A stretch of 64,000 bases of DNA from Denitrovibrio sp. (GTDB lineage: Bacteria; Chrysiogenota; Deferribacteres; Deferribacterales; Geovibrionaceae), in the NCBI GenBank assembly GCA_002869185.1, contig PKTN01000001.1, positions 682,001 to 746,000 of the forward strand, written 5' to 3'. How positions within the stretch are numbered: the first letter of the stretch is position 1; each line of letters begins with the position of its first letter. Of this stretch, positions 1 to 64,000 are shown one piece after another. Position numbers and translations under genes: made by a program. A model generated the notes under the pieces. The model made no database searches. It had not been told where the DNA came from and saw only the letters and a program-made list of their open reading frames with translations.

Positions 1-448
1 TTATATTATTACGGAAAGTCCCCCCTGTTGCCAAAACATCATCTAGATATATCCAATTACGTTTTCCATCTTTTTGAGTACATTTTGAAAAATCATAGCT
101 ATACTCTTTCTCTATTACTTCTCTGATAAACCCTAGAAAAACTCCTTGGCTTTTTCCCGCAGGCTGACAATCCATTAGATATGTTTGATCTAAAAGCTCT
201 TGAACAGAGGTACAATTATAATCTTTTGCTAAAACGTCTAAAGTACTTTTTAATATACTAAGAGTATGTTGTTTTGACAAATAGCATTCTGGTAATAAAT
301 GCAATAATTCAGTTAGTAAGAATTCCCTATCATTTTCATCAAACTGGTTTACCCATCGTGCAATATGATTCTCATTAATTGTAACAAAAAGGTCATCCTC
401 TCTGTAATCTTTTATTATTTTGAGAATGTTAGTAATAAGCTCATTCAT
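1..448 (-). CDS. Phosphoribosyltransferase-like protein, partial (runs off left edge)
   Basis: This frame is absent from the ORF track because its 3' end lies outside the window. It opens with MNELITNILKII and stays open to base 1, about 149 codons. The start ATG follows AGGTGG at normal spacing. The first 120 residues are helical and show no domain I know. The visible end reads WIYLDDVLATGGTF, which matches the PRPP-binding loop of type I phosphoribosyltransferases (two acidic residues followed by a TGGT-like turn). Family knowledge: PRTase-like domains of this type occur as effector or modifier modules in bacterial conflict systems, often beside helicases and nucleases. The neighbours here (nuclease-like ORF, resolvase) suit that, but the C-terminal half is not visible, so the role is inferred. 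Confidence 0.6.
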   Translation of the reverse strand, partial: MNELITNILKIIKDYREDDLFVTINENHIARWVNQFDENDREFLLTELLHLLPECYLSKQHTLSILKSTLDVLAKDYNCTSVQELLDQTYLMDCQPAGKSQGVFLGFIREVIEKEYSYDFSKCTQKDGKRNWIYLDDVLATGGTFRNNI

Positions 449-583
449 CGCTACACCACCTATATTTTTTCACTTAACATAATAATTGATGTTTACAGTA
501 TTTGCAATAGGTGTAACCAGGTGCTGATTTCTAAATAATTATAATAAACTACTAATCCAATTAATAAGTCTTGTCATAATAAA

Positions 584-761
584 ATACCTCATAACCGTCC
601 TGCTGACTCAAATGATTTTGCAATTGATGTAGTATTTACAGCTTTCCTGTGAAGTATAGTAATCTCCTCTAACATGGTATCGAGATTACCGGACTGGCTA
701 CCTTTGGGTCTGCAGAGCTTTTTACACTCAGATTTTTTCTGGCTAGTGCCTCTTTAGCTCG
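584..761 (-). pseudogene. Decayed C-terminal fragment of a serine resolvase
   Basis: This stretch aligns by eye with the 3' third of the intact resolvase gene at 1343..1936. Shared blocks include cctcata-ccgtc, gtatttaca, ggactggct, ccttt-ggtct and gcctctttt/agctcg, in the same order and orientation. It covers the linker and C-terminal helix-turn-helix, with indels and no usable reading frame. It lies just downstream of the 770..1270 ORF, so that ORF is bracketed by two related resolvase tails. This suggests an insertion or duplication event followed by decay of one copy. The rest of 449..769 shows nothing else I can name. Confidence 0.75.
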
Positions 762-769
762 ACATGAAA

Positions 770-1270
770 TTAAATTTTGCCGAAATAAATTACGCCTCGC
801 ACGCCATTAACAAAGTGAAATTCTTTTTGTTCAATACGTTTTACCTTTGATTCGATTTTACTAATATGTTTCTGCCATAGTTTATTTGAACTCTTAGGCA
901 ACGGAAAAACAATAAACATTACAGCTTTATTTGTATAGTCACTGTTATTGTTTAGTCCTTTGATATCTTTCAAGATACTTTTCATATTATCAGTAATTGG
1001 CCTAGTCTTAGGAATTACATTTTCAGTAGGATAATTTGTATTAGGTGTTTTTAGTTCTATCGCAAAATCATCTATTACAATATCTATCCAATTTTTTTCA
1101 GGAGTAATCTCACTATGTGCAAAATTAGAAAATGAGGTACAAAGCTCAACCTTCATCCACCCTTCAAACTTTGCTCTATTTTTAACAAAAAATTCCAAAC
1201 CTTTATTTTCTTCAAGCTTGGGTATAAAATCTTTACAAACCATATCCCATATTTCATCAAAGCCTGCCAT
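770..1270 (-). CDS. Hypothetical protein, possible PD-(D/E)XK nuclease
   Basis: The 166-residue protein has no family I recognise with certainty. It contains WIDIVIDDFAIELKT near residues 62-76: an acidic residue at the end of one strand followed by E-L-K on the next, which resembles the D...(D/E)XK core of restriction-like nucleases. A helix with KVELC lies before it, where such folds carry a conserved Glu. The C-terminus (FHFVNGVRGVIYFGKI) looks like closing beta strands. No signal peptide or membrane segment is seen. Its start at MAGFDEIWD has GGAGCAACTT upstream. It sits between an intact resolvase and a resolvase fragment and beside a PRTase-like gene, so a defence or conflict role is plausible but unproven. 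Confidence 0.5.
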   Translation of the reverse strand: MAGFDEIWDMVCKDFIPKLEENKGLEFFVKNRAKFEGWMKVELCTSFSNFAHSEITPEKNWIDIVIDDFAIELKTPNTNYPTENVIPKTRPITDNMKSILKDIKGLNNNSDYTNKAVMFIVFPLPKSSNKLWQKHISKIESKVKRIEQKEFHFVNGVRGVIYFGKI

Positions 1271-1342
1271 AAGTTGCTCCTATTATTTATCTCTCGACTA
1301 CCTATAAAAAACTACATGGTATTAAAAGTAAGAGCAATGGTT

Positions 1343-1936
1343 TTATAACCTCCGGCTTTTTATGAAATGCCTCATAGCCGTCTGACTCACATCGAATATC
1401 TTGGCTATTGAGGTCGTATTTACACCTTTGCTGTGTAGTGTGCGGATCTCCTCGATTTTCGAATCAAGCTTACTGGACTGGCTGCCTTTAGGTCTACCGA
1501 GCTTTTGACCTTCAGCCTTGCGTCTGGCAAGAGCCTCTTTTGTTCGGGAGGAGATAAGCTCACGCTCCAGTTCAGAGGCCAGAGAGAAAGCGAAAGTCAG
1601 AACCTTTGAATTGATGTCATTCCTCAGCACATGGTCATTCTTGACTATATGAACCTCAACATCCTTTGATATGCAAATAGAGAAAATCTCGAAAACTTCA
1701 AGCATGGATCTGCCAAGTCGAGACATCTCAGTAACTATCATCTTATCACCGGCTTCTAGCTTCTCTATTACGTCAGCCAGTCTCCTGTGCTTCCACGACT
1801 TCTTTCCGGATACGGTCTCCTCTATAAACTGTGCCGCTCCCAGCCCCTTCTCAGTGAGATAGGAGGACACAGTATACGTCTGATTCTTCGCATCCTGTTT
1901 GTCGGTAGACACCCGAATATATGCGTAAACAGCCAT
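1343..1936 (-). CDS. Serine recombinase, resolvase/invertase family
   Basis: The 197-residue protein has the full small serine recombinase architecture. The N-terminal catalytic domain begins MAVYAYIRVSTDKQ with the nucleophile at Ser10. The conserved MSRLGRS motif follows near residues 70-76, and a long dimer helix includes LASELERELISSRTKEALARRKAEG. The GRPKGS hinge leads to a C-terminal helix-turn-helix (KGVNTTSIAKIFDVSQTAMRHFIKSRRL). Length and domains match Tn3-type resolvases and DNA invertases. It catalyses site-specific recombination through a 5'-phosphoserine intermediate. It ends the cassette 2815-1343 and starts two bases after the 1939..2466 gene, so it is probably co-transcribed. 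A decayed relative lies at 584..761. Confidence 0.93.
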   Translation of the reverse strand: MAVYAYIRVSTDKQDAKNQTYTVSSYLTEKGLGAAQFIEETVSGKKSWKHRRLADVIEKLEAGDKMIVTEMSRLGRSMLEVFEIFSICISKDVEVHIVKNDHVLRNDINSKVLTFAFSLASELERELISSRTKEALARRKAEGQKLGRPKGSQSSKLDSKIEEIRTLHSKGVNTTSIAKIFDVSQTAMRHFIKSRRL

Positions 1937-1938
1937 AA

Positions 1939-2466
1939 TTACAGCCAGTAGTCACAATAACCGAGAAGGTTTCTAAGAGCCCCTGCAGCAATACGGCAAT
2001 GACACTTGTCCATGTATGACTTCTTCAAGCCTTTACCATAGTCGATGCATAAAACCATTACATCGTTCCGCTTCTCTGCTGAAAATGTAAATGCCTCGTG
2101 CCTATATACGCGTTCAACATTCATACTGTTCCCGATAAAACTCTCAAGAACAGACAAAAGATTAACTGCATGCGCAGGGCTTATATAATAATCACTAGAG
2201 TTGTCAGCATGCGTAATACCTGTGAACTGAGGTCTTACACGAGTTTTAACCACAGCTATATTTACAGGTTTAACATAGCTACCATCTTCTTCGAATATTT
2301 TTTTATCGTGGTACCTATACCTTTCATAGACTTCTGCATAAAGCTCATCGCAGATTTTTATTGTTTTCAAATCTTCGCTACAGGTATCAACATTCCTGTA
2401 TAGCATACTGGAGTATTCTCGGTAATCCTTTACTGACTCTCTCATATTATGCAGTTGAAAAAGCAT
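1939..2466 (-). CDS. Hypothetical protein in resolvase cassette
   Basis: I do not recognise this 175-residue protein. It is soluble by composition, with no signal peptide or transmembrane segment, and mixes helices at the N-terminus (RESVKDYREYSSMLYRN) with strands in the middle. The C-terminal part has CHCRIAAGALRNLLGYCDYWL, a Cys-rich helix. The ATG at 2466 follows GGAGG with 7-base spacing, a strong ribosome site overlapping the end of the upstream gene. The stop is two bases before the resolvase start, so the three genes 2815 to 1343 look like one operon. A role tied to a mobile element (accessory or regulator) is only inference. Confidence 0.6.
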   Translation of the reverse strand: MLFQLHNMRESVKDYREYSSMLYRNVDTCSEDLKTIKICDELYAEVYERYRYHDKKIFEEDGSYVKPVNIAVVKTRVRPQFTGITHADNSSDYYISPAHAVNLLSVLESFIGNSMNVERVYRHEAFTFSAEKRNDVMVLCIDYGKGLKKSYMDKCHCRIAAGALRNLLGYCDYWL

Positions 2467-2467
2467 C

Positions 2468-2815
2468 TTAAACCTCCATTGTTACTTTTTTTATAATGTT
2501 TGAAATCATTTTTTGTTCTTCTGGGTCCTTTTCAGATTGCTTCTTTAGCAGAAAAACGAGTTCCTGCCTAGTAAGCTTTTCAGAATCAATAAGCTCTGAT
2601 AAAACGCCAGACATATTGCGGTTTTCATTTCTGAACCAAGCGACAGCTGATTTCAGATTTGCTGTTTTTTTAGAATACTTCTTTACCTCTTTATTCAGCC
2701 TATCTGATTTTTTGAGCTCGCTCTTAAGATCAATACTTAAAATGCCAGCAGCCATACCTGTGACAAGACAGATAAAGAACAAAAAGATGATTGCTCCCGC
2801 AAGATACATTATCAT
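2468..2815 (-). CDS. Small membrane-anchored coiled-coil protein
   Basis: The protein begins with one hydrophobic segment (MYLAGAIIFLFFICLVTGMAAGIL). A basic, heptad-like helix rich in Lys, Ser and Leu follows (SELKKSDRLNKEVKKYSKKTANLKSAV). I choose ATG 2815, not the track's TTG at 2821, because GGAGG lies 7 bases before this ATG and only one base before the TTG. The stop overlaps the ribosome-binding site of the next gene (GGAGGTTTAAGATG), so translation is coupled. No family is recognised. The layout, an inner-membrane anchor with a cytoplasmic coiled coil, suggests a scaffolding or sensor role in the cassette, but nothing more can be said. Confidence 0.55.
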   Translation of the reverse strand: MIMYLAGAIIFLFFICLVTGMAAGILSIDLKSELKKSDRLNKEVKKYSKKTANLKSAVAWFRNENRNMSGVLSELIDSEKLTRQELVFLLKKQSEKDPEEQKMISNIIKKVTMEV

Positions 2816-2857
2816 TTCCAAACCTCCATTTCAGTATATTAATGCTTTATTTTTTAT

Positions 2858-2886
2858 AGTATAATATACATGATTATATTTTTCAA
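2858..2886 (-). promoter_or_regulatory. Sigma70-type promoter for the 2815-1343 cassette
   Basis: On the minus strand TTGAAA (2886-2881) and TATACT (2863-2858) are separated by exactly 17 bases. The predicted start of transcription is about 40 bases before the first gene of the cassette. Confidence 0.65.
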
Positions 2887-2962
2887 TAGTTTTATGTTTT
2901 ACAATATCTTGGGTAATTCTATATATTTAAACTAAACAGATAAAAACAAGGCAACATAACGC

Positions 2963-2992
2963 TTGACATGCGCCAAAATATGCGCATATTAT
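2963..2992 (+). promoter_or_regulatory. Near-consensus sigma70 promoter with TGCGC dyad in the spacer
   Basis: TTGACA (2963-2968) and TATTAT (2987-2992) are 18 bases apart. The whole spacer, 2969-2986, reads TGCGCCAAAATATGCGCA, an imperfect dyad with TGCGC and GCGCA arms. A protein bound there would cover the promoter, so this looks like an operator. It fires away from the minus-strand cassette toward the interrupted ORF at 3229..3954. Confidence 0.65.
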
Positions 2993-3228
2993 TAAGCATA
3001 ATTTCATATTAATCATTTCGATTTATCGTAGTCAGCAGCTTGTTCTGCTTCCGTACTCTTTCGGTGCAAAAGAAACCTTTCCCTTTGCTCTTTCGCGGGT
3101 GGAGGGCATCTCTTCATATTTGTTGTTGGGAGATATGTTCCGAAAGAAGTGACGTGTCTTCTCAAAAAAGCATGGTGGTACTCAACACAGTTACCTGGCG
3201 AGGCAATTAAAACGCAAAGGAGATTATT

Positions 3229-3954
3229 TTGATACTTTTCAAAGAAGCTTTTTACTGCGAACAAGGTGAGTTCTGCAAAATGAAGGCAGAAGAGCTTAGT
3301 AAGATTGATGTTATGCTGAAGGCTAAAACAATGGATCTATGGGATGAGACTAAAGAATTTCGCCTAAGTCCTTTTGTGAGAAAGAATGAATACTGATTTA
3401 TATCTTTAGTCCGTAATTTCAGAGGTCCTGCTGAGGGACATAATGACTCTGATGCGCATGAGCAAAGAGTTTCTGACCTGCATGATATGTTAATATCAGA
3501 GTCATACCGATTTATCATAGCAAACAAATATGACACTTCGGTGTCCAGTGTTATAACTCTTGCGGATACTGATGGCTATTTCTGGGATCAGTTTATTTTC
3601 AGAGACTACAGTTATAGTATTAATCTTGCACATGACATATTTGGCATGTCTCCATCCTGCAGCACTTCAGAGGCAAATCCATATATCGCTGTGGAAGTAA
3701 TAGATAAAGTTATGCCAAGTGAAGAAACATTTTTACACATGCTTGAGGCAACTGAGAATCTGCCGTGCATGATTTGTTTTGATGTTGTGTCAACACCTGG
3801 TGCCTTCTTGGAAATAAACGAGGAGAAATGCTACTGTAAGCCAAAGTACTTTATATACGATGGATCACTATGGAAAGACAATTTACGTCTTGATTGTGAT
3901 ACTGGAACTGCCGTTAAAGAAGTGTTCATTAATGAACTTTCTTCACTGTCTTGA
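3229..3954 (+). pseudogene. Unknown ORF interrupted by one in-frame TGA
   Basis: The track shows only the 155-aa part from 3487. The same frame is open from 3211 to 3954 except for a single TGA at 3394-3396. A TTG at 3229 lies 7 bases after AAGGAG, giving 55 codons (ILFKEAFYCEQGEFCKMKAEEL... to RKNEY), then TGA, then FISLVRNFRGPAEGHNDSD... to the end. I do not recognise the protein; it is acidic, Cys-containing and without a signal peptide. The continuous frame on both sides argues for one gene of about 241 codons that was broken recently, or that reads through TGA. The segment 3010-3228 before it has short open stretches but no convincing start and looks decayed. Confidence 0.5.
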
Positions 3955-4029
3955 AGATCATATGTGATACGAGTAAAGCATGTCTTTTTGCCTTTAAATA
4001 AGGGATTATGTATTTAATACACACAGATG

Positions 4030-4054
4030 CTTACATACACTGTAAGAGCTTTTT
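4030..4054 (+). terminator. Rho-independent terminator
   Basis: CTTACA-TACAC-TGTAAG forms a perfect six-base stem, followed by AGCTTTTTC. It lies 75 bases after the 3954 stop and ends the plus-strand unit before the convergent hipA. Confidence 0.65.
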
Positions 4055-5275
4055 CTAAAGACTGGATAGCCTTGAAATCCTTTTACCGATGATTTGGATA
4101 ATATCTTTTTGTATATCGTTAGGTGGAATTTTGTATATATCAGACGTGACAATAGCTTCAGATATCTGACTTATGTGCTTCCTCAGGGCTGTATATCTTA
4201 TGTCAACGTCATCGCAGAACTGTTTCCAGTTGCCTGCTGTCACACTTTCAGGGTTAAACTCGCCGCCGACAGACATAGCCAGTTTTTTAGATATGCCTTT
4301 ATACACAGTCGTACATACCAGGTCATAAAAAGGCGCAAGCTGAGGGCGACCTTTCATCTCTGGCGGATAGAGCAGTGAGATATTCTTAGCGTGTGCGTCC
4401 GCATTTCCTATAAGGAAGTTGAAAATAAACCATCTGACGAGAAGTATCTTGTCCGCTGCAGGTTGTTTTGACACCTCAGTTATCAACTTAACGCAGTCTG
4501 AAAAGCCAGAACCGCTATCTGACTCGTATTTTACGTGGTAGGCATACCCGAGCGCTTGACAAAAGTCTTCCTGATGCAGACGGCAGATTTTGCCCTCATT
4601 TAAATATCTGTCGTACCTCTCTATAAAAAGAGCTGACACCTGCCCTACTTTCCTGATCTCAGTATTGCAAACAGGAAGCCCGCAAGCCTTCGCAAGTTTA
4701 TTGCAAAACAGTTCATTTGCTGGCAACCCTTCAAAATTAGGAGTGAAAGGTTTGATTATATGGGTACTTGGCGAGTTACCGAGCGGTAGGTATAGTTTTT
4801 CATTTTCGATCTTGATGGATGTCTTTGCCTGAGCACCTGCCAGAGAGAGGCGATACATGTCATTGTCTTCCACTGGCGAAGTCTGATCTAGCTTTTCAAT
4901 CAGCCTAAGAATATCATTATCATTGAGAAGTTTATATTTACTATCAGTGCCTTGTAGGTTAGAATCAGAAGTAATCACGATAGCTCCGGCACATTCTCCG
5001 CCGAAACGTTTGAGGAGTCCGAACGTATTTTCAGATGATATTTTGGTGGCTCTGGAGATTATCTTTCTCTGCTCGCCTTCAGGAAGAAGATTTTCAAAGA
5101 ATATCCGTGCCTCAGTCCCTTCGAACAGTTTCTCCTTTATAGGCAAAATGAGCGACAGACCATTCAGGCTATATGCTTCGTCATACTCAAAAAGCATATC
5201 AACGCCTGTATTTATAAGGTTTCCGGCTTTGAGATACTCGCCTTTTACCTCAATGAAAACGTTAATTGATTCCAT
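4055..5275 (-). CDS. hipA: HipA-family serine/threonine kinase toxin
   Basis: The 406-residue protein has the HipA N-terminal subdomain (VFIEVKGEYLKAGNL..., LLPEGEQRKII) and the kinase core. The Gly-rich loop region reads RLSLAGAQAKTSI, matching the E. coli SVAGAQEKT segment with its regulatory autophosphorylated serine. The catalytic motif is IGNADAHAKN, and the metal-binding Asp is in PFYDLVCT. Family knowledge: HipA phosphorylates glutamyl-tRNA synthetase or related targets, halting translation and favouring persistence, and is neutralised by HipB. All key residues are present, so it is likely active. It starts within the hipB stop (TAATG overlap), which indicates strict coupling. It is slightly shorter than E. 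coli HipA (about 440 aa). Confidence 0.94.
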   Translation of the reverse strand: MESINVFIEVKGEYLKAGNLINTGVDMLFEYDEAYSLNGLSLILPIKEKLFEGTEARIFFENLLPEGEQRKIISRATKISSENTFGLLKRFGGECAGAIVITSDSNLQGTDSKYKLLNDNDILRLIEKLDQTSPVEDNDMYRLSLAGAQAKTSIKIENEKLYLPLGNSPSTHIIKPFTPNFEGLPANELFCNKLAKACGLPVCNTEIRKVGQVSALFIERYDRYLNEGKICRLHQEDFCQALGYAYHVKYESDSGSGFSDCVKLITEVSKQPAADKILLVRWFIFNFLIGNADAHAKNISLLYPPEMKGRPQLAPFYDLVCTTVYKGISKKLAMSVGGEFNPESVTAGNWKQFCDDVDIRYTALRKHISQISEAIVTSDIYKIPPNDIQKDIIQIIGKRISRLSSL

Positions 5276-5487
5276 TATTCATCACCAATGTAAATGGAGA
5301 GCCCTGCATATTTCAGTAGCTTGAGCACTTTATCAATCTGCGCAGTAGATTTGCCACGCTCCACTTCGGAGACTATGCGATTCCCCACCCCTGCTGCCTC
5401 AGCAAATTCTTTCTGATTAAGCCCCTGCTCTTCCCTCTTCTGCCTGAGCAGTTGCCCGATCTCTTCAATGTCTGATATTTTTTTCAT
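5275..5487 (-). CDS. hipB: HipB-type antitoxin, XRE helix-turn-helix
   Basis: The protein is a 70-residue Cro/CI-type helix-turn-helix: LRQKREEQGLNQKEFAEAAGVGNRIVSEVERGKSTAQIDKVLKLLKYAGLSI. The helices Q-K-E-F-A-E-A-A-G-V and R-I-V-S-E-V-E-R-G are the DNA-binding pair. It overlaps hipA by one base. Family knowledge: HipB dimers bind inverted repeats in their own promoter and hold HipA inactive. Two dyads lie directly upstream (5491..5508 and 5541..5557), consistent with autoregulation. Length is typical for short HipB proteins. Confidence 0.92.
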   Translation of the reverse strand: MKKISDIEEIGQLLRQKREEQGLNQKEFAEAAGVGNRIVSEVERGKSTAQIDKVLKLLKYAGLSIYIGDE

Positions 5488-5490
5488 ATT

Positions 5491-5508
5491 AGTTACCCTA
5501 CAGTAACT
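5491..5508 (-). promoter_or_regulatory. HipB operator 1 (dyad)
   Basis: AGTTAC-CCTACA-GTAACT is a perfect six-base inverted repeat, three bases before the hipB start codon. It overlaps the downstream edge of a likely -10 (TATAGT on the minus strand; -35 TTGATT, 16-base spacer). Confidence 0.7.
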
Positions 5509-5540
5509 ATAACAGCAAAATCCAAAAAATCAAGCATCCA

Positions 5541-5557
5541 ATTACCGAAAGGTAACT
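5541..5557 (-). promoter_or_regulatory. HipB operator 2 (dyad)
   Basis: On the minus strand this is AGTTACC-TTTC-GGTAAT. It shares the GTTACC/GGTAA half-site with operator 1 and lies about 50 bases from it (centre to centre), upstream of the putative -35. Two sites bracketing the promoter fit the known HipB-HipA co-repression with DNA bending. Confidence 0.65.
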
Positions 5558-5566
5558 GACTTAGTT

Positions 5567-5594
5567 TTTAATTAGTGATGTGTCCCCATATTTT
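5567..5594 (+). repeat. 28-bp terminal inverted repeat, left copy
   Basis: TTTAATTAGTGATGTGTCCC, followed by CATATTTT, matches the right copy (6989..7016, read on the minus strand) at 26 of 28 positions. Both copies point inward, bounding a segment of 1.45 kb with two or three small genes. Confidence 0.7.
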
Positions 5595-5754
5595 TTAAAG
5601 AGATCATTTCCGAAGAGCTAGGATTTGATCAAAAATCAAAAGTATTGGGCTTTGCAACACAAGCTCAGTAAACCCTTTAAGGACAGAGGGTGCAACTTTG
5701 CAGTGTGGGTCTCTTTAGGCTCACGCTGCATTTAGATTATCAAAGAGATATGAA

Positions 5755-5985
5755 ATGGGAGACAGAATATTTATCGCATACATATGCAAAAACTGCGGAC
5801 ACAAGGGATTTAAGCATGCCGGTGATTGGGAAGAGCATAAGCGGGAATATATTGACATATTGGCAACTTACAGATACATTTCAAAGAGAGGAGGAGTTAA
5901 TGAGAAAAACTATAATTTTAACAATGCTTATACTCACAATAACAGCGACTGCAAATGCAGCAATGATTGGGATTCTGCTCGATAA
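5755..5985 (+). CDS. Doubtful small ORF with zinc-ribbon-like CxxC
   Basis: The 76-residue frame begins MGDRIFIAYICKNCGHKGFKHAGDWEEHKREY, with one CxxC and a His-containing helix, loosely like a zinc finger. Its second half overlaps the signal-peptide gene at 5900 in another frame and becomes Asn-rich, so only the first 50 residues look protein-like. The ribosome site is weak (AAAGAG). It may be a short real gene or the remains of one; I keep it with low confidence. Confidence 0.3.
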   Translation: MGDRIFIAYICKNCGHKGFKHAGDWEEHKREYIDILATYRYISKRGGVNEKNYNFNNAYTHNNSDCKCSNDWDSAR

Positions 5986-6214
5986 TGGTCTAAGGCAGAT
6001 TCATAATACTCAGTATATACTCCGTATTAACGCTTTTCCATCTGGGAATTCTGAGATTATTTCAATCGCCTATGATAAAAGTGATTTTACAAAAATTCGT
6101 TGCGCATACAAAAACGATCGTCCTAATCCGATAGTTTCTAAAATTCTTAATGCATTAATGAGTGAAAATAGTATTTTTATCAATGCTCGAGGTGAATGTA
6201 AAAGAGTAGACTAA
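5900..6214 (+). CDS. Small secreted protein of unknown function
   Basis: The ORF track starts this frame at 5690, but the likely start is the ATG at 5900. It follows a strong GAGGAGG and opens a clear signal peptide (MRKTIILTMLILTITATANAA). The mature part of about 85 residues is MIGILLDNGLRQIHNTQYILRINAFPSGNSEIISIAYDKSDFTKIRC..., a small beta-rich domain with two Cys (IRC and RGEC) that could form a disulfide. No family is recognised. The next gene starts two bases after the stop, so the two exported proteins are co-expressed. The upstream part of the track ORF has no protein-like features. Confidence 0.6.
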   Translation: MRKTIILTMLILTITATANAAMIGILLDNGLRQIHNTQYILRINAFPSGNSEIISIAYDKSDFTKIRCAYKNDRPNPIVSKILNALMSENSIFINARGECKRVD

Positions 6215-6216
6215 TT

Positions 6217-6768
6217 ATGAAAACACTTTTTATTATAATATTTATATCCTTAACTTTAATAAATTCATATGCAGAAGACAGGTTTATTGTTAGTAATAAA
6301 ACTGTCTATGATACAAAAACAAACTTAATGTGGATGCAGGCTCCATGTTGCCTATATGACTATCCCGATGTAAGTAATAAAGGCAATACTAATAAAGAGG
6401 CTCTCGAAATAATTGAAAATTTAAACAATGGTCAATACAATAAATGTAATCTCTCAGGATATACAAACTGGAGATTGCCCAGTGGTAATGAATTTTCAAT
6501 CTTAGTCGACAAGCACTATGATCATCCTGCTTTATCAAGTAATACTCCTTTTAAATGTGTTAGTTTTTCTATTAGTTACTGGACAGCATATAAAAGTACA
6601 ATGAATACCAGAGATGGCACATCTTATTATAGAGGGAGGTTTGAGTTTAGATACGGTAACGATGAAGGTGGGAGAATAACCCACAGTAGAAAAAATAATG
6701 GAAATAAGAATTATTATAAAAGTAAAGGTCATGTATTTTTACTTTGGCTTGTAAGAGACACAAAATAA
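6217..6768 (+). CDS. Secreted DUF1566 (Lcl C-terminal-like) domain protein
   Basis: The signal peptide MKTLFIIIFISLTLINSYA is followed by a single DUF1566 domain: YDTKTNLMWMQ near residue 30, GYTNWRLPSGNEFSILVDK near residue 80, and a C-terminal YKSKGHVFLLWLVRDTK. The pattern 'T-L-M-W' then 'W-R-L-P-(T/S)-x-x-E' is the hallmark of this family, which occurs in surface or adhesin-like proteins (Legionella Lcl) and many secreted proteins of unknown role. Extra Cys (CCLYD, CNLSG, FKCVS) suggest disulfides. It is paired with the small secreted protein before it and lies inside the inverted-repeat segment. Confidence 0.78.
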   Translation: MKTLFIIIFISLTLINSYAEDRFIVSNKTVYDTKTNLMWMQAPCCLYDYPDVSNKGNTNKEALEIIENLNNGQYNKCNLSGYTNWRLPSGNEFSILVDKHYDHPALSSNTPFKCVSFSISYWTAYKSTMNTRDGTSYYRGRFEFRYGNDEGGRITHSRKNNGNKNYYKSKGHVFLLWLVRDTK

Positions 6769-6776
6769 CAATAAGA

Positions 6777-7004
6777 TTATGAGTGATATGTCGAAATATG
6801 TGGCTGATCACTTCTCATTAATGCCAAAAGCAAGTACGGCACAACTACAGCATCAAACCCAAACCCTATAAACGGCACAGAGAACGACGGCATAAAAGGA
6901 ACAATATTTACAACCCTGAGAACTGAAAACATAAGAGCGTAAAACAGTAGAAGGCTGAAAATCAGTTCTGTATTTCTTAAAATCTGGGAAAATCTGGGGA
7001 CAGA
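6777..7004 (-). pseudogene. Membrane protein fragment, possibly FtsW/RodA C-terminus
   Basis: No start codon is usable, but the minus strand is open for 76 codons after a TGA at 7005. It reads ...ELIFSLLLFYALMFSVLRVVNIVPFMPSFSVPFIGFGFDAVVVPYLLLALMRS, then a stop. The order 'N-(I/V)-x-P-x-x-P-x-x-x-V-P-F-I-G-F-G' resembles the last helices of SEDS proteins, where NxGxxPxxGxPLPFxSYGG is typical. The match is loose. It is either a truncated cell-wall glycosyltransferase relative or an unrelated membrane fragment. It abuts the right inverted repeat, whose bases form its first codons. Confidence 0.35.
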
Positions 7005-7016
7005 TCACTAATTAAA
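6989..7016 (-). repeat. 28-bp terminal inverted repeat, right copy
   Basis: Read on the minus strand it is TTTAATTAGTGATCTGTCCC, followed by CAGATTTT, with 26 of 28 positions matching the left copy at 5567..5594. Similarity stops abruptly on the inner side of both copies. Next to it (7027-7051) is a short direct repeat, CGGTATTT twice. No gene is seen in 7017..7190. Confidence 0.7.
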
Positions 7017-7190
7017 TCGTGAGCCCGACGGTATTTTTGGCGGTATTTCCAAAATATTACAAACATAATATTAAGTACTATTAATCAAATATCACAACCT
7101 ATCGATTCCCGCCTTCGGCACTCTTTACTATCAATAAGTTATAAGGCTTTGACTAATTTCAATTCTAAAACAAAATCGAAAATGATGTAA

Positions 7191-9524
7191 TTAATCAATT
7201 GGAATGTATCTAGATATTACTTTATATTGCTCTTTAGAAAGTTCTTTTACAGAATAATTAAATTGTATTTTATTTTCATCAATATCATCAACATAGTGCT
7301 TTATCCATTCTATATCATCAAATCCAAAACCGTAACGAATAAGCCATATTTCTTTGGTATCATCGGTACGATATCTAACAAAATTCTTCATAGCTAAAGC
7401 TCTATTATCTTTATACTTTTCATAATATTTTATTAATGCACCACATATAGGATCAGCAATTGACAAAGAAACAACCTTGTCAAGATAATCGTAAGTATCA
7501 TATACGAGAGTATCATAATCAATATCTTTAATCTTAGTCCTAGGGAATAAATTAAATGAAATTAATTGTGAATTCGGTAATGGAAAAGCTCTTGGACTCC
7601 TTCTTACCATCAATTTATTAATTTCTTTCTCTCCTTCTGTATTTTTAATTTCACCATTTTTGACTTTTCGTATTATCTCTTTTTCATCTTGTTTTCTTGC
7701 TAAATAGTACAACCTCAATGAAATTATCTCTTTAAATGATTTGCCCTGTATTCGCCATAGCAAAACAGGAATTGAGGCACTTAATACTTCTTTTTCATAT
7801 CTTGTAATCTCAGTTCTTCTTAAATGCGAGACAAAAATATTCCTAAATGAAGTCTTAATTTTAGTACGCACACTATTTTTTATATAATAGTAGGATGCAC
7901 CCGTCACTGGAACATTATCTTTCAGCAGATTATCTAAAATGAACTCTACGTCTTTAAATACTTCATCAGTAGTTAATCTTTCAATTTGATTTTCAGTAAG
8001 TTGTAAATCATCGTCAAAACTATCATCTTTTATTGCTTTTGCTATATCAACGTAGTCGATTTGTAAATCATCAAAATCATCATCCAATAAAGAAGAGTTT
8101 GATAATTTAGGTGTACCAAGATATCTTTCTTTGAAAGTTTGCATATTCTTTTCTTTTACAATGACATATCCGTAATCAAAAACATCTTTCTTTTGAGTTG
8201 TTCTTCCAGCTCTTCCAATTAGGTTCTTCATAGATAGTGCCTTTGCTTCGTCATCGCCATCAAAATAAAAATTATCTATCAAAACAATATCAAAAGGCAT
8301 ATTTATACCTTGTGTTAAAGTTGATGTTGCGAAACAAATACGAGCATACCCATTGTTTATAAAATCTTCTACCAACAGTCTCGCTTTTAGAGGCATAGAA
8401 CCGTGATGAGTGACTATTCCATGCTTCATTTGGTTTATTAGATTAGAATATTTTGTTCTATCTGTTGCACCAATGTACTCTTTAAGTGTATCTATTATTT
8501 TTAAAGCATTTATGTCTGTAATCTTTGGGCACATTTCAATGTATTTTGCAAAATCTATTAAATATTTACCCTCATAAATTTTATTTTTAGAAACGTAGAC
8601 ATACAACGTGCCGTTATTTTTTAAGATTTCTTCAATTATATCAGCCTCTATCTCCATATTAAACATCTCATCATATGGTGAAAAAAAGCTCAAACCTTTA
8701 TCACTTATTTTCATAAACATTTTACCGACAGCAACTTGTTTATAATTTACAGCATTAGAATTTGAATAAAATTGATGTTTATTCAACTGAGCTTCTGGAT
8801 TTGCAATGAATGGATGTGCAAAAATTTTCTTTGCATCAGGAACCAATTTATCAACACGCCTTACAAAGGCATCAAATCTTAACCCTCTCAATCCACTTTC
8901 TGAAATTTGAGCTTCGTCAAATAAAAATAATTTAATATTAAGATCATTAATATATTTAAATAGCTCAACACCTCTTTCAGGAGTAATAATGAAAATTCTT
9001 CTATCCGTATTTTCTTTATTTATAACATCTATAAACTGCAAAACTAAAACATTGTGATCATTCTCGAGTATTTCTAAAACTTTATTCATATATTCAGCAA
9101 TTAAAGCCCTAGATGGTAAAACAATGACAATATCTCCACTTTCATTTTTAATAAGCTCCCTAAACAAATGAGATTTTCCTGCACTCGTAGGAGCCGAAAA
9201 AGAAAAATACTTTTTCTCATATATATTTCTAAAAATACTAGCCTGAACAGGGGTATATAGTTGTCCAGTATCTTCTTTTATGGCATCTAAAAAGACTGAG
9301 TAAATTTTCCCCCTTAAGGTTTCAGGCTCAGTAGTCTTATAAAAGCTACCAAGTAAATACATAAGTTCATTTTCAAATTCTTTAAATTTAGTAGGGTTAT
9401 TTAATTTAGCGTGTGCAAGTAACTCAAGGATTGAAAGATCAACAGGTCCCTCAATATGAATTTGATTCAATATATTCACTAGTACACTATAATCATTGTT
9501 ATATATATGAGTTAATTTAGACAT
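7191..9524 (-). CDS. Hachiman-like DEAD/DEAH helicase (HamB-like)
   Basis: This is an SF2 helicase of about 777 residues. Motif I is SAPTSAGKSHLF near residue 112, motif II is LFDEAQ near 203, and the second RecA domain has HHGSMP, FATSTLTQGINMPFD and motif VI NLIGRAGRT. The C-terminal 300 residues are charged and family-specific. I choose ATG 9524 over the track's GTG 9536 because AGGTG lies 9 bases before it. It overlaps the upstream HamA-like gene by 8 bases. Family knowledge: Hachiman and the related AbpAB pair use such a helicase to sense aberrant DNA and unleash its nuclease partner. Substrate and trigger here are inferred. Confidence 0.8.
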   Translation of the reverse strand: MSKLTHIYNNDYSVLVNILNQIHIEGPVDLSILELLAHAKLNNPTKFKEFENELMYLLGSFYKTTEPETLRGKIYSVFLDAIKEDTGQLYTPVQASIFRNIYEKKYFSFSAPTSAGKSHLFRELIKNESGDIVIVLPSRALIAEYMNKVLEILENDHNVLVLQFIDVINKENTDRRIFIITPERGVELFKYINDLNIKLFLFDEAQISESGLRGLRFDAFVRRVDKLVPDAKKIFAHPFIANPEAQLNKHQFYSNSNAVNYKQVAVGKMFMKISDKGLSFFSPYDEMFNMEIEADIIEEILKNNGTLYVYVSKNKIYEGKYLIDFAKYIEMCPKITDINALKIIDTLKEYIGATDRTKYSNLINQMKHGIVTHHGSMPLKARLLVEDFINNGYARICFATSTLTQGINMPFDIVLIDNFYFDGDDEAKALSMKNLIGRAGRTTQKKDVFDYGYVIVKEKNMQTFKERYLGTPKLSNSSLLDDDFDDLQIDYVDIAKAIKDDSFDDDLQLTENQIERLTTDEVFKDVEFILDNLLKDNVPVTGASYYYIKNSVRTKIKTSFRNIFVSHLRRTEITRYEKEVLSASIPVLLWRIQGKSFKEIISLRLYYLARKQDEKEIIRKVKNGEIKNTEGEKEINKLMVRRSPRAFPLPNSQLISFNLFPRTKIKDIDYDTLVYDTYDYLDKVVSLSIADPICGALIKYYEKYKDNRALAMKNFVRYRTDDTKEIWLIRYGFGFDDIEWIKHYVDDIDENKIQFNYSVKELSKEQYKVISRYIPID

Positions 9525-10227
9525 CAATAGAAACACCTATAATATATAATTCATTGTATCTAAGAAGTTTTTTAAAGTTATCATCTTTAATTAGGTTATT
9601 AAAAACTATTTCGTGACTCTTTGCGTTAAGACTAAAAGATGCTATGAATGCTTTTTTATCATCGATAAAGTTATCATTTGCATCATCAGACACAAAGTGT
9701 CTAATATCAGCCATATCCTGCAAATCTTTTTCGTCACTTAAAAATTTGTTTATTTGACTTAGTGCTACACCATATGGAGAACCACTAGATGAATATTTTG
9801 CTTCACCAAAAGCAATTAAGGATGTATTAGTTTCAGTGTGAAAATCAAAACTTGGATTACCTGTTATCTTTTTACCAAAAAGTTCTGATAAAATAACTCT
9901 GCTGTGGTTACAGTAGCATTCAAGTACATATTGAGATGAGCATGATACAAAGTACTCTCCGGAATCACTAGTAAGCTTATCATCAGATCTCGAAAATATG
10001 TTAGTTACTATTTCCTCAATAGTTGGCTTAGCCCTAGCTAGCAAAGACCTTTGATTAAGAACATCCAAACTAGTTACCCAACTAGTATCCAGTAAATCAT
10101 TAATGATTTCCTGAATTATTGGTGCGACATCCCTAACCTTTACTTCAATTATTTTAACATTGCAATCTGTTTCAAAGTTAATAGACACATCATTTATCTC
10201 AGTAAATTCTAAAAAATTTAACGACAC
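9517..10227 (-). CDS. HamA-like (DUF1837-type) nuclease
   Basis: The 236-residue protein carries GEYF near residue 92, then SFDFHTETNTSLIAFGEAKYS near 126-147 and an Ala/Gln-containing helix. The pattern G-x-x-x-F-D-x-H...L-x-x-x-G-E-A-K is what I recall from HamA/DUF1837 proteins, a divergent PD-(D/E)XK nuclease with Asp and Glu-x-Lys as metal and catalytic residues. It starts at a GTG and is coupled by overlap to the helicase. Together they look like a complete two-gene Hachiman-type antiphage module. The N-terminal 60 residues show no other domain. The relationship to AbpA is an alternative reading. Confidence 0.72.
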   Translation of the reverse strand: MSLNFLEFTEINDVSINFETDCNVKIIEVKVRDVAPIIQEIINDLLDTSWVTSLDVLNQRSLLARAKPTIEEIVTNIFSRSDDKLTSDSGEYFVSCSSQYVLECYCNHSRVILSELFGKKITGNPSFDFHTETNTSLIAFGEAKYSSSGSPYGVALSQINKFLSDEKDLQDMADIRHFVSDDANDNFIDDKKAFIASFSLNAKSHEIVFNNLIKDDNFKKLLRYNELYIIGVSIDV

Positions 10228-10366
10228 TTCACACTCACAAAAGTCATTTATTTAAATAACAATAAAAGTATACACATCATTCTTTAATATGTGAAGCATA
10301 GATACATCTTGGCAATATAGAAGCATACATAATAAACAAAAAGAATTCTAAATATTATTACTACAC

Positions 10367-10638
10367 ATTGAATCGCCCCAAGTTTTGTAGACACTTCTGA
10401 GTCATATAAATCTAATTAACAGGAGTGCTTTATGAGTAACAAACGCTATACCGACGAATTTAAAATAGAAGTAGTTAAGCAAGTAACAGAGCAAGGTCAT
10501 TCTACAAGTGACGTGGCTACACGACTATGCATTACAACCAGTAATATTTATAATTGGATCAAGAAATTCGGATCACCTTATTCAAAGTCATTTCAGCAAT
10601 CAAATCAACATTCAGAACCATATTATCTTTACAAATAA
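10367..10638 (+). mobile_element. IS3-family insertion sequence remnant (left end and truncated orfA)
   Basis: The bases TGAATCGCCCCAAGTTTTGT at about 10367 onward, followed by AGACA, look like an IS3-family terminal repeat. Then come AACAGGAG and an ORF starting at 10432: MSNKRYTDEFKIEVVKQVTEQGHSTSDVATRLCITTSNIYNWIKKFGSP. This is the OrfA helix-turn-helix, and it is intact to about residue 50. Then the frame runs into a short unrelated tail (YSKSFQQSNQHSEPYYLYK). There is no leucine zipper, no orfB and no right end, so the element is dead. It sits between the Hachiman-like pair and the next gene and marks the border of the island. Confidence 0.85.
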
Positions 10639-10645
10639 TTTTATC

Positions 10646-12262
10646 TTACTCCGGCTTTGGCAATAGAATGCTTACTGATGCACCATCATTTTCATTGCAA
10701 ATAAATAGTTTTCCATGAAAGCTGTCTTCTATAATCACTTTACTCATATAGAGACCTATACCAGTCCCTTTTGATTTAGTAGTGAAATATGGAAAAAACA
10801 CCTTATCCATCAATTTGTCAGGTATACCGCCGGCATTATCACTGATTTTTATAGTAATATAATTCTCGTCCTGAAAAATGTTGATATTTAGATGTTTTCT
10901 TTTTTGATTTACAAGCTGCTCAAGAGCATCCTTTGAGTTTGCAATAATATTGAGAAGCACTTGCTTAAGTTCACTAATACTTCCGTATACAATTAAATGA
11001 TTGTCGTCAAAATCCAAAGAATACGTAATACAATTATGATCAAGCTGAGATTCTAAAATTTTGATAGAGTCCTCGACGGCATTCTTGACTGAGAAATATT
11101 CCTTTTCTTTGTCTGGAGTCATAAACGATCTAAAGTCATCAATTGTGTCTGACATATAATTAACGAGACTATTCAAACGCTCTTCATATTCATGGATATC
11201 TTCTTTCGGCAACCCATCGTCTATCATTTGGAAAACACTTTGGATGGATAGCCCTAGTGAATTTAGAGGTTGCTTCCACTGGTGTGCAATGGCATTAACA
11301 ATATTACCCAAATCTGAAATCTTTTTCTGTTCAAGGATTAACCTTTCGTTTTTAAGATTTTTCTGGGTCTCCTCATCGACCTTTACAGTAAGAGTCTCGT
11401 TAAGTTTAATCAGCTCTTTCTCGACTCTTTTAATATCTGATATGTCATTCACAATCATACAAAGACCTTTGAATTTTGAACTCACATCAAGTAGTCTGGT
11501 AAAAAGAAGTTCATAATAAAAATATTCGCCATTCTGTTCAAAATCTAATGTCTTGGTAAATATATTTTTATCAGATAAAATTGCCTCTTCAACAATAGGT
11601 TTTAAATAATCTGGCAAAACTGCTCGTTTTTCTGAGTAATAATCTGCCCCAGGGACGGCATCTGGATTTGAAAGCAAGGATGCTTCGAAGTTTGAATGTA
11701 TTAACTCGTTTTTTGCATCAAACACAAAAACAGGCTCGTGCAAACTCTCAAAAATGGTAAGAAATTTATTTTTTTCGTTTGCAAGTTTTGTATTTTCCTC
11801 CAGGAGAGACTTCCTGTAATCATCATCACCTTTAGATATCCATTCGTCTATAAATGCAATTTCTACCTTATCAAAAAAAGTATTAATATCAGAAAGATGT
11901 ACTGCTTCATCTTCATAAAAGCTCTCACGTATAAAATCTTCGTATGTTTTACGGTAGTACTTAAACAGTCCCATAAACAAGCTTATACTGATACCTCTGT
12001 CTCTGTGTCGTATGGCTTCTATTTTACCAAATTCTGTGGAGGGGTCTCTTGTCGATTTATCGAAATTTGAGTTAATTGATGTAACGTTTTCTTCATTAGC
12101 GTATTTCTCAAGTGAATAAGTTATACCCTCTATAGATGCACGCCATGCTTCTGTAAGAGTAGACGTATACTGAGTATAGTTATGCTCAGTTGCATACCAT
12201 AGAATCCGTTCCATCAACCATATCTCATTCTCTTTCAGTTTTTCAATGAATATTTTTTGCAT
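10646..12262 (-). CDS. PAS-domain sensor histidine kinase with N-terminal helical sensor
   Basis: The kinase is soluble, about 538 residues. I prefer the start at MQKIFIEKLKENE (ATG 12262, AAGG 7 bases before) over the track start, which adds 26 doubtful residues. Residues 1-150 form a helical domain resembling RsbR-N/globin-like sensor modules. A PAS domain follows (FLTIFESLHEPVFVFDAKNELIHSN), then a coiled-coil linker. The HisKA has IAHQWKQPLNSLG, the H-box variant common in delta- and epsilon-proteobacteria. The ATPase has NSKDAL, DNAGGIP and GTGIGLYMSK. No response regulator is adjacent, so the partner is encoded elsewhere. It converges on the IS3 remnant. Confidence 0.9.
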   Translation of the reverse strand: MQKIFIEKLKENEIWLMERILWYATEHNYTQYTSTLTEAWRASIEGITYSLEKYANEENVTSINSNFDKSTRDPSTEFGKIEAIRHRDRGISISLFMGLFKYYRKTYEDFIRESFYEDEAVHLSDINTFFDKVEIAFIDEWISKGDDDYRKSLLEENTKLANEKNKFLTIFESLHEPVFVFDAKNELIHSNFEASLLSNPDAVPGADYYSEKRAVLPDYLKPIVEEAILSDKNIFTKTLDFEQNGEYFYYELLFTRLLDVSSKFKGLCMIVNDISDIKRVEKELIKLNETLTVKVDEETQKNLKNERLILEQKKISDLGNIVNAIAHQWKQPLNSLGLSIQSVFQMIDDGLPKEDIHEYEERLNSLVNYMSDTIDDFRSFMTPDKEKEYFSVKNAVEDSIKILESQLDHNCITYSLDFDDNHLIVYGSISELKQVLLNIIANSKDALEQLVNQKRKHLNINIFQDENYITIKISDNAGGIPDKLMDKVFFPYFTTKSKGTGIGLYMSKVIIEDSFHGKLFICNENDGASVSILLPKPE

Positions 12263-12488
12263 AAAATACCTTATATTATCAAATGATAACCCTTCAGATG
12301 ACCAAAATCGAATCATAGAAGTAATACACAATTTTATCACTTTGTATAATAGTAATCAAATACAATAACCTGAATTCAATGCTTAAATGAGAAATACTGC
12401 TTGGCGAGTAAGTTAATATTTAAATATCACGCTATTACCTCAATATCCTTTTCACACTGGAAGTGCTTTATCTTTTTTTTACTAATTA

Positions 12489-12501
12489 TTAACTGAGTTA
12501 A
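12489..12501. promoter_or_regulatory. 13-bp palindrome upstream of lipoprotein gene
   Basis: TTAACTGAGTTAA is a perfect palindrome around a central G, about 120 bases before the 12619 start. It could be a repressor or activator site. The rest of 12263..12618 is AT-rich and shows no gene. Confidence 0.35.
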
Positions 12502-12618
12502 CATATTAAACAGTCACATATTATATCTACCAAAAGGTTATAAACTTCAGTTCAGTTTTTTCTCATTTTCACTTACAAGTATAGTCAATTAGCATTACAA
12601 TTACTTAGAGGTGTGCAT

Positions 12619-14904
12619 ATGAAACGATTATTTTTTCTATCCCTGTTTACTGTCTTTTTCCTATTTGGTTGTGGTGGTGGTGGCGGAAGCTCAACATCTG
12701 CTGTCGCTGACACTCCTACACTAACTAATTCTGGCGTAGCAGTTGACCCCTATCTTGAGGGAGCAATATTTTGCATAGATGAAAACCTAAATGGAACCTG
12801 TGACGCAGGCGAACCTGAATCCACAGCAAGTAATGCTAACGGAGTTTTCACATTCACTGATGAAGTTCCAGATGATGCTGTAGTACTTATGAAAACTGCT
12901 GGCACACATAATGGAGTACCCTATCAGTTTAGCAAGATGACAGCTAGATACAATGGAGGCGATCTTATTATCTCTCCCCTGACAACACTTTTAGCAAGAG
13001 ATCTTACAGAAGAGCAGATAGTCACCCTACTCGACCCATCGGGAACTATTGGTCTTTCTGTTGATGATATAGGAACCGACCCAGTGGCTGTGCTCACAGC
13101 TATTACAGGATCGATAACAGATGAAGCACTCGCTTCTGTTAGAGCTTCAATAGGGGCATATATGCTCCTTCGCATGATAGAGAACAATCCAACACTCGCT
13201 GACCTAAATGGTGAGGATTTGGTAAATAATGCAGATGTTCAGGCTATTGCTGAGCAAATGATGACATTCATCACAGAAACAATCACAGCGGCTAAAATAG
13301 CTGAAATCCAAGCACTTATCCCTACTGGTAGTGATATCCCAGATGTTGATATTATGGATGTTATATATACTGCTGTAACAGTTTGCGAACATGTTATGGA
13401 GCTTAGTGAAGCTGAATATGCATCCAGCGGTAACATAGGTCAGGCGATGGCAGCTGTTCAACAGTTCAAAAACACTGAGCTTGATGATTACTTAGAAAAT
13501 ATTGCACCTGCGCAGTTCGTAAACAGACTTATAAATAATAACCAAGTCGCTGCATCACTTATCGAACAACATTTTGGAGAATATGGTCAATTTGCGGCAT
13601 GCCAGCACGGTATACATGCAAATGCTAACGGCTTACCAATGTGCTATACAGACGACGATGACGATGGTGAGTCAGATGACGTTAGTGACATTGAAGATGT
13701 GCAAGACATGATAGCCAATGCTCCTGCTATAGATTATGACTTTGACGATGACAATGCCGATACTGGTTTAGCAGCATCTGGTGTTCTTGAAATATATGGT
13801 AGACTTGTTGCTCCATACTCAGAAGGAGCTTGCTACACTAATGCAATTAGAAATAATGCAAGTTTATTCGTACCTGATGTTGAGTATTACAGATGTGCTC
13901 TTTCTAAGGTTGCAGATGAAGAGCTTATCAGCGCACTAGAAGATGGCGTAATGTATATTAAACTTCTCACTAATAGCTATGAACATAGAGCAAAACTCAC
14001 TCTAAATGGCGACACTGTTACAATGAGCGTCTGTTACGACGATGGTAACCAGCTTGTAGAAGATACTGAAAATACACGTATCAAAATCCAGAAACTGACA
14101 GATGGATATAAAGTAGAAGGGACTATTATCAGAGACAATCATTATATAAATGGTGACAGAAGTGGCGATGTGGCTAGAGGCTCACGTATTTTCGCAAGTG
14201 CAGACACATCTAATGCAGGTAGCGATCTCTATGCTTTTATTGCTCATTACCTAAACGAAGAAGGTACTAACTGTACTGGTAATAGTGGAGCTTCTCTCAC
14301 TGCGGATGATGACCAATGTTTCCTTAGATACGAAGGTAATATCTTAAATGTAGATGCTGACAGTAGTAGACTTGCAGCACCTAGTGTTTCAACCGCTGAT
14401 GCTTATAGTTTAATGAATGGCTTATTCGCAGAGAAAGGATACAACTCTAATGACAACCTATATTATGCAGGCACTTCCTTTGCGACATTAATCAGCGGAG
14501 GGGCTGGCTATACAAAGTATTCACAACCAGTAGCTGCTGGATTTAGCTATGTGCTTTCAGCTGCCGAAACATGGTTAGGTGGCGGGCTTGGAACTAGCTT
14601 CTGGACCACAGGGGTTTCAATATTCCCTAGTGCAATAACTGATAATCTAGACGTTCCAGCAAGAGGCGTAGTTGTTCCAGATATAGAGACACCTTGGGAT
14701 TGCGAAGCTATAGGTGATTTTACATCTATAGACCTTGATGCAGTATCTGATATTTCAGACTGTTCCGTAGCTCCTTTGAATGGTTCGGGGGATGTTACCA
14801 CCTGCTCCGAAGGAACCACATCTGCAAACTTTATAACTCAGATGCAAGAATATCAATGTGATACAACTGACCCACTCACCAATAATGCAGATGACTGTAT
14901 TTAA
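12619..14904 (+). CDS. Large secreted acidic lipoprotein of unknown function
   Basis: The protein has a lipoprotein signal MKRLFFLSLFTVFFLFGCGGGGGSS with lipobox LFGC, so it is diacylated and probably in the outer membrane. ATG 12619 follows AGAGG at 7-base spacing; the track's GTG lies within that spacer. After a Gly/Ser linker comes DPYLEGAIFCIDENLNGTCDAGEPES, a Ca-binding-like beta-sandwich motif also found in other bacterial lipoproteins with this 'CxDxNxNGxxDxGE' pattern. Helical and Cys-containing parts follow, with an Asp-rich stretch (DDDDDGESDD) near residue 350. The C-terminal half is beta-rich with several Cys. No enzyme is recognised; a surface or matrix role is inferred. It is monocistronic. 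Confidence 0.75.
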   Translation: MKRLFFLSLFTVFFLFGCGGGGGSSTSAVADTPTLTNSGVAVDPYLEGAIFCIDENLNGTCDAGEPESTASNANGVFTFTDEVPDDAVVLMKTAGTHNGVPYQFSKMTARYNGGDLIISPLTTLLARDLTEEQIVTLLDPSGTIGLSVDDIGTDPVAVLTAITGSITDEALASVRASIGAYMLLRMIENNPTLADLNGEDLVNNADVQAIAEQMMTFITETITAAKIAEIQALIPTGSDIPDVDIMDVIYTAVTVCEHVMELSEAEYASSGNIGQAMAAVQQFKNTELDDYLENIAPAQFVNRLINNNQVAASLIEQHFGEYGQFAACQHGIHANANGLPMCYTDDDDDGESDDVSDIEDVQDMIANAPAIDYDFDDDNADTGLAASGVLEIYGRLVAPYSEGACYTNAIRNNASLFVPDVEYYRCALSKVADEELISALEDGVMYIKLLTNSYEHRAKLTLNGDTVTMSVCYDDGNQLVEDTENTRIKIQKLTDGYKVEGTIIRDNHYINGDRSGDVARGSRIFASADTSNAGSDLYAFIAHYLNEEGTNCTGNSGASLTADDDQCFLRYEGNILNVDADSSRLAAPSVSTADAYSLMNGLFAEKGYNSNDNLYYAGTSFATLISGGAGYTKYSQPVAAGFSYVLSAAETWLGGGLGTSFWTTGVSIFPSAITDNLDVPARGVVVPDIETPWDCEAIGDFTSIDLDAVSDISDCSVAPLNGSGDVTTCSEGTTSANFITQMQEYQCDTTDPLTNNADDCI

Positions 14905-14931
14905 GAATTCATAAATAGACCTAAATGATAT

Positions 14932-14966
14932 AAAGCCCGTTAGCGTTTGTTAGCGGGCTTTTTTTT
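14932..14966 (+). terminator. Strong Rho-independent terminator
   Basis: AAAGCCCG ... CGGGCTTT encloses TTAGCGTTTGTTAG and is followed by a run of T. It ends the lipoprotein transcript 28 bases after the stop codon. Confidence 0.9.
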
Positions 14967-14974
14967 ATATTTTA

Positions 14975-15002
14975 TTGCACAAATACGCTCAAATTGTATA
15001 AT
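14975..15002 (+). promoter_or_regulatory. Promoter giving a leaderless transcript
   Basis: TTGCAC (14975-14980), a 16-base spacer and TATAAT (14997-15002) lie directly before ATG 15008. The expected start of transcription is at or beside the start codon. No Shine-Dalgarno sequence is present. Confidence 0.6.
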
Positions 15003-15007
15003 CTGAC

Positions 15008-15583
15008 ATGGATAAATACTTAGAAGTGAGCAAATATATAGATTGGGATACACCAGAGGTAGCTAAAAAGGCGAAAGAGCTCCTGCAGAAGGACAACAAC
15101 GGAACTATCAAGGCGTGTTTCGAGTTTGTGCGTGACGAGATAAAGCACAGCAACGACTATAAGCTAAACCCAATCACTGTGAAAGCATCTGACGTCCTTA
15201 AACATAAAACTGGCTACTGCTATGCAAAGAGCCACCTGCTTGCCGCACTCCTTCGGGCGAACAACATACCTGCAGGGTTATGCTACCAAAGGCTGACAGT
15301 GAGTGACGACGGAACATGCGGAAAGTTTTGTCTACACGGTCTAAACGCTGTTTATCTGAATGATTACGGATGGTATAGGATTGATGCTAGGGGTAACAAA
15401 GAGAATGTATATGCGGTTTTCTCCCCACCAGAAGAGCAGCTAGCATATCCTATAAGGTTTGTAGGTGAAAAGGACTTGCCAGAGATTTGGCATGAACCTC
15501 TTAAGATCGTGACAGACGTTCTAGAATCATATAACGATTATGCTGAAGTCGCTCAGCACTTACCAGACATACAGACTATCTAA
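15008..15583 (+). CDS. Transglutaminase-like cysteine peptidase-fold protein
   Basis: The 191-residue cytoplasmic protein shows the transglutaminase-core triad in order: Cys in KTGYCYAKSHLLAALLRA near residue 73, His in CLHGLNAVYL near 114, and Asp in WYRIDARGNK near 127. The N-terminal FEFVRDEIKHS segment is also typical. No signal peptide is seen. Family knowledge: such stand-alone proteins act as peptidases, amidases or transferases, and their substrates are mostly unknown. The start lies only 5 bases after a good -10 box, with no ribosome site, so it is probably translated from a leaderless mRNA. It is monocistronic and converges on the TRAP operon. Confidence 0.85.
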   Translation: MDKYLEVSKYIDWDTPEVAKKAKELLQKDNNGTIKACFEFVRDEIKHSNDYKLNPITVKASDVLKHKTGYCYAKSHLLAALLRANNIPAGLCYQRLTVSDDGTCGKFCLHGLNAVYLNDYGWYRIDARGNKENVYAVFSPPEEQLAYPIRFVGEKDLPEIWHEPLKIVTDVLESYNDYAEVAQHLPDIQTI

Positions 15584-15598
15584 ACCTAAAAATGAAAA

Positions 15599-15622
15599 AC
15601 CCCGCCAATCACTCAGCAGGGT
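15599..15622. terminator. Hairpin between convergent genes
   Basis: ACCCCGC ... GCAGGGT form a seven-base stem (two G-T pairs) after the transglutaminase stop. A T-rich tail follows only on the minus strand, so it could back up the TRAP operon terminator. The rest of 15584..15793 is AT-rich and without a gene. Confidence 0.5.
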
Positions 15623-15724
15623 CATTCATACTTCTTAACGTCAACTTGTTAATTGACTCTTTTATCTTAGCATATTTTTAAAAGATTAAAATCCATTTCT
15701 CGCATTTTTGTGATTTTTCACAAT

Positions 15725-15756
15725 AAAAAAAGGGGAAACATCTAAGCTTCCCCCAT
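15725..15756 (-). terminator. Terminator of the TRAP operon
   Basis: Minus strand GGGGAAG-CTTAGATG-TTTCCCC is followed by TTTTTTT, 38 bases after the dctM stop. Confidence 0.85.
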
Positions 15757-15793
15757 ATGTTTTAGTCTATCAAAGCAGATTCACAGATCTAAG

Positions 15794-17143
15794 CTAGAAT
15801 CCTTGGCTAATACCAAAAAACTCTGGCCATACAGCAAGAATAATGAGTACTGCTGCCTGTATAGCGATAAATGGCATAACGCCACGATAAATGTGTGTCG
15901 TTCGAACCTCTGGCGGTGCACAACCTTTTAGGTAAAACAGGCTGAATCCGAACGGAGGTGTCAGGAAAGATGTCTGAAGGTTCATAGCGATCAAAATCGC
16001 AAACCATACAGGATTAATGCCTATTGCCTCTGAAATAGGAACAAGTATCGGCACAATAATATATGAGATTTCGATAAAATCTATAAAAAATCCGAGAACC
16101 ATGATCGCAAGCATGGAAAGAATAAGGAAGCCCCACTTCTCTCCTGGTAGCCCCATCATGAATTCTTCTACTATCATATCTCCACCAGTATATGTGAATA
16201 CCATTGAAAAAGCAGTCGCTCCAACAAGGATACCAAATACCATCGCTGTAACTTTAACTGTTTCAAGTGAAGCATCAAACATCATCTTAAATGAGAATTC
16301 TTTATACATAATAGCAAGTATAATAGCACCAACTCCACCAACAGCAGCTGACTCTGTAGGAGTAGCAACTCCACCAAAAATAGAACCAAGCACAAGTAGG
16401 ATAAGTACTAACGGTGGAACAATAGCTTTAAGAGCAGTAAAAATCTGCTGAAGCTTATTTCCTGTTACTCCCTCTAGTCTTACAGGAGGAGCAGCATCCT
16501 TCTTCACAAAAGCGTAAATAAGAATATATACTATATAAGCACCAACAAGTGTTAACCCTGGCCATACAGCAGCCTGAAAAAGGTCACCAACAGGAACCTG
16601 GAAAACATCCCCGAGAATAATAAGCACAATCGAAGGCGGTATAATCTGCCCAAGCGTTCCCGCAGCACATATAGTACCAGTAGAGAGCTTATTATCGTAT
16701 TTATACTTAATCATAACAGGCAAAGAGATAACACCCATCGCAACAACAGAAGCTCCTACAACACCCGTGGAAGCTGCAAGGAGAGCACCCACAAGTACAG
16801 TACTGATAGCGAGTCCACCTCTGAGCTCACCAAAAAGGAAGCCCATAGACTCGAGAAGTTTCTCTGCTAGGTTAGCTTTTTGCAGGATGATACCCATGTA
16901 TATAAATAACGGAATAGCCATAAGGATTGTGTTGTTCATGATGGCATAGATACGGTGAGGCATGAAGGCGAACATAGTCTTACCTATCTCAAAACCTTCG
17001 AGTATTGTCCCGCCATACATTAATGATTCTGAAAGTCCTGCTATCATACCGAATACAACTGAAACTGCGCCAAATGTAAATGCAACAGGATAACCAAATA
17101 GCAGCATACAAAGTGCCGCAAAAAACATAATGATTCCTATCAT
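15794..17143 (-). CDS. dctM: TRAP transporter large permease (DctM)
   Basis: The 449-residue integral membrane protein has about 12 hydrophobic segments. It starts MIGIIMFFAALCMLLFGYPVAFTFGAVSVVFG, the usual first helix of DctM, and contains GVVGASVVAMGVISLPVMIKY and GTLGQIIPPSIVLIILGD, the conserved scaffold/elevator loops of the family. The C-terminal HIYRGVMPFIAIQA is also typical. It forms the Na+-driven transport domain and works with DctQ and the binding protein DctP. Its start overlaps the dctQ stop (ATGA), so the two are coupled. Length matches the long (about 430-450 aa) versions seen with TakP-like binding proteins. Confidence 0.96.
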   Translation of the reverse strand: MIGIIMFFAALCMLLFGYPVAFTFGAVSVVFGMIAGLSESLMYGGTILEGFEIGKTMFAFMPHRIYAIMNNTILMAIPLFIYMGIILQKANLAEKLLESMGFLFGELRGGLAISTVLVGALLAASTGVVGASVVAMGVISLPVMIKYKYDNKLSTGTICAAGTLGQIIPPSIVLIILGDVFQVPVGDLFQAAVWPGLTLVGAYIVYILIYAFVKKDAAPPVRLEGVTGNKLQQIFTALKAIVPPLVLILLVLGSIFGGVATPTESAAVGGVGAIILAIMYKEFSFKMMFDASLETVKVTAMVFGILVGATAFSMVFTYTGGDMIVEEFMMGLPGEKWGFLILSMLAIMVLGFFIDFIEISYIIVPILVPISEAIGINPVWFAILIAMNLQTSFLTPPFGFSLFYLKGCAPPEVRTTHIYRGVMPFIAIQAAVLIILAVWPEFFGISQGF

Positions 17144-17676
17144 TTTACACTCTCCACAGCATCTATTTCTTCATCATTATACTTATTAATAATGTTTAAA
17201 TTCTTCACAATAGTTCCTAAACTGCAAAACATTAAAAGGAAAAATGATCCAGGGACAAAAGCCTTAATTATCCATCTATGGGTGAGACCACCAGGGTCTC
17301 CACTTATTTCGTGAGTACTATAAGCCTCCATAAGAAAATCTATAGACCCAAAAGCAATAAGTAATGAGAAAGGGATAAGAAATACTATAGTACCTACAAG
17401 ATTTATTATAGCTTTCTTCTTTTTGTTAAGGTTATCATAAATAACATCGACTCTAACGTGTCCATCAGCTTTTAATGCATAAGATATTCCCACAAGGAAT
17501 ACTACAGAAAAGATATGCCACTCCAGCTCTTGAAAAGCGATAGAACCAGTTCTAAAGAAATATCTCATAATTACGTCATAAAATACGTTTAGCATCATGA
17601 GTATCATGAGAGTACCTGTAAAATAACCAAGCCAATCAGCAAAACGATCAAAGAATTTTTCTAATTTTAATAACAT
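17140..17676 (-). CDS. dctQ: TRAP transporter small permease (DctQ)
   Basis: The 178-residue protein has four transmembrane helices: LGYFTGTLMILMMLNVFYDVIMRYFF, LEWHIFSVVFLVGISYAL, LVGTIVFLIPFSLLIAFGSIDF and WIIKAFVPGSFFLLMFCSLGTI. The motifs 'R-Y-F-F-R-T-G', 'Q-E-L-E-W-H' and 'H-V-R-V-D-V-I-Y' are diagnostic for DctQ of the 2-oxoacid type. It stabilises DctM and contacts DctP in the periplasm. It overlaps dctM by four bases. A long hairpin separates it from dctP, which probably lowers its expression relative to the binding protein. Confidence 0.95.
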   Translation of the reverse strand: MLLKLEKFFDRFADWLGYFTGTLMILMMLNVFYDVIMRYFFRTGSIAFQELEWHIFSVVFLVGISYALKADGHVRVDVIYDNLNKKKKAIINLVGTIVFLIPFSLLIAFGSIDFLMEAYSTHEISGDPGGLTHRWIIKAFVPGSFFLLMFCSLGTIVKNLNIINKYNDEEIDAVESVK

Positions 17677-17712
17677 ACATATACCTTTTTATCTTGATTA
17701 AAAATATCAAGA

Positions 17713-17752
17713 AAAAGGCCGGCTCATCAATATTATAGTAATAAGCCAGCCA
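17713..17752 (-). terminator. Intercistronic hairpin/attenuator between dctP and dctQ
   Basis: The minus strand reads GGCTGGCTTATTACTATAAT, then ATTGATGAGCCGGCC, then TTTTT. It forms a stem of 9 or more pairs with G-T wobbles. Placed between the binding protein and permease genes it can terminate part of the transcripts and protect the dctP message from 3' decay. Confidence 0.75.
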
Positions 17753-17789
17753 TTATTTTTATCTTAGACTATGATACCTAAAGTCAATC

Positions 17790-18854
17790 TTATAGGTTGT
17801 CTTCAAGGTAAAGGTAGTCAGACATTTTTGTCCACTCTCTTGCCTTTTTCTGATAATCAGCCTGTGATTTAAGTGTTTCAGCGAGAAGTGGGTTACCAAT
17901 TGCCTTCTCTTTAAGGAGCTCAGCATTAGCAGCTTTCATAGCATCCATAACTGATTTAGGGAAGGTCTTTATTTTAATGTTAGGATAATCTGTAGCGATC
18001 TTCGCCCAAGCTTCTGCTGACATATGATAGTTCTGAGTGTACATGCCGTAAGAAGCAAGCTTCATAGCGTTTTTAAGGATAGCTTGGTTTGCAGGAGAAA
18101 GCTTGTTAAACTTCTTAGTGTTCACAAGGAACTGAAGCTCTGTCGCAGGCTCATGCCATCCTGTGTAGTAGTAAGGAGCGATCTTATGAAAGCCCATTCT
18201 GATATCCATACCAGGTCCAACCCACTCAAGAGCATCGATTGTACCACGCTCAAGAGATGTATAAAGCTCTCCAGAAGGGATGTTAGTTACTGTGAGACCA
18301 AGCTTAGCAAGTACTTCACCAGCGAATCCAGGGATTCTCATCTTAAGACCTTTAAGATCGTCGAGTGAGTTAATCTCTTTCCTGAACCATCCACCCATTT
18401 GGTTTCCTGTGTTACCACCAGGGAATGACATAACATTATGCTTAGCGTAAGCTTTTTGCATAAGCTCCATACCGCCACCATGATAGAACCAAGCGTACTG
18501 CTCAGGTGCTGTCATACCGAAAGGCATAGTTGTGAATGGAAGAAGGTTAATATCTTTACCTTTCCAGTAGTATGAAGCAGAGTGTCCCATATCATACTGA
18601 CCGAGTTTAACCATATCAAGAACACCAAAAGGTGACTTGTGTTTGTTTGAAGCGTCTATACGAATAACGAAATTACCGCCACTCATCTCTTCTACCATTT
18701 TAGCCATATTCTCCACTGCGTCTGAAAACGGAACGGCTGTAGGTCCCCAAGTCATAGCAAGCTTCCAGCGAACTTTCTTCTCTGCGGCCTGAGCAGTCAC
18801 TGCAAAAGTGAGCATAACAGCGAGTGCTACAATAGCCATCTTAGTAAATTTCAT
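17790..18854 (-). CDS. dctP: TRAP periplasmic binding protein, 2-oxoacid/lactate (TakP-like) type
   Basis: The protein has a signal peptide (MKFTKMAIVALAVMLTFAVTAQAA) and a DctP-fold mature part of 330 residues. Distinctive segments are WKLAMTWGPTAVPFSDAVENMAKMV, MGHSASYYWKGKD, FPGGNTGNQMGGWFRKEI, LKMRIPGFAGEVLAKLG and GTIDALEWVGPGMDIRMGFHKIAPYYYTGWHEPATELQF. The last is characteristic of the TakP/ketoacid-lactate subgroup; the conserved Arg in KMRIPG binds the substrate carboxylate. Known members bind pyruvate, other 2-oxoacids or lactate. GGAGG precedes the ATG. Being next to a BtsSR-like system points to pyruvate. It is the first gene of dctPQM. Confidence 0.95.
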   Translation of the reverse strand: MKFTKMAIVALAVMLTFAVTAQAAEKKVRWKLAMTWGPTAVPFSDAVENMAKMVEEMSGGNFVIRIDASNKHKSPFGVLDMVKLGQYDMGHSASYYWKGKDINLLPFTTMPFGMTAPEQYAWFYHGGGMELMQKAYAKHNVMSFPGGNTGNQMGGWFRKEINSLDDLKGLKMRIPGFAGEVLAKLGLTVTNIPSGELYTSLERGTIDALEWVGPGMDIRMGFHKIAPYYYTGWHEPATELQFLVNTKKFNKLSPANQAILKNAMKLASYGMYTQNYHMSAEAWAKIATDYPNIKIKTFPKSVMDAMKAANAELLKEKAIGNPLLAETLKSQADYQKKAREWTKMSDYLYLEDNL

Positions 18855-18972
18855 ATTTCCTCCTTTAATATCGTAAACATTTTGAGCTTTATTTTAGCTT
18901 ACATTCAATTTTAATCTCTAAAGATGTAGCTATCAACAGAATGGTTGTTAAAGGGTTATATTTGATGATTAA

Positions 18973-18998
18973 CGGATGATAAGAAAATTAAGCGGATG
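18973..18998 (-). promoter_or_regulatory. Tandem LytTR/BtsR-like box upstream of dctP
   Basis: On the minus strand CATCCGCTTAA and CATCCGTTAAT begin 20 bases apart, about two helical turns. As I recall, the E. coli BtsR site is two ACC(G/A)CTCA copies separated by 13 bases. CCGCTTA differs from CCGCTCA by one base. The box is 119-144 bases before the dctP start, within the 161-base btsR-dctP gap. Confidence 0.55.
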
Positions 18999-19015
18999 GA
19001 ATTGGTAAGACCAAT

Positions 19016-19732
19016 TTACTTTATTCCAAGATGTTGCTTCAAACTCTTCAGTAATCTCCTGCTGACAGGAACGTTTATACTGTTGTATGTAAGCAGTTCT
19101 GCCGCTCCGTTATCAAGAAGTTTTATCTCTTTTATGCGGTTTAGGTTTACCATATATTGCCTATGGCAACGAAAAAGGTCAGTCCTCTCCTCTAACACCT
19201 TTAGAGTGAGATCTGTTAAGCAACTCTTATCTTCTGAGATAACATGAATCCCTGTAATGTCAGATTCGATATAATCGACAACATCAATATCAACAAGCTT
19301 TATCACATTATTAAGGCTGCAAGGAATCTTCTTAAGTGATGGAATTGCATAGTTCGGCAAGCTGTCTTGGATCATAGCCTGATGTATACGAGTAACTGTT
19401 TGGCTAAGTCGTTTTGGCTCTATCGGCTTCAAGAGATAGTCTAGTGTATCCTTTTCGAATGCTTTAATAGCATATTCGTCATAAGCTGTAACAAAAATAA
19501 CTAGTGGCACGTCTGATTGCTCGAGCATGCTAAGCATATCAAAGCCATTTAAACCAGGCATCTGTATATCTAAAAAGAGTATATCCGGAGAGTGTTCCTT
19601 AACAGCTTTGACACCTTCAACGGCATTTTCGCACTCTTCTACTATATCGAAACAATCAAAGCCAGCAAGCTGATGTCTCAGCTCTTGCCTTGCATAAGGC
19701 TCATCATCAACAATTATTGTTTTATATCTCAA
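19016..19732 (-). CDS. btsR: LytTR response regulator, BtsR-like
   Basis: The 238-residue regulator has a receiver domain (IIVDDEPYARQEL, phospho-acceptor Asp55 in LFLDIQMPG, TAYDEYAIKAFE, LLKPIEP). A LytTR DNA-binding domain follows (KKIPCSLNNVIKLVDIDVVDYI..., LEERTDLFRCHRQYMVNLNRIKEIKLLDNGAAELLTYNSINVPVSRRLLKSLKQHLG). Remembered against E. coli BtsR, the segments ECxNAVEG, TLxxLExRTxLxRCHRQYxVNL and VPVSRRxLKSLK are shared almost word for word. Family knowledge: BtsR activates the pyruvate transporter gene btsT. Here the neighbouring target is likely dctPQM. It overlaps the kinase gene by 11 bases. Confidence 0.9.
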   Translation of the reverse strand: MRYKTIIVDDEPYARQELRHQLAGFDCFDIVEECENAVEGVKAVKEHSPDILFLDIQMPGLNGFDMLSMLEQSDVPLVIFVTAYDEYAIKAFEKDTLDYLLKPIEPKRLSQTVTRIHQAMIQDSLPNYAIPSLKKIPCSLNNVIKLVDIDVVDYIESDITGIHVISEDKSCLTDLTLKVLEERTDLFRCHRQYMVNLNRIKEIKLLDNGAAELLTYNSINVPVSRRLLKSLKQHLGIK

Positions 19733-21413
19733 TGTTAGCCTCGTTAACAGGTATTGTTACTTTTATGGTTGTGATCTCATCTTTAACGCAATCAACCTCT
19801 AGCCCGTAATCTTGTCCCCACATGTTCTTTATTCTCTTATCTACAATAGCTAGACCAAGACCTTCTGCATCAGAAACGTTAACACTTTCATCAAACGCAC
19901 CAGCATTGTCCTGCACTTCGATAATTACATTTTCGCCATCTCTATAGCCTTTTACAACAACTCTAAGTCCGCCCATCACCTGCGACATCCCGTGTTTGAT
20001 TGCGTTCTCTAAAAGAGGTTGCAGAGTAAAACTAGGTATCTTTATATGCATAAGACTTGGATCCACCTCTATTTTAACATCTAAATGTTTTTCAAACCTC
20101 GCTTTCTCAATAATCAGGTATGAGTTTATGTGATCGAGTTCTTCGTCCAGTCTTGAAACAAGGTGCTGTCTTTTAAGATTTTTTCTAAACATATTAGAAA
20201 GATGCTGAATAAGCTCTATTGCCTTATCGGGCGCAACCCTAGTTACTGACAAAATCGTATTAAGAGTGTTAAATAAAAAATGTGGATTGATCTGTGCTTG
20301 TAACAGCTTTAGTTCAGATTCCACCAGAAGTCTCTTTTGGTCAGAATACTTAGCTATGAATAGTTGAGTCGATAGAAGACTAACAAGACCTTCTCCAAAT
20401 GATTTATTAATATTCAAAAATCTTTTAGATTTTGATTCGAAAAGTTGAATCGTACCAATCAACTCTCCATCTACTTCAAGAGGGATAACAAGAACAGAGT
20501 TCAAAGGACAATCACGCTTTAGAGGGCATTTAAACGGCTCTTTAGCCCCATCTAAAAAGATTACCTTCCTTGTCTTTATAGATTGCATTGTTGAAGGTGA
20601 AGCTACAGGAGAGCCAACCTTATGGTGCTCACTCCCTACCCCTTCAAAAGCCAATATTGTAGACTGATCAGTAATAGCAACTGCACTCACCCCTATCTCC
20701 TTTTTAAGAAGTTTAGCAAGCTTAACAGGAACATCCTCTGTCAACCCTCGTGAAAACAGGTGTAAGCTCTTATCTGCAACCCTTAGTGCTTTTTTAGAAA
20801 ATAGTGCACCATACTCATCAACCATGCTCTTTTGATCACCTAGTATACTAATAAAGAGAGCTGCTCCAAATGAATTAGAGAGCATCATAGGTAAAGCAAT
20901 AACCTGAACAAGTGCCAAAGCCTCAGTGAAAGGCTGTGCCACAATTAGTATGATCAGCATCTGCACCGCTTCACTAATAAATGTAACTATAAAAGCAAGC
21001 CTATAAGAATATATCTGATCGCCCTTACCATGCTTCATGTAATAATAGTGAAACATTCCAGCAATAATCCCTTCCGCTGTGGTAGAAAGCCCACAGGCAA
21101 CATCCGTAAAACCACCCATCATATATCTATGGATACCAGCTGTTAAACCAACAGCTCCACCCAAGATTGGCCCACCAATAAGCCCAGCCATAACAGCTCC
21201 AATGGCTCTAGTATTAGCAAGTGCATCATGTATAGGAAGTCCCATATAGCTACCGAAAATGGTAATACTGGAAAAAAATATATAAGTAAAAAGAATATCA
21301 CGAGTACGTTGGTTTGAGCTAAGAACAGTTTTGAAACCAGAAGTCTTGCTATATAGGTATGCTATAACAGCAAAGACAGCCATTTGTTGAAGTAGTGGTA
21401 TAAAAAGGTTCAT
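19722..21413 (-). CDS. btsS: LytS-type sensor kinase, BtsS-like
   Basis: The membrane kinase starts MNLFIPLLQQMAVFAVIAYLYSKT. I prefer ATG 21413; the track start adds 13 residues. The 5TM-5TMR_LYT sensor contains SIANTRAIGAV-like ALANTRAIGAVMAGLIGGPILGGAVGLTAGIHRYMMGGFT. A GAF-like domain follows (VSAVAITDQSTILAFEGVGSEHH..., CPLKRDCPLNSVLVIPLEVDGELIGTIQLFE). The kinase has LKLLQAQINPHFLFNTLNTI with the phospho-His, and LENAIKHG plus GLGLAIVDKRI in the ATPase. Its domain order and wording follow E. coli BtsS, a high-affinity pyruvate receptor. This makes the pair with btsR and dctPQM a likely pyruvate-response module. Confidence 0.9.
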   Translation of the reverse strand: MNLFIPLLQQMAVFAVIAYLYSKTSGFKTVLSSNQRTRDILFTYIFFSSITIFGSYMGLPIHDALANTRAIGAVMAGLIGGPILGGAVGLTAGIHRYMMGGFTDVACGLSTTAEGIIAGMFHYYYMKHGKGDQIYSYRLAFIVTFISEAVQMLIILIVAQPFTEALALVQVIALPMMLSNSFGAALFISILGDQKSMVDEYGALFSKKALRVADKSLHLFSRGLTEDVPVKLAKLLKKEIGVSAVAITDQSTILAFEGVGSEHHKVGSPVASPSTMQSIKTRKVIFLDGAKEPFKCPLKRDCPLNSVLVIPLEVDGELIGTIQLFESKSKRFLNINKSFGEGLVSLLSTQLFIAKYSDQKRLLVESELKLLQAQINPHFLFNTLNTILSVTRVAPDKAIELIQHLSNMFRKNLKRQHLVSRLDEELDHINSYLIIEKARFEKHLDVKIEVDPSLMHIKIPSFTLQPLLENAIKHGMSQVMGGLRVVVKGYRDGENVIIEVQDNAGAFDESVNVSDAEGLGLAIVDKRIKNMWGQDYGLEVDCVKDEITTIKVTIPVNEANIEI

Positions 21414-21509
21414 ACTTGTATATAAAATCGACTTGGTAAAAAAACAAGCCAATTATTTTTATAGGTTAAATAACGCATTTAGCGGTTCAAAAGACCACAA
21501 TTGCTAATA

Positions 21510-21881
21510 TTATTCCTTCAATACTGACCTTAGCTTTAATTCTACGTCTTTAAGGTTCTTAAATGGCTTAAGGATATAATGGTCTGCTCCAATCTTATGG
21601 CTCTTAAGAACTCTATCAAGAGTTGAATAAGCTGTCATCATAACAACCTTGAGATCATTATTCTTCTCTTTAAGTTTTTCTAAAACTTCTATGCCGTCCA
21701 TCTCTGGCATCATGATATCAAGGAGAACTATATCAAAATTTGAACCATTATAGCTTTTAACAGCATCTAGTGGGTTATGGTAAGTCTTAACAGAGAATTC
21801 TGACTTTTTCAGTGATGCTTCTATCATTTTAAGGATCTCTCTTTCATCATCCACAATCATTACATTTATATTATCACTCAT
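21510..21881 (-). CDS. Single-domain response regulator (CheY-like)
   Basis: The 123-residue receiver domain has MIVDDEREILKMIEASL, the phospho-acceptor Asp55 in IVLLDIMMPEMDG, the switch Thr in VVMMTAYST and the Lys in YILKPFKN. There is no output domain, so it works through protein contact, as CheY or Spo0F do. The ATG follows AGGAGAC. It lies 13 bases after the interrupted chemoreceptor gene and in the same orientation as the hybrid kinase 23233..25116. It may receive phosphate from that kinase or from CheA encoded elsewhere. Confidence 0.9.
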   Translation of the reverse strand: MSDNINVMIVDDEREILKMIEASLKKSEFSVKTYHNPLDAVKSYNGSNFDIVLLDIMMPEMDGIEVLEKLKEKNNDLKVVMMTAYSTLDRVLKSHKIGADHYILKPFKNLKDVELKLRSVLKE

Positions 21882-21894
21882 TTTAGTCTCCTAA

Positions 21895-23217
21895 TTACTT
21901 ATTCTCTTTTTTGTCAAAAAGTGTGCCTATAGCATCGTGCATCATTTTACCTGCACGCTCTTCTATCATTTCATCTAAATGGCAAAATACTTCCGCACTA
22001 GCATTTTATATCTTTTCTATTCTGTCTTTTATCTCGTCAAAAGAGCAGTCTTGGAAGTTCTCTATACATCTAGTAAAAAGTGTATTTGCCTCTTCATGAA
22101 CAATACTGTGAGGTGAGAGTAGAGCTCTATATCCAGCAGTGTCGCTGAATGTCTCTTTACCTTTTCCAGTGTCGTACCAGTTACCAAGTCGGCAATCTTT
22201 GTGTGAAACACAGCTAAAGCCGTCAGTCCCTTCGAGAACACTATTGTAAAGATTGTTTTTATATATAATGTGGTCGATCTTAGCTAGATTAGCAAATATC
22301 TGATTACTGAGATCCATTGTCTCGTACATAACTCTATTAGCATTTTTACTAAAAGTTTGGATTTTATCTTTAAGCTCGACAGTATTATCGGAAACAGCCC
22401 CCATATTCGCCTGAACACTATTAGTATTCTCAAGCAAGGTTTGAATATCTTTATGCATACCGTCAACCACCTCTGATATCTCTGAAGTAGCACTCTGTGT
22501 TCTCTCGGCAAGCTTCCTAACCTCATCCGCTACAACAGCAAAGCCTCTCCCCGCTTCACCAGCTCTAGCGGCTTCAATAGATGCATTTAGTGCCAAAAGG
22601 TTTGTCTGATCAGCAATATCTTTAATAAGGTTAGTAACCTGTGAAATATCTTCGCTCCTCTTTGAAAGAGCGCTGCTTGTCACTGTTGATTCTTTTATAA
22701 AGGCTTAAAGATCAGAAACTTCTTTACTAAGTACTTCTACATTCTCCATACCTTTATCAGAAAGTCCTGCTGTATCTTTAGCTTCAGTGATCATCTCTTC
22801 CATCTCGCCAAGCATTTTGATAAAGAAATCTTGGTTCATTTTAAATGAAGTAGTTACTGTCCCCTGATGTATCTCTGCGAAAAGCTCATGTATTTTAGAG
22901 CTAAGACCATCCGTACTAATAGCATATGCTGTTGCTCCTGTTGATAAGCCAACTGTCTTAACATGCATAATACCGTGTGGAGTATCAACCTCATTGTTCC
23001 CTCTCAAGAGCTCAGGAATCATTTCATTTGTAATTTGATGCTCATCAGCGTTTGTATTCATAAATACAACCTGTCCAGCATCAGCAACGATCATAAGCTC
23101 ATGATGCGCAACCTTTGCTATCTCTTGAAAAAAGTCTCTCTCTTTTTTCAGCTCAGCAACCTCGAGTTCCAAATCCTGAATTAGTTTCTGATTTTCTTGT
23201 TTCTTAGAAAAAAACAT
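21895..23217 (-). pseudogene. Soluble methyl-accepting chemotaxis protein with CZB domain, two in-frame TAA codons
   Basis: The track splits this gene into 170-aa and 225-aa pieces, but one frame runs from 23217 to the final TAA at 21895 (441 codons). It is broken only by TAA at codon 171 (22705-22707) and codon 404 (22006-22008). The N-terminal part is a coiled coil followed by a PAS-like segment (HELMIVADAGQVVFMNTNADE). The signalling tip is [35 protein letters not shown]. The CZB zinc-binding domain has [18 protein letters not shown] and [13 protein letters not shown]. Coding continues cleanly after the second stop (NASAEVFCHLDEMIEERAGK). CZB receptors sense zinc or hypochlorite. Either a recent pseudogene, a sequencing error, or readthrough. 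Confidence 0.85.
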
Positions 23218-23232
23218 TTAATAACTCCATAG

Positions 23233-25116
23233 TTAAATAATTATTTCAAAGACAGCTCCACCATTATCATTATAAGGTCTGATGCTACCGTCGTGTTTAT
23301 CAATTATACTCTTAGCTATATTCAACCCTATTCCCATGCCCTTATGCTTTTTAGTGCTAGTAAATAAGTCGAATATTCTATTCATCATTGAAGGATTAAT
23401 CCCTCCGCCATTATCAGCAATAAGAATTCTGTATCTCTTGTCTTCTAACCGTTCGACATTTATATTAATATACTTTTCTTGAAATGTTAAGTCACTATGT
23501 GAAAGTTGGTCTAAACTATTGTTTATAAGGATTATCCATACCTGCTCTAACATCTTTGACGCCATGTTCAACATGAAGGCTTCCTTGTTAGGATCAGATT
23601 CGAGGTTAAGGAGTGTTCCGTTTAAATATATAGGTGCTATATACTTAGCCCTATTAAAGAGAATCTTCCCTGTAACTACAAATGTAGAATAAAGATTTCC
23701 ATTAGTTTTCTCAAAAGAAGCTTCGCCAGTCACCTCTTTCATGGACTCTATAATAGCTGAAATCCTTACTATTCCGTCATTTATAGAGTCAAAATAGTCT
23801 TTCATCTCTTCAAAAGTACCTTCATCAACACAATCTTCAATATCACCTTCAAGAAGCTCTATGTTACCTTTTATATATGTCAGTGGCGTATTTATCTCGT
23901 GAGTTATACCAGCTGAGAGCTTACCTATTGAAGCTAGCATAGCTCCAGTCAGCTCTTCCTTTCGTAAGTTCTCTAACTCGGTGATATTATTTAGTCTAAC
24001 GATATTCAAATCATCTAAACCAAGGTAACTCTGATCTAAATTAAAACAACTGACAGTAAAGGTGAATTCATCTGATTCTTCTGACCTTTTCAGGTTTACC
24101 TTACGAAGTATTTTGTTTTCACCGCACTCCAAAAATGATTTTATAATCTCAGCCTCTTCTCTCAAAGACATTGATTCTATATTATTAATATCTATAAACT
24201 CATTAGCATATCTTGAAAGACGAAATCTGTTTGAGACAGCATTTTCCAATGAGTTAAAGTTAAAAAAATCTAGAAATGCATTGTTACAAAGAACCAACTC
24301 TGAATCTTTGTTATACGCAAACATTATAGAAGAATCAGCGTTAAAAAAATCTTGAAGATGCTTCCGATGATTTATAACAACATCGCTCATATCTTTTTCA
24401 ATTGAAATATAGCCAGTAATCTCTCCTTTTGCATAGACAGGAAAGAGATTTAATTCAGTCACATATTCTTGACCATGTTTATCAATATTTTTTACGAAAT
24501 TATGCCATATCTTATCTGTACTCTCTTCCGTAAGAGGAATAAACTCGACCTGTTCAAGCTGTATTTTTGTCTTTATCATACTAAAATGTTTGCCTATAAG
24601 TTCACTATTCAGATATTTTGAAGCGATACATAAATTTTCATTCACATAAGTAAAATTGCCTTCAGCATCCAATAATGAGAAAATTGTAGATGAATCCACA
24701 CCTCTCCTATAAGCTTTTAATAAATTCTGATATTTCTGTACTTCTCTAGCAAATTTTATATCATCAGCCAATAAAGCTAATACATTTTCCAGTTTTACTT
24801 TCATAACTGGTTTTTCTAAGAATCTATCTATCCCTTGGTTTATAGCACGGATAAGAATATCCGCTTCAGTATAGATAGTCATAAGGACTAGTTTTATATG
24901 TGGAAACTCTTCTCTTATATGCTGCAGCATCTCAAGCCCAGTCATTCCAGGCATATTGTAATCAGAAATAACTATATCTGGTCCAAGCTCTCGAACAGCC
25001 TCTAACCCTTTACTTCCGTTTTCAGCAAAACTTACATCCACCTCAATTGAATCAAACATACTTTTAAGCAATTTTCGGGTAAAATTGTCATCATCCACGA
25101 CGAGTATTTTAATCAT
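23233..25116 (-). CDS. Response-regulator/PAS/histidine kinase hybrid
   Basis: The 627-residue soluble protein begins with a receiver domain (ILVVDDDNFTRKLL, Asp52 in VISDYNMPG, LEKPVMK). Two PAS-like domains follow (STIFSLLDAEGNFTYVNENLC; DSSIMFAYNKDSELVLCNNAFLDFF). The kinase core has ASIGKLSAGITHEINTPLTYIKGN with the phospho-His, then NNSLDQL, ADNGGGINPSM and GMGIGLNIAKSIIDKHDG. An N-terminal receiver means its activity is set by another kinase. It is 15 bases upstream of the chemoreceptor gene and then the CheY-like gene, suggesting one signalling operon. It diverges from the diguanylate cyclase at 25276. Confidence 0.92.
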   Translation of the reverse strand: MIKILVVDDDNFTRKLLKSMFDSIEVDVSFAENGSKGLEAVRELGPDIVISDYNMPGMTGLEMLQHIREEFPHIKLVLMTIYTEADILIRAINQGIDRFLEKPVMKVKLENVLALLADDIKFAREVQKYQNLLKAYRRGVDSSTIFSLLDAEGNFTYVNENLCIASKYLNSELIGKHFSMIKTKIQLEQVEFIPLTEESTDKIWHNFVKNIDKHGQEYVTELNLFPVYAKGEITGYISIEKDMSDVVINHRKHLQDFFNADSSIMFAYNKDSELVLCNNAFLDFFNFNSLENAVSNRFRLSRYANEFIDINNIESMSLREEAEIIKSFLECGENKILRKVNLKRSEESDEFTFTVSCFNLDQSYLGLDDLNIVRLNNITELENLRKEELTGAMLASIGKLSAGITHEINTPLTYIKGNIELLEGDIEDCVDEGTFEEMKDYFDSINDGIVRISAIIESMKEVTGEASFEKTNGNLYSTFVVTGKILFNRAKYIAPIYLNGTLLNLESDPNKEAFMLNMASKMLEQVWIILINNSLDQLSHSDLTFQEKYININVERLEDKRYRILIADNGGGINPSMMNRIFDLFTSTKKHKGMGIGLNIAKSIIDKHDGSIRPYNDNGGAVFEIII

Positions 25117-25275
25117 TCAAAAATCCTTTTTACACTGTTACATCAACACTATAATATTCATAAACAACAATTTCTGTATAAATATAACATATTGAAATGT
25201 TAAATTCACCAAATACGTATTATATAATAAAACATACTTCTTGCATTTAGGTTAGAAGTATAATTAAATACGATC

Positions 25276-26733
25276 ATGAAGATATTTAGAAGTAAAACTA
25301 ATCTTATTATTATTATCAGTTTCCTACTTATTGCAGGTTTTTTTGTAACGAATTTAATAAGCTATAATGCAGCAAAAAATACTTTACGTGACAATATCAT
25401 TAACACCTCACTACCGCTAACTAGAGACAACGTATACACTGAAATTCAACGTGACATAATGCTTCCTGTATATGTGGCATCACTCATGGCAAACGACACC
25501 TTTCTTAAAGATTGGGTTATAGATGGCGAACCTGAGACAGAGGCTGTCACAAAATATTTAAAAGAGATAAAAACAAAGTATAACTTTTTTACCTCATTTT
25601 TTGTTTCTGAAAAGACAAAAAACTACTACTACCATGACGGTTTACTTAGAAAAATAGATAAGAATATCAAACATGATCAATGGTATTACAATTTTATTAA
25701 TAAACATGTTCCTTATGAACTCACGGTAGACTCGAATGATGCAGAAAATTATGCATTGACCATCTTTATAAACCATAGAGTCTATGATTTTAACAATAAT
25801 TTAATTGGTGTAACAGGTGTTGGGCTGGATCTTGAACGTGTCACCAATCTACTCTCTTCATATAGGGTTAAATATAATAGAAATATATTCCTCATAGATA
25901 AGCACGGTCTTGTCAAAGCACACCACAACAAAGACCTTATAGAGATAGCTAATATACGACTTATGGACGGCATTAAAGACGTTGCAACTAATATTCTTAA
26001 AGTTGATCAAAACTCAATAAATCTAGAGTTCGACCAAGGGAATAATCATATCCTACTCACTAAAAGATATATACCAGAACTTGACTGGTTCCTCATCGTA
26101 GAACAGAACCAAAATAAAGCGATAGAGAACATATGGTTAAATTTTATTAAAAGCACCATCCTCGGCTTAATAGTTTCATGTGTAGTATTATTTATAATTA
26201 TCTCTTCAATTAACTACTACAATAAAAGGCTAGAAAAGCTGTCCATCACAGATGAACTTACAGGAAGTTACAATAGGAGAGAATTTAAGCGCATATTTGA
26301 AAAAGCTGTCTTGAAATATAAAAAGACAGGAATGCACTTCTCTGTAATGCTTGTAGATATTGATAATTTTAAAATAATCAATGACACAAAAGGACATTCA
26401 GTAGGTGATTTAGTTATCCAATCGGTCACACGGATATGTAACCTTTGCATACGTGATAAAGATCTTATGGCAAGATGGGGTGGGGATGAGTTTATCTTTC
26501 TTATAAATGGTAACCAAGATATTGCCTTGTCTATCGCTGATAGGATAAAAACTCAAATTCAACAAGACAGCTTACTGGCTGAAATCCTTGATAATACGTT
26601 TAACGTTACTCTAAGTATGGGTATCTCTCAATACAAGATAAATGACACTGAAGACAGCATAACCCTCAGGGCTGATGGTGCCTTATATGAAGCCAAAGAA
26701 AATGGTAGGAATACTTGTATAGTCTCATCTTAA
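25276..26733 (+). CDS. Membrane diguanylate cyclase with periplasmic Cache domain
   Basis: The 485-residue protein has an N-terminal membrane helix (NLIIIISFLLIAGFFVTNLI), then a periplasmic double-Cache sensor of about 250 residues (FFTSFFVSEKTKNYYYHDG..., DQWYYNFINKHVPYEL..., NNLIGVTGVGLDLERVTNLL). A second helix (STILGLIVSCVVLFIIISSI) and a GGDEF domain follow. The active site RWGGDEF is intact, with an RDKD inhibitory site five residues before it, so product feedback is expected. It makes cyclic-di-GMP. Two EAL proteins lie 5 kb downstream and can degrade it. Its stop overlaps the convergent HTH gene by four bases. Confidence 0.94.
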   Translation: MKIFRSKTNLIIIISFLLIAGFFVTNLISYNAAKNTLRDNIINTSLPLTRDNVYTEIQRDIMLPVYVASLMANDTFLKDWVIDGEPETEAVTKYLKEIKTKYNFFTSFFVSEKTKNYYYHDGLLRKIDKNIKHDQWYYNFINKHVPYELTVDSNDAENYALTIFINHRVYDFNNNLIGVTGVGLDLERVTNLLSSYRVKYNRNIFLIDKHGLVKAHHNKDLIEIANIRLMDGIKDVATNILKVDQNSINLEFDQGNNHILLTKRYIPELDWFLIVEQNQNKAIENIWLNFIKSTILGLIVSCVVLFIIISSINYYNKRLEKLSITDELTGSYNRREFKRIFEKAVLKYKKTGMHFSVMLVDIDNFKIINDTKGHSVGDLVIQSVTRICNLCIRDKDLMARWGGDEFIFLINGNQDIALSIADRIKTQIQQDSLLAEILDNTFNVTLSMGISQYKINDTEDSITLRADGALYEAKENGRNTCIVSS

Positions 26734-27047
26734 TCAATACATTCTAAGCGTATATTCCCCTTGTCAAAAATAGTAAGCATATACTTTTTAGATAGACTAT
26801 ATGACTCATTCTTTCCTGAGTACAAGTAATCCAAAGAAACTCCAAGTTGGTCTGCAATACTTTTCAGAGTAAATATATCAGGAACACGAACCCCATTAAT
26901 ATAATTGCTAAGTCTAGAGGGTTGGATTCCTATTAAGTCAGCAAAAACGATCTGCTTATAACCTGCACGGCTAATCTCATTTTTGATTCTACTCCCTAGC
27001 TCCATCGCACATTTTTCATACCCTAAAATAACCATACTCATCTCCAA
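26730..27047 (-). CDS. XRE-family transcriptional regulator
   Basis: The 105-residue protein has one Cro/CI helix-turn-helix in the middle: GSRIKNEISRAGYKQIVFADLIGIQPSRLSNYINGVRVPDIFTLKSIADQLGVSLDYLYSG. The C-terminal 25 residues (KKYMLTIFDKGNIRLECID) form a short strand-like tail. There is no ligand or peptidase domain. It is divergent from the CI-like gene at 27158; the 110 bases between them carry three CATATGCAA-type repeats, so cross-regulation is likely. It converges on the cyclase gene with a four-base overlap. Targets beyond this region are unknown. Confidence 0.85.
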   Translation of the reverse strand: MEMSMVILGYEKCAMELGSRIKNEISRAGYKQIVFADLIGIQPSRLSNYINGVRVPDIFTLKSIADQLGVSLDYLYSGKNESYSLSKKYMLTIFDKGNIRLECID

Positions 27048-27062
27048 CTGATAAAAACTACT

Positions 27063-27166
27063 AACATATGCAACAATAATTTACTAAAAATGAAATATAT
27101 GTTAAAATGTAACTATAATATATGCAATAAAACACAAGGTGTCAACAAATATAACATATGCAACAT
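27063..27166. promoter_or_regulatory. Divergent promoter region with three (CA)TATGCAA operator repeats
   Basis: AACATATGCAACA occurs at 27063, ATATATGCAATAA at 27117 and AACATATGCAACA at 27153. The third covers the start codon of the 27158 gene. TATAAT at 27114-27119 is a probable -10 for the plus strand. The arrangement resembles a phage-type repressor/antirepressor switch with shared operators. Confidence 0.6.
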
Positions 27167-27790
27167 AGTAACATTTCGGCTCGTCTTAAAACTCTTAGGA
27201 ATGAGCTAAAACTTTCACAAACTGATTTTGGTAAAAGGATAGGCAAGAACTACCATTCTGTTATGCGTTGGGAGCTTGGCAGAGTTATCCCTCCATCGAA
27301 TGTTCTCACCCATATTTCTGAACTTTTTGATGTAAATATCGACTGGCTAAAGGCTGGCGAAGGCGATATTTTTAAATATACTCAGAGTAATGCTGCGTCT
27401 GAAAAAGAAGAGATAACGTATAAAGAAGCTCCTCAGAATCCTGCGAACACCCCTTTTCTTACTATCAAATCTATCGCAGAAAGAAATATGACTTCTGAGG
27501 AACAAATATCGCTACCAACAAATGAGACTTACGATTTTGCAATACAAGCACCAGAAGACTCAGCAGCACCTATACAAAAAGGTGATATCGTCTTCTTTAA
27601 TAAACTATCAGGTGATCTTACAGACTGCCTTTATTTAGTCAAAGATAGATATAGTGACGTTTTAATCAGGTGGTACAGTCCAAAACATAACATATGGTAT
27701 TCTAAAAGACCTGACTATGCAGATATCCCGAATATACAGATCACTACCATAGGTAAGCTTATGAAGGTAATCAGAGAAATCAATGTCTAA
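27158..27790 (+). CDS. CI/LexA-like repressor (XRE plus S24-like domain)
   Basis: The 210-residue protein has an N-terminal helix-turn-helix (SARLKTLRNELKLSQTDFGKRIGKNYHSVMRWELGRVIPPSNVLTHISELFDVNIDWLKAGEG). After a linker comes a beta domain like the S24 peptidase fold: YDFAIQAPEDSAAPIQKGDIVFFNK, where V-x-G-D-S-M-x-P is usual. A Ser is kept, but the Met is replaced. The later segment DCLYLVKDRYSDVLIRWY takes the place of the region holding the catalytic Lys, so self-cleavage is doubtful. The ATG lies within an operator repeat, and AAGGTG is 16 bases away, so translation may be weak. It is 18 bases upstream of the large kinase gene, which it may control. Confidence 0.8.
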   Translation: MQHSNISARLKTLRNELKLSQTDFGKRIGKNYHSVMRWELGRVIPPSNVLTHISELFDVNIDWLKAGEGDIFKYTQSNAASEKEEITYKEAPQNPANTPFLTIKSIAERNMTSEEQISLPTNETYDFAIQAPEDSAAPIQKGDIVFFNKLSGDLTDCLYLVKDRYSDVLIRWYSPKHNIWYSKRPDYADIPNIQITTIGKLMKVIREINV

Positions 27791-27808
27791 CACTTCGAAA
27801 GGTGATTT

Positions 27809-30800
27809 ATGAAAATACTTAAACCTGGTCTTAAATTTAAAATTCTTGCACTCATTATGATTTTTATAAGTTCATCTGCTTTAATATTAATTTTAAGCAC
27901 ATACATAAAGTTGCGCAATGACATTTATATAAAGAATGCTGAGGTTTTTCAGACATTTACAAACACATTCTATAGCGAGCAAGATATTGTTATTAAAAAA
28001 TATTCTATGTCACTCGACATCCTCTTTGAAAACAAACTCATTATAAATGCTTTCAAACAACGTGATAGACAAAAACTAAAATCGTATATAGACGATTTTT
28101 ACAACAATAGGCTAAAACACTTCTACGACATAGAACAATTTCAATTTCATATCCCTCCAGCAAAAAGCTTTTACAGAGCTCATGCACCTACTAAATACAA
28201 TGACGACTTATCTACATTTAGAAAGACTGTAGTGCTAGCAAATATGAATAAAAATATGGTCGCTGGGATAGAGCTTGGCAGAGCAGGTTTAGGACTTAGG
28301 GTTGTTAAACCTGTATGGAGTAATTACGACTTTTTAGGAACAGTTGAGCTTGGTGGCAACATAGAGGATCTATTATCCACTCCAGCAAACTCCACTGGAG
28401 TAGAGTATGCTGTTGGTGTCTATATTAAATCTCTACAAAAGTCAAAATTCTTTTATCATGACGAAAATAAGTATGCTTACCAAGACATGCATATTTATAA
28501 TTACTCATCAAACCTAATGAATACAATAATAACTTCTGGTTACATGGATAATGAGAACAAGATTATTCAGATAAATGAAAAATATTACATGGTTAACAAA
28601 ATTCCTTTGAAAGACTTTTCTGCACAACAGATAGGTTTCATAATGCTTAGTAGAGACACGACCAAAGAAGTTTTAGCGATAAAAAGAGAACTTATTAAGC
28701 AAATATTAATAATCTTCTCTTACGCAATTGCCGCTATATCCCTGCTTACTTCAGTTCTGGTTAAATTGATATTTAACCCTCTAGAGAAGATCACTAAACA
28801 TATCTCCTCAGTCAAAACAGAAAGAGCCTTACCTATTGATCCTATTATAATTAAAGGTGACTCAGAGATCACTATGCTAGCTCAGGCTTATAACTATTTA
28901 AGTCAAAAACTTGCTGAGAGTTTTGAACAAATCAATAATCAAATGAATGAAATACAGATCATCAATACCAGTCTCGAAAAACGCGTACAAGACCGTACAA
29001 CAAAGCTTGAAGAGACAAACACTAGACTCACTAACGCACTTAAAGAGATTCAGCTCTCCAATGAAGCTAAAAGTGAGTTTCTGGCTAGCATGAGTCATGA
29101 AATAAGAACTCCAATGAATGCTGTATTAGGTCTTAGCTATCTCCTCATGCAGACCGAGCTGACCTGCAAGCAATACGATTATATCAACAAGATTAGGAAC
29201 TCAGCTAATTTGCTTCTAGAGATTATCAATGACGTACTGGATTTTTCAAAGATTGAAGCTGGCAAACTAGAATTAGAACTAGCTCCATTCAACCTAAAAG
29301 AAAACCTTTTGAAGCTCTCTAGTATGCTCGAAATATCGCTCAGTAAAAAAGATGTTAAACTTATTGTTGAGATTGATGAAAAGATACCTCAATACCTTGT
29401 TGGAGACTCCTTAAGGATTACCCAAGTAATTAATAATTTGGGAACCAATGCCACCAAGTTCACTGAAAAAGGGTCAATAAAGATAAACGTAAAACTTCTA
29501 ACAAAAAATGATGAATACGCGAAAATTATTATCACTGTAGTCGACACAGGTATTGGGATACCTGCCGACAAAATACCTATACTTTTTGATTCTTTTACTC
29601 AGGTAAAAAGACAAAACCAAAAGAAAATTGGTGGTTCAGGGCTAGGTCTTTCAATATCAAAGAGGATACTTGATGCTATGAACTCAGATATTACTGTTGA
29701 AAGCACCGAAGGGGAAGGCTCTACATTTACCTTCGCCCTCACCTTAGGTATAGCAAAACAGAGTGAAATTCAGAATATCATCACTGAGAACCAGGTTTTC
29801 CTCCATAGAAGAATTCTGGTATGTGAAGACACCTATAATACGCCTCTAGATATCCCCTCTTTCTTTAGAGAGAACCTTGCTGATGTTTTATCAGTATCCT
29901 CTCAAACAGACCTAATAAAACATATAGGAAAAAACATCGACTGTGACGGTAAACTACTATTTGATCTTATTGTTGCTGATAGTAAATTTATAGATTCCAA
30001 TTTCTTCGATTCTATTGCATCTGTTGAAACTCTTAACGATAACATTATATCAACTCCTATATTGTTAGTTAAAAGTAGTCCACTTATTCGACCGCAACTT
30101 GGCGACAACTCTAATGGATTTAAGATATTTGAAATCTTATATAGTGATTTTTATGAGAAAATACCTAGTTTGTATTCTCAGATGCAAAATTTCGATGATG
30201 TCATTCAACCAAACCTAGATTGCTTCAAGAATAGCAAGCAATCAAAAAGTGACCTAAAAGTTCTTATCGTTGATGATAATGATATAAATTTACAAGTCAT
30301 CACTGAATTCGCAGAGATTCTAGGGCTCCAATATAAAACAGCACGAAACGGATATGATGCGATCAAACAGCTAGAAGAAGAAAAATATAATATAGTATTT
30401 ATGGATATTATTATGCCAGAGATGGATGGAATCACTGCAACCAAACATATCCGCAGAAGCTCACTTAATAAGTCCACCCCTATATACGCACTGTCGGCAA
30501 GCACTATGCCAAATGACATTGAAAAATGTAGACATGCTGGCATGAGCGGTCACATTGCAAAACCAGTAAAAATTCAAGATATAACTCAAGCAATTAATGA
30601 CTGTATAGGTAAAACACCAATTGCATCTATTGAACAATCTTCTGAGAAAGAAGACTATACTCTTCCTGATCCTTCTGAATATTTAGATACAGATTTAGGT
30701 TTATCATACTTAAATGGAAATAAAAAATTGTACCACGAGCTACTCTTTAAATATTTCAAACAATACGGGGATATCGTCTTAAAGTCTGAAGAGCAAGTGT

Positions 30801-31018
30801 CAAATAACGCCTCAGAAAAGAACAAAATATTCTTCCATACCCTTAAGGGAGTGACCAGAACAATAGGTGCGACCCAATTAAGTATGGCTTCAGAGGCTAT
30901 TGAAAATATGATAGACAGGGGTGAATCGATAAAAGATACTCATGAACTTGAAAATTTCACAAAAGCAGCTTCAAGCCTAGAAAAAATAATTAAAGAGTTC
31001 TTCGCAGATAAAGGATGA
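27809..31018 (+). CDS. Hybrid histidine kinase: Cache-HAMP-HisKA-ATPase-REC-REC-Hpt
   Basis: The 1069-residue membrane phosphorelay kinase has a first helix (LKILALIMIFISSSALILILSTYI) and a periplasmic Cache domain with HAPTKYNDDLSTFRKTVVLANMNKNMVAGIELGRAGLGLRVVKPV, a motif set known from dCache receptors. A second helix, HAMP and coiled coil follow. HisKA has FLASMSHEIRTPMNAVLG; the ATPase has NNLGTNATKF, VVDTGIGIP and GGSGLGLSISK. A first receiver is degenerate (RILVCEDTYNTPLDIPSFF, no clear Asp-x-x-M-P). The second is intact (LIVDDNDINLQ, FMDIIMPEMDG, AKPVK). The C-terminal Hpt has FFHTLKGVTRTIGA. The BarA-type layout sends phosphate to an unlinked regulator. Confidence 0.94.
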   Translation: MKILKPGLKFKILALIMIFISSSALILILSTYIKLRNDIYIKNAEVFQTFTNTFYSEQDIVIKKYSMSLDILFENKLIINAFKQRDRQKLKSYIDDFYNNRLKHFYDIEQFQFHIPPAKSFYRAHAPTKYNDDLSTFRKTVVLANMNKNMVAGIELGRAGLGLRVVKPVWSNYDFLGTVELGGNIEDLLSTPANSTGVEYAVGVYIKSLQKSKFFYHDENKYAYQDMHIYNYSSNLMNTIITSGYMDNENKIIQINEKYYMVNKIPLKDFSAQQIGFIMLSRDTTKEVLAIKRELIKQILIIFSYAIAAISLLTSVLVKLIFNPLEKITKHISSVKTERALPIDPIIIKGDSEITMLAQAYNYLSQKLAESFEQINNQMNEIQIINTSLEKRVQDRTTKLEETNTRLTNALKEIQLSNEAKSEFLASMSHEIRTPMNAVLGLSYLLMQTELTCKQYDYINKIRNSANLLLEIINDVLDFSKIEAGKLELELAPFNLKENLLKLSSMLEISLSKKDVKLIVEIDEKIPQYLVGDSLRITQVINNLGTNATKFTEKGSIKINVKLLTKNDEYAKIIITVVDTGIGIPADKIPILFDSFTQVKRQNQKKIGGSGLGLSISKRILDAMNSDITVESTEGEGSTFTFALTLGIAKQSEIQNIITENQVFLHRRILVCEDTYNTPLDIPSFFRENLADVLSVSSQTDLIKHIGKNIDCDGKLLFDLIVADSKFIDSNFFDSIASVETLNDNIISTPILLVKSSPLIRPQLGDNSNGFKIFEILYSDFYEKIPSLYSQMQNFDDVIQPNLDCFKNSKQSKSDLKVLIVDDNDINLQVITEFAEILGLQYKTARNGYDAIKQLEEEKYNIVFMDIIMPEMDGITATKHIRRSSLNKSTPIYALSASTMPNDIEKCRHAGMSGHIAKPVKIQDITQAINDCIGKTPIASIEQSSEKEDYTLPDPSEYLDTDLGLSYLNGNKKLYHELLFKYFKQYGDIVLKSEEQVSNNASEKNKIFFHTLKGVTRTIGATQLSMASEAIENMIDRGESIKDTHELENFTKAASSLEKIIKEFFADKG

Positions 31019-31116
31019 TAGGAATTTTTTTCTTATCCTCTGATAGCCTATATGCACAATGACCGACATATAACTATATGTTATTGATATGTAAAAGATC
31101 TAGTTTTATAGAATCT

Positions 31117-31133
31117 TTGGCACCCTCCTTGCT
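31117..31133 (+). promoter_or_regulatory. Sigma54 (-24/-12) promoter
   Basis: TTGGCAC-CCTCC-TTGCT matches the sigma54 consensus (TGGCAC-N5-TTGCW) without mismatch, 33 bases before the 31166 start codon. Transcription needs an enhancer-binding activator that is not encoded in this window. Confidence 0.88.
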
Positions 31134-31165
31134 TTTAAAACTTTACTAAGTTCAAGGAGGAAAAA

Positions 31166-31390
31166 ATGTTTGATTTTAAACTTTTTACCCAAACTGAAGA
31201 AGAGAGAGTAAAGCAACTGACAGGTATAGCAAACTTACACATATCTATAGCAAGAGAACTCATGTCGTCTGAGCGCCCTCTATCAAGAGATGAAATGGAA
31301 AGTATGTTAGAGCTTCTTATAACTGCAAACGAAGCAAAACATTTAGCACAAAAGCTCAAAACAGATGTTGAAACCGAGGAGTCTGCGTGA
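31166..31390 (+). CDS. Small helical protein expressed from a sigma54 promoter
   Basis: The 74-residue protein (MFDFKLFTQTEEERVKQLTGIANLHISIARELMSSERPLSRDEMESMLELLITANEAKHLAQKLKTD) is predicted all-helical, with two amphipathic helices and no Cys, signal or membrane segment. A very strong AAGGAGG precedes the ATG and the sigma54 promoter is close, so high, regulated expression is likely. I recognise no family. In related motile bacteria sigma54 controls flagellar and nitrogen or carbon stress genes, so this may be an accessory of one of these, but that is inference. It is followed 35 bases later by a thioredoxin-like gene that may be co-transcribed. Confidence 0.75.
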   Translation: MFDFKLFTQTEEERVKQLTGIANLHISIARELMSSERPLSRDEMESMLELLITANEAKHLAQKLKTDVETEESA

Positions 31391-31425
31391 TATCTTGCAC
31401 TTACCATTTTTTATAGAGGTAAGAC

Positions 31426-31836
31426 ATGAAAAAGCTGCTCGCTCCACTTATTGTTTTAATCATTGTTGGCGTTGTAATTACATTTGCTATTATGCCAAGT
31501 ACACCTGCGGCAACAGAAAAACTTAAAACAGAGATTAGTTCTGCTATCAATAGCGGAAAAGTTGTTTTTTTACAATTAAGCTCCTCGGGTTGTGTTACTT
31601 GCAGAAAAATGAAGCCAGAAGTTGAAAAAGCTATCTCAACTTATAATAATAAACCATACGTTGAGATAATAAATATTGATGTTAATTCCCATTCATCTTT
31701 AGCTTCACAATATGCTGTCACAGGCGTACCTACTCAAGTTATTTTGGATAAAAATGGTAAAGAAGCCTTCAGAAATATGGGATATATGTCCTTTGACAGT
31801 ATAAAATCTACCATAAACAGAATTACTAACAAGTAA
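31426..31836 (+). CDS. Membrane-anchored thioredoxin-like protein
   Basis: The protein has an N-terminal hydrophobic anchor or signal (MKKLLAPLIVLIIVGVVITFAI). The thioredoxin-fold domain has SSSGCVTCRKMKPEVEKAI (active-site CVTC near residue 45) and the cis-Pro loop VTGVPTQVIL near 102. The domain therefore faces the periplasm. Family knowledge: such proteins reduce or exchange disulfides, for example in cytochrome c maturation or oxidative-stress repair. It may share the sigma54 transcript of the 74-aa gene before it. The region 31837..32026 after it is AT-rich and holds no gene. Confidence 0.88.
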   Translation: MKKLLAPLIVLIIVGVVITFAIMPSTPAATEKLKTEISSAINSGKVVFLQLSSSGCVTCRKMKPEVEKAISTYNNKPYVEIINIDVNSHSSLASQYAVTGVPTQVILDKNGKEAFRNMGYMSFDSIKSTINRITNK

Positions 31837-32026
31837 TTATCAAACAACGAACAACAACAAATATTTCATATTGTCCAATAAGTACTATCATTGGTATTAT
31901 TCACAATAATTGAATATTGTAATATTTGCAATTAAGACTATATTAATCGCATATTTAGTGTGTTAATTATTTATTGCTCTTTTCTTTTTTTTACTGTAGT
32001 AAACCAACTAGTCTAATAGGAATAAT

Positions 32027-33286
32027 ATGGAACAAGATACAAATATTTTTAATTTGGTTGAAGAAGGTAACGTAATAACCTTGTTTCAACCTATCGTAAG
32101 TCTTAAAGATAAAAGGGTCATTGGATTTGAAGCTTTGTCTCGCGGTATTTGCTCAAACACTGGTCGTGTTATAAAGCCATTAGAGCTTTTTAATATTGCT
32201 CGTTCTGAGGGCTGTGACATTGAACTTGATAATCTATGCCGTAAGACTGCGCTCACTTCTTTCAAAAGTATACCAAACTACGATCAGTTCATACTATTTC
32301 TAAATTTAGATACATCTGTAATTAACAATAATGACGAAAATTCAAAGATTAACACTATAGAACTTACAGACAAACTTGGGCTTGATTACTCATCAATATC
32401 ACTTGAAATTGTAGAGTCTAAAATAGATAACGAATCAACTTTAGCAGAGTTTGTAGATCACTACAGAAAACTAGGATACTATGTATCACTAGACGATTTT
32501 GGTGCGATGCATTCAAACATGAACCGCATCATGACATCTAAGCCTGACATAATTAAAATTGATATGGATCTTATACGTTCTGTTTCTGTTAATTATTATC
32601 AGCAATCAATCATCAGCTCAATTATTGAGTTAGCAAGAAAGACAGGAGCACTCACACTCGCAGAAGGGCTAGAGACCCCCGAGGACATCATAAAGTGCTA
32701 CGAGTTAGGGATTGACCTATACCAAGGCTTTTATTTCTATAAACCTTGCGTAGACATTCACACTAACTTCCCTTTTATAATGGCAAAAATAGACTATCTC
32801 GTGTTAATGATAAAAAATAAACTTAAAGAAAACGTTCTTATTAGAAATAACCAGCACTCTGGATTTGACTTCATTGTTGACCTACTTAAGCGTGACTCTG
32901 TTTCAAAATCCCAAGAAGAATATTTCAAATACTTACTAAAACAGATACCTAACTTCGAAGAGATCGAAAGGGTCTTTTTGTTAGACTCTAAAGGTCAACA
33001 GACTATGGATTCTATAAATAACATAGGCAGTATTTCCAAGAAGAGCAAATCGTTCCTTAAGCTTTATGAAAACAACTCTGATCACTCACTTAAAGAGTAC
33101 TTTTATTATCTTGGTAAAATCGACTCAGATAAGTTTTATACTGATACTTACCTCTCTAATGCCACGGGCAGGATTCTCAGAACTATGTCTTGTACTGTAG
33201 AACTTCAGAATGAGCCACACATCTTATGTGTTGAGTTCGTAGATAGTGCTGCAGATAACTATAATTTAAAAAAGGTTGGTACTTAG
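32027..33286 (+). CDS. EAL-domain cyclic-di-GMP phosphodiesterase, copy 1
   Basis: The 419-residue cytoplasmic protein has an N-terminal EAL domain with the catalytic set visible: FEALSRG, FLNLDTS, LEIVESK, YVSLDDFGA, KPDIIKID, TLAEGLETPED and YQGFYFYKP. All the metal and catalytic Glu, Asn, Asp, Lys and Gln positions I can check are kept, so activity is expected. The C-terminal 150 residues form a second domain ending HSLKEYFYYLGKIDSDKFYTDTYLSNATGRILRTMS, a Cache/PAS-like sensor resembling the one after the EAL domain of Bacillus YkuI. It hydrolyses c-di-GMP to pGpG. It is followed at once by a paralogue. Confidence 0.93.
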   Translation: MEQDTNIFNLVEEGNVITLFQPIVSLKDKRVIGFEALSRGICSNTGRVIKPLELFNIARSEGCDIELDNLCRKTALTSFKSIPNYDQFILFLNLDTSVINNNDENSKINTIELTDKLGLDYSSISLEIVESKIDNESTLAEFVDHYRKLGYYVSLDDFGAMHSNMNRIMTSKPDIIKIDMDLIRSVSVNYYQQSIISSIIELARKTGALTLAEGLETPEDIIKCYELGIDLYQGFYFYKPCVDIHTNFPFIMAKIDYLVLMIKNKLKENVLIRNNQHSGFDFIVDLLKRDSVSKSQEEYFKYLLKQIPNFEEIERVFLLDSKGQQTMDSINNIGSISKKSKSFLKLYENNSDHSLKEYFYYLGKIDSDKFYTDTYLSNATGRILRTMSCTVELQNEPHILCVEFVDSAADNYNLKKVGT

Positions 33287-33290
33287 TCCA

Positions 33291-34535
33291 ATGAACCTTA
33301 CAAACACATCAGTTATCAGCAAAATTATCTTAGAAGAATCGCTTCTAATAGAATTTCAACCGATTGTCAGTCTAAAGCTCAAAAAGACTGTAGGTGTAGA
33401 AGCACTCTCAAGGGGCATCCACCCAGAAACCAAAGAGATTATTCCACCGATTCAACTATTCAAAGAGGCAGATGAACAAAACCTCACAGTCGAACTAGAC
33501 CGACTTTGCAGAAAGAAAGCAATTTCAGAATTTGCAAAATATAAACACTCTAAAGATATGGTACTTTTCTTAAACTTCGATCCAGCAGTTCTTGATATTG
33601 CATCACCATCTGATAAATCATGGACCAAAATTTATGCTGACGAAGCTGATCTGGACTATAACAACATAGCAGTTGAGATTACTGAATCCCAGATTGAAAA
33701 CAATTATAAGCTTGAGCAGATTTCAGAAAAATATTCTAACCTTGGCATGTTCGTTGTTTTAGATGACTTTGGGGCACTACACTCAAACTTGAACAGACTC
33801 ATCATCTCTAAACCTGACATTATTAAGATTGATAGACAGCTGGTACATAATGTCAGCGAAAGCTATTACCAGCAATCAATCATTAAATCTATTATAGACT
33901 TAGGTAAAAAGATAGGTTCGCTCACTCTGGCTGAAGGCGTAGAAAATAAAGAGGATGTTCTAAAGTGCCACGAGCTTGGTGCTGACCTCTTCCAAGGCTT
34001 CTACTTTGCAAGACCTCAAAGTGTAGAGCGTCTTGAGTCTTTCCAGACTAAAACCACAATGGATATGATATCTCACGATATAAAAGGATACATGTCTGCA
34101 AACATAGAGGATAAAAAGAAACAACACTCTAAGTTCGAAAAAGTTTTTAATGAAATAATGACTTATATTACAGACTGCGACGAATGCTGTTTTAGAGAGA
34201 AGATCGCAGAAGCAGTAAAAATATTCAGAGATATAGAATGTATTTATGTATTAGATGAAAATGGAATACAGATAGGCGAAACTGTTTGCGGATTTGAGCT
34301 TAATTTCTCAGATAACAATCTCTTTCACCCATCAAAAGCTAATACTGACCACTCTCTTAAAGAGTATTTCTACTACATAAGTAGTCTTAATCTGAACACA
34401 TATTACACTGATCCATACATTTCACTAGCTACAGGCATCCTTTGCCGTACAATGGCTAGAAAATTCACATGCAGAGGTAAAAGCTATGTCCTTTGCATCG
34501 ATTTCATCGACACCAACTACTGCCAGCTCTTTTAA
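33291..34535 (+). CDS. EAL-domain cyclic-di-GMP phosphodiesterase, copy 2
   Basis: This is a tandem paralogue of the preceding gene with the same architecture. Its EAL motifs are VEALSRG, FLNFDPA, VEITESQ, VVLDDFGA, KPDIIKID, TLAEGVENKED and FQGFYFARP. The C-terminal sensor domain ends DHSLKEYFYYISSLNLNTYYTDPYISLATGILCRTMA. I choose ATG 33291; the track's TTG at 33276 lies inside the previous gene. The start is four bases after the previous stop, so the pair is co-translated. Tandem duplication with divergence of the sensor suggests two input signals feeding one output. The stop overlaps the convergent radical SAM gene. Confidence 0.93.
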   Translation: MNLTNTSVISKIILEESLLIEFQPIVSLKLKKTVGVEALSRGIHPETKEIIPPIQLFKEADEQNLTVELDRLCRKKAISEFAKYKHSKDMVLFLNFDPAVLDIASPSDKSWTKIYADEADLDYNNIAVEITESQIENNYKLEQISEKYSNLGMFVVLDDFGALHSNLNRLIISKPDIIKIDRQLVHNVSESYYQQSIIKSIIDLGKKIGSLTLAEGVENKEDVLKCHELGADLFQGFYFARPQSVERLESFQTKTTMDMISHDIKGYMSANIEDKKKQHSKFEKVFNEIMTYITDCDECCFREKIAEAVKIFRDIECIYVLDENGIQIGETVCGFELNFSDNNLFHPSKANTDHSLKEYFYYISSLNLNTYYTDPYISLATGILCRTMARKFTCRGKSYVLCIDFIDTNYCQLF

Positions 34536-35437
34536 TCTTTTAGGCTACCCTGAGTTATCACAAGCTTCATCATACGATCACGTAGTTTCTGCTCGAAAAT
34601 CCCTTTATTATTAGGCCAATCAGGTGCGATAAGCGTATCACCAGCAGCATCACCAACTATCCTAGAGATCACAACATCATCATTCAATCTGCCAATTGAT
34701 TCTGCAAGTATATCAATATATTAATCCTCAGTTAGCATCTCAACTTCGCCATTGGCATACATCTCAGCCAACTTTGTCCCTTTAACAACGTGCAGGTGAT
34801 GGAACTTAACCGAGTGGATTTTGAGATCATTAATGAGCTTTATTGAGTTAATCATATCCTCTCTGGAGTCCCCTGGCAGACCGAGTATCAGGTGTGCACA
34901 GGTTTTGATGTCATATCTATGAGTCAGCTCTACTGCATCTACGAAATCCTGTACTGTATGACCTCTATTTATATCAATGAGTGTCTCGTCATTCGATGAT
35001 TGGAGGCCGTACTCGATAACAACTTCGTACCTTTCGGTCAAGGTTTGAAGATATGCTAGCTTAACCTCATCTATGACATCTGGACGTGTCCCTATATGGA
35101 TCGCGACTATTCCATCATCGACCAAAGATGCATCGATTCGTCCTTTGATTGTGGCAAGGTCGCCATATGTATTTGAGTAAGATTGAAAGTATACGATGTA
35201 TTTGTTTATATTACGTTTTTTCAACTTTTCGATACGTGCTGTTACCTGATCTTGTATCTTCCCTTGCTCTGCTCCGTCGAATGAGTCCACACTACAATAA
35301 ATACAACCACCCTCACCCTTATGTCCGTCTCTATTAGGACAGGTAAAACCAGCTTCCACTGGGACTTTCCAAACCTTTCCACCAAAACGATTCTTAAGGT
35401 ATTCGCTAAACTTAAAATATAGGGATTTATCTGTCAC
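34532..35437 (-). pseudogene. YhcC-family (TIGR01212-like) radical SAM protein with one in-frame TAA
   Basis: The track ORF ends at 34721, but the same frame continues past the TAA at 34721-34723 for 62 codons to a stop at 34532: YIDILAESIGRLNDDVVISRIVGDAAGDTLIAPDWPNNKGIFEQKLRDRM. The resulting 301 codons equal the usual length of this family, and the tail with its LIAP-W segment is the expected C-terminus. The N-terminus has the wide cluster motif CPNRDGHKGEGGCIYC (C-x11-C-x2-C), FQSYSNTYG, and YGLQSSNDETL with INRGH. These proteins are radical SAM enzymes with an unclear substrate, perhaps tRNA. The missing tail in a truncated product would likely matter. Cause: nonsense mutation, error or readthrough. 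Confidence 0.85.
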
Positions 35438-35560
35438 ATGTCACCAACTGATATTTTTTGTAATTGAAGCATATTTTACCCATATAATCCATCACAACCG
35501 CTTGTAATTATTACAGTAATGTTTTAAATTGACCATATATATGTATTAAAGAGGATTATA

Positions 35561-35743
35561 ATGATTAAACAACAACTTCTTGATGTACTCGCCTGCCCAA
35601 AATGCAAAGGTGATATCCGTGTATCAACTAAAGAAGATTACATAGTTTGCGACTCCTGCAAGCTTTTATACGAGATTAGAGAAGATATTCCTGTAATGCT
35701 TGTTGATGAAGCAAAGCAGGTTGAAGACACTTCAGGATACTAA
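35561..35743 (+). CDS. Trm112-family zinc-ribbon protein
   Basis: The 60-residue protein has LLDVLACPKCKGDIRVSTKEDYIVCDSCKLLYEIREDIPVMLVDEA, the Trm112/YcaR pattern with two CxxC pairs and the IPVML(V/L)DEA signature. Bacterial members bind zinc and are thought to chaperone or activate methyltransferases. It stands first in a long plus-strand run (nnrD/E, tsaE, valS, nadC, trxB, rsmI). AAGAGG precedes the ATG. Confidence 0.92.
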   Translation: MIKQQLLDVLACPKCKGDIRVSTKEDYIVCDSCKLLYEIREDIPVMLVDEAKQVEDTSGY

Positions 35744-35773
35744 CCAACTCTCCCCTTTTTAAAGGAGCACATG

Positions 35774-37324
35774 ATGGAAATTTTAAACTCTTCACAGATG
35801 GCACAGGCTGACGCTTATACCATCAAAGAGGTCGGCGTACCGTCGATCGTATTGATGGAAAATGCTGCTATCTCAGTTTTAGATGAGATACTCGAGCGTA
35901 TACCAGATATTATAAACGCTGCTGTCGTGGCTGGTGTTGGTAATAATGGCGGTGATGGATTTGCTATTGCAAGACAGCTATTAAACCTCGGCATATCATG
36001 TGACGTTTTCCTTGCTTGTGACGAGTCAGAGCTTAAGGGTGACGGGCTTATAAACTATAATATTCTCAAAAGCTATGAGGCTGACATTCATATTCTATGT
36101 CACTCAGAACAGAATGACGGTTCAAAGCATGGCAGCGTAAATATTTCATTCGATGAGTATGACGTAACCATTGACGCACTATTCGGCACTGGGCTATCTA
36201 GACCACTAGAAGGCTTTTTTGCTTCACTTGTTGAGCAGATAAATAATACATCTTCATTTGTTGTCGCTGTAGATATACCTAGTGGTCTATCTGGTGACAC
36301 ACATAATGTTATCGGCGAATGTATTGAAGCAGACCTTACAGTCACTTTCGCTAGACCTAAATACCCACACGCACTATTTCCTGCAAGGGGGGTGTGTGGA
36401 GAGATCGTTGTCACAGAGATTTCTATCCCAGATTTAGCCGTGGATACAGTAGACTGTACAACATTTCTCCTTGATGAAGACGAACTTCCTTCATTCCCTG
36501 AAAGGGAAGAGGATAGCCATAAAGGTGATCACGGGCACGCAGTTATCATAGGGGGGTCAGCGGGTAAATCTGGTGCTGTTTTTATGGCATCCAGAGCTTG
36601 TGCAAGGGTAGGAGCAGGTCTTACAACAACAGCGGTTCCATCAGGTCTTATGCAAGCGGCTGAGACTGTTAATGCAGAAATAATGACTGTCTCTGTGGGT
36701 AAAAAATCGCACTTCGAAGAGAATGGGATTGATGAACTTGTTAAATTTCTTAAAGACAAAACAGTTTGTGCTGTTGGCCCTGGAATTGGAACTCATGAAG
36801 ATACATCAGATTTCATAGACGAGCTTATACACAAAACAAAATTACCTATCATCATAGATGCTGACGGAATTAACCTGCTCAAGAAGAGTTCATACAAAAA
36901 GCTGAAAAACAGATGCATTCTCACTCCTCACATAGGTGAATTTGCGAAGTTAATAGGCAAGAGCAAAGAGGAAGTCCTAACCAATAGGGTTGAGCTAGCG
37001 AAAGAGTTTGCCATAGAAAACGAAGTAATTCTCGTTCTAAAGAGTGCTGACACTATCATTGCTATCCCTGAAGGCTTCGTCTTCATAAATATCACAGGAA
37101 CACCAGCACTCGCAAAAGGTGGGAGTGGAGATTGCCTTACTGGGCTTATTACAGGATTTGTAGCTCAGGGATTTGAGTTAGCTGATGCGGCTTGTCTCGG
37201 GGCATACACACTCGGCAGGACAGCAGAATTAGTATCTGAGGATATGAACGAAAAATCTATCCTCACAACCGACATAATAGAAAATATATGGAAAACAATA
37301 GATGAACTTGAAGAGAACTCTTAA
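35774..37324 (+). CDS. nnrD: Bifunctional NAD(P)H-hydrate epimerase/ADP-dependent dehydratase
   Basis: The protein is about 516 residues and has two domains. The N-terminal YjeF_N epimerase (residues 1-220) has AVVAGVGNNGGDGFAIARQL, DALFGTGLSRPLEG and VAVDIPSGLSGDT. The C-terminal ribokinase-like dehydratase (225-510) has GHAVIIGGSAGKSGAVFMASRA, AVGPGIGTHED, LTPHIGEFAKL and GTPALAKGGSGDCLTGLI. Together they repair hydrated NADH and NADPH. The start is ATGATG with AAAGGAG upstream; the second ATG is taken. The end overlaps tsaE by 23 bases, a conserved gene pair in many bacteria. The fused form is the standard one. Confidence 0.96.
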   Translation: MEILNSSQMAQADAYTIKEVGVPSIVLMENAAISVLDEILERIPDIINAAVVAGVGNNGGDGFAIARQLLNLGISCDVFLACDESELKGDGLINYNILKSYEADIHILCHSEQNDGSKHGSVNISFDEYDVTIDALFGTGLSRPLEGFFASLVEQINNTSSFVVAVDIPSGLSGDTHNVIGECIEADLTVTFARPKYPHALFPARGVCGEIVVTEISIPDLAVDTVDCTTFLLDEDELPSFPEREEDSHKGDHGHAVIIGGSAGKSGAVFMASRACARVGAGLTTTAVPSGLMQAAETVNAEIMTVSVGKKSHFEENGIDELVKFLKDKTVCAVGPGIGTHEDTSDFIDELIHKTKLPIIIDADGINLLKKSSYKKLKNRCILTPHIGEFAKLIGKSKEEVLTNRVELAKEFAIENEVILVLKSADTIIAIPEGFVFINITGTPALAKGGSGDCLTGLITGFVAQGFELADAACLGAYTLGRTAELVSEDMNEKSILTTDIIENIWKTIDELEENS

Positions 37325-37724
37325 GGGTACTGGCGAAACAGAAAATTTTGCTAAAGAGATAGCTAAAGATTTACAAAACAGAGTCATCCTTATGAATGGC
37401 GACCTAGGGGCTGGCAAAACTTTTTTTACTAAGGTCGTAGCAGAATACTATAACTGTGACGACACGAGCAGCCCTACCTTTACGCTACACCAAAGGTATG
37501 AAGGTGATATAACTATCCACCATTTTGACCTTTATAGGCTCAAGTCTGAGTATGAGCTAGACAATATAGGCTTTTTTGAATATATAGACAGTGGCGATAC
37601 CTGTTTTATCGAGTGGGCAGACAAGTTTAATTTAAAGGATGAGCTTGAAAAATACACCGAAATCACTATAACTGTAGATAACCCAAATGACCGTACAATA
37701 ACTGTGACAAGTTTTGGGGATTAA
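37302..37724 (+). CDS. tsaE: tRNA t6A biosynthesis ATPase TsaE
   Basis: The 140-residue protein has Walker A GDLGAGKTFFTKVVAEYY, TSPTF-like SSPTFTLHQRY, HFDLYRLKSEYELDNIGFFEYI and FIEWADKF. These are the TsaE motifs. It drives TsaBD turnover in making N6-threonylcarbamoyladenosine at position 37 of ANN-decoding tRNAs. It overlaps nnrD by 23 bases and is followed 11 bases later by the CPXCG gene. Length and motifs are complete. Confidence 0.95.
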   Translation: MNLKRTLKGTGETENFAKEIAKDLQNRVILMNGDLGAGKTFFTKVVAEYYNCDDTSSPTFTLHQRYEGDITIHHFDLYRLKSEYELDNIGFFEYIDSGDTCFIEWADKFNLKDELEKYTEITITVDNPNDRTITVTSFGD

Positions 37725-37735
37725 GGAAACTATAA

Positions 37736-37975
37736 ATGATACAAATAAAACCAGAAATGTGCCCCTATTGTGGGGAGAAAAGGCTCGAAGAACTTCAGCC
37801 GACAGAGGTTGTTATCGACGATACCCTCTGGACAATACATCATTACGAATGCCAGTTCTGCACAGAGGTCTTTGATAAGATAATTACAGAGGGTCAGGTT
37901 CAGTTTGACCTATTCTCTGAAGAGCTCGGATCTGGAAGCGATGAGGACGATAGTGAAGAAAAATTCAGTCACTGA
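37736..37975 (+). CDS. CPXCG-motif cysteine-rich protein
   Basis: The 79-residue protein has MCPYCGEKRLEEL and YECQFCTEVFDKII: two CxxC knuckles, with an acidic tail (SGSDEDDSEEK). This is the short zinc-binding CPXCG family of unknown function. It is inside the tsaE-valS operon and overlaps the start of the next ORF. Confidence 0.75.
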   Translation: MIQIKPEMCPYCGEKRLEELQPTEVVIDDTLWTIHHYECQFCTEVFDKIITEGQVQFDLFSEELGSGSDEDDSEEKFSH

Positions 37976-38225
37976 TCTTTTTGAAACACTTAGCGAAGAA
38001 GAACTCAGCAGGGTTATGGTTCTTAAAAGTGGTCTCGAAGACCTGAACCTTATCCTACAAGAGATTGAAGATACTTATTCAATCCTTGGTGAGATAGGCA
38101 TAACAGATAAGGAACGTAAGCACCAACAGCTACGCCTTCTATCCATGGAGAAATATCTGTCCGAGCTTAACCAGAAGGTTAATCAAGCTATGGGGACAGA
38201 AGAAGAAAAGAAAAAACTATCCTAA
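37941..38225 (+). CDS. Small helical protein of unknown function
   Basis: The ORF track starts at 37905, but GGAAG is close to ATG 37941 (MRTIVKKNSVTDLFETLSEEEL). A GTG at 37953 with GAGG before it is an alternative. The roughly 94-residue product is helical and charged (DLNLILQEIEDTYSILGEIGITDKERKHQQLRLLSMEKYLSELNQKVN), likely a coiled coil. No family is recognised. The overlap with the CPXCG gene and the 16-base gap to valS place it in the operon. Confidence 0.6.
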   Translation: MRTIVKKNSVTDLFETLSEEELSRVMVLKSGLEDLNLILQEIEDTYSILGEIGITDKERKHQQLRLLSMEKYLSELNQKVNQAMGTEEEKKKLS

Positions 38226-38241
38226 CGGAGAATTTAATACA

Positions 38242-40866
38242 ATGCAGAAAGAATACCCGACCAGAATTAATCCCGCTGAATTTGAATCAGAGATTTACAA
38301 AGAATGGCTAGATAAGAACTACTTTCACGCTGACGAAACCAGCAAAAAACCACCATACTCCATAGTCATTCCACCTCCGAACGTTACAGGCTCTCTCCAT
38401 ATGGGACACGCCCTTAACAATACACTACAGGATATTATGATCCGTTTCCATAAACTTAATGGATTCGAAACACTCTGGATGCCAGGCATGGATCACGCTG
38501 GTATCGCCACACAAAACGTTGTGGAGAAAATGCTAGCAGCAGAAGGCGTTAGCAGACACGACCTCGGACGTGAGAAATTTATCGAACGTGTTTGGGAGTG
38601 GAAAGCTGAATCAGGCGGAACTATCATCAGCCAGCTCAAAAGACTTGGTTGTGCATGCGACTGGGAGAGAGAACGCTTCACAATGGACGAAGGTCTAAGT
38701 AAAGCTGTTCGTAAGGTATTTGTAAGTTTATATAAAGAGGGCTTAATCTACCGCTCTAAAAACTATCTAGTTAACTGGTGCCCAAGATGCCACACCGCCC
38801 TATCCGACCTTGAGGTCGAGCACGAAGAGATTGATGGAGCATTCTATCACCTACTCTATCCTGTTGTTGGAACAGATTTCAAATTCGAAGTTGCTACAAC
38901 AAGACCTGAAACTATGCTCGCAGATACAGCTGTTGCTGTTCACCCTGAAGATGAAAGATACCAACACCTTATAGGCAAAACAGTTATGCTCACTCTTATG
39001 AATAGAGAGATTCCTGTTATTGCTGACGAATATGTAGATATGGAGCTCGGAACTGGTTGCCTTAAAGTAACTCCAGCTCACGACCCTAACGACTTCAACC
39101 TTGGACACAAGCATAATCTTCAATTTATCAGCATGATGGATGACGATGCATGCGTAAATGAAGAGGGTGGCGAGTTCAAAGGGCTTGAAAGATTTGAAGC
39201 TAGAAAGCAGGTCATCCTAAAGATGGCAGAGCTTGGACTATTCGTTAAAAAGGTAGAGCATAAACATCAGGTTGGTGGTTGCTACAGATGTAAAACGACA
39301 ATCGAACCTAAGCTGAGCGATCAGTGGTTTATAAAGATCAAACCTATGGCTGACGAGGCAGTAAAAGCTGTTGAAACTGGTCAGATTAAAATATTACCTG
39401 AAACATGGCACAAGACTTACTTCAACTGGATGAACGACATCCGTGACTGGTGTATATCACGCCAGATATGGTGGGGACACCGAATCCCTGCTTGGTACTG
39501 TGAAGATTGTGGCGAGATCACTGTAGAGTTTGAAGACCCTAAAGAATGTTCAAAATGTGGCAGTAAAAAACTAGAGCAGGAGACTGACGTACTTGATACT
39601 TGGTTCTCGTCTGGTCTATGGCCTTTCTCAACACAGGGCTGGCCTGAAGAGACTGACACACTTAAAAAATTCTACCCTACATCAACCCTAATTACAGGAT
39701 TTGATATCCTCTTCTTCTGGGTTGCTAGGATGATGATGTTCGGTCTGAAATTTCAAGACGGTGTAGAACCTTTCAAAGAGGTCTACCTACACGCTCTCAT
39801 CCGTGATAAAGACGGACAAAAGATGAGTAAATCTAAAGGGAACGTAATCGACCCTGTTACTATGATAGATAAATACGGAGCTGATGCTTTCCGTTTCACG
39901 CTTGCCGCTTTCGCTGCGCAAGGGCGTGACATTAAGCTAGACGAGGCTCGTATAGATGGATACCGTAACTTTGTAAACAAAATCTGGAACGCATCACGTT
40001 TCATACTCAGTTCATACGATGGTCAAAAACTAGATAATTTTGACAACCTTGAAATAGAGGATAAGTGGATATTGGAAAACCTCAAAGAGGCAGAGCAGAA
40101 GATTTCAAAGGCTGTTAAAAACTATGATTTTAACGAAGCTGCAGGCGCTATCTACCAATTCTTCTGGCACAAGTTCTGTGACTGGTACATCGAGCTTATC
40201 AAACCTAGAATATATGACGATGCTAGAAAAGATAAAGCACTCGCTGTTGCGTCATACGTTCTTGAGAACTCACTTGTACTCCTTCATCCATTCATGCCTT
40301 ACCTCACTGAATACATCTATAAGATGGTGACGGAGAAAGAATCTATCATGCTAGCTGAATGGGCAAAATTTGAATACTCTTTCGATGCTGAAAAGACTGA
40401 GATCGACGAAGCTATTGAGCTTATCTCTCTAATCAGAAACATTCGTGGTGAATACAACATCGCACCATCTAAAGCTCTCTCCGCATTTGTCAAGACAGAC
40501 AAAGATACAGTGATAGAAGTCTTTAACAGAAACAGCTCTCTGATTAACAACATCGCAAGACTGGAAAAGCTTGAGATGACCACAGAAACAGTTGATAAGG
40601 CTGCTTCAAACATCTCAACTAACTTCGAGGTGTTTATTCCACTCGAAGGTCTTGTAGACTTTGATGCTGAGATTGCTAAACTTAAAAAAGAACTTAAAAA
40701 ATTAGAAAAAGATAATAAAATTTATGGTGGCAAACTTAAAAATGAGAACTACCTGAAAAATGCTCAACCAGAGGTTATCCAAAAGGATAAAGAGAAGTAT
40801 GCAGAGATTCAGGAGAAGTTCAAAAAGGTTACTGAAACCATAGAGAGGCTGTCAGGACTATGCTAA
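38242..40866 (+). CDS. valS: Valyl-tRNA synthetase
   Basis: The 874-residue class I synthetase has HIGH-type PPPNVTGSLHMGHALN near residue 50 and DGQKMSKSKGNVIDP near 525. The editing domain (EVATTRPETMLADTAVAVHPED) and zinc-binding segments (WCPRCHTALSDLEVEH; CEDCGEITVEF...CSKCGSKKL) are present. The anticodon domain and C-terminal coiled coil (DAEIAKLKKELKKLEKDNKIYGGKLKNENYL) are complete. It charges tRNA-Val with editing of threonine. It overlaps nadC by seven bases. Confidence 0.98.
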   Translation: MQKEYPTRINPAEFESEIYKEWLDKNYFHADETSKKPPYSIVIPPPNVTGSLHMGHALNNTLQDIMIRFHKLNGFETLWMPGMDHAGIATQNVVEKMLAAEGVSRHDLGREKFIERVWEWKAESGGTIISQLKRLGCACDWERERFTMDEGLSKAVRKVFVSLYKEGLIYRSKNYLVNWCPRCHTALSDLEVEHEEIDGAFYHLLYPVVGTDFKFEVATTRPETMLADTAVAVHPEDERYQHLIGKTVMLTLMNREIPVIADEYVDMELGTGCLKVTPAHDPNDFNLGHKHNLQFISMMDDDACVNEEGGEFKGLERFEARKQVILKMAELGLFVKKVEHKHQVGGCYRCKTTIEPKLSDQWFIKIKPMADEAVKAVETGQIKILPETWHKTYFNWMNDIRDWCISRQIWWGHRIPAWYCEDCGEITVEFEDPKECSKCGSKKLEQETDVLDTWFSSGLWPFSTQGWPEETDTLKKFYPTSTLITGFDILFFWVARMMMFGLKFQDGVEPFKEVYLHALIRDKDGQKMSKSKGNVIDPVTMIDKYGADAFRFTLAAFAAQGRDIKLDEARIDGYRNFVNKIWNASRFILSSYDGQKLDNFDNLEIEDKWILENLKEAEQKISKAVKNYDFNEAAGAIYQFFWHKFCDWYIELIKPRIYDDARKDKALAVASYVLENSLVLLHPFMPYLTEYIYKMVTEKESIMLAEWAKFEYSFDAEKTEIDEAIELISLIRNIRGEYNIAPSKALSAFVKTDKDTVIEVFNRNSSLINNIARLEKLEMTTETVDKAASNISTNFEVFIPLEGLVDFDAEIAKLKKELKKLEKDNKIYGGKLKNENYLKNAQPEVIQKDKEKYAEIQEKFKKVTETIERLSGLC

Positions 40867-41687
40867 GAGAAAGACTTATACAGCTTGCACTCGAAGAAGA
40901 TATCGGCACTGGCGACCTTACCGCAAGAGCCTTCCGCAAGCAGAATAAAAAAGGGGTATTCAAATACCTAGCTAAAGAGGACTTTATCCTTTGCGGAACA
41001 AAATCTGCAACACTTGTCTTTGAAGAGCTAGATAGCGAGATAAATGTACAATTTTATCAAGAGGACGGAACTCACCTCAAAAAGGGCGAATTCTTCGGTG
41101 AAGTATCAGGACCTATATACTCCATACTGACTGGTGAGCGTACATCGCTTAACTTTCTACAAAGGCTCTGTGGAATAGCAACTAACACTGCTAGCTACGT
41201 TAAAGAGCTCGAAGGGACTAACATCTGCCTACTAGACACAAGAAAGACCACACCCGGTTGGAGAGTTGCTGAAAAGTATGCTGTTCTAATTGGTTGCGGG
41301 CACAACCACCGTATTGGTCTTTTTGACGGTGTTATGCTAAAAGATAACCATGTAGACGCTGCTGGAGGAATACAAGAAGCGGTAAATTTAGTTAAACGCA
41401 GTATCCCAAGCACAGTCAAGATTGAGGTCGAAGTTAGAAACCATCAAGAGGCTAAAGAGGCTGCCGATGCTGGAGCTGATATCATCATGCTCGATAATTT
41501 TGAAATCAAAGACATACAAAAAGCGATAGATATAATCGACAAAAGAGCTAAGATAGAGATATCAGGTGGTATCCGCAAAGATAACCTTAAAGATTACCGA
41601 GATCTTGCAATTGACTACATATCTGTTGGTGCCCTTACGCACCACGCAACAAGCGTAGATATAAGCCTTAAGATACAGAAGGCATGA
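40860..41687 (+). CDS. nadC: Nicotinate-nucleotide pyrophosphorylase (carboxylating)
   Basis: The 275-residue enzyme starts MLRERLIQLALEEDIGTGDLTA. It contains GERTSLNFLQRLCGIAT, LLDTRKTTPGWRVAEKYAVLIGCGHNHRIGLFDGVMLKDNH, VEVEVRN-like KIEVEVRNHQEA, IMLDNF and ISGGI, the type II PRTase signature. It converts quinolinate and PRPP to nicotinate mononucleotide in NAD synthesis. It is coupled to valS (seven-base overlap) and to the next gene (four-base overlap). Confidence 0.97.
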   Translation: MLRERLIQLALEEDIGTGDLTARAFRKQNKKGVFKYLAKEDFILCGTKSATLVFEELDSEINVQFYQEDGTHLKKGEFFGEVSGPIYSILTGERTSLNFLQRLCGIATNTASYVKELEGTNICLLDTRKTTPGWRVAEKYAVLIGCGHNHRIGLFDGVMLKDNHVDAAGGIQEAVNLVKRSIPSTVKIEVEVRNHQEAKEAADAGADIIMLDNFEIKDIQKAIDIIDKRAKIEISGGIRKDNLKDYRDLAIDYISVGALTHHATSVDISLKIQKA

Positions 41688-42223
41688 ATAGATTAAAAAG
41701 ATTATTTAATAGCAAGAGTATACTAGTATATATAGTAGTTGCTCTCAGCTTTCATTTGCTTTTTAAATATAGAGCAAATGTGAATGCAATTCATCCGGGG
41801 GTTGTTGCACCAAATTTGGCTTTTGAGACTTTAGACGGACAAAAATTTAACCTTCACGATTATAACATGCCAGTAATGCTTATATTTCTGAACACTAAGA
41901 CACTCCTATCTAGCTCGGTCTACCCTGACCTTTTGCTCAGAAGGATGCCTAGGTTAAAGCTTTTAGAACAGAGGAACTACTCAGGCTTGATTGTAATACT
42001 GGATACTAAACAAGATGCCAAATCGGTAGAAAAAACACTAAATAAGAAAAAATACAAAGTGCTTGAAAATACTGTCTATTTAAGTAATATACAGCAAGCT
42101 AAAGAAAGTTATGGACTTTCTAGCTGGCCACACTTTTTTCTTATCGACAGTGACCACATAATAACTTATGAGTCAAAATTACCATCAATGGAAAGAATAG
42201 ACACAATTTTGAAAGGGAGATAA
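41684..42223 (+). CDS. Membrane-anchored thioredoxin-fold protein lacking the CxxC site
   Basis: The 179-residue protein has an N-terminal helix (SILVYIVVALSFHLLF) and an AhpC/TlpA-like domain: GVVAPNLAFETLDGQKFNLHDYNMPVMLIFLNTKTLLSSSVYPDLL..., ESYGLSSWPHFFLIDSDHIITYE. The position that normally holds WCxxC reads NTKTLLSSS, so there is no redox-active pair and it cannot act as a classic thioredoxin. It may be a binding or scaffold protein. It is one base from trxB, so the link with thioredoxin reductase is notable but unexplained. Confidence 0.75.
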   Translation: MNRLKRLFNSKSILVYIVVALSFHLLFKYRANVNAIHPGVVAPNLAFETLDGQKFNLHDYNMPVMLIFLNTKTLLSSSVYPDLLLRRMPRLKLLEQRNYSGLIVILDTKQDAKSVEKTLNKKKYKVLENTVYLSNIQQAKESYGLSSWPHFFLIDSDHIITYESKLPSMERIDTILKGR

Positions 42224-42224
42224 C

Positions 42225-43184
42225 ATGCAGGACTTTTTCAACGTACAGGATATCAAAGACGAATACGACATAGTAATACTCGGTGCTGGACCATCTGGTC
42301 TCACAGCTGGAATGTATGCATCCAGAGACAAACAAGATGTTCTAATCCTAGAGAAACAATTCCCAGGTGGATTTGTTGCCATCACAGAATGGGTAGAGAA
42401 CTATCCTGGTTTCGCTGACGGAATTATGGGTGCTGACCTTTCAGAAAAATTCTTCGCACACGCTAAAAAATACGGCTCACTCATCAGAAGTGGAAATGCT
42501 ATCAAAATTGAAGAAGATGGCAAGTATAAGCTTGTTTATGTAGAAAACAGAGAAAAACCTATTAAATGTAAAGCAATTATTGTTGGATTCGGTTGTGAAC
42601 CTAAAAAACTTGAAGTTCCTGGTGAGAATAAATTCTACGGTCGTGGCGTATCATTCTGTGCTACTTGCGATGGTTCATTCTATAAAGACCGTGAAGTTGC
42701 TGTTGTTGGTGGTGGGGAATCTGCTATCGAAGAGGGTGTTTATCTAACTAAATTTGCTAGTAAAGTACACGTTATTCATAGAAGAGATAAACTCAGAGCA
42801 TCTAAACTTGCAACAGAAAGAGCAGAAAATAACGAAAAGATGGAATTTATTTATGATTCTGTTGTAGAATCTGTTAATGGTGACACAAAAGTGGAGTGTT
42901 TAACCGTTAAAAACGTTAAAACTGGTGAGACTAGCGCTCTCAAAGTTGACGGTCTGTTCGTATTTATAGGACAAACTGCTAACACTGAGCTAGTAAAAGA
43001 TCTAGTTGAAACAGATGAGTGGGGATTCATCGTTGCTGATGAGTCTACCAAAACCACTATGCCAGGTATTTATGTAGCAGGCGACGTTAGAACAAAAGAG
43101 TACAGCCAGATCACAACTGCTGTGAGCGATGGTACTGTAGCTGCTAAATCCTGCGAGAAGTATATCAACGATAACTTCAGCTAA
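42225..43184 (+). CDS. trxB: Thioredoxin reductase (or related flavin disulfide reductase)
   Basis: The 319-residue protein has the FAD Rossmann motif VILGAGPSGLTAGMYASR, the redox-active CATCDG near residue 145, the NAD(P)H motif VAVVGGGESAIEEG and the C-terminal GIYVAGDVRTKEYSQITTAVSDGTVAA. It reduces thioredoxin with NADPH or NADH. The sequence DGSFYKDREVAVVGGG is standard. The cofactor preference is unclear, since HRRDKLRASK keeps the HRR-type motif associated with NADPH. A neighbouring thioredoxin-fold protein lacks Cys. Confidence 0.96.
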   Translation: MQDFFNVQDIKDEYDIVILGAGPSGLTAGMYASRDKQDVLILEKQFPGGFVAITEWVENYPGFADGIMGADLSEKFFAHAKKYGSLIRSGNAIKIEEDGKYKLVYVENREKPIKCKAIIVGFGCEPKKLEVPGENKFYGRGVSFCATCDGSFYKDREVAVVGGGESAIEEGVYLTKFASKVHVIHRRDKLRASKLATERAENNEKMEFIYDSVVESVNGDTKVECLTVKNVKTGETSALKVDGLFVFIGQTANTELVKDLVETDEWGFIVADESTKTTMPGIYVAGDVRTKEYSQITTAVSDGTVAAKSCEKYINDNFS

Positions 43185-43206
43185 AAATAACTGACCGGAG
43201 GTCATA

Positions 43207-43590
43207 ATGAGACTGCTTCTTTTATTAGTTTTCGCTTTCACAATAACTTTTGTCAATGCCTTTGCGGAAACCTCGGTTAGCAGAATTATAATGACTGATA
43301 AAATAGAGAACAGGGAGCCTGTAGGCTCTGCAATTAAGTTTAAAACTGACGTAGAAAATATCTATTGCTTCACAGAAATAGAGACAGACAAATACCCTAC
43401 GGAAGTTACTCATATATGGATATACGATAAAAATATCGAAGCTGAGATTAAACTCCCTGTAAAATCTCCTAAATGGCGGACATACAGCTCTAAGGCTATT
43501 CAAACTAACTGGAAAGGAAACTGGAAAGTTGAAGTTTATGCCGAAGATGGAAAACTTATAGACTCAATAGACTTTAAAATAGATGAATAA
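43207..43590 (+). CDS. Secreted DUF2914 protein
   Basis: A signal peptide (MRLLLLLVFAFTITFVNAFA) is followed by a single beta-sandwich domain of about 105 residues: VSRIIMTDKIENREPVGSAIKF, YCFTEIETDKYPTEVTHIWIYDKNIEAEIKLPVKSPKWRTYSSKAIQTNWKGNWKVEVYAEDGKLIDSIDFKI. This is the DUF2914 pattern, with W-x-x-x-G-x-W-x-V. The function is unknown. CCGGAGG precedes the ATG. The stop overlaps rsmI by eight bases. Confidence 0.85.
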   Translation: MRLLLLLVFAFTITFVNAFAETSVSRIIMTDKIENREPVGSAIKFKTDVENIYCFTEIETDKYPTEVTHIWIYDKNIEAEIKLPVKSPKWRTYSSKAIQTNWKGNWKVEVYAEDGKLIDSIDFKIDE

Positions 43591-44401
43591 AATCCCACAA
43601 GTATCATTCGTTCCGACCCCTATAGGAAACCTAGGCGATATCACTAAAAGAGCCATTGAAACAATGGAGCTCTCCGATGTCATATTTGCAGAGGATACAA
43701 GGACTGCAAAGTCTCTTATGTCTGCTCTAGGTATCAAAAAACCTGTCGAATCATACCATAAAGATAACGAACAAGCCGCATCTCAGAGGATTATCAACTC
43801 TGTAAACAGTGGCAAAACACTTTGCGTAATATCTGAAGCTGGCACTCCATGTATCAGCGACCCCTGGAACACACTTACTTCTATTTTAGTTGCCGAAGGG
43901 ATCACATTTCAAGCTCTTCCTGGTGCTACTGCTTTCATCCCTGCCCTGCTTCTGTCTGGGTTCCCAGTAGACAATTTCTACTTTCATGGTTTCTTACCAC
44001 ATAAAAAATCTGACAAGGTTAAAGCTGCGGAGCCACTTAAATCATATAATTCTGTTATAGCTTTTTATGAGTCACCACACAGAGTTAAAGAAACTCTACA
44101 GATTTTATTAGATATTTTCCCTGCACCTATATTCTGTTGCAGAGAGATAAGTAAGATATACGAGACTAGTTATTTCATAAACTCTCAGGCAGATATTGAC
44201 GAGATAGTCCAAAAGGGTGAATTTGTAGTTATAGTGAATAATAGTCAAGAGAAGCAGATAGAAGTGACAGATTGCAGTGAAATAGCAGTGAAACTTGTAA
44301 AAGCTGGCTACGAAGGCAAGGACGCACTAAATATTTTAAAAGCTTTGGGGTATAAAAGGAACGAGGCTTACTCAGCGATACAGGATATTGTAAACTCCTG
44401 A
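43583..44401 (+). CDS. rsmI: 16S rRNA 2'-O-ribose C1402 methyltransferase RsmI
   Basis: The 272-residue SAM methyltransferase has FVPTPIGNLGDITKRAIETMELSDVIFAEDTRTAKSLM, VISEAGTPCISDPW, LPGATAFIPALLLSGFPVDNFYFHGFLPHKKSD and AFYESPHRVKETL. It methylates the ribose of C1402 in 16S rRNA. It is the last gene of the plus-strand run; its 3' end overlaps the convergent 44372..44884 gene by 30 bases, an unusually long tail-to-tail overlap. Confidence 0.97.
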   Translation: MNKIPQVSFVPTPIGNLGDITKRAIETMELSDVIFAEDTRTAKSLMSALGIKKPVESYHKDNEQAASQRIINSVNSGKTLCVISEAGTPCISDPWNTLTSILVAEGITFQALPGATAFIPALLLSGFPVDNFYFHGFLPHKKSDKVKAAEPLKSYNSVIAFYESPHRVKETLQILLDIFPAPIFCCREISKIYETSYFINSQADIDEIVQKGEFVVIVNNSQEKQIEVTDCSEIAVKLVKAGYEGKDALNILKALGYKRNEAYSAIQDIVNS

Positions 44402-44884
44402 GACTGTAAAAAATGCAGTAGCAGACAAGATCAACATCAATAGGAACTTCCTCTTCTTACGAATATTTTTTGCCGTTACAGGGGCAAGGAGAGACTCTAC
44501 ATATCCAGTAACATTATCCTTTAGATACTGAACGAAATCTTCAAAATCTTCATACATAGATGAGATAAAGACGAATTTATGCGGATCTGACAAAATAAGG
44601 ATTATTCTCCAACGAAGCTTTACCACACCGATATCGCCTATTTCAGAAATTTTTACATCTTTTTTGCCATAGATAGTCGTCTGGCAAATGACACCATCAT
44701 TTATTTCAATTTTTTTAGATAGAAGCACTACAAGATTAAACAGAATAAAAAGCACCACACCAGAACATAGCATAATACCGGGCTTTCCAAACCCAGCTAG
44801 GTGCACTGAGAATGTAAAAAAGATTGACGAAACAAGAAGTATTGTTGTTAGGATGACAAGTTTTTTATCTACTTTATAAACCAT
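44372..44884 (-). CDS. Membrane protein with PH-like domain
   Basis: The 170-residue protein has two N-terminal helices (LVILTTILLVSSIFFTFSV, PGIMLCSGVVLFILFNLVVLL), a bacterial PH-like segment (KKIEINDGVICQTTIYGKKDVKISEIGDIGVVKLRWRIILILSDPHKFVFISSMYEDFEDFVQYLKD) and a C-terminal helix (KFLLMLILSATAFFTVSGVY). The role is unknown. It overlaps the upstream TPR gene by 11 bases, so it is co-expressed with it. Confidence 0.6.
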   Translation of the reverse strand: MVYKVDKKLVILTTILLVSSIFFTFSVHLAGFGKPGIMLCSGVVLFILFNLVVLLSKKIEINDGVICQTTIYGKKDVKISEIGDIGVVKLRWRIILILSDPHKFVFISSMYEDFEDFVQYLKDNVTGYVESLLAPVTAKNIRKKRKFLLMLILSATAFFTVSGVYNILYR

Positions 44885-47690
44885 CTACACTTAGCTCCAG
44901 AGGTAATAGTTTCAGGAAATTTCCCTTCTCTTTTTCAAGGTCATTCATACTGTTTAAAGCAATTTCAAAATCTTCTTCTCTCATAGCGTACAATATTCGG
45001 ACAGCTTTACCGCGAATATCGTCAGGATAAGTCTTCATATACTTTTTGATACCATCAATAAGCCTTCTACCGTTATAATTTAACACAAAATACAACATTT
45101 TGTAATAGTCGACATAAGGATCCGTATACTTCAAATGGTCAAGTGATGTATAAGACGCCTCGGCATTCACAAAATCTTCAACCCACATAAAGTAATACAT
45201 GGATGCTTTATAAAGCTCAGTACTACGTATAGTTATGGCACTCAAATCTTGAAGATATTTTAGTGCTTGCTCTCTGTCATTCATTAAAATGCTATAGTAA
45301 ACAAGTTCTTTCAAAACCATAGTATCGCCAGGATAGTCAGCTGGGTCTATATCAGGGATACCTGCCCCCTTCTTAAGAAGAGTATAAGCCTTCATAAATC
45401 GATAAAGCCTATCATGAGTAAGTGACTCGTTAAAAGATATCATCTCACCCTCTAGCGTCCCTAATAGGTCATACAAAGCCTCACCTCTAAATATTGTGTT
45501 AGGCTCTTGAAGTGGCTTTAAAACTTTAAAGCCTTCACCTTTCAAGTACTTCGCAATTGAAACCATAGCCATAAGGAAAGAATTTTTATCCTTCTCTTCT
45601 CCTATTGTCTCTATAACTCTATCATACCCCTTAAAGCCCATCTCTGCTAAGAATCCAGCATATAGCACAGGTTCTGGGATACGTCTATTCTGCTCTATTG
45701 TTTGAACAACCCTGTCACGCACGAGGTTATAATAATCAAGTGCCTTATGCATTTGTCCCTTCTCTTTATAGCAGATAGCCATGCCAAGATATGCAGGGAA
45801 GTGAAAATTATTCTGCAGTATTGCTGTATCAAAATGTTTTGCTGATTTATTAAAGTCACCTAGGTTCAGCTTTGACAACCCCATATTGTAAAGAGCATAT
45901 GGATTATTCCCCAGTAGAACATTAGCTTGTTTAAACTTATCGTAAGCAGCGTCAAAGTCGTATTTAAGAAATAGTGCAACACCCTCATTGTTCAATTTGA
46001 TACCATCAGAAAACTCAACAGATCTCTCTAGTTCTTTGAGAGCAACAACCTTCTCGTCCTCTTGTAGCATCTTATAGCCTAATGATACAAAATCCATCAT
46101 ATCATCAGGGTCCATGAAAAGAGGATATAAAATAGTTGAAAGAACGTCTTCGAATGTGCCATCAAATCTATAAGAGAAATGTATATCACGCATCATAGGT
46201 TTCATATGAAATGAGACTTTTACAGCTTTGCTATATTCTGCCTTTCTAGCAACCTGCTCAGCTAACAATGCCTGAACACCTTTGATATCTAACATATTAT
46301 AAGTAGCAACCATCTTATACCAGAAGCTTTCAGGACGAACCTTGTTTATACCTTTTGCAAATGCTAAAGCATTCTTGTACTTTCCATACCTAAGTAAGAT
46401 ATAAGAACGCATAACATAGTAGTCATTATCTGTATCAGCAGGAACCTTTAAAATATGCTCCCTTGCCTTAACCATTTTATCTTTATCAATATAGTACGCA
46501 GTCCTTGCAAGCTCTAAGAAAGGTGAGGTCCTATCGTTAAAAATATCATCCTTAATATCATCCACTTCTTCGTGATATATTATCTTATGCTTAACAACAG
46601 TGTACAATGTATTATAAGTATGAAATTGCTTATGAGCAGAGACAGCCATTTCACCAGCTTCTCTAATATAGCCAAGAGCTATAAGTATCTCATAATATAA
46701 ACGATAATATTTATGAATCTCTGGGTGTCGTTTGATAAGATTACGGATTTCACTCTCCGCCTGTTTCATCTTACCATCTAAATAATATGCCTGAGTCAAT
46801 CTATACACATAGTCCTTGTCAGGGTTTGATGCTATCAGGCTCGTTAGATATTTCACTTCATTATAATAATCACCAAGGGCATGATAGCACTCTGCAATTA
46901 ATGAAAGAGCATCTTCAGTTTTGACTAATTTCGCCGCCCTTTTTGCTGAATCAAGAGCCGCTTTATATAGTTGAATATTAAGATAAGCTTTCGCGATATT
47001 GATGTAGTCTGTGTAGTCTTTGAACGGGAGCTTCTCAATGATTGAAATACCATCCATATACTCACCAATAGCCATCAGAAAGTATGCATAGTTTGAAAGT
47101 GTGTATTTTGAATCATCACCCTTATCCATAGCTTCTTTGAAATACATAGAAGCCTTTGCTGTCTCTCCGCGCTTAAGATGGATATTAGCCATGTTTACTA
47201 ACAATTTAGCTGATAATTGATCTTTAAGAAGTTGATCTACATACTTCTCTGCTTCTGCAAGTTGGTCTGTCTGGATAAGGACAACTGCTAGGTTCATGTA
47301 TGCTTCTCTGAAAGTTGGGTCTTCAGCGACTGCATCTCTGAACGCCTGCTCACTCTTTTTGATATCACCCATTAGATAATAACTGACGCCTATATTATAA
47401 AAAGCGACAGACCTATTTTGAGCAACACCATCTTTATAAAATTCGATAGCATCTTGGAACTGCCCCTTAAGGAAGAAATCATTACCTTTTGTGATATTCT
47501 CACTGTTACTAAGCATAGGTGAAACGACTGGAGCTGCCTCTGTGAGTGTCTCGACTAGCTGTTCCTTCCCTGCCTCTTTAGAACATGAAAAAAGCGTCAA
47601 AGATATTAGCACTGCCGCACAAAGCACAATGATAGATGAAAGACCTGCGATAAGTTTTAAATTTAGACCATTTAGTTTGCCCGGTGGCAT
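44874..47690 (-). CDS. Large TPR-repeat membrane or lipoprotein
   Basis: The 938-residue protein has an N-terminal hydrophobic segment ending in a lipobox-like LTLFSC near residue 36. Many tetratricopeptide repeats follow, such as AFYNIGVSYYLMGDIKKSEQAFRDAVAEDPTFREAYMNLAVVLIQT and NPYALYNMGLSKLNLGDFNKSAKHFDTAILQN. The repeats occupy most of residues 60-380 and 560-700. The protein probably faces the periplasm and serves as a scaffold for envelope complexes; the partner is unknown. The ATG has GGAG four bases before and GGAGG further upstream. It heads a unit with the PH-like gene. No gene is seen in 47691..47835. Confidence 0.8.
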   Translation of the reverse strand: MPPGKLNGLNLKLIAGLSSIIVLCAAVLISLTLFSCSKEAGKEQLVETLTEAAPVVSPMLSNSENITKGNDFFLKGQFQDAIEFYKDGVAQNRSVAFYNIGVSYYLMGDIKKSEQAFRDAVAEDPTFREAYMNLAVVLIQTDQLAEAEKYVDQLLKDQLSAKLLVNMANIHLKRGETAKASMYFKEAMDKGDDSKYTLSNYAYFLMAIGEYMDGISIIEKLPFKDYTDYINIAKAYLNIQLYKAALDSAKRAAKLVKTEDALSLIAECYHALGDYYNEVKYLTSLIASNPDKDYVYRLTQAYYLDGKMKQAESEIRNLIKRHPEIHKYYRLYYEILIALGYIREAGEMAVSAHKQFHTYNTLYTVVKHKIIYHEEVDDIKDDIFNDRTSPFLELARTAYYIDKDKMVKAREHILKVPADTDNDYYVMRSYILLRYGKYKNALAFAKGINKVRPESFWYKMVATYNMLDIKGVQALLAEQVARKAEYSKAVKVSFHMKPMMRDIHFSYRFDGTFEDVLSTILYPLFMDPDDMMDFVSLGYKMLQEDEKVVALKELERSVEFSDGIKLNNEGVALFLKYDFDAAYDKFKQANVLLGNNPYALYNMGLSKLNLGDFNKSAKHFDTAILQNNFHFPAYLGMAICYKEKGQMHKALDYYNLVRDRVVQTIEQNRRIPEPVLYAGFLAEMGFKGYDRVIETIGEEKDKNSFLMAMVSIAKYLKGEGFKVLKPLQEPNTIFRGEALYDLLGTLEGEMISFNESLTHDRLYRFMKAYTLLKKGAGIPDIDPADYPGDTMVLKELVYYSILMNDREQALKYLQDLSAITIRSTELYKASMYYFMWVEDFVNAEASYTSLDHLKYTDPYVDYYKMLYFVLNYNGRRLIDGIKKYMKTYPDDIRGKAVRILYAMREEDFEIALNSMNDLEKEKGNFLKLLPLELSVDGL

Positions 47691-47835
47691 ACTCCGTTAT
47701 CCCTCCGGCCTGTTTTCGTTTTGACCCGTCAAACAAGCTATATACACAGGATCCCCCTGTGCAAATGCAGAATTACTTCTGCTTTATTTAAATCGGATAA
47801 AAAGTTGAAAAGTGAAGCTTACTTGAGCATACTAT

Positions 47836-48237
47836 TTAATAGTAATGTTCGTCAATGCCTTGATTTGCAAGTCTGTCCGCCTCTTTGTTCTGGTCACGAG
47901 GGACATGATTGAATGTAACAGTCTTGTCTTTAAGGATTTTTAATAACTCAGCCTTAAGCGGAATAAGCCCAGCATTTTTTACTTTATACTCCCCTTTCAT
48001 CTGCTTTACTACTAACTCAGAATCTAGATAAAAGTTTATAGCATCAAATTGCTTTAAAATTGGATCTTTTGCAGCCTCTATAACAGCAGTATACTCAGCG
48101 ATATTGTTTGTCGCAGTACCAAGGTACTTTGAGCCTGACGCTATCTCTTGCCCATCCGCATATATAATGTACCCACAGCCGGCGGGACCCGGGTTTCCCC
48201 TACTAGCCCCGTCGCTGAAAATTTTGATATTAGGCAT
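47836..48237 (-). CDS. Ribonuclease HI-family protein
   Basis: The 133-residue protein has IKIFSDGASRGNPGPAGCGYIIY (first catalytic Asp), NNIAEYTAVIEA (Glu), FYLDSELVVKQMKGEYKV (Asp) and VPRDQNKEADRLANQG (Asp). All four RNase H catalytic acids are present. It is the short form without the basic protrusion, as in the archaeal and RnhA-like 'reverse transcriptase-like' family. It cleaves RNA in RNA-DNA hybrids. Its start overlaps the zinc-ribbon gene by eight bases. Confidence 0.92.
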   Translation of the reverse strand: MPNIKIFSDGASRGNPGPAGCGYIIYADGQEIASGSKYLGTATNNIAEYTAVIEAAKDPILKQFDAINFYLDSELVVKQMKGEYKVKNAGLIPLKAELLKILKDKTVTFNHVPRDQNKEADRLANQGIDEHYY

Positions 48238-48949
48238 CTTCTTCTTCGCTTTTGTGATAAAGGAATCTCTGACAGTTAGGACACTGATAGAGTTCTTTAC
48301 CCTTCACAACCTCTACGTAAAGCTGTGGTGGAACTTTGATATAACAACCAGTACAAGTCTCGTTATCAACTCTAACAACAGCTAGATTGTTTCTAGCGAG
48401 TCTTACTCTATCGTATTTAGCTAAGAGTGACTTTTTAATACCAACGACAGCCTCAATACGAGCAGCTTTGTTTGCTGCAAGCTCATTTGTGAGGTCAGTG
48501 TTTTCTACATCTCTCTTTTTGATGCTAGCTTTATGAGTCTTTTTTGCATTCTCAAGTTTGCTGACAACACCAGCATCCTCAGATTCAAATTTATCAACAG
48601 TTTCGTTAAGTGACCCTAACTTCTCTTCTGCATCACCAACGATTTTTTTGAGTACGTCCATTTCTTTAAGAACAGCCTCATACTCTTTATTGTTCTTTAC
48701 CTCAGGAAGCTTTAGCTGAGCTTTCTCAAGCAGAGCCTTGTTCTCTTCATAGCTTGTTTGAATTTCATTCTTTTCGCTAAGGTCTTTCTCATAGTGACCT
48801 TTAAAATCATCAAATTCTGTTTGTGCTGTTTCGAGTTCCGTTTGTGCTGTCTCCAGATACTCTGGGATTCCAGCAAGTTTTTCCTCGGCATCAGCAATAA
48901 GATTGTCTAGTCTCTGAACTTCCATAAGCTTTGAAATAGCTTCAAGCAT
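48230..48949 (-). CDS. Zinc-ribbon coiled-coil protein (DUF164/CdsZ-like)
   Basis: The 239-residue protein is a long antiparallel coiled coil (EKLAGIPEYLETAQTELETAQTEFDDFKGHYEKDLSEKNEIQTSYEENKALLEKAQLKLPEVKNNKEYEAVLKEMDVLKK). It ends in a zinc ribbon: CTGCYIKVPPQLYVEVVKGKELYQCPNCQRFLYH. This is the C4-type zinc ribbon protein family common next to Nif3-like and RNase H genes; structural members bind nucleic acids. It is five bases after the Nif3-like gene, and it overlaps rnh. Confidence 0.88.
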   Translation of the reverse strand: MLEAISKLMEVQRLDNLIADAEEKLAGIPEYLETAQTELETAQTEFDDFKGHYEKDLSEKNEIQTSYEENKALLEKAQLKLPEVKNNKEYEAVLKEMDVLKKIVGDAEEKLGSLNETVDKFESEDAGVVSKLENAKKTHKASIKKRDVENTDLTNELAANKAARIEAVVGIKKSLLAKYDRVRLARNNLAVVRVDNETCTGCYIKVPPQLYVEVVKGKELYQCPNCQRFLYHKSEEEDA

Positions 48950-48953
48950 TAAA

Positions 48954-50063
48954 TTACCTCCAGTGAATGATAGAGGTATCTTCCTCTATTAAAACAGTTT
49001 CTATATTAAATTCGTTTGAAATTTTATCTGCTAGAAATTTCATATAAATTCTTTCCGTCTCAAAATGTCCTGCATCGACGATCATCACACCATTCTCTTT
49101 GGCGTCTATAGCATCGTGATGTTTCATGTCTCCAGTAACCAGCACATTTACCCCAGCCCTCAAGCAGCTCTTCCACATTGAAGCTCCACTGCCAGTAACA
49201 ACAGCAAACTTCTCTACCTTTTTATCAAGTTCGAAATTTATCTTTAAGGTGTCAGCGTCTAATTTATCTTTTATGTGCTGTAGGAAGTTAGGTGTAGACA
49301 TTGGTTGCTCTAATCCGCACACTCTGCCAAGACCATATTCTTTTCCCATGTCTAACTTATAGATGTCATATGGAACTTCCTCGTATGGATGTGCTTCAAC
49401 AACAGCCTCTATAAGTTTAGCTGCCTTGCGCTGATCGATTATAGTCTCAATACGAGCCTCATCCACAGCCTCAAGCTCACCAACAGTTCCAATATAAGGG
49501 TTAGTATCTACACCAGGTCTAAAACGCCCTACACCATCTATAGAGAAGGTACAGCCTGAGTAGTTACCGATATGTCCACCACCACTCTTTTCCATAGCAA
49601 CTCTTATAGCTTCTGCGTGTGTTCTTGGTACAAAAACAACTATTTTCACAAAATCATGACGCCCCTCTTTTACAAAAGAGGATATGTTTTTTGCGTTTAG
49701 AATGTAACATATATAATCGTTCAAACCATAGTCTGCTAGGTCCAAACTAGTGTGTGCAGCCACAATAGACAAGTTAGCTTTAATCGCTTTTATTACCTTT
49801 GCATCAAAGGGTTTGGAAGAGTCTATGCTCTTTGTTTTACCAAAAAAAAGGGGGTGATGAGTTATCAATAACTCACACCCCTCTTTGATCGCTTCTTCTA
49901 TAACCTTTTCTGTAGGGTCTAATGCAAGAGCAGTCTTTTTGATCTTCTGATCCTTTATGATCAGCTGTCTTCCGCTGTTATCCCAATCGTACTGTCGGGT
50001 TAAATCAGCGAATCCACTCTCTAAAAAGTCTAGTATATCCTTAACTTTTATCAATCTTCCCAT
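48954..50063 (-). CDS. Nif3-like (DUF34) metal-binding protein with PII-like insert
   Basis: The 369-residue protein has both halves of the Nif3 fold: LITHHPLFFGKTKSI and VAAHTSLDLADYGLND near the N-terminus, and VVTGSGASMWKSCLRAGVNVLVTGDMKHHDAIDAKENGVMIVDAGHFETERI near the C-terminus. The conserved His, Asp and Glu residues coordinate two metals. Residues 130-230 are the inserted PII-like domain (VKIVVFVPRTHAEAIRVAMEKSGGGHIGNYSGCTFS). Proposed GTP cyclohydrolase I type 2 activity is not settled. It starts the minus-strand operon Nif3-zinc ribbon-RNase H. Confidence 0.93.
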   Translation of the reverse strand: MGRLIKVKDILDFLESGFADLTRQYDWDNSGRQLIIKDQKIKKTALALDPTEKVIEEAIKEGCELLITHHPLFFGKTKSIDSSKPFDAKVIKAIKANLSIVAAHTSLDLADYGLNDYICYILNAKNISSFVKEGRHDFVKIVVFVPRTHAEAIRVAMEKSGGGHIGNYSGCTFSIDGVGRFRPGVDTNPYIGTVGELEAVDEARIETIIDQRKAAKLIEAVVEAHPYEEVPYDIYKLDMGKEYGLGRVCGLEQPMSTPNFLQHIKDKLDADTLKINFELDKKVEKFAVVTGSGASMWKSCLRAGVNVLVTGDMKHHDAIDAKENGVMIVDAGHFETERIYMKFLADKISNEFNIETVLIEEDTSIIHWR

Positions 50064-50084
50064 ACCGTTTTTTTGACGTCATAA

Positions 50085-50105
50085 AGCTCCCCTATTAAAG
50101 GGAGC
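50085..50105 (-). terminator. Hairpin after tRNA gene
   Basis: GCTCCC-TTTAATAG-GGGAGC on the minus strand is followed by a short TTTATG. It is placed between the tRNA and the Nif3-like gene. The poor T run makes full termination uncertain. Confidence 0.5.
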
Positions 50106-50123
50106 AAAATAACTTTGATAAAA

Positions 50124-50197
50124 TGGGCCAAGTTGGAATCGAACCAACGACCTACCGGTTATGAGCCGGTGGCTCTAGCCAACTGAGCTATTGGCCC
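50124..50197 (-). tRNA. tRNA-Met (CAT); tRNA-Ile2 possible
   Basis: The minus strand gives a full cloverleaf: acceptor GGGCCAA/TTGGCCC with A as discriminator, D arm AGCTCAGTTGGCTAGAGC, anticodon arm ACCGG-CTCATAA-CCGGT, and T arm GTTGG-TTCGATT-CCAAC. CCA is not encoded. The CAT anticodon fits elongator Met; a lysidine-modified Ile tRNA has the same anticodon and cannot be excluded. Confidence 0.95.
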
Positions 50198-50251
50198 TCA
50201 TTTCTATAAAACCTTCTGTAATAGAAAATTTTATTCCCTCTAACGTGATTC

Positions 50252-50272
50252 AAAAACCACTTAGTGGGGTTA
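50252..50272 (-). terminator. Probable rpoD terminator
   Basis: On the minus strand AACCCCAC-TAA-GTGG is followed by TTTTTG, 43 bases after the rpoD stop. On the plus strand the same hairpin is followed by a T-rich run. Confidence 0.55.
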
Positions 50273-50314
50273 CTTTTTTAACTAATATTGACTGCTTTGT
50301 CAATACTTTTTATC

Positions 50315-52246
50315 TTATTCTGTAAAGGTTTTCAGAATCCTGCTTCTAGTAGGGTGGCGTAACTTCCGAAGTGCTTTAGCTTCGATCTGTCTGATACGCT
50401 CACGTGTAACATTGAATTGTTTACCTACCTCTTCAAGAGTATGATCGGAATCACATTCGATACCGAACCTTAGTTTAAGTACACTAGCTTCTCTATGAGA
50501 GAGAGTCTCTAATATATGCTTAGTGTGTTCCTTCAATTTAAGGTAAGTAACCTCTTCTGATGGGTTCTTAGCAGATTTATCTTCTATAAAGTCACCAAGT
50601 GAACTGTCCTCGTCCTCTCCGATAGGAGTCTCAAGAGAAACAGGCTCTTTAGCAATCTTCATTACTTTTTTGATCTTTTCGACAGGGATGTCCATTTTAC
50701 TGGATATCTCTTCAGGTGTAGGCTCTCTGCCCATATCCTGCTGAAGCTGTCTTGTAATCTTCATCATTTTATTTATTGTCTCAATCATATGCACAGGAAT
50801 ACGGATAGTTCTAGCCTGATCCGCGATAGCTCTTGTTATAGCCTGTCTAATCCACCATGTTGCATAAGTAGAGAATTTATACCCACGCTTATATTCGAAC
50901 TTCTCCACAGCCTTCATAAGACCAATGTTCCCTTCTTGGATAAGATCAAGGAATTGGAGACCTCTGTTTGTATATTTCTTTGCGATAGAAACAACAAGAC
51001 GGAGGTTAGCTTCAATAAGCTTAGATTTAGCTTTTTCTGTTTCGTTCTCACCACTGATGAGAGTGTCATATATAAGCTCAAGTTCAGCCTTGTCAAATCC
51101 GAGTCCATTTATGCACTCTTCTAGACCTTTCATAGCCATATTGTACTTTTTGATTATGATAGCGTAGTCAGGTGCTGACATGCCTCTGTTCTCACAAGCT
51201 CTCTTGAGCTCTTCCTCTGTAACAGCTGAAGCGTCAGTATAGTCCGTATATTTGATTAGCTTACAAATCTTGTCTATATCTCTGGATGAGTCATATATAG
51301 ATTGGTGAGCGTCTTTTATTTCGTTAGCAATGATACATATTTTTGAATAGTTCACTTTGATCTCAAGCAGTTTAGCTGTGACCTCATCAACAGATTCGTG
51401 TATCTTCATCTTTATAGTAAGCATCTCATCAATAGAGCACTTATTTTCTTTAATCTTATCGTTCAGCATGATGTTATTGTGAAGTTCGTCAGCGATATCT
51501 TCTAGGATACCTGTGTACTGCACTTTTATCTGCTCATCACGCTCATCTTGCAATTGTTGCTCAAGCTCAAGTTCAGCAGCAATCTCTTCAAGAGTCTTAA
51601 CTGGCTCAGGTTCTGGCTCTGGCTCAGGTTCAGCAGCAACCTGCTCCTCACCATCTTTTGCCTCAGCATTTTCTTCACCATTCTCTACAGTTGCGCCTTC
51701 TTCGTTTTCGCCTTCAACAGCATCAAGCTCTTCATTATCAGCATCGACACCGTCATCTATATCAATGATATCCTTAAGACGCATATTATCATTTCTGATG
51801 TTACGTGCGATATCCATAATTTTTATTGCAGTATTAGGATAGAGGAGAACTGCACGCACAACTTTTCTCTGTCCCTCTTCGATCTCTTTGGCAACCTCTA
51901 TCTCCTCTTCACGATTAAGGAGTGGGATGTTCCCCATATCTTTAAGGTAGAGTCTAACAGGGTCGTCAGTACTAATTGTCTCTTCAACTTCTTTAAGGAT
52001 AGCGAGAGCGTCTTCGTCATCAGAGTCTTCATCTTCAAAAAGGTTTTTGTCAGATTTAGCATCTATAACGTCGATCTTGAGCTGAACAAGCAGCATCATT
52101 ATCTCATCCATAAGCTCTGGTGAGGCAATATCTTCTGGTAGATTTTCATTTATTTCGTCGAATGTGAGGAATCCCTTTTCTTTTCCCAGTGCGATAATGG
52201 TTTTAACTTCTGGGCTTTTTATCTTTGAAGACATAGACATAGACAT
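50315..52246 (-). CDS. rpoD: Primary RNA polymerase sigma factor RpoD
   Basis: The 643-residue protein has region 1.1 ([27 protein letters not shown]), region 1.2 ([31 protein letters not shown]), region 2 ([61 protein letters not shown]), region 3 and region 4 ([33 protein letters not shown]). The non-conserved part holds a very acidic insert with [10 protein letters not shown] near residue 205. It directs housekeeping transcription. The start ATGTCTATGTCTATGTCT repeats three times; the first follows GGAGG at 10 bases. It lies six bases after dnaG. Confidence 0.98.
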
Positions 52247-52252
52247 AAAGTA

Positions 52253-53971
52253 TCAATCCTCCGGGTCGGTCTTTACCTGAGTTTGCTTTTTTGCATTGAA
52301 TTTTTCTATTAAAAGTCTGCGTTTTTCATCCATATCCGCACTATCTTTGATCTTGCGGTTCATGGTGTCCTTGACAGAATTTGCCAGAATCTTTTCTCTG
52401 CTGGCAGATGCCATACGGTACAAGTCCGAATTTAAATCACTTATTATGACAGGAGAAAGCTCCTTAGCTATATCGGGCGTACTCAAAAGGACATTGATAT
52501 TATCACCATTCTGTAAAACATCAAGAACTTTCTTATATATATCCGACATTTTCTTATCATTAAAAAACTCTGGTAATATTTTCTCAGTCATCATAAGGGA
52601 CACGTCTTCAGGGAGCTGAACTAAGGCTGCTAAAAAATCTCTTTCACAGAAATAAGTAACACCTCTTCTGTCTCTATTTTGTTCTAGAGACTCCCCCGTC
52701 CTTCTTAATCTAGTTTTTGCGGCAGAAATATCAATATCCTTTCGCAAAGTATTTTCATCTATTTGAAACATAACAGCGAGTTTCTGTGCGTAATAATCTT
52801 TTCTATACGGACTCTTAATAATCATCAGTAACTCTTTAATTCTATCAAGCCCACGGAGTTTTGCATTGAAATCTTTTGATTTTTTTATAACTACTTCTGC
52901 GGCAAAAAGAAATAAATCCTTCTTTGAACCGATCAGATCATCAAATCCATCCTTACCATGCTTTGAAAGGAACGAATCTGGGTCTTCACCATCAGGAAGG
53001 AAAACAACGGATGGATATGTATCAGACTCTACAAATGTTGCGAGTGACTTCAAGGCGGAGTTATACCCTGCCTGATCACCATCAAATAGCATATAAATGT
53101 CCCCTGTATAGCGTCGCAGAATCTCTATATGTTCCTTTGTAAGTGCAGTACCCATAGATGCCACGCAGTTACTATAACCATTCTCGTGTAGGCGCATAAC
53201 GTCAAAGTAACCTTCAACGACCAGTGCGTATTCCATCTTTCTAAGTGCACCCTTAGCCTTGTCCATATTAAACAGGACACGACGCTTCTTAAAGACCTCA
53301 GTCTCTGGTGAATTTATGTATTTAGGTTGTTGGTCAGTGATAGTCCTGCCTGAAAATGCGATAGTCTTACCTGTCACACCCTTAACAGGGATCATCACAC
53401 GGTCATAAAACATAAGCCTCAGACCATACTGCCCCTCTTTGAAAAGACCGGAGTTAAGCAGGACTGATTTATCATATTTCCTAACGTACTTATCAGGATC
53501 GACCCTCGGTGGAAAATATCCCACCTGAAATTCCTCAAGGAGTGAATCAGAAAAATCTCTCTCATATAGATAATCAAGGGCTTTTTTACCCTCTCTAGAA
53601 TACAAATATTTACGTGAATCGAGTATTAGCTCTTCGTGCAAAGCGACGATATCTTTAGCATCTTGGCTTACGTTCTGATCGTACTCGATTGTTACGCCAC
53701 ACCTTTCAGCGAGCATGATTATTGCATCTGGAAAGCTAAGGTTATGGTATTTCATGGCGAAAGATATTGAGTTACCACCCTCTCCGCAACCGAAGCAGTG
53801 GAAGTAGCCTTTATCAGGATGAACATTAAATGACGGCGTCTTCTCAGTATGAAATGGGCAGAGTCCCTTATAGCTGTTACCAGCCTTCTTAAGCGGAACT
53901 ACCTCGTCTATGAGCTGATAGATATCTGTCTGTTCAAGAATTTCGTCTATTTTGGTGTCAGGAATTCGCAA
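52253..53971 (-). CDS. dnaG: DNA primase DnaG
   Basis: The zinc finger has CPFHTEKTPSFNVHPDKGYFHCFGCGEGGNS. The Toprim core has YALVVEGYFDVMRLHENG and YMLFDGDQAGYNSALKS. The track ORF begins at 54406, but its first 145 codons lie opposite the ABC transporter gene and are not primase-like. The likely start is TTG 53971 (LRIPDTKIDEILEQTDIYQLI), eight bases after GAGG, giving 572 residues, the family length. The C-terminal region is the helicase-binding domain. It makes RNA primers for replication. It forms the dnaG-rpoD operon. Confidence 0.96.
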   Translation of the reverse strand: MRIPDTKIDEILEQTDIYQLIDEVVPLKKAGNSYKGLCPFHTEKTPSFNVHPDKGYFHCFGCGEGGNSISFAMKYHNLSFPDAIIMLAERCGVTIEYDQNVSQDAKDIVALHEELILDSRKYLYSREGKKALDYLYERDFSDSLLEEFQVGYFPPRVDPDKYVRKYDKSVLLNSGLFKEGQYGLRLMFYDRVMIPVKGVTGKTIAFSGRTITDQQPKYINSPETEVFKKRRVLFNMDKAKGALRKMEYALVVEGYFDVMRLHENGYSNCVASMGTALTKEHIEILRRYTGDIYMLFDGDQAGYNSALKSLATFVESDTYPSVVFLPDGEDPDSFLSKHGKDGFDDLIGSKKDLFLFAAEVVIKKSKDFNAKLRGLDRIKELLMIIKSPYRKDYYAQKLAVMFQIDENTLRKDIDISAAKTRLRRTGESLEQNRDRRGVTYFCERDFLAALVQLPEDVSLMMTEKILPEFFNDKKMSDIYKKVLDVLQNGDNINVLLSTPDIAKELSPVIISDLNSDLYRMASASREKILANSVKDTMNRKIKDSADMDEKRRLLIEKFNAKKQTQVKTDPED

Positions 53972-54098
53972 GCAATAAACCTCGGCTATTTTTAGAGACA
54001 AAAAAAGAGACTGCAAAAGCAATCTCATTTCATTGAGCCTATTTAATTCTACACTATATTTTATAGACAACGGAGGAAATATCAAATATATTTTGACA

Positions 54099-55040
54099 AT
54101 GCTCGATATAAATAATCTAACAATAGAACTTATGGGGACTGCGAACCCTTTCATAATACTGCGTGATGTATCTTTATCACTAAAAAATGGCGAAATATTA
54201 GGTATCGCTGGCGAATCAGGGAGTGGTAAAACCATCCTCGCAAAATCTATTCTTAACCTAATAAAAAAACCGGTCGTCAAGACAGGTGGTAGCATAAACC
54301 TTGATGGTGCTGAACTTTCTAGTGAAAAGGATTTTCGGGCAATCCGTGGTAGCAAGATATCTATGATATTCCAAAACCCTACAGCATCACTCAACCCAGT
54401 CTTCACTATTGGAAGCCAGCTTATCGAGACTATCCGTATACATCAGCCAAAGATGAGCGTCCAAGAGGCTAAAGACCGTGCGGTTGAACTTCTAACCGAG
54501 GTTGAGATACCTCACCCAGAAGAACGCCTCAACACCTACCCTCACCAGCTATCTGGCGGGATGAACCAACGTGTAATGATCGCTTTGGCTCTATCCTCCA
54601 ACCCTGAGATACTCATTGCTGATGAAGCGACCACAGCACTAGATGTCACTATCCAAGCCCAGATTGTCGCACTCTTAAAAAAACTTAATAAAGAAAAGAA
54701 TTTATCTATTATATTCATCACTCATGACCTGTCGCTACTAGCTCAAGTGGCTGACGAAAGTTTCATTATGTATGCTGGCGAGATTATGGAGAGGCTGACA
54801 TCTGATCAGCTTAGAAATGACGATATGCGTCATCCATATACGAAAAACCTACAAAGCTGTGTGCCAAAGATTGGCGACAATAGAGAATATCTAAACACTA
54901 TCACAGGGACTATTACATTCAATAACGCTGAATTCGATAACGCCTGTGTCTTCCACCCAAGATGCGACCGTGCCACAGACAAATGCAAAACCTCCAAACC
55001 ACCCTTCTCCAATGGCTTCACTTGCTGGTATCCGTACTAA
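54099..55040 (+). CDS. Oligopeptide/dipeptide ABC transporter ATPase, OppD/DppD-like
   Basis: The roughly 313-residue ATPase has Walker [19 protein letters not shown]-loop [17 protein letters not shown], signature [12 protein letters not shown], Walker [14 protein letters not shown] and H-loop FITHDLSLL. The C-terminal oligo_HPY domain is [33 protein letters not shown], whose four Cys may bind an Fe-S cluster as in OppD/DppD. The start is uncertain: ATG 54099 matches the fold, while GGAGG lies 23 bases before. No permease, OppF or binding-protein gene is adjacent, so it is an orphan in this window. It is divergent from dnaG. Confidence 0.92.
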
Positions 55041-55122
55041 ATAAAAATTATCTCTAAAACTTTCTTTCAAACTTCATATACTAACTATCACAACAAAAAC
55101 TCATTTAGAGGGGAAGTTAAAT

Positions 55123-55551
55123 ATGTCTAACGAGTCACAACTTAATAATGTCCCGATTGATCAAATAAAGATAGGCATGGAAGCAAGTTATTCTCAAACA
55201 ATAACTGATGCTGACATTAAGAATTTTGCTGGAGTTACAGGGGATAAAAACCCTGCACACATGAATGACGAATATGCTAAAGAGACCCAATTTAAGGAAC
55301 GCATCGCTCACGGCATGCTATCCGCCTCATATTTCTCTACCCTGCTAGGGATGAAGCTACCAGGCGAAGGGAGTATATATGTCTCTCAGTCACTAAAATT
55401 TAAAAAGCCGGTCTTCATAGGCGATACAGTTACTGCTACTGTCATTGTAACTGATGTAAATTTAGAAAAGCGTAGGGTTTTCCTTCGCACCTTATGTAAG
55501 GTTAAGGATGAGATAGTTATTGACGGAGAAGCTCAGATGTATATACCGTAA
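55123..55551 (+). CDS. MaoC-like (R)-specific enoyl-CoA hydratase
   Basis: The 142-residue hot-dog fold has the hydratase motif DADIKNFAGVTGDKNPAHMNDEYAKETQFKERIAHGMLSASYFSTLLG, with catalytic Asp and His in D-x-N-P-x-H. This is the PhaJ/FabZ-like short form, which hydrates 2-enoyl-CoA to (R)-3-hydroxyacyl-CoA for storage polymer or lipid metabolism. The ATG follows GAGGGGAAG. It is monocistronic with its own upstream region. Confidence 0.92.
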   Translation: MSNESQLNNVPIDQIKIGMEASYSQTITDADIKNFAGVTGDKNPAHMNDEYAKETQFKERIAHGMLSASYFSTLLGMKLPGEGSIYVSQSLKFKKPVFIGDTVTATVIVTDVNLEKRRVFLRTLCKVKDEIVIDGEAQMYIP

Positions 55552-55579
55552 ATATCATTCTTTTACTACAAAAGCTGAT

Positions 55580-55930
55580 TTACAATATCTCAATAACGTC
55601 CTTAGGGTTAGGACCATATTTGTTATCTGCGTCACTATCCTGAACTAAGAAGTAGATAAGCACAAAAAAGCCGATAACAGGAACAAAGGTTAAAAGTGCC
55701 CACCAGCCAGTCCTACCGATATCATGCAGTCTACGAACAATAACAGCAGTGCTAGGAAAAAGGATAATAAGCATATACAACAAGCTAAAGACAGGTAATA
55801 CAACCACATCAAGTCCAACTGAGAAGATATAGAATAAGATATTAAACATAACGAAATACCAGTATTCTTCCCTAGAAGCTCGTCCTTTAAAATCGAAACC
55901 GGTCTTTAAGACTCTGATATACCAATTCAT
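55580..55930 (-). CDS. DUF805 membrane protein
   Basis: The 116-residue protein has the DUF805 pattern: YIRVLKTGFDFKGRASREEYWYFVMFNILF, AVIVRRLHDIGRTGWWALLTFVPVIGFFVLIYFLV and DNKYGPNPK. It has three or four transmembrane helices. Function is unknown across the family. It is 71 bases after the MATE gene and may be co-transcribed. Confidence 0.92.
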   Translation of the reverse strand: MNWYIRVLKTGFDFKGRASREEYWYFVMFNILFYIFSVGLDVVVLPVFSLLYMLIILFPSTAVIVRRLHDIGRTGWWALLTFVPVIGFFVLIYFLVQDSDADNKYGPNPKDVIEIL

Positions 55931-56001
55931 AATGCTCCTCTTAATACTAGTCTAAATGAGATTCTTCTTTCGCTACGTTCGCTCAGGATAACAGGAGCAA
56001 A

Positions 56002-57321
56002 TTAAACCTTAATGTATTTCCAATGCCCCTTTCTGAAACGTTTAATAAGTACAAATGCCCTGATAAATGTCTCTACCACAGCGATGACAAATATCCAAAG
56101 TGGCGAACCTGTCACATAGGAGATCAGCCACGCAGGAAGTATACGGATCATCCACAGTGAAATAGTATTAATAATAAATGTCCATCTAGTATCCCCTGCC
56201 CCACGCAAGCACCCAGAGAGTACAAAGGTTACAGCTAGCGGAACCTGAGAAAAGCCCATAACTCGCAGATATAATGCCGCACTATCCACAACAGCTTGGT
56301 TATCCGTAAAGACAGAAGCCATCGGTCTAGCAAACACTATCATCAAGACACCTATCAACCCCATTATAACAGCCGCAGAGACCACTGTCGCTATAGCATC
56401 TTTCTCTGCCTCTTCTGGTGTGCCAGCACCTAACCCTTGCCCTACAAGAGCCATCCCAGCCAGTGTAAAGCCTATACCCGGCATAAACGCCAAGCCCTCA
56501 AGCCTTAGCCCCACCTGATAACCAGCGAGTGAATCAACACCATACTTAGCCACAAGTGCAGAGAGCACAAGATATGATGGATGAGAAGATATCCTCTCTA
56601 TCCATGTAGGCACAGCAACTTTAAGTGCACGCCAAAGGAGAGCAAAATCCAACCTAGGAGTAATAGAGAGTTTTTTGCGAACTAGATATACATAAAGGTA
56701 TAAGCAAATCTGAAAATATATAACAATAACAGTAGCCAAGGCAGCACCACGGATTCCCATTGGTTCGAAGCCAAGTTTACCAAAGATGAGTATATAATCT
56801 AAGAATACGTTTAGGATATTACCTGTAATACTGATAAAAAGTGGAATCTTCGTGGCTCCAATAGCGTTCATCCCACTAAAAAGAACACCCATAATAAACA
56901 TAGCAGGGATCCCCATAGCAAAAACCTTCATGTAGGCTGTACCCTGAGCTGCTACCTCGTTACCAGTATTAAGGATATGAAAAAGGAACGGACCATAATT
57001 ATATGCAACATATGTAAGCGGTATTGAGATGAAAAAAGAGAAGCAGATCATCATAAAAATCGCCTGCCCAGCTTTTGTCATGTCACGTGCACCATAAAAA
57101 CGTGAGACTAGAGCATTTGTACCCACATATATCAACGACATAAAAGCATACATTAAACCCATATACTGCATGCTGACCCCAACAGCAGCCACACTTACAG
57201 AGGATATACGCCCCACAAAAAACATGTCGATCATCGCCTGAACCATATTTAAAAGGTTGTGCATAGCGGCGGGGAGAGAGATTCTTAAAACCTTACGATA
57301 TCTTTCATTGAAAAAAAGCAT
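56002..57321 (-). CDS. MATE-family multidrug efflux transporter
   Basis: The 439-residue protein has 12 helices. It starts MLFFNERYRKVLRISLPAAMHNLLNMVQAMIDMFFVGRISSVSVAAVGVS, the usual MATE N-terminus. Each half carries the repeated P-x-x-x-x-x-L...D-x-x-x-(V/I)-G pattern, the second starting VAVPTWIERIS. It exports cationic drugs or metabolites with Na+ or H+. It has its own promoter region at 57322-57442, shared with the divergent exonuclease gene. Confidence 0.94.
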   Translation of the reverse strand: MLFFNERYRKVLRISLPAAMHNLLNMVQAMIDMFFVGRISSVSVAAVGVSMQYMGLMYAFMSLIYVGTNALVSRFYGARDMTKAGQAIFMMICFSFFISIPLTYVAYNYGPFLFHILNTGNEVAAQGTAYMKVFAMGIPAMFIMGVLFSGMNAIGATKIPLFISITGNILNVFLDYILIFGKLGFEPMGIRGAALATVIVIYFQICLYLYVYLVRKKLSITPRLDFALLWRALKVAVPTWIERISSHPSYLVLSALVAKYGVDSLAGYQVGLRLEGLAFMPGIGFTLAGMALVGQGLGAGTPEEAEKDAIATVVSAAVIMGLIGVLMIVFARPMASVFTDNQAVVDSAALYLRVMGFSQVPLAVTFVLSGCLRGAGDTRWTFIINTISLWMIRILPAWLISYVTGSPLWIFVIAVVETFIRAFVLIKRFRKGHWKYIKV

Positions 57322-57442
57322 TGTTAACCTACTTTAATAATACGAATTATAATGTAAGACTTGTTAAAGGATATTGCAATAATTCAATTTACGTTCTAGT
57401 ATACTAAATAAATCAAATAGCATTTTACTGGAGAGTAAAACC

Positions 57443-58135
57443 ATGATCAGCAAATTGTTCAACAGAAAGCAAGATATAGGCGCTCCGAAAGATCCTATCA
57501 GTATTTTTGTTAACAAAAAATGTGAAAACATTAACAACAGTAAAACACTGGATGAAAATATCGAAGATGCCGTTTTCTGTGTTGTTGACACGGAAACTAC
57601 AGGGCTAGATATTAACTCAGCGCGAATAATCAATGTCGCCGCAGTTAAAGTTCAGAACTACAAGATTATAGACTTCTATAATTCTTTTATAAACCCAGAA
57701 GAAATGATCCCAAAAGAGTCAATAAAATGGCATAACATCACTGACGAAATGGTCATAGATAAGCCAACTGTTGACGAAATTCTTCCCGATTTTCTAAATT
57801 TCTGTAACGACTCCATAATAGTTGGACACCACATCGCCTTTGATATAAAGATGATCAACAAAGAGATGATAAATTCTTTCGGTTGCGAAATGCACAACTA
57901 CAGCCTTGACACCATGCTAATCTACTCTAATGCTATTATCAAAAAAGATGAGCATTACAGTCTTGATCACCTGCTTGAAAAGTACAGTGTTACCTGTAAC
58001 GGTAGGCATACTGCTCTCGGTGATGCACTCGCTACGGCCGAGGTCTTCTCAAAGATGATAACTCAGGCTAGTGGTGAATTCCGCACAGTCAGAGAGCTTT
58101 GTAAATGTCAGACTGCCCGCAATGATTCATTTTAA
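57443..58135 (+). CDS. DnaQ-like 3'-5' exonuclease
   Basis: The 230-residue protein has ExoI VVDTETTGLDINSARIINVAAV (Asp-x-Glu), ExoII VGHHIAFDIKMINKE and ExoIII NGRHTALGDALATAEVF with the DEDDh His. The 45-residue N-terminal extension is basic. This is the epsilon/PolC-type exonuclease family, used for proofreading or RNA/DNA trimming. There is no BRCT or polymerase domain. GGAGAG precedes the ATG. It is followed 45 bases later by the SspB-like gene. Confidence 0.93.
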   Translation: MISKLFNRKQDIGAPKDPISIFVNKKCENINNSKTLDENIEDAVFCVVDTETTGLDINSARIINVAAVKVQNYKIIDFYNSFINPEEMIPKESIKWHNITDEMVIDKPTVDEILPDFLNFCNDSIIVGHHIAFDIKMINKEMINSFGCEMHNYSLDTMLIYSNAIIKKDEHYSLDHLLEKYSVTCNGRHTALGDALATAEVFSKMITQASGEFRTVRELCKCQTARNDSF

Positions 58136-58180
58136 TTGACTATACGCATACTAATGTTATAGTAGTCATAAGGTTTTATT

Positions 58181-58591
58181 ATGAATAAATTTCGACAAAA
58201 CATATTTCAGGAAATACTGAAAAAATACGAAAAATTTTATGTGCACTTAATGCCACACCCTGAGCTTATCGTTGGTTCCAGAGGTCTACTTGGTGACGAA
58301 AACAAGAATGGACTTGTACTCGTTTTCAGCCCGCACTCCTATGACAAACTATCTCTTGAGGATGATTGCATAACAGTTAATATGAAATTTTCTGGTAGTT
58401 GGGAATCTCTATATATCCCTTTGAATGCTATCAGTGCTATCTTTAACGACCCTGTTAAACCTGAATTCATGTTCAGCTTTAAGCCAGTTGTTAAAACTGA
58501 AGGTAACAAAGAGACTGTCATGGATGATCCAGCAGAGAACGATTCTGGTGGCAAAGTTCTTGAATTCCCTTCAAAAAAGAAGAAAAACTAG
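58181..58591 (+). CDS. SspB-like ClpXP adaptor
   Basis: The 136-residue protein matches the SspB fold pattern: YVHLMPHPELIVGSRGLLGDENKNGLVLVFSPHSYDKLSLEDDCITVNMKFSGSWESLYIPLNAISAIFNDP. These include the substrate-groove strands L-V-F-S-P and I-P-L-x-A-I. A flexible acidic tail ends VLEFPSKKKKN, equivalent to the ClpX-binding motif of SspB. It would tether ssrA-tagged proteins to ClpXP. The identification rests on motif recall. No ClpX gene is nearby. Confidence 0.8.
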   Translation: MNKFRQNIFQEILKKYEKFYVHLMPHPELIVGSRGLLGDENKNGLVLVFSPHSYDKLSLEDDCITVNMKFSGSWESLYIPLNAISAIFNDPVKPEFMFSFKPVVKTEGNKETVMDDPAENDSGGKVLEFPSKKKKN

Positions 58592-58603
58592 ATTCTCCAC
58601 AGC

Positions 58604-59026
58604 CTACTTTCTCTTAATACCAATACTCTCTAAGTATTCAAATAGCGCTACAACAGTATGTCCTGTCATTTCGTGACACATTTTTTTAGCGTCATCACCC
58701 TCTAAGCCTTCACGTAACTGCCCACAAATAGTTTTTCCAAACTTAGACACAAAGAACTCTCTAAACACAGCGACTTGTTCATGAATTGGGTCAACACTAA
58801 CTGATGGGTCATTACGTCCGATAAGCATGCTAAGAGCAACGATGCTACCTGTAAGGGCTCCACAAGTCTCTAACCTGCTACGCCCCATCCCTCCACAAAG
58901 ACCTGTAACTAGATTCATATAACTAAAATTGAGATCGGGCAAATAATACTTCCCAGTCATTATCATAACTGTCTCTGCACAGTTATGACCTTCAGACTGA
59001 ATATCCATAGCCTCTTTATATATCAT
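58604..59026 (-). CDS. C_GCAxxG_C_C family protein
   Basis: The 140-residue protein has HNCAETVMIMTG, GLCGGMGRSRLETCGALTGSIVALSM and ICGQLREGLEGDDAKKMCHEMTGHTVVALFEYL. These are the spaced Cys of the C_GCAxxG_C_C (putative redox or split-Soret-related) family; they can bind metal or form disulfides. No signal peptide. Function is unknown, often in anaerobes. It starts one base before the stop of the secreted gene 59028. Confidence 0.9.
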   Translation of the reverse strand: MIYKEAMDIQSEGHNCAETVMIMTGKYYLPDLNFSYMNLVTGLCGGMGRSRLETCGALTGSIVALSMLIGRNDPSVSVDPIHEQVAVFREFFVSKFGKTICGQLREGLEGDDAKKMCHEMTGHTVVALFEYLESIGIKRK

Positions 59027-59027
59027 G

Positions 59028-59357
59028 CTATTTCTTCTTAATTGGAGCTTGTTTTCTATTCATTGCCCCTTTTTTTGCATTATTATTATTAACTAATGAA
59101 GCTCTCTGACGTAGTTTTCCGATCATCTCACGTCTTTTATTGTTACAAACCTGAATCCCCTTATCTGTATCAACAGTATTCAAACATATGATGTATCTAT
59201 CTAAAATCTTCTTCTCTTCAGTTGCCATTATCTTAAAAAACTGTAGTTTCTTCTGTATCGCTAGACTAGGTTTCTTAGCCATAGTTTTTTGATCGGTCTG
59301 TGCGAAAGACGTCATAGCAACAGCAACAATCATTAAAATAATAATAATTTGTTTCAT
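59028..59357 (-). CDS. Small secreted basic protein
   Basis: A signal peptide (MKQIIIILMIVAVAMTSFA) is followed by a helical, basic domain (LAIQKKLQFFKIMATEEKKILDRYIICLNTVDTDKGIQVCNNKRREMIGKLRQRASLVNN...). Two Cys (IICLN, QVCNN) could form a disulfide. No family recognised. It is four bases after the proline-rich gene and two before the C_GCAxxG gene, so all three form one operon. Confidence 0.6.
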   Translation of the reverse strand: MKQIIIILMIVAVAMTSFAQTDQKTMAKKPSLAIQKKLQFFKIMATEEKKILDRYIICLNTVDTDKGIQVCNNKRREMIGKLRQRASLVNNNNAKKGAMNRKQAPIKKK

Positions 59358-59361
59358 ATAG

Positions 59362-60930
59362 TTACCTCAATTGTGGTTCTATTATTTCAGGATTAGTTCT
59401 TTTATACTGTGGCATAATCATACCTGCCGTGGCATTTATATATGTAGGATCAGTAACTGAATAGCTCTTCCCTTTAAAATCAACTACAGCTCCTGTATTC
59501 TCAGCACCTAGATCAACTGCAACTGCAATATGACCAGGAAAATCTAGCATAATAAGATCAAGGTCTGTAAGCTTCCCAACAAGGTATGCAAAGAGTACAC
59601 TTCTATCTTCACAATCGGAGAAAGGATAATATAAGGTCTCTTCAGTAAAGAGAAACTTCTCTCTACCAAACTGCACATCGTCTGTCTTATATTCAAAAGC
59701 TGTCTGAACAAATTTAAGCAAGATATTTATAGACTCTCTTTTACTCTTACCTTTCAATATCTTTTTAAGCTCTGGCAATATTGTCTGCTCAATCCAGTCA
59801 GGGGTCTTTGCATTAGTATAAACAGAGAGATCCGCCTGCGGAAAGTTGTTTAAATAGGCAATACTATATCTATTTGCTATGGCATTGATTACATAATTCT
59901 TCCCACCAGTTTCAAACTTTAGATCACGGCTATATCCAGCGAATCCAAGTTTTGGATAATCCATCTTAGACATGCTTAATATCTTCTTAGCAGCTGGGTA
60001 TTTACCGTTATATGTGTAAAGACTCTCGGTTGGTTCTTTTCTACCAAAAACATCTATCACATAATACCTAACATTTGAGAATGTATAAAAAGGTGTGCCG
60101 AAAAGTTGACTATCAGATGGCATCATAACTTTTGTTATGCCAGATTTAGAGTATCCAAGCTTTGCGTCGTATCCTGCCTTGTTCAAAAAGAACCAAACAA
60201 GCATCTTACGTTCTGGTGTTTTACCTAAAAGCTTAGCAGCGAATCGTTCAACAAGGTTTACATAACCCCAGTCACCTATTTGCATCTTATCAGCTGATTT
60301 CTGAAGATACTTAAGTGTCTTTTTATAGTCAGACGAAGCGATGGTCTCCCACCATTTCGCAATATTCTTTGACGAAAGAGGATTTTTTACAGGTGTTAAA
60401 AATTTCTTATCCACAGGGATATCTAGATTGGTTCCGTAGAATGAAAGTCCAAAACCCTCTGGCTCCTGCTGAGGTACATACTGGGGCTCTGGTTCTGGCA
60501 CTGTAACCACAGGTTCCTTAACTACCGGCTCTTTTACCATTGGCTCAGGAACGACAGGCTCAGGCTTTACTACAGGCTTAGGTGCCGGTTTTGGTTTTTC
60601 ATCTTTAATTATAGGTTTGGGCTGTGGCTTAGGTTTCTCAACCACAGGTTTCGGCTTTGGTTTTATCTTAATTGGTTCTGGCTTAGGCATTGGCTTTGCC
60701 ACAGGGATATCTACTGGCTTAGGCTTATCAAGAAGCTGTTTAGGCTTCTCCCCTTCGTATGGTTGCCACGTCTGCTTAAGAAAGGACGTAAACTCACGGT
60801 CTATCTCTTCGAGATATGTTTGATACTCATTCATCTGCTTTCTAACATATTCTTCATATGAATCATATGCGAATGATGAAAACGCAGTTGTAAGAATTAT
60901 GATCGAAATGATACTAAATATACTTTTCAT
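59362..60930 (-). CDS. Proline-rich secreted protein with transglutaminase-like domain
   Basis: The 522-residue protein has a signal peptide (MKSIFSIISIIILTTAFSSFA) and a Pro-Lys/Glu linker (residues 60-155: KPKPKPVVEKPKPQPKP, EPVVPEPMVKEP repeats). The C-terminal domain has the transglutaminase triad: Cys in YPFSDCEDRSVLFAYLV, His in FPGHIAVAV and Asp in YSVTDPTY. The linker could span the peptidoglycan, TonB-like. The role may be periplasmic peptide or cell-wall processing; the substrate is unknown. Confidence 0.8.
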   Translation of the reverse strand: MKSIFSIISIIILTTAFSSFAYDSYEEYVRKQMNEYQTYLEEIDREFTSFLKQTWQPYEGEKPKQLLDKPKPVDIPVAKPMPKPEPIKIKPKPKPVVEKPKPQPKPIIKDEKPKPAPKPVVKPEPVVPEPMVKEPVVKEPVVTVPEPEPQYVPQQEPEGFGLSFYGTNLDIPVDKKFLTPVKNPLSSKNIAKWWETIASSDYKKTLKYLQKSADKMQIGDWGYVNLVERFAAKLLGKTPERKMLVWFFLNKAGYDAKLGYSKSGITKVMMPSDSQLFGTPFYTFSNVRYYVIDVFGRKEPTESLYTYNGKYPAAKKILSMSKMDYPKLGFAGYSRDLKFETGGKNYVINAIANRYSIAYLNNFPQADLSVYTNAKTPDWIEQTILPELKKILKGKSKRESINILLKFVQTAFEYKTDDVQFGREKFLFTEETLYYPFSDCEDRSVLFAYLVGKLTDLDLIMLDFPGHIAVAVDLGAENTGAVVDFKGKSYSVTDPTYINATAGMIMPQYKRTNPEIIEPQLR

Positions 60931-61000
60931 AAGTCACCTGTTATCTGTATATAATAATTATATACATTTATGACAGGCTTACGAGTGAAAAAGCACAAAT

Positions 61001-61474
61001 TTACTTAAAAGAAACTTCTAAAATCTCATATTCAATTTCGCCGCCAGGAGCAATAACAAGTGCTTCATCGCCAACTTTCTTGTTCACAAGGGCTCTAGCG
61101 AGCGGAGACATAATAGAAATAGTACCATTAGAGACGTTTGCCTCATCAGGACCTACGATTGTATATGTTTTTTGTTCTTCTGTTTCTACATTTTCGATAA
61201 GGACTGTAGCACCAAAAACGATTTTATCGCCTGAGAGTGTAGCTATATCTATAACATGAAAACGACCGATCTTACCTTCAAGCTCATTAATTCTGGCCTC
61301 GATCATACCCTGACGCTCTTTCGCAGCATCATACTCAGCGTTTTCACTCAAATCCCCATGACTACGTGCTTCTGCAATAGCAGCAACAACTTCTTTTCTT
61401 TCAATTGTCTTGAGTCTTTCAAGCTCTTTCTTAAGCTTTTCAAAACCAGCTGGGGTAATAGGAATCCTATCCAT
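61001..61474 (-). CDS. greA: Transcription elongation factor GreA
   Basis: The 157-residue protein starts MDRIPITPAGFEKLKKELERLKTIERKEVVAAIAEARSHGDLSENAEYDAAKERQGMIEARINELEGKI (coiled-coil tip with the acidic residues D/E). It ends with the FKBP-like domain (VVGPDEAN, ISIMSPLARALVNKKVGDEALVIAPGGEIEYEILEVSF). The ATG 61474 follows GGAGGAGA; the track start adds 18 non-family residues from xseA. It rescues backtracked RNA polymerase. It overlaps xseA by eight bases. Confidence 0.97.
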   Translation of the reverse strand: MDRIPITPAGFEKLKKELERLKTIERKEVVAAIAEARSHGDLSENAEYDAAKERQGMIEARINELEGKIGRFHVIDIATLSGDKIVFGATVLIENVETEEQKTYTIVGPDEANVSNGTISIMSPLARALVNKKVGDEALVIAPGGEIEYEILEVSFK

Positions 61475-62951
61475 CGTTCTCCTCCGAGACTTTCTTTCCA
61501 GTAACGAAGCTGTTAATATAACCGTCATTTAGCCTTATTTCAAGCTCATCTTGCAAAGAGATGTCAAAAACACTCTTAATAGGCTTCCCGTCAAGCATTA
61601 CAAAGCTATACCCCTTTGATAAAATATTATGAGGGTCTAATGCTTCTAGTTTTGCAGTCAATGGGGCAAGTCTACTTTTATTATCAGTTACTTCTGACTT
61701 AACAGCACTTTTCATTCTGTATACTAGATTGTCTAATTTGTTTTTATAATTCTCTGCTTTTCTATCAGGTGCAAAACCCGAAACTTTTTGTAATAAAATA
61801 TTTATTCTGTCAGATTCAGACCTCTTTTTATTAAAAAGAGCATCTTTTAATCTTCTGTCAATATCGTTTATACTATTTTTTTGTCTTTCGATCTGAGCTT
61901 TTGGCGAAATCCTGCTCATAATACCAATAAGCTCATTAAGCTTAGCCTTTTTTCTATCTGTCATCTGTAAGGTGTGTCCAGATAGTGACTTTATAAGGTA
62001 GCTCAGTTGCCTGCGGTCAGACTCTACCCTCTTCTTTGGAGATGCTGAACCAACAGACTGCATCAACATATCCAAACGTTGATTTGCATTCATAACCTTT
62101 TGGTTCATTATATTTGTAAGTCTCTTACCTAGCAGATCAAGCTCACGCCCGGCAGAGCTATACCCTTCACCAAGAAAACTAGCAGCAGCAGTAGGTGTCG
62201 CCACCCTCTTATCCGCCACAAAATCGCATATAGAAATATCTCGCTCATGACCTATGGCACTGATAGTAGGTACTTTGCAAGCAGCAAGAGCCCTCGCAAC
62301 ATACTCTTCGTTAAAAACAGCAAGGTCGTCAAGCGATCCACCACCGCGCATAAGTACAAGTGCATCATACCTGTCTGTCATTGCACCAGCCTTCGATAGA
62401 GCACTAACGATAGGAGCAATTGCGTCCTTACCTTGAACAGGGACACCCCAAACATCAACCTCAAACACCGCTCCGTCATTCTTCATAGTGATAAGGAAAT
62501 CTTTGATAGCAGCACCAGTTGGTGAGGTTATAATAGCAACTCTTTTTGGGAGATAAGGTGTAGGTTTCTTAAGTTCATCTTCAAAGAGCCCTTCCGCCTC
62601 TAGCTTCTTTTTAACCTCTTCGAAGAGTTGCCAAAAAAGCCCTACAGAGTCGTAATCTAGCTTTTTAACGAGTAGCTGATAATTACCACCAGCCTCATAA
62701 ACAGTAAGCTCGCCTATTGCCTCAACGCTATCACCATTCTTTGGATCGTATCCTTTGTTCTTGTCTGCCATCCCACGGAACATTACACACTTGATCTGTG
62801 CTTTCTGATCCTTGAGTACAAAATAAAGATGCCCAGCGGGAGAACGAGAAAAGGAGGATATCTCACCTTTGACAGCAATATTATCCGCAAATGTATTTTC
62901 AAGAAGTCCTTTTACGGCTCTTGTTATTTCTGTAACAGTAAATTTTTTCAT
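61467..62951 (-). CDS. xseA: Exodeoxyribonuclease VII large subunit
   Basis: The 494-residue protein has an OB-fold N-terminus (NIAVKGEISSFSRSPAGHLYFVLKDQKAQIKCVMFRG). The nuclease core has PKRVAIITSPTGAAIKDFL, LVLMRGGGSLDDLAVFNEEYVARAL, PTISAIGHERDISICDFVADKRVATPTAAAS and a long coiled coil. The last part is NILSKGYSFVML. It degrades single-stranded DNA with the XseB subunit, which is not in the window. It overlaps greA and the FtsB-like gene, forming one operon. Confidence 0.97.
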   Translation of the reverse strand: MKKFTVTEITRAVKGLLENTFADNIAVKGEISSFSRSPAGHLYFVLKDQKAQIKCVMFRGMADKNKGYDPKNGDSVEAIGELTVYEAGGNYQLLVKKLDYDSVGLFWQLFEEVKKKLEAEGLFEDELKKPTPYLPKRVAIITSPTGAAIKDFLITMKNDGAVFEVDVWGVPVQGKDAIAPIVSALSKAGAMTDRYDALVLMRGGGSLDDLAVFNEEYVARALAACKVPTISAIGHERDISICDFVADKRVATPTAAASFLGEGYSSAGRELDLLGKRLTNIMNQKVMNANQRLDMLMQSVGSASPKKRVESDRRQLSYLIKSLSGHTLQMTDRKKAKLNELIGIMSRISPKAQIERQKNSINDIDRRLKDALFNKKRSESDRINILLQKVSGFAPDRKAENYKNKLDNLVYRMKSAVKSEVTDNKSRLAPLTAKLEALDPHNILSKGYSFVMLDGKPIKSVFDISLQDELEIRLNDGYINSFVTGKKVSEENDG

Positions 62952-63262
62952 TTTGTTTTTTCGGAATTCTCTGGTTTATGGTCTTCTTCGAAGAGTGGTT
63001 TCTCAATTATGTATAGATCTTCATCAGGCTTCTTAAGGCTGAGTTCTTTTTTTATAAGCATCTCAAGATACTCAACATTTTTACTCACCTGTTTAAGCTC
63101 TGTTTCAAGTGCTGTGACCTTCTCTTCTGTGACACTAAGCTGTAGTTCGTAGTTGTTCTTAATACGCACAAGCTCACGGTATTTGAGCAATCCATTATGC
63201 CCTAAGACCATATAAGCAACTAGTGCGACAATAAGTGCCAAAAAGAAGATATTGAGTTTCAT
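62948..63262 (-). CDS. Septum formation initiator FtsB/DivIC-like protein
   Basis: The 104-residue protein has one N-terminal membrane helix (IFFLALIVALVAYMVLG) followed by a coiled coil (GLLKYRELVRIKNNYELQLSVTEEKVTALETELKQVSKNVEYLEMLIKKELSLKKPDEDLYII). The 'G-L...L-...L' start and the terminal E-L-x-x-x-x-x-x-E-x-I-Y/I are typical of FtsB/DivIC. It takes part in divisome assembly with FtsL and FtsQ homologues. It overlaps xseA by four bases. 63263..63343 has no gene. Confidence 0.85.
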   Translation of the reverse strand: MKLNIFFLALIVALVAYMVLGHNGLLKYRELVRIKNNYELQLSVTEEKVTALETELKQVSKNVEYLEMLIKKELSLKKPDEDLYIIEKPLFEEDHKPENSEKTK

Positions 63263-63343
63263 GAAGCCTCAAACGTTAATAATATTTAAATAAATATTAC
63301 CACACTCATGACGACTTGTCACAGTAAAAAGGGACTTGAAACC

Positions 63344-64000
63344 TTAGCGAGCTGATTTCAGCCCATAGCTTTCTAGAAATCTATTTTTATCATGTTTATA
63401 TTGGGCTTCCAAGGCTTCACCACCTCTTATTTTGTATATATCTATGAGCTTAGAGGTGTAAACATGTTTCCTTATACTATTATTCGCGACAGTACTTTTA
63501 TAGGCGAAATATGGGTTGAAGCCTATAACAAGCAAAACAACCATAGGTATGATCCATATTCTTGTGAATTTGCCTTCTATAAACGAGCATATCAACGCTG
63601 ATTGACCTATCAGTAAAAAGACTGCAACAGGCATACGATACCTGCCAGTAACGTACGTCATCAGTGTAACTGTTAATAAAATTAGTAGCTGTATCAGAAT
63701 GAATTTTCGATGTTTCATACTCCCAAACAGAAAGCCCGTCCCCCCTGTCGCAAGCAAGATTCCGAATCCATATTTCAAATAATTAAATGGCTTAAAAGGA
63801 AGATAGTTTGACTTAAAATATTGAAAGCTATAGTTACTAGATATCTCCGCATCATTTAAAAATACTAAAAACCGCATGGCTATCTTTTTTGAAAACTCCA
63901 ATGGGTTTTTATAAATATATTCACGTGTTTTCTTTTTCCAGAATGCATTCACCTCTGTGTCTTTAAGTCTCTTTCCAGATTCATATTGCGCGATTTTTTT
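63344..64000 (-). CDS. Membrane glycosyltransferase-like protein (C-terminus), runs off right edge
   Basis: The frame is open to the last base (KKIAQYESGKRLKDTEVNAFWKKKTREYIYKNPLEF), so the GTG that the track uses at 63952 is internal. The visible 218 residues contain several helices (FGILLATGGTGFLFG, FILIQLLILLTVTLMTYVTG, MPVAVFLLIGQSALICSFI, IWIIPMVVLLVIGF). The segment TGRYRMPVAVFLL is like the R-Y-R-x-P helix start of PMT/ArnT-type glycosyltransferases, and a preceding 'fWkkktreyIyknP' motif agrees. The catalytic N-terminal half is outside the window, so the assignment is moderate. Confidence 0.55.
   Translation of the reverse strand, partial: KKIAQYESGKRLKDTEVNAFWKKKTREYIYKNPLEFSKKIAMRFLVFLNDAEISSNYSFQYFKSNYLPFKPFNYLKYGFGILLATGGTGFLFGSMKHRKFILIQLLILLTVTLMTYVTGRYRMPVAVFLLIGQSALICSFIEGKFTRIWIIPMVVLLVIGFNPYFAYKSTVANNSIRKHVYTSKLIDIYKIRGGEALEAQYKHDKNRFLESYGLKSAR

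Follow-up and report, generated by a model that had tools for sequence, protein, structure and literature searches.

Two LytS-family systems that respond to pyruvate, LytST-PftAB of Bacillus subtilis and LytSR-LrgAB of Gram-positive bacteria, drive pyruvate carriers outside the CstA family. BtsS/BtsR (BtsSR) has so far been studied almost only as a gammaproteobacterial switch for symporters of the CstA family. In Escherichia coli, BtsR activates btsT; binding of pyruvate by BtsS requires R72, R99, C110, and S113, and the S113T variant is inactive (PMC10653868). On the transport side, the TRAP binding protein TakP from Rhodobacter sphaeroides holds pyruvate and a cation through Y99, Y100, Q156, R177, E214, W215, and E240 (PMC1839085).

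The locus described here joins a sensor and regulator of the BtsSR kind to a transporter of the TakP kind. It lies in a 64-kb stretch of DNA, hereafter the window (G000:C5:682001-746000), from a 2.78 Mb genome whose closest relatives are Denitrovibrio-like Deferribacterota. As judged from its sequence, this is very probably a pyruvate-inducible pyruvate uptake locus, in which BtsS-BtsR would induce a dctPQM importer that stands in place of a CstA-type symporter behind a BtsR box.

Organization of the Locus

All five genes (btsS, btsR, dctP, dctQ, and dctM) were found intact and in the same orientation, on the minus strand of the window:

19722..21413, minus strand: btsS, predicted pyruvate sensor kinase of the LytS type (563 aa, counted from the ATG at 21413)
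19016..19732, minus strand: btsR, LytTR response regulator with a TTG start and an 11-bp overlap with the btsS stop
17790..18854, minus strand: dctP, predicted periplasmic 2-oxo-acid (pyruvate) binding protein of a TRAP transporter, 354 aa (PF03480)
17140..17676, minus strand: dctQ, small TRAP membrane subunit (PF04290, 5e-22)
15794..17143, minus strand: dctM, large TRAP membrane subunit (PF06808, 1e-85; TIGR00786 above cut-off)

The ATG chosen for btsS lines up with the start of the E. coli protein; the mechanically called reading frame begins earlier, at a TTG (21452). The overlap of btsS and btsR likely reflects translational coupling, and dctM and dctQ overlap by 4 bp. With DctP, DctQ, and DctM all present (PF03480, PF04290, and PF06808), the operon belongs to the TRAP (DctPQM) transporters. 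The original prediction had placed dctPQM next after btsSR, and both the coordinates of the five genes and their Pfam matches bear this out; the motifs which it quoted (ANTRAIGAV, GIHRYMMGG, RCHRQYMVNL, and VPVSRRLLKSLK) are all present in the translations.

The Sensor and the Regulator

The window BtsS has the architecture of BtsS-type LytS sensors (5TM-5TMR_LYT, GAF, His_kinase, and HATPase_c), and BtsR consists of Response_reg and LytTR domains. Over 558 aa, BtsS shares 46% identity with its E. coli counterpart, and it is 30% identical to PyrS; by identity and in the BtsS tree it is nearer to BtsS than to PyrS/YpdA. BtsR is 50% identical to E. coli BtsR and 28% identical to PyrR, and scores 313 bits against a cut-off of 246 with the NCBIfam model for the BtsR equivalog (NF008677). 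At the four positions required for pyruvate binding the window BtsS carries R, R, C, and S, as opposed to R, R, C, and T in PyrS, and the equivalent of H382 is also kept. The resemblance to the E. coli pair that had been claimed for the kinase and regulator is upheld by the two identities, the NF008677 score, and the four pyruvate residues. By the features tested in their sequences, the kinase is a member of the BtsS family and the regulator a member of the BtsR family.

The Binding Protein and Its Likely Ligand

Alignment of DctP with TakP showed that all seven site residues are kept, as Y95, Y96, Q152, R173, E210, W211, and E235 (numbered from Met1), and none of these positions varies in the 25 relatives compared. 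An AlphaFold model of DctP (mean pLDDT 82.9) was best matched by 5cm6, 4pet, and TakP, with query TM-scores of 0.86-0.89. Sequence identity is 65-66% to 5cm6 and 4pet, which we take to be pyruvate complexes, and 35% to TakP. The next structural match after TakP was the Synechococcus alpha-ketovalerate receptor 7ug8, and the lactate binder 2zzv was found to be a more distant relative. The earlier label of a TakP-type TRAP transporter therefore stands as far as the keto-acid/Na+ site is concerned, which is whole, and is refined in that the nearest solved relatives are 4pet and 5cm6.

Since the TakP site is kept and these are the nearest structures, the ligand of DctP is expected to be a 2-oxo acid, with pyruvate the likeliest, and not a C4-dicarboxylate. 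An operon usually labelled "dicarboxylate transporter" would thereby gain a strong functional annotation. A DctP paralogue elsewhere in the genome (C12, 68% identity) was considered as part of a second pyruvate TRAP system and rejected, as no DctQM lies beside it.

A BtsR-Type Box Upstream of dctP

The region upstream of E. coli btsT contains three copies of a repeat, GCCGCTCA-20-ACCGCTTA-21-ACCACTCA, and the definition of the box was derived directly from this sequence. The btsT repeat agrees with the BtsR motif described in the literature. A box of the same kind, a tandem NCCGCTYA repeat with 20/21-bp steps, was found upstream of dctP. It begins 20 bp past the btsR stop codon and lies 115-142 bp upstream of the dctP ATG, which puts a BtsR-type direct repeat at the presumed target promoter. 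The features of the intergenic regions are as follows:

18969..18996, minus strand: candidate BtsR box, TCCGCTTA-N12-TCCGTTAA, a direct repeat with a 20-bp step
18949..18956, minus strand: weak third repeat, ACCCTTTA, in phase and a further 20 bp downstream; the pair with the second copy scores 13.5
18908..18936, minus strand: promoter of the sigma-70 type that follows the box, TTGATA-N17-TAAAAT, with 10 of 12 consensus matches
17717..17751, minus strand: hairpin between dctP and dctQ with a 13-bp stem followed by a T-run (MFE -25.5 kcal/mol, z -6.9)
15731..15754, minus strand: terminator-like hairpin and T-run after dctM

The second repeat, TCCGTTAA, carries two mismatches, and the third, ACCCTTTA, was proposed by analogy because the E. 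coli btsT box has three copies. A PWM was trained on btsT and cstA sites only (six of the seven from Deferribacterota cstA promoters) and included no dctP site; with it, the dctP box outscored every other site in the 64-kb window, on either strand. Only one of 2000 dinucleotide shuffles of the btsR-dctP intergenic region matched this score. In the sister genome G001 a perfect double repeat, TCCGCTTA-N12-TCCGCTTA, was found in the same place, and none of 2000 shuffles was as good. With at most one mismatch allowed, the dctP box is the sole match to the pattern in the whole window genome, a count which is weak alone since the pattern was fitted to this box and a reversed control gave two matches there. 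The unfitted repeat, with up to two mismatches, occurs once in the window vs. 0.13 times expected.

The promoter hexamers of dctP and their spacing are shared by G001. Hairpins with a T-run also occur between dctP and dctQ, at the same place and with differing sequence, in G001 (z -6.0) and in the cousin genome G003 (z -4.1). This hairpin likely acts as a partial terminator or stabilizes the mRNA 3' end, in either case yielding more DctP than DctQM.

The Box, cstA, and dctPQM in Deferribacterota

About 50 genomes of the phylum were searched for BtsS, CstA-family genes, and the box, with the first scan of cstA promoters using a fixed consensus and not the PWM. Six genomes encode BtsSR together with a CstA-family gene, and in each of them the box was found before cstA, including G005, G010, and G011, in which cstA and btsSR lie on separate contigs. 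Eight genomes carry a related CstA and lack BtsS, and none of these has the box at cstA. The p value of the resulting association between box and BtsS (Fisher p = 3e-4) is optimistic, the genomes being related, and six of the seven PWM sites were taken from these cstA promoters. No CstA (PF02554) match was found in the window genome (92.8% complete) or in G001 (99%), both of which encode BtsSR, and in both of them the box stands before dctP. A CstA-family target like that of the BtsSR-BtsT system was not found in the window genome, where the neighbor of btsSR is dctPQM.

A different layout was found in G003, where btsSR is followed by the box and cstA, and dctPQM is divergent on the opposite side. 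There is no box at the dctP gene of G003 (714 of 2000 shuffles were as good). Since dctPQM adjoins btsSR in this genome without a box, adjacency alone is not control. The DctP and DctM proteins of the window genome group with those of G001 and G003 in a single clade (100/99), beside Sulfurospirillum. In the simplest history, the order of which we infer, dctPQM would have been gained once next to btsSR-cstA, cstA would later have been lost in the window lineage, and dctPQM would then have come to stand behind the box.

Recurrence in Other Phyla

It had been suggested that conserved synteny of BtsSR with dctPQM be searched for, and this synteny does recur in other genomes, including those of other phyla (Desulfobacterota G398 and SAR324 G104 and G060). 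Among 345 Desulfobacterota sampled, nine BtsS-like genes were found, most of them next to CstA-family genes. G398 has the order btsS-btsR-box-dctPQM with a three-copy box, ACCGCTTA-21-ACCTCTCG-20-ACCGCTCA, and a DctP 68% identical to that of the window. BtsS was found in two of 52 SAR324 genomes. One of them, G104, carries btsS-btsR-dctPQM in tandem with TCCGCTCA-20-ACCTTATA-21-ACCGGTTA in the gap, and its DctP belongs to a different subclass (37%) in which the TakP residues are still present. The other, G060, has btsS-btsR, a three-copy box, genes for pyruvate:ferredoxin oxidoreductase (PFOR) subunits and an NAD(P)H:ferredoxin-type oxidoreductase, a second box (ACCGTATA-20-ACCGCTTA-21-ACCGCTCA), and then dctPQM, in a locus joined from two contigs on the basis of a 77-bp overlap and a continuing reading frame. 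The btsR-dctP gap contains the box in G000 (the window genome), G001, G398, and G104, and in G060 a box precedes dctP. On the BtsS tree, from which G060 was excluded as too fragmentary, three changes are required to account for the TRAP-linked entries, strong branch support makes at least two of them unavoidable, and the grouping of all TRAP-linked BtsS in one clade was rejected.

The arrangement has clear bounds. In the 369 gammaproteobacterial genomes sampled, the neighbors of BtsS were CstA (60% identical to the G003 protein) or other genes, and no TRAP transporter was among them. When the contigs of the 80 closest DctP relatives were searched directly, 79 showed no linkage to BtsSR; one of these (L023) was later placed in a BtsSR locus on an overlapping contig. 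No box was found in 78 further regions upstream of close relatives of DctP, where no score exceeded 7.5, and BtsS was absent in 17 of 20 genomes of such relatives and encoded in three. The notion that BtsSR-TRAP wiring is general was narrowed: because linkage was lacking around 79 of the 80 relatives, 78 of the 80 lack the box, and only three of the 20 genomes have BtsS, the wiring is considered recurrent but lineage-restricted.

Proposed Mechanism and Alternatives

Taken together, the sensor pocket, the TakP site, the box upstream of dctP, and the recurring synteny support the central idea of the original prediction, that the same sensor would control a different type of transporter. Extracellular pyruvate would bind the membrane domain of BtsS, which would phosphorylate BtsR. 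The regulator would then bind the NCCGCTYA tandem repeat that closely follows btsR and activate the TTGATA-N17-TAAAAT promoter, and the TRAP transporter, with its predicted periplasmic Na+/2-oxo-acid binding protein, would import pyruvate. In evolutionary terms, the BtsR box would already have been in place, and dctPQM would have replaced the symporter of the CstA (carbon starvation) type behind it.

One alternative keeps this regulation and changes the substrate, with DctP importing mainly lactate or another 2-oxo or 2-hydroxy acid and pyruvate being only the inducer. Several 2-oxo acids fit a TakP-type site, which is also found in other 2-oxo-acid binders (7ug8 with alpha-ketovalerate), and the wider DctP family includes lactate-binding TRAP proteins such as 2zzv. 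However, the lactate binder is only 24% identical to DctP, the nearest solved relatives are pyruvate complexes, and the G060 locus carries PFOR subunits, so that a different main substrate is considered unlikely. Unlikely, too, is that dctPQM is a mere neighbor of btsSR while BtsR controls an unlinked target. G003 shows just such a neighbor without a box, and most dctPQM operons of the clade are not linked to BtsS; against this stand the boxes before dctP in five genomes of three phyla, the lack of any other site with at most one mismatch in the window genome, and the loss of a CstA target from both that genome and G001.

The sign of regulation is not given by the position of the box alone, and E. 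coli BtsR is labelled a "dual regulator" in RefSeq, hence BtsR might bind and mainly autoregulate, or repress dctPQM. This is very unlikely, as the box precedes the -35 hexamer and is roughly as far from the start codon as the cstA boxes are, and E. coli BtsR activates btsT (PMC10653868). Under induction of dctPQM by BtsSR, the favored reading, the box behind btsR may well be a fixed socket for unrelated pyruvate importers, a broader proposal that is held with some confidence. The socket would have received CstA/BtsT-type symporters and, at least three separate times, a TRAP transporter (in Denitrovibrio-like Deferribacterota, in Desulfobacterota G398, and in SAR324); the CstA target would have been lost in BtsSR-bearing species of the window genus, with G003 as an in-between state that has both transporters around one btsSR.

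Comparison With Known Systems

Both modules of the locus are known; what appears to be undescribed is the way they are wired together, the occurrence of this wiring in three phyla, and the exchange of targets. No relevant report linking BtsSR or LytTR to a TRAP transporter was found in the mainly open-access literature searched. The same sensor and DNA site are present in other phyla, where they are predicted to drive a binding-protein-dependent transporter able to scavenge pyruvate at low concentration. The natural series of cstA only, both, and dctPQM only is suited to the study of how a two-component regulon swaps its target.

Other pyruvate systems resemble parts of the locus. PyrSR-YhjX of E. 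coli is likewise a LytS-family pyruvate-responsive system driving a pyruvate carrier unrelated to CstA, but it, LytST-PftAB, and LytSR-LrgAB have sensors of another subfamily and transporters of other families, none of them TRAP. RpuS/R-MctP from Sinorhizobium fredii (PMC9100948) also places a pyruvate importer under two-component control; however, its SLC5/STAC kinase and MctP symporter are unrelated to BtsSR and TRAP. A Vibrio dctPQM of the pyruvate class (L177, 68% DctP identity) lies beside a two-component system as well, but there the kinase is of the Cache type (sCache_2/HisKA_3), the regulator is of the LuxR type (GerE), and a BtsR box is absent.

The closest parallels also include TakP, 4pet, and 5cm6 for the binding protein and BtsS/BtsR-BtsT (YehU/YehT-YjiY) for the circuit. 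The former share with DctP the fold and the complete set of residues coordinating the cation and 2-oxo acid, but differ in sequence (35% or 65-66% identity) and were studied as binding proteins, with no BtsSR control reported in the literature searched. The E. coli circuit shares a homologous sensor and regulator, the pyruvate pocket, the repeat with its 20/21-bp spacing at the target promoter, and a pyruvate importer, predicted in the case of the window, as the target. In E. coli that importer is a CstA-family symporter encoded elsewhere in the genome, whereas in the window a tripartite TRAP transporter, which includes a periplasmic binding protein, is the presumed target and adjoins btsSR. 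By the features tested, the window locus is outside the BtsSR-CstA arrangement and inside the BtsS, BtsR, and TRAP/TakP-type families, and it is predicted to follow E. coli BtsSR-BtsT in sensing and DNA control and a TakP-type TRAP system in transport.

Possible Further Targets of BtsR

In the SAR324 genome G060, a locus spread over two overlapping contigs (L152, G060:C221, and L023) brings btsSR and dctPQM together with genes encoding subunits of PFOR and an NAD(P)H:ferredoxin-type oxidoreductase. Between them are a remnant of btsS and a gene of the AAA-ATPase/PDDEXK_9 type. The locus also carries two three-copy BtsR boxes, and this arrangement suggests that BtsR controls pyruvate catabolism there too. 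An additional BtsR target is likewise possible in Desulfobacterota G257, based on a second three-copy box found downstream of cstA and of a 2-hydroxyacid-dehydrogenase-like gene:

L178 5140-5188, minus strand: second three-copy BtsR-type box

Features Within and Beside the Locus

A hairpin followed by a T-run is retained in the dctP-dctQ gap of three genomes, with differing sequences:

Window 17717-17751, minus strand
L109 10160-10200
L110 7085-7127

Two genes upstream of btsS, a chemoreceptor gene is interrupted in the window by two in-frame TAA codons: either a young pseudogene or an assembly error. The copy in the sister genome G001 is a single open frame of 447 aa (~72% identity) containing MCPsignal and CZB domains.

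Window 22006-23217, minus strand: chemoreceptor gene

DctP and DctPQM in Other Contexts

The Denitrovibrio genome (G000) encodes a second DctP without DctQM, its neighbors being a nitroreductase-family protein and a 4Fe-4S protein. Many Campylobacterota (e.g., L045, L049, and L058) also carry similar copies of DctP with no recognizable DctQM adjoining. In Vibrio mediterranei, pyruvate-class dctPQM adjoins genes for a LuxR-type regulator and a kinase with a Cache domain, which links this transporter to another two-component system there.

L108 7668-8741 (G000:C12): second DctP, 68% identical
L177 3447-8577: V. mediterranei pyruvate-class dctPQM, kinase and regulator
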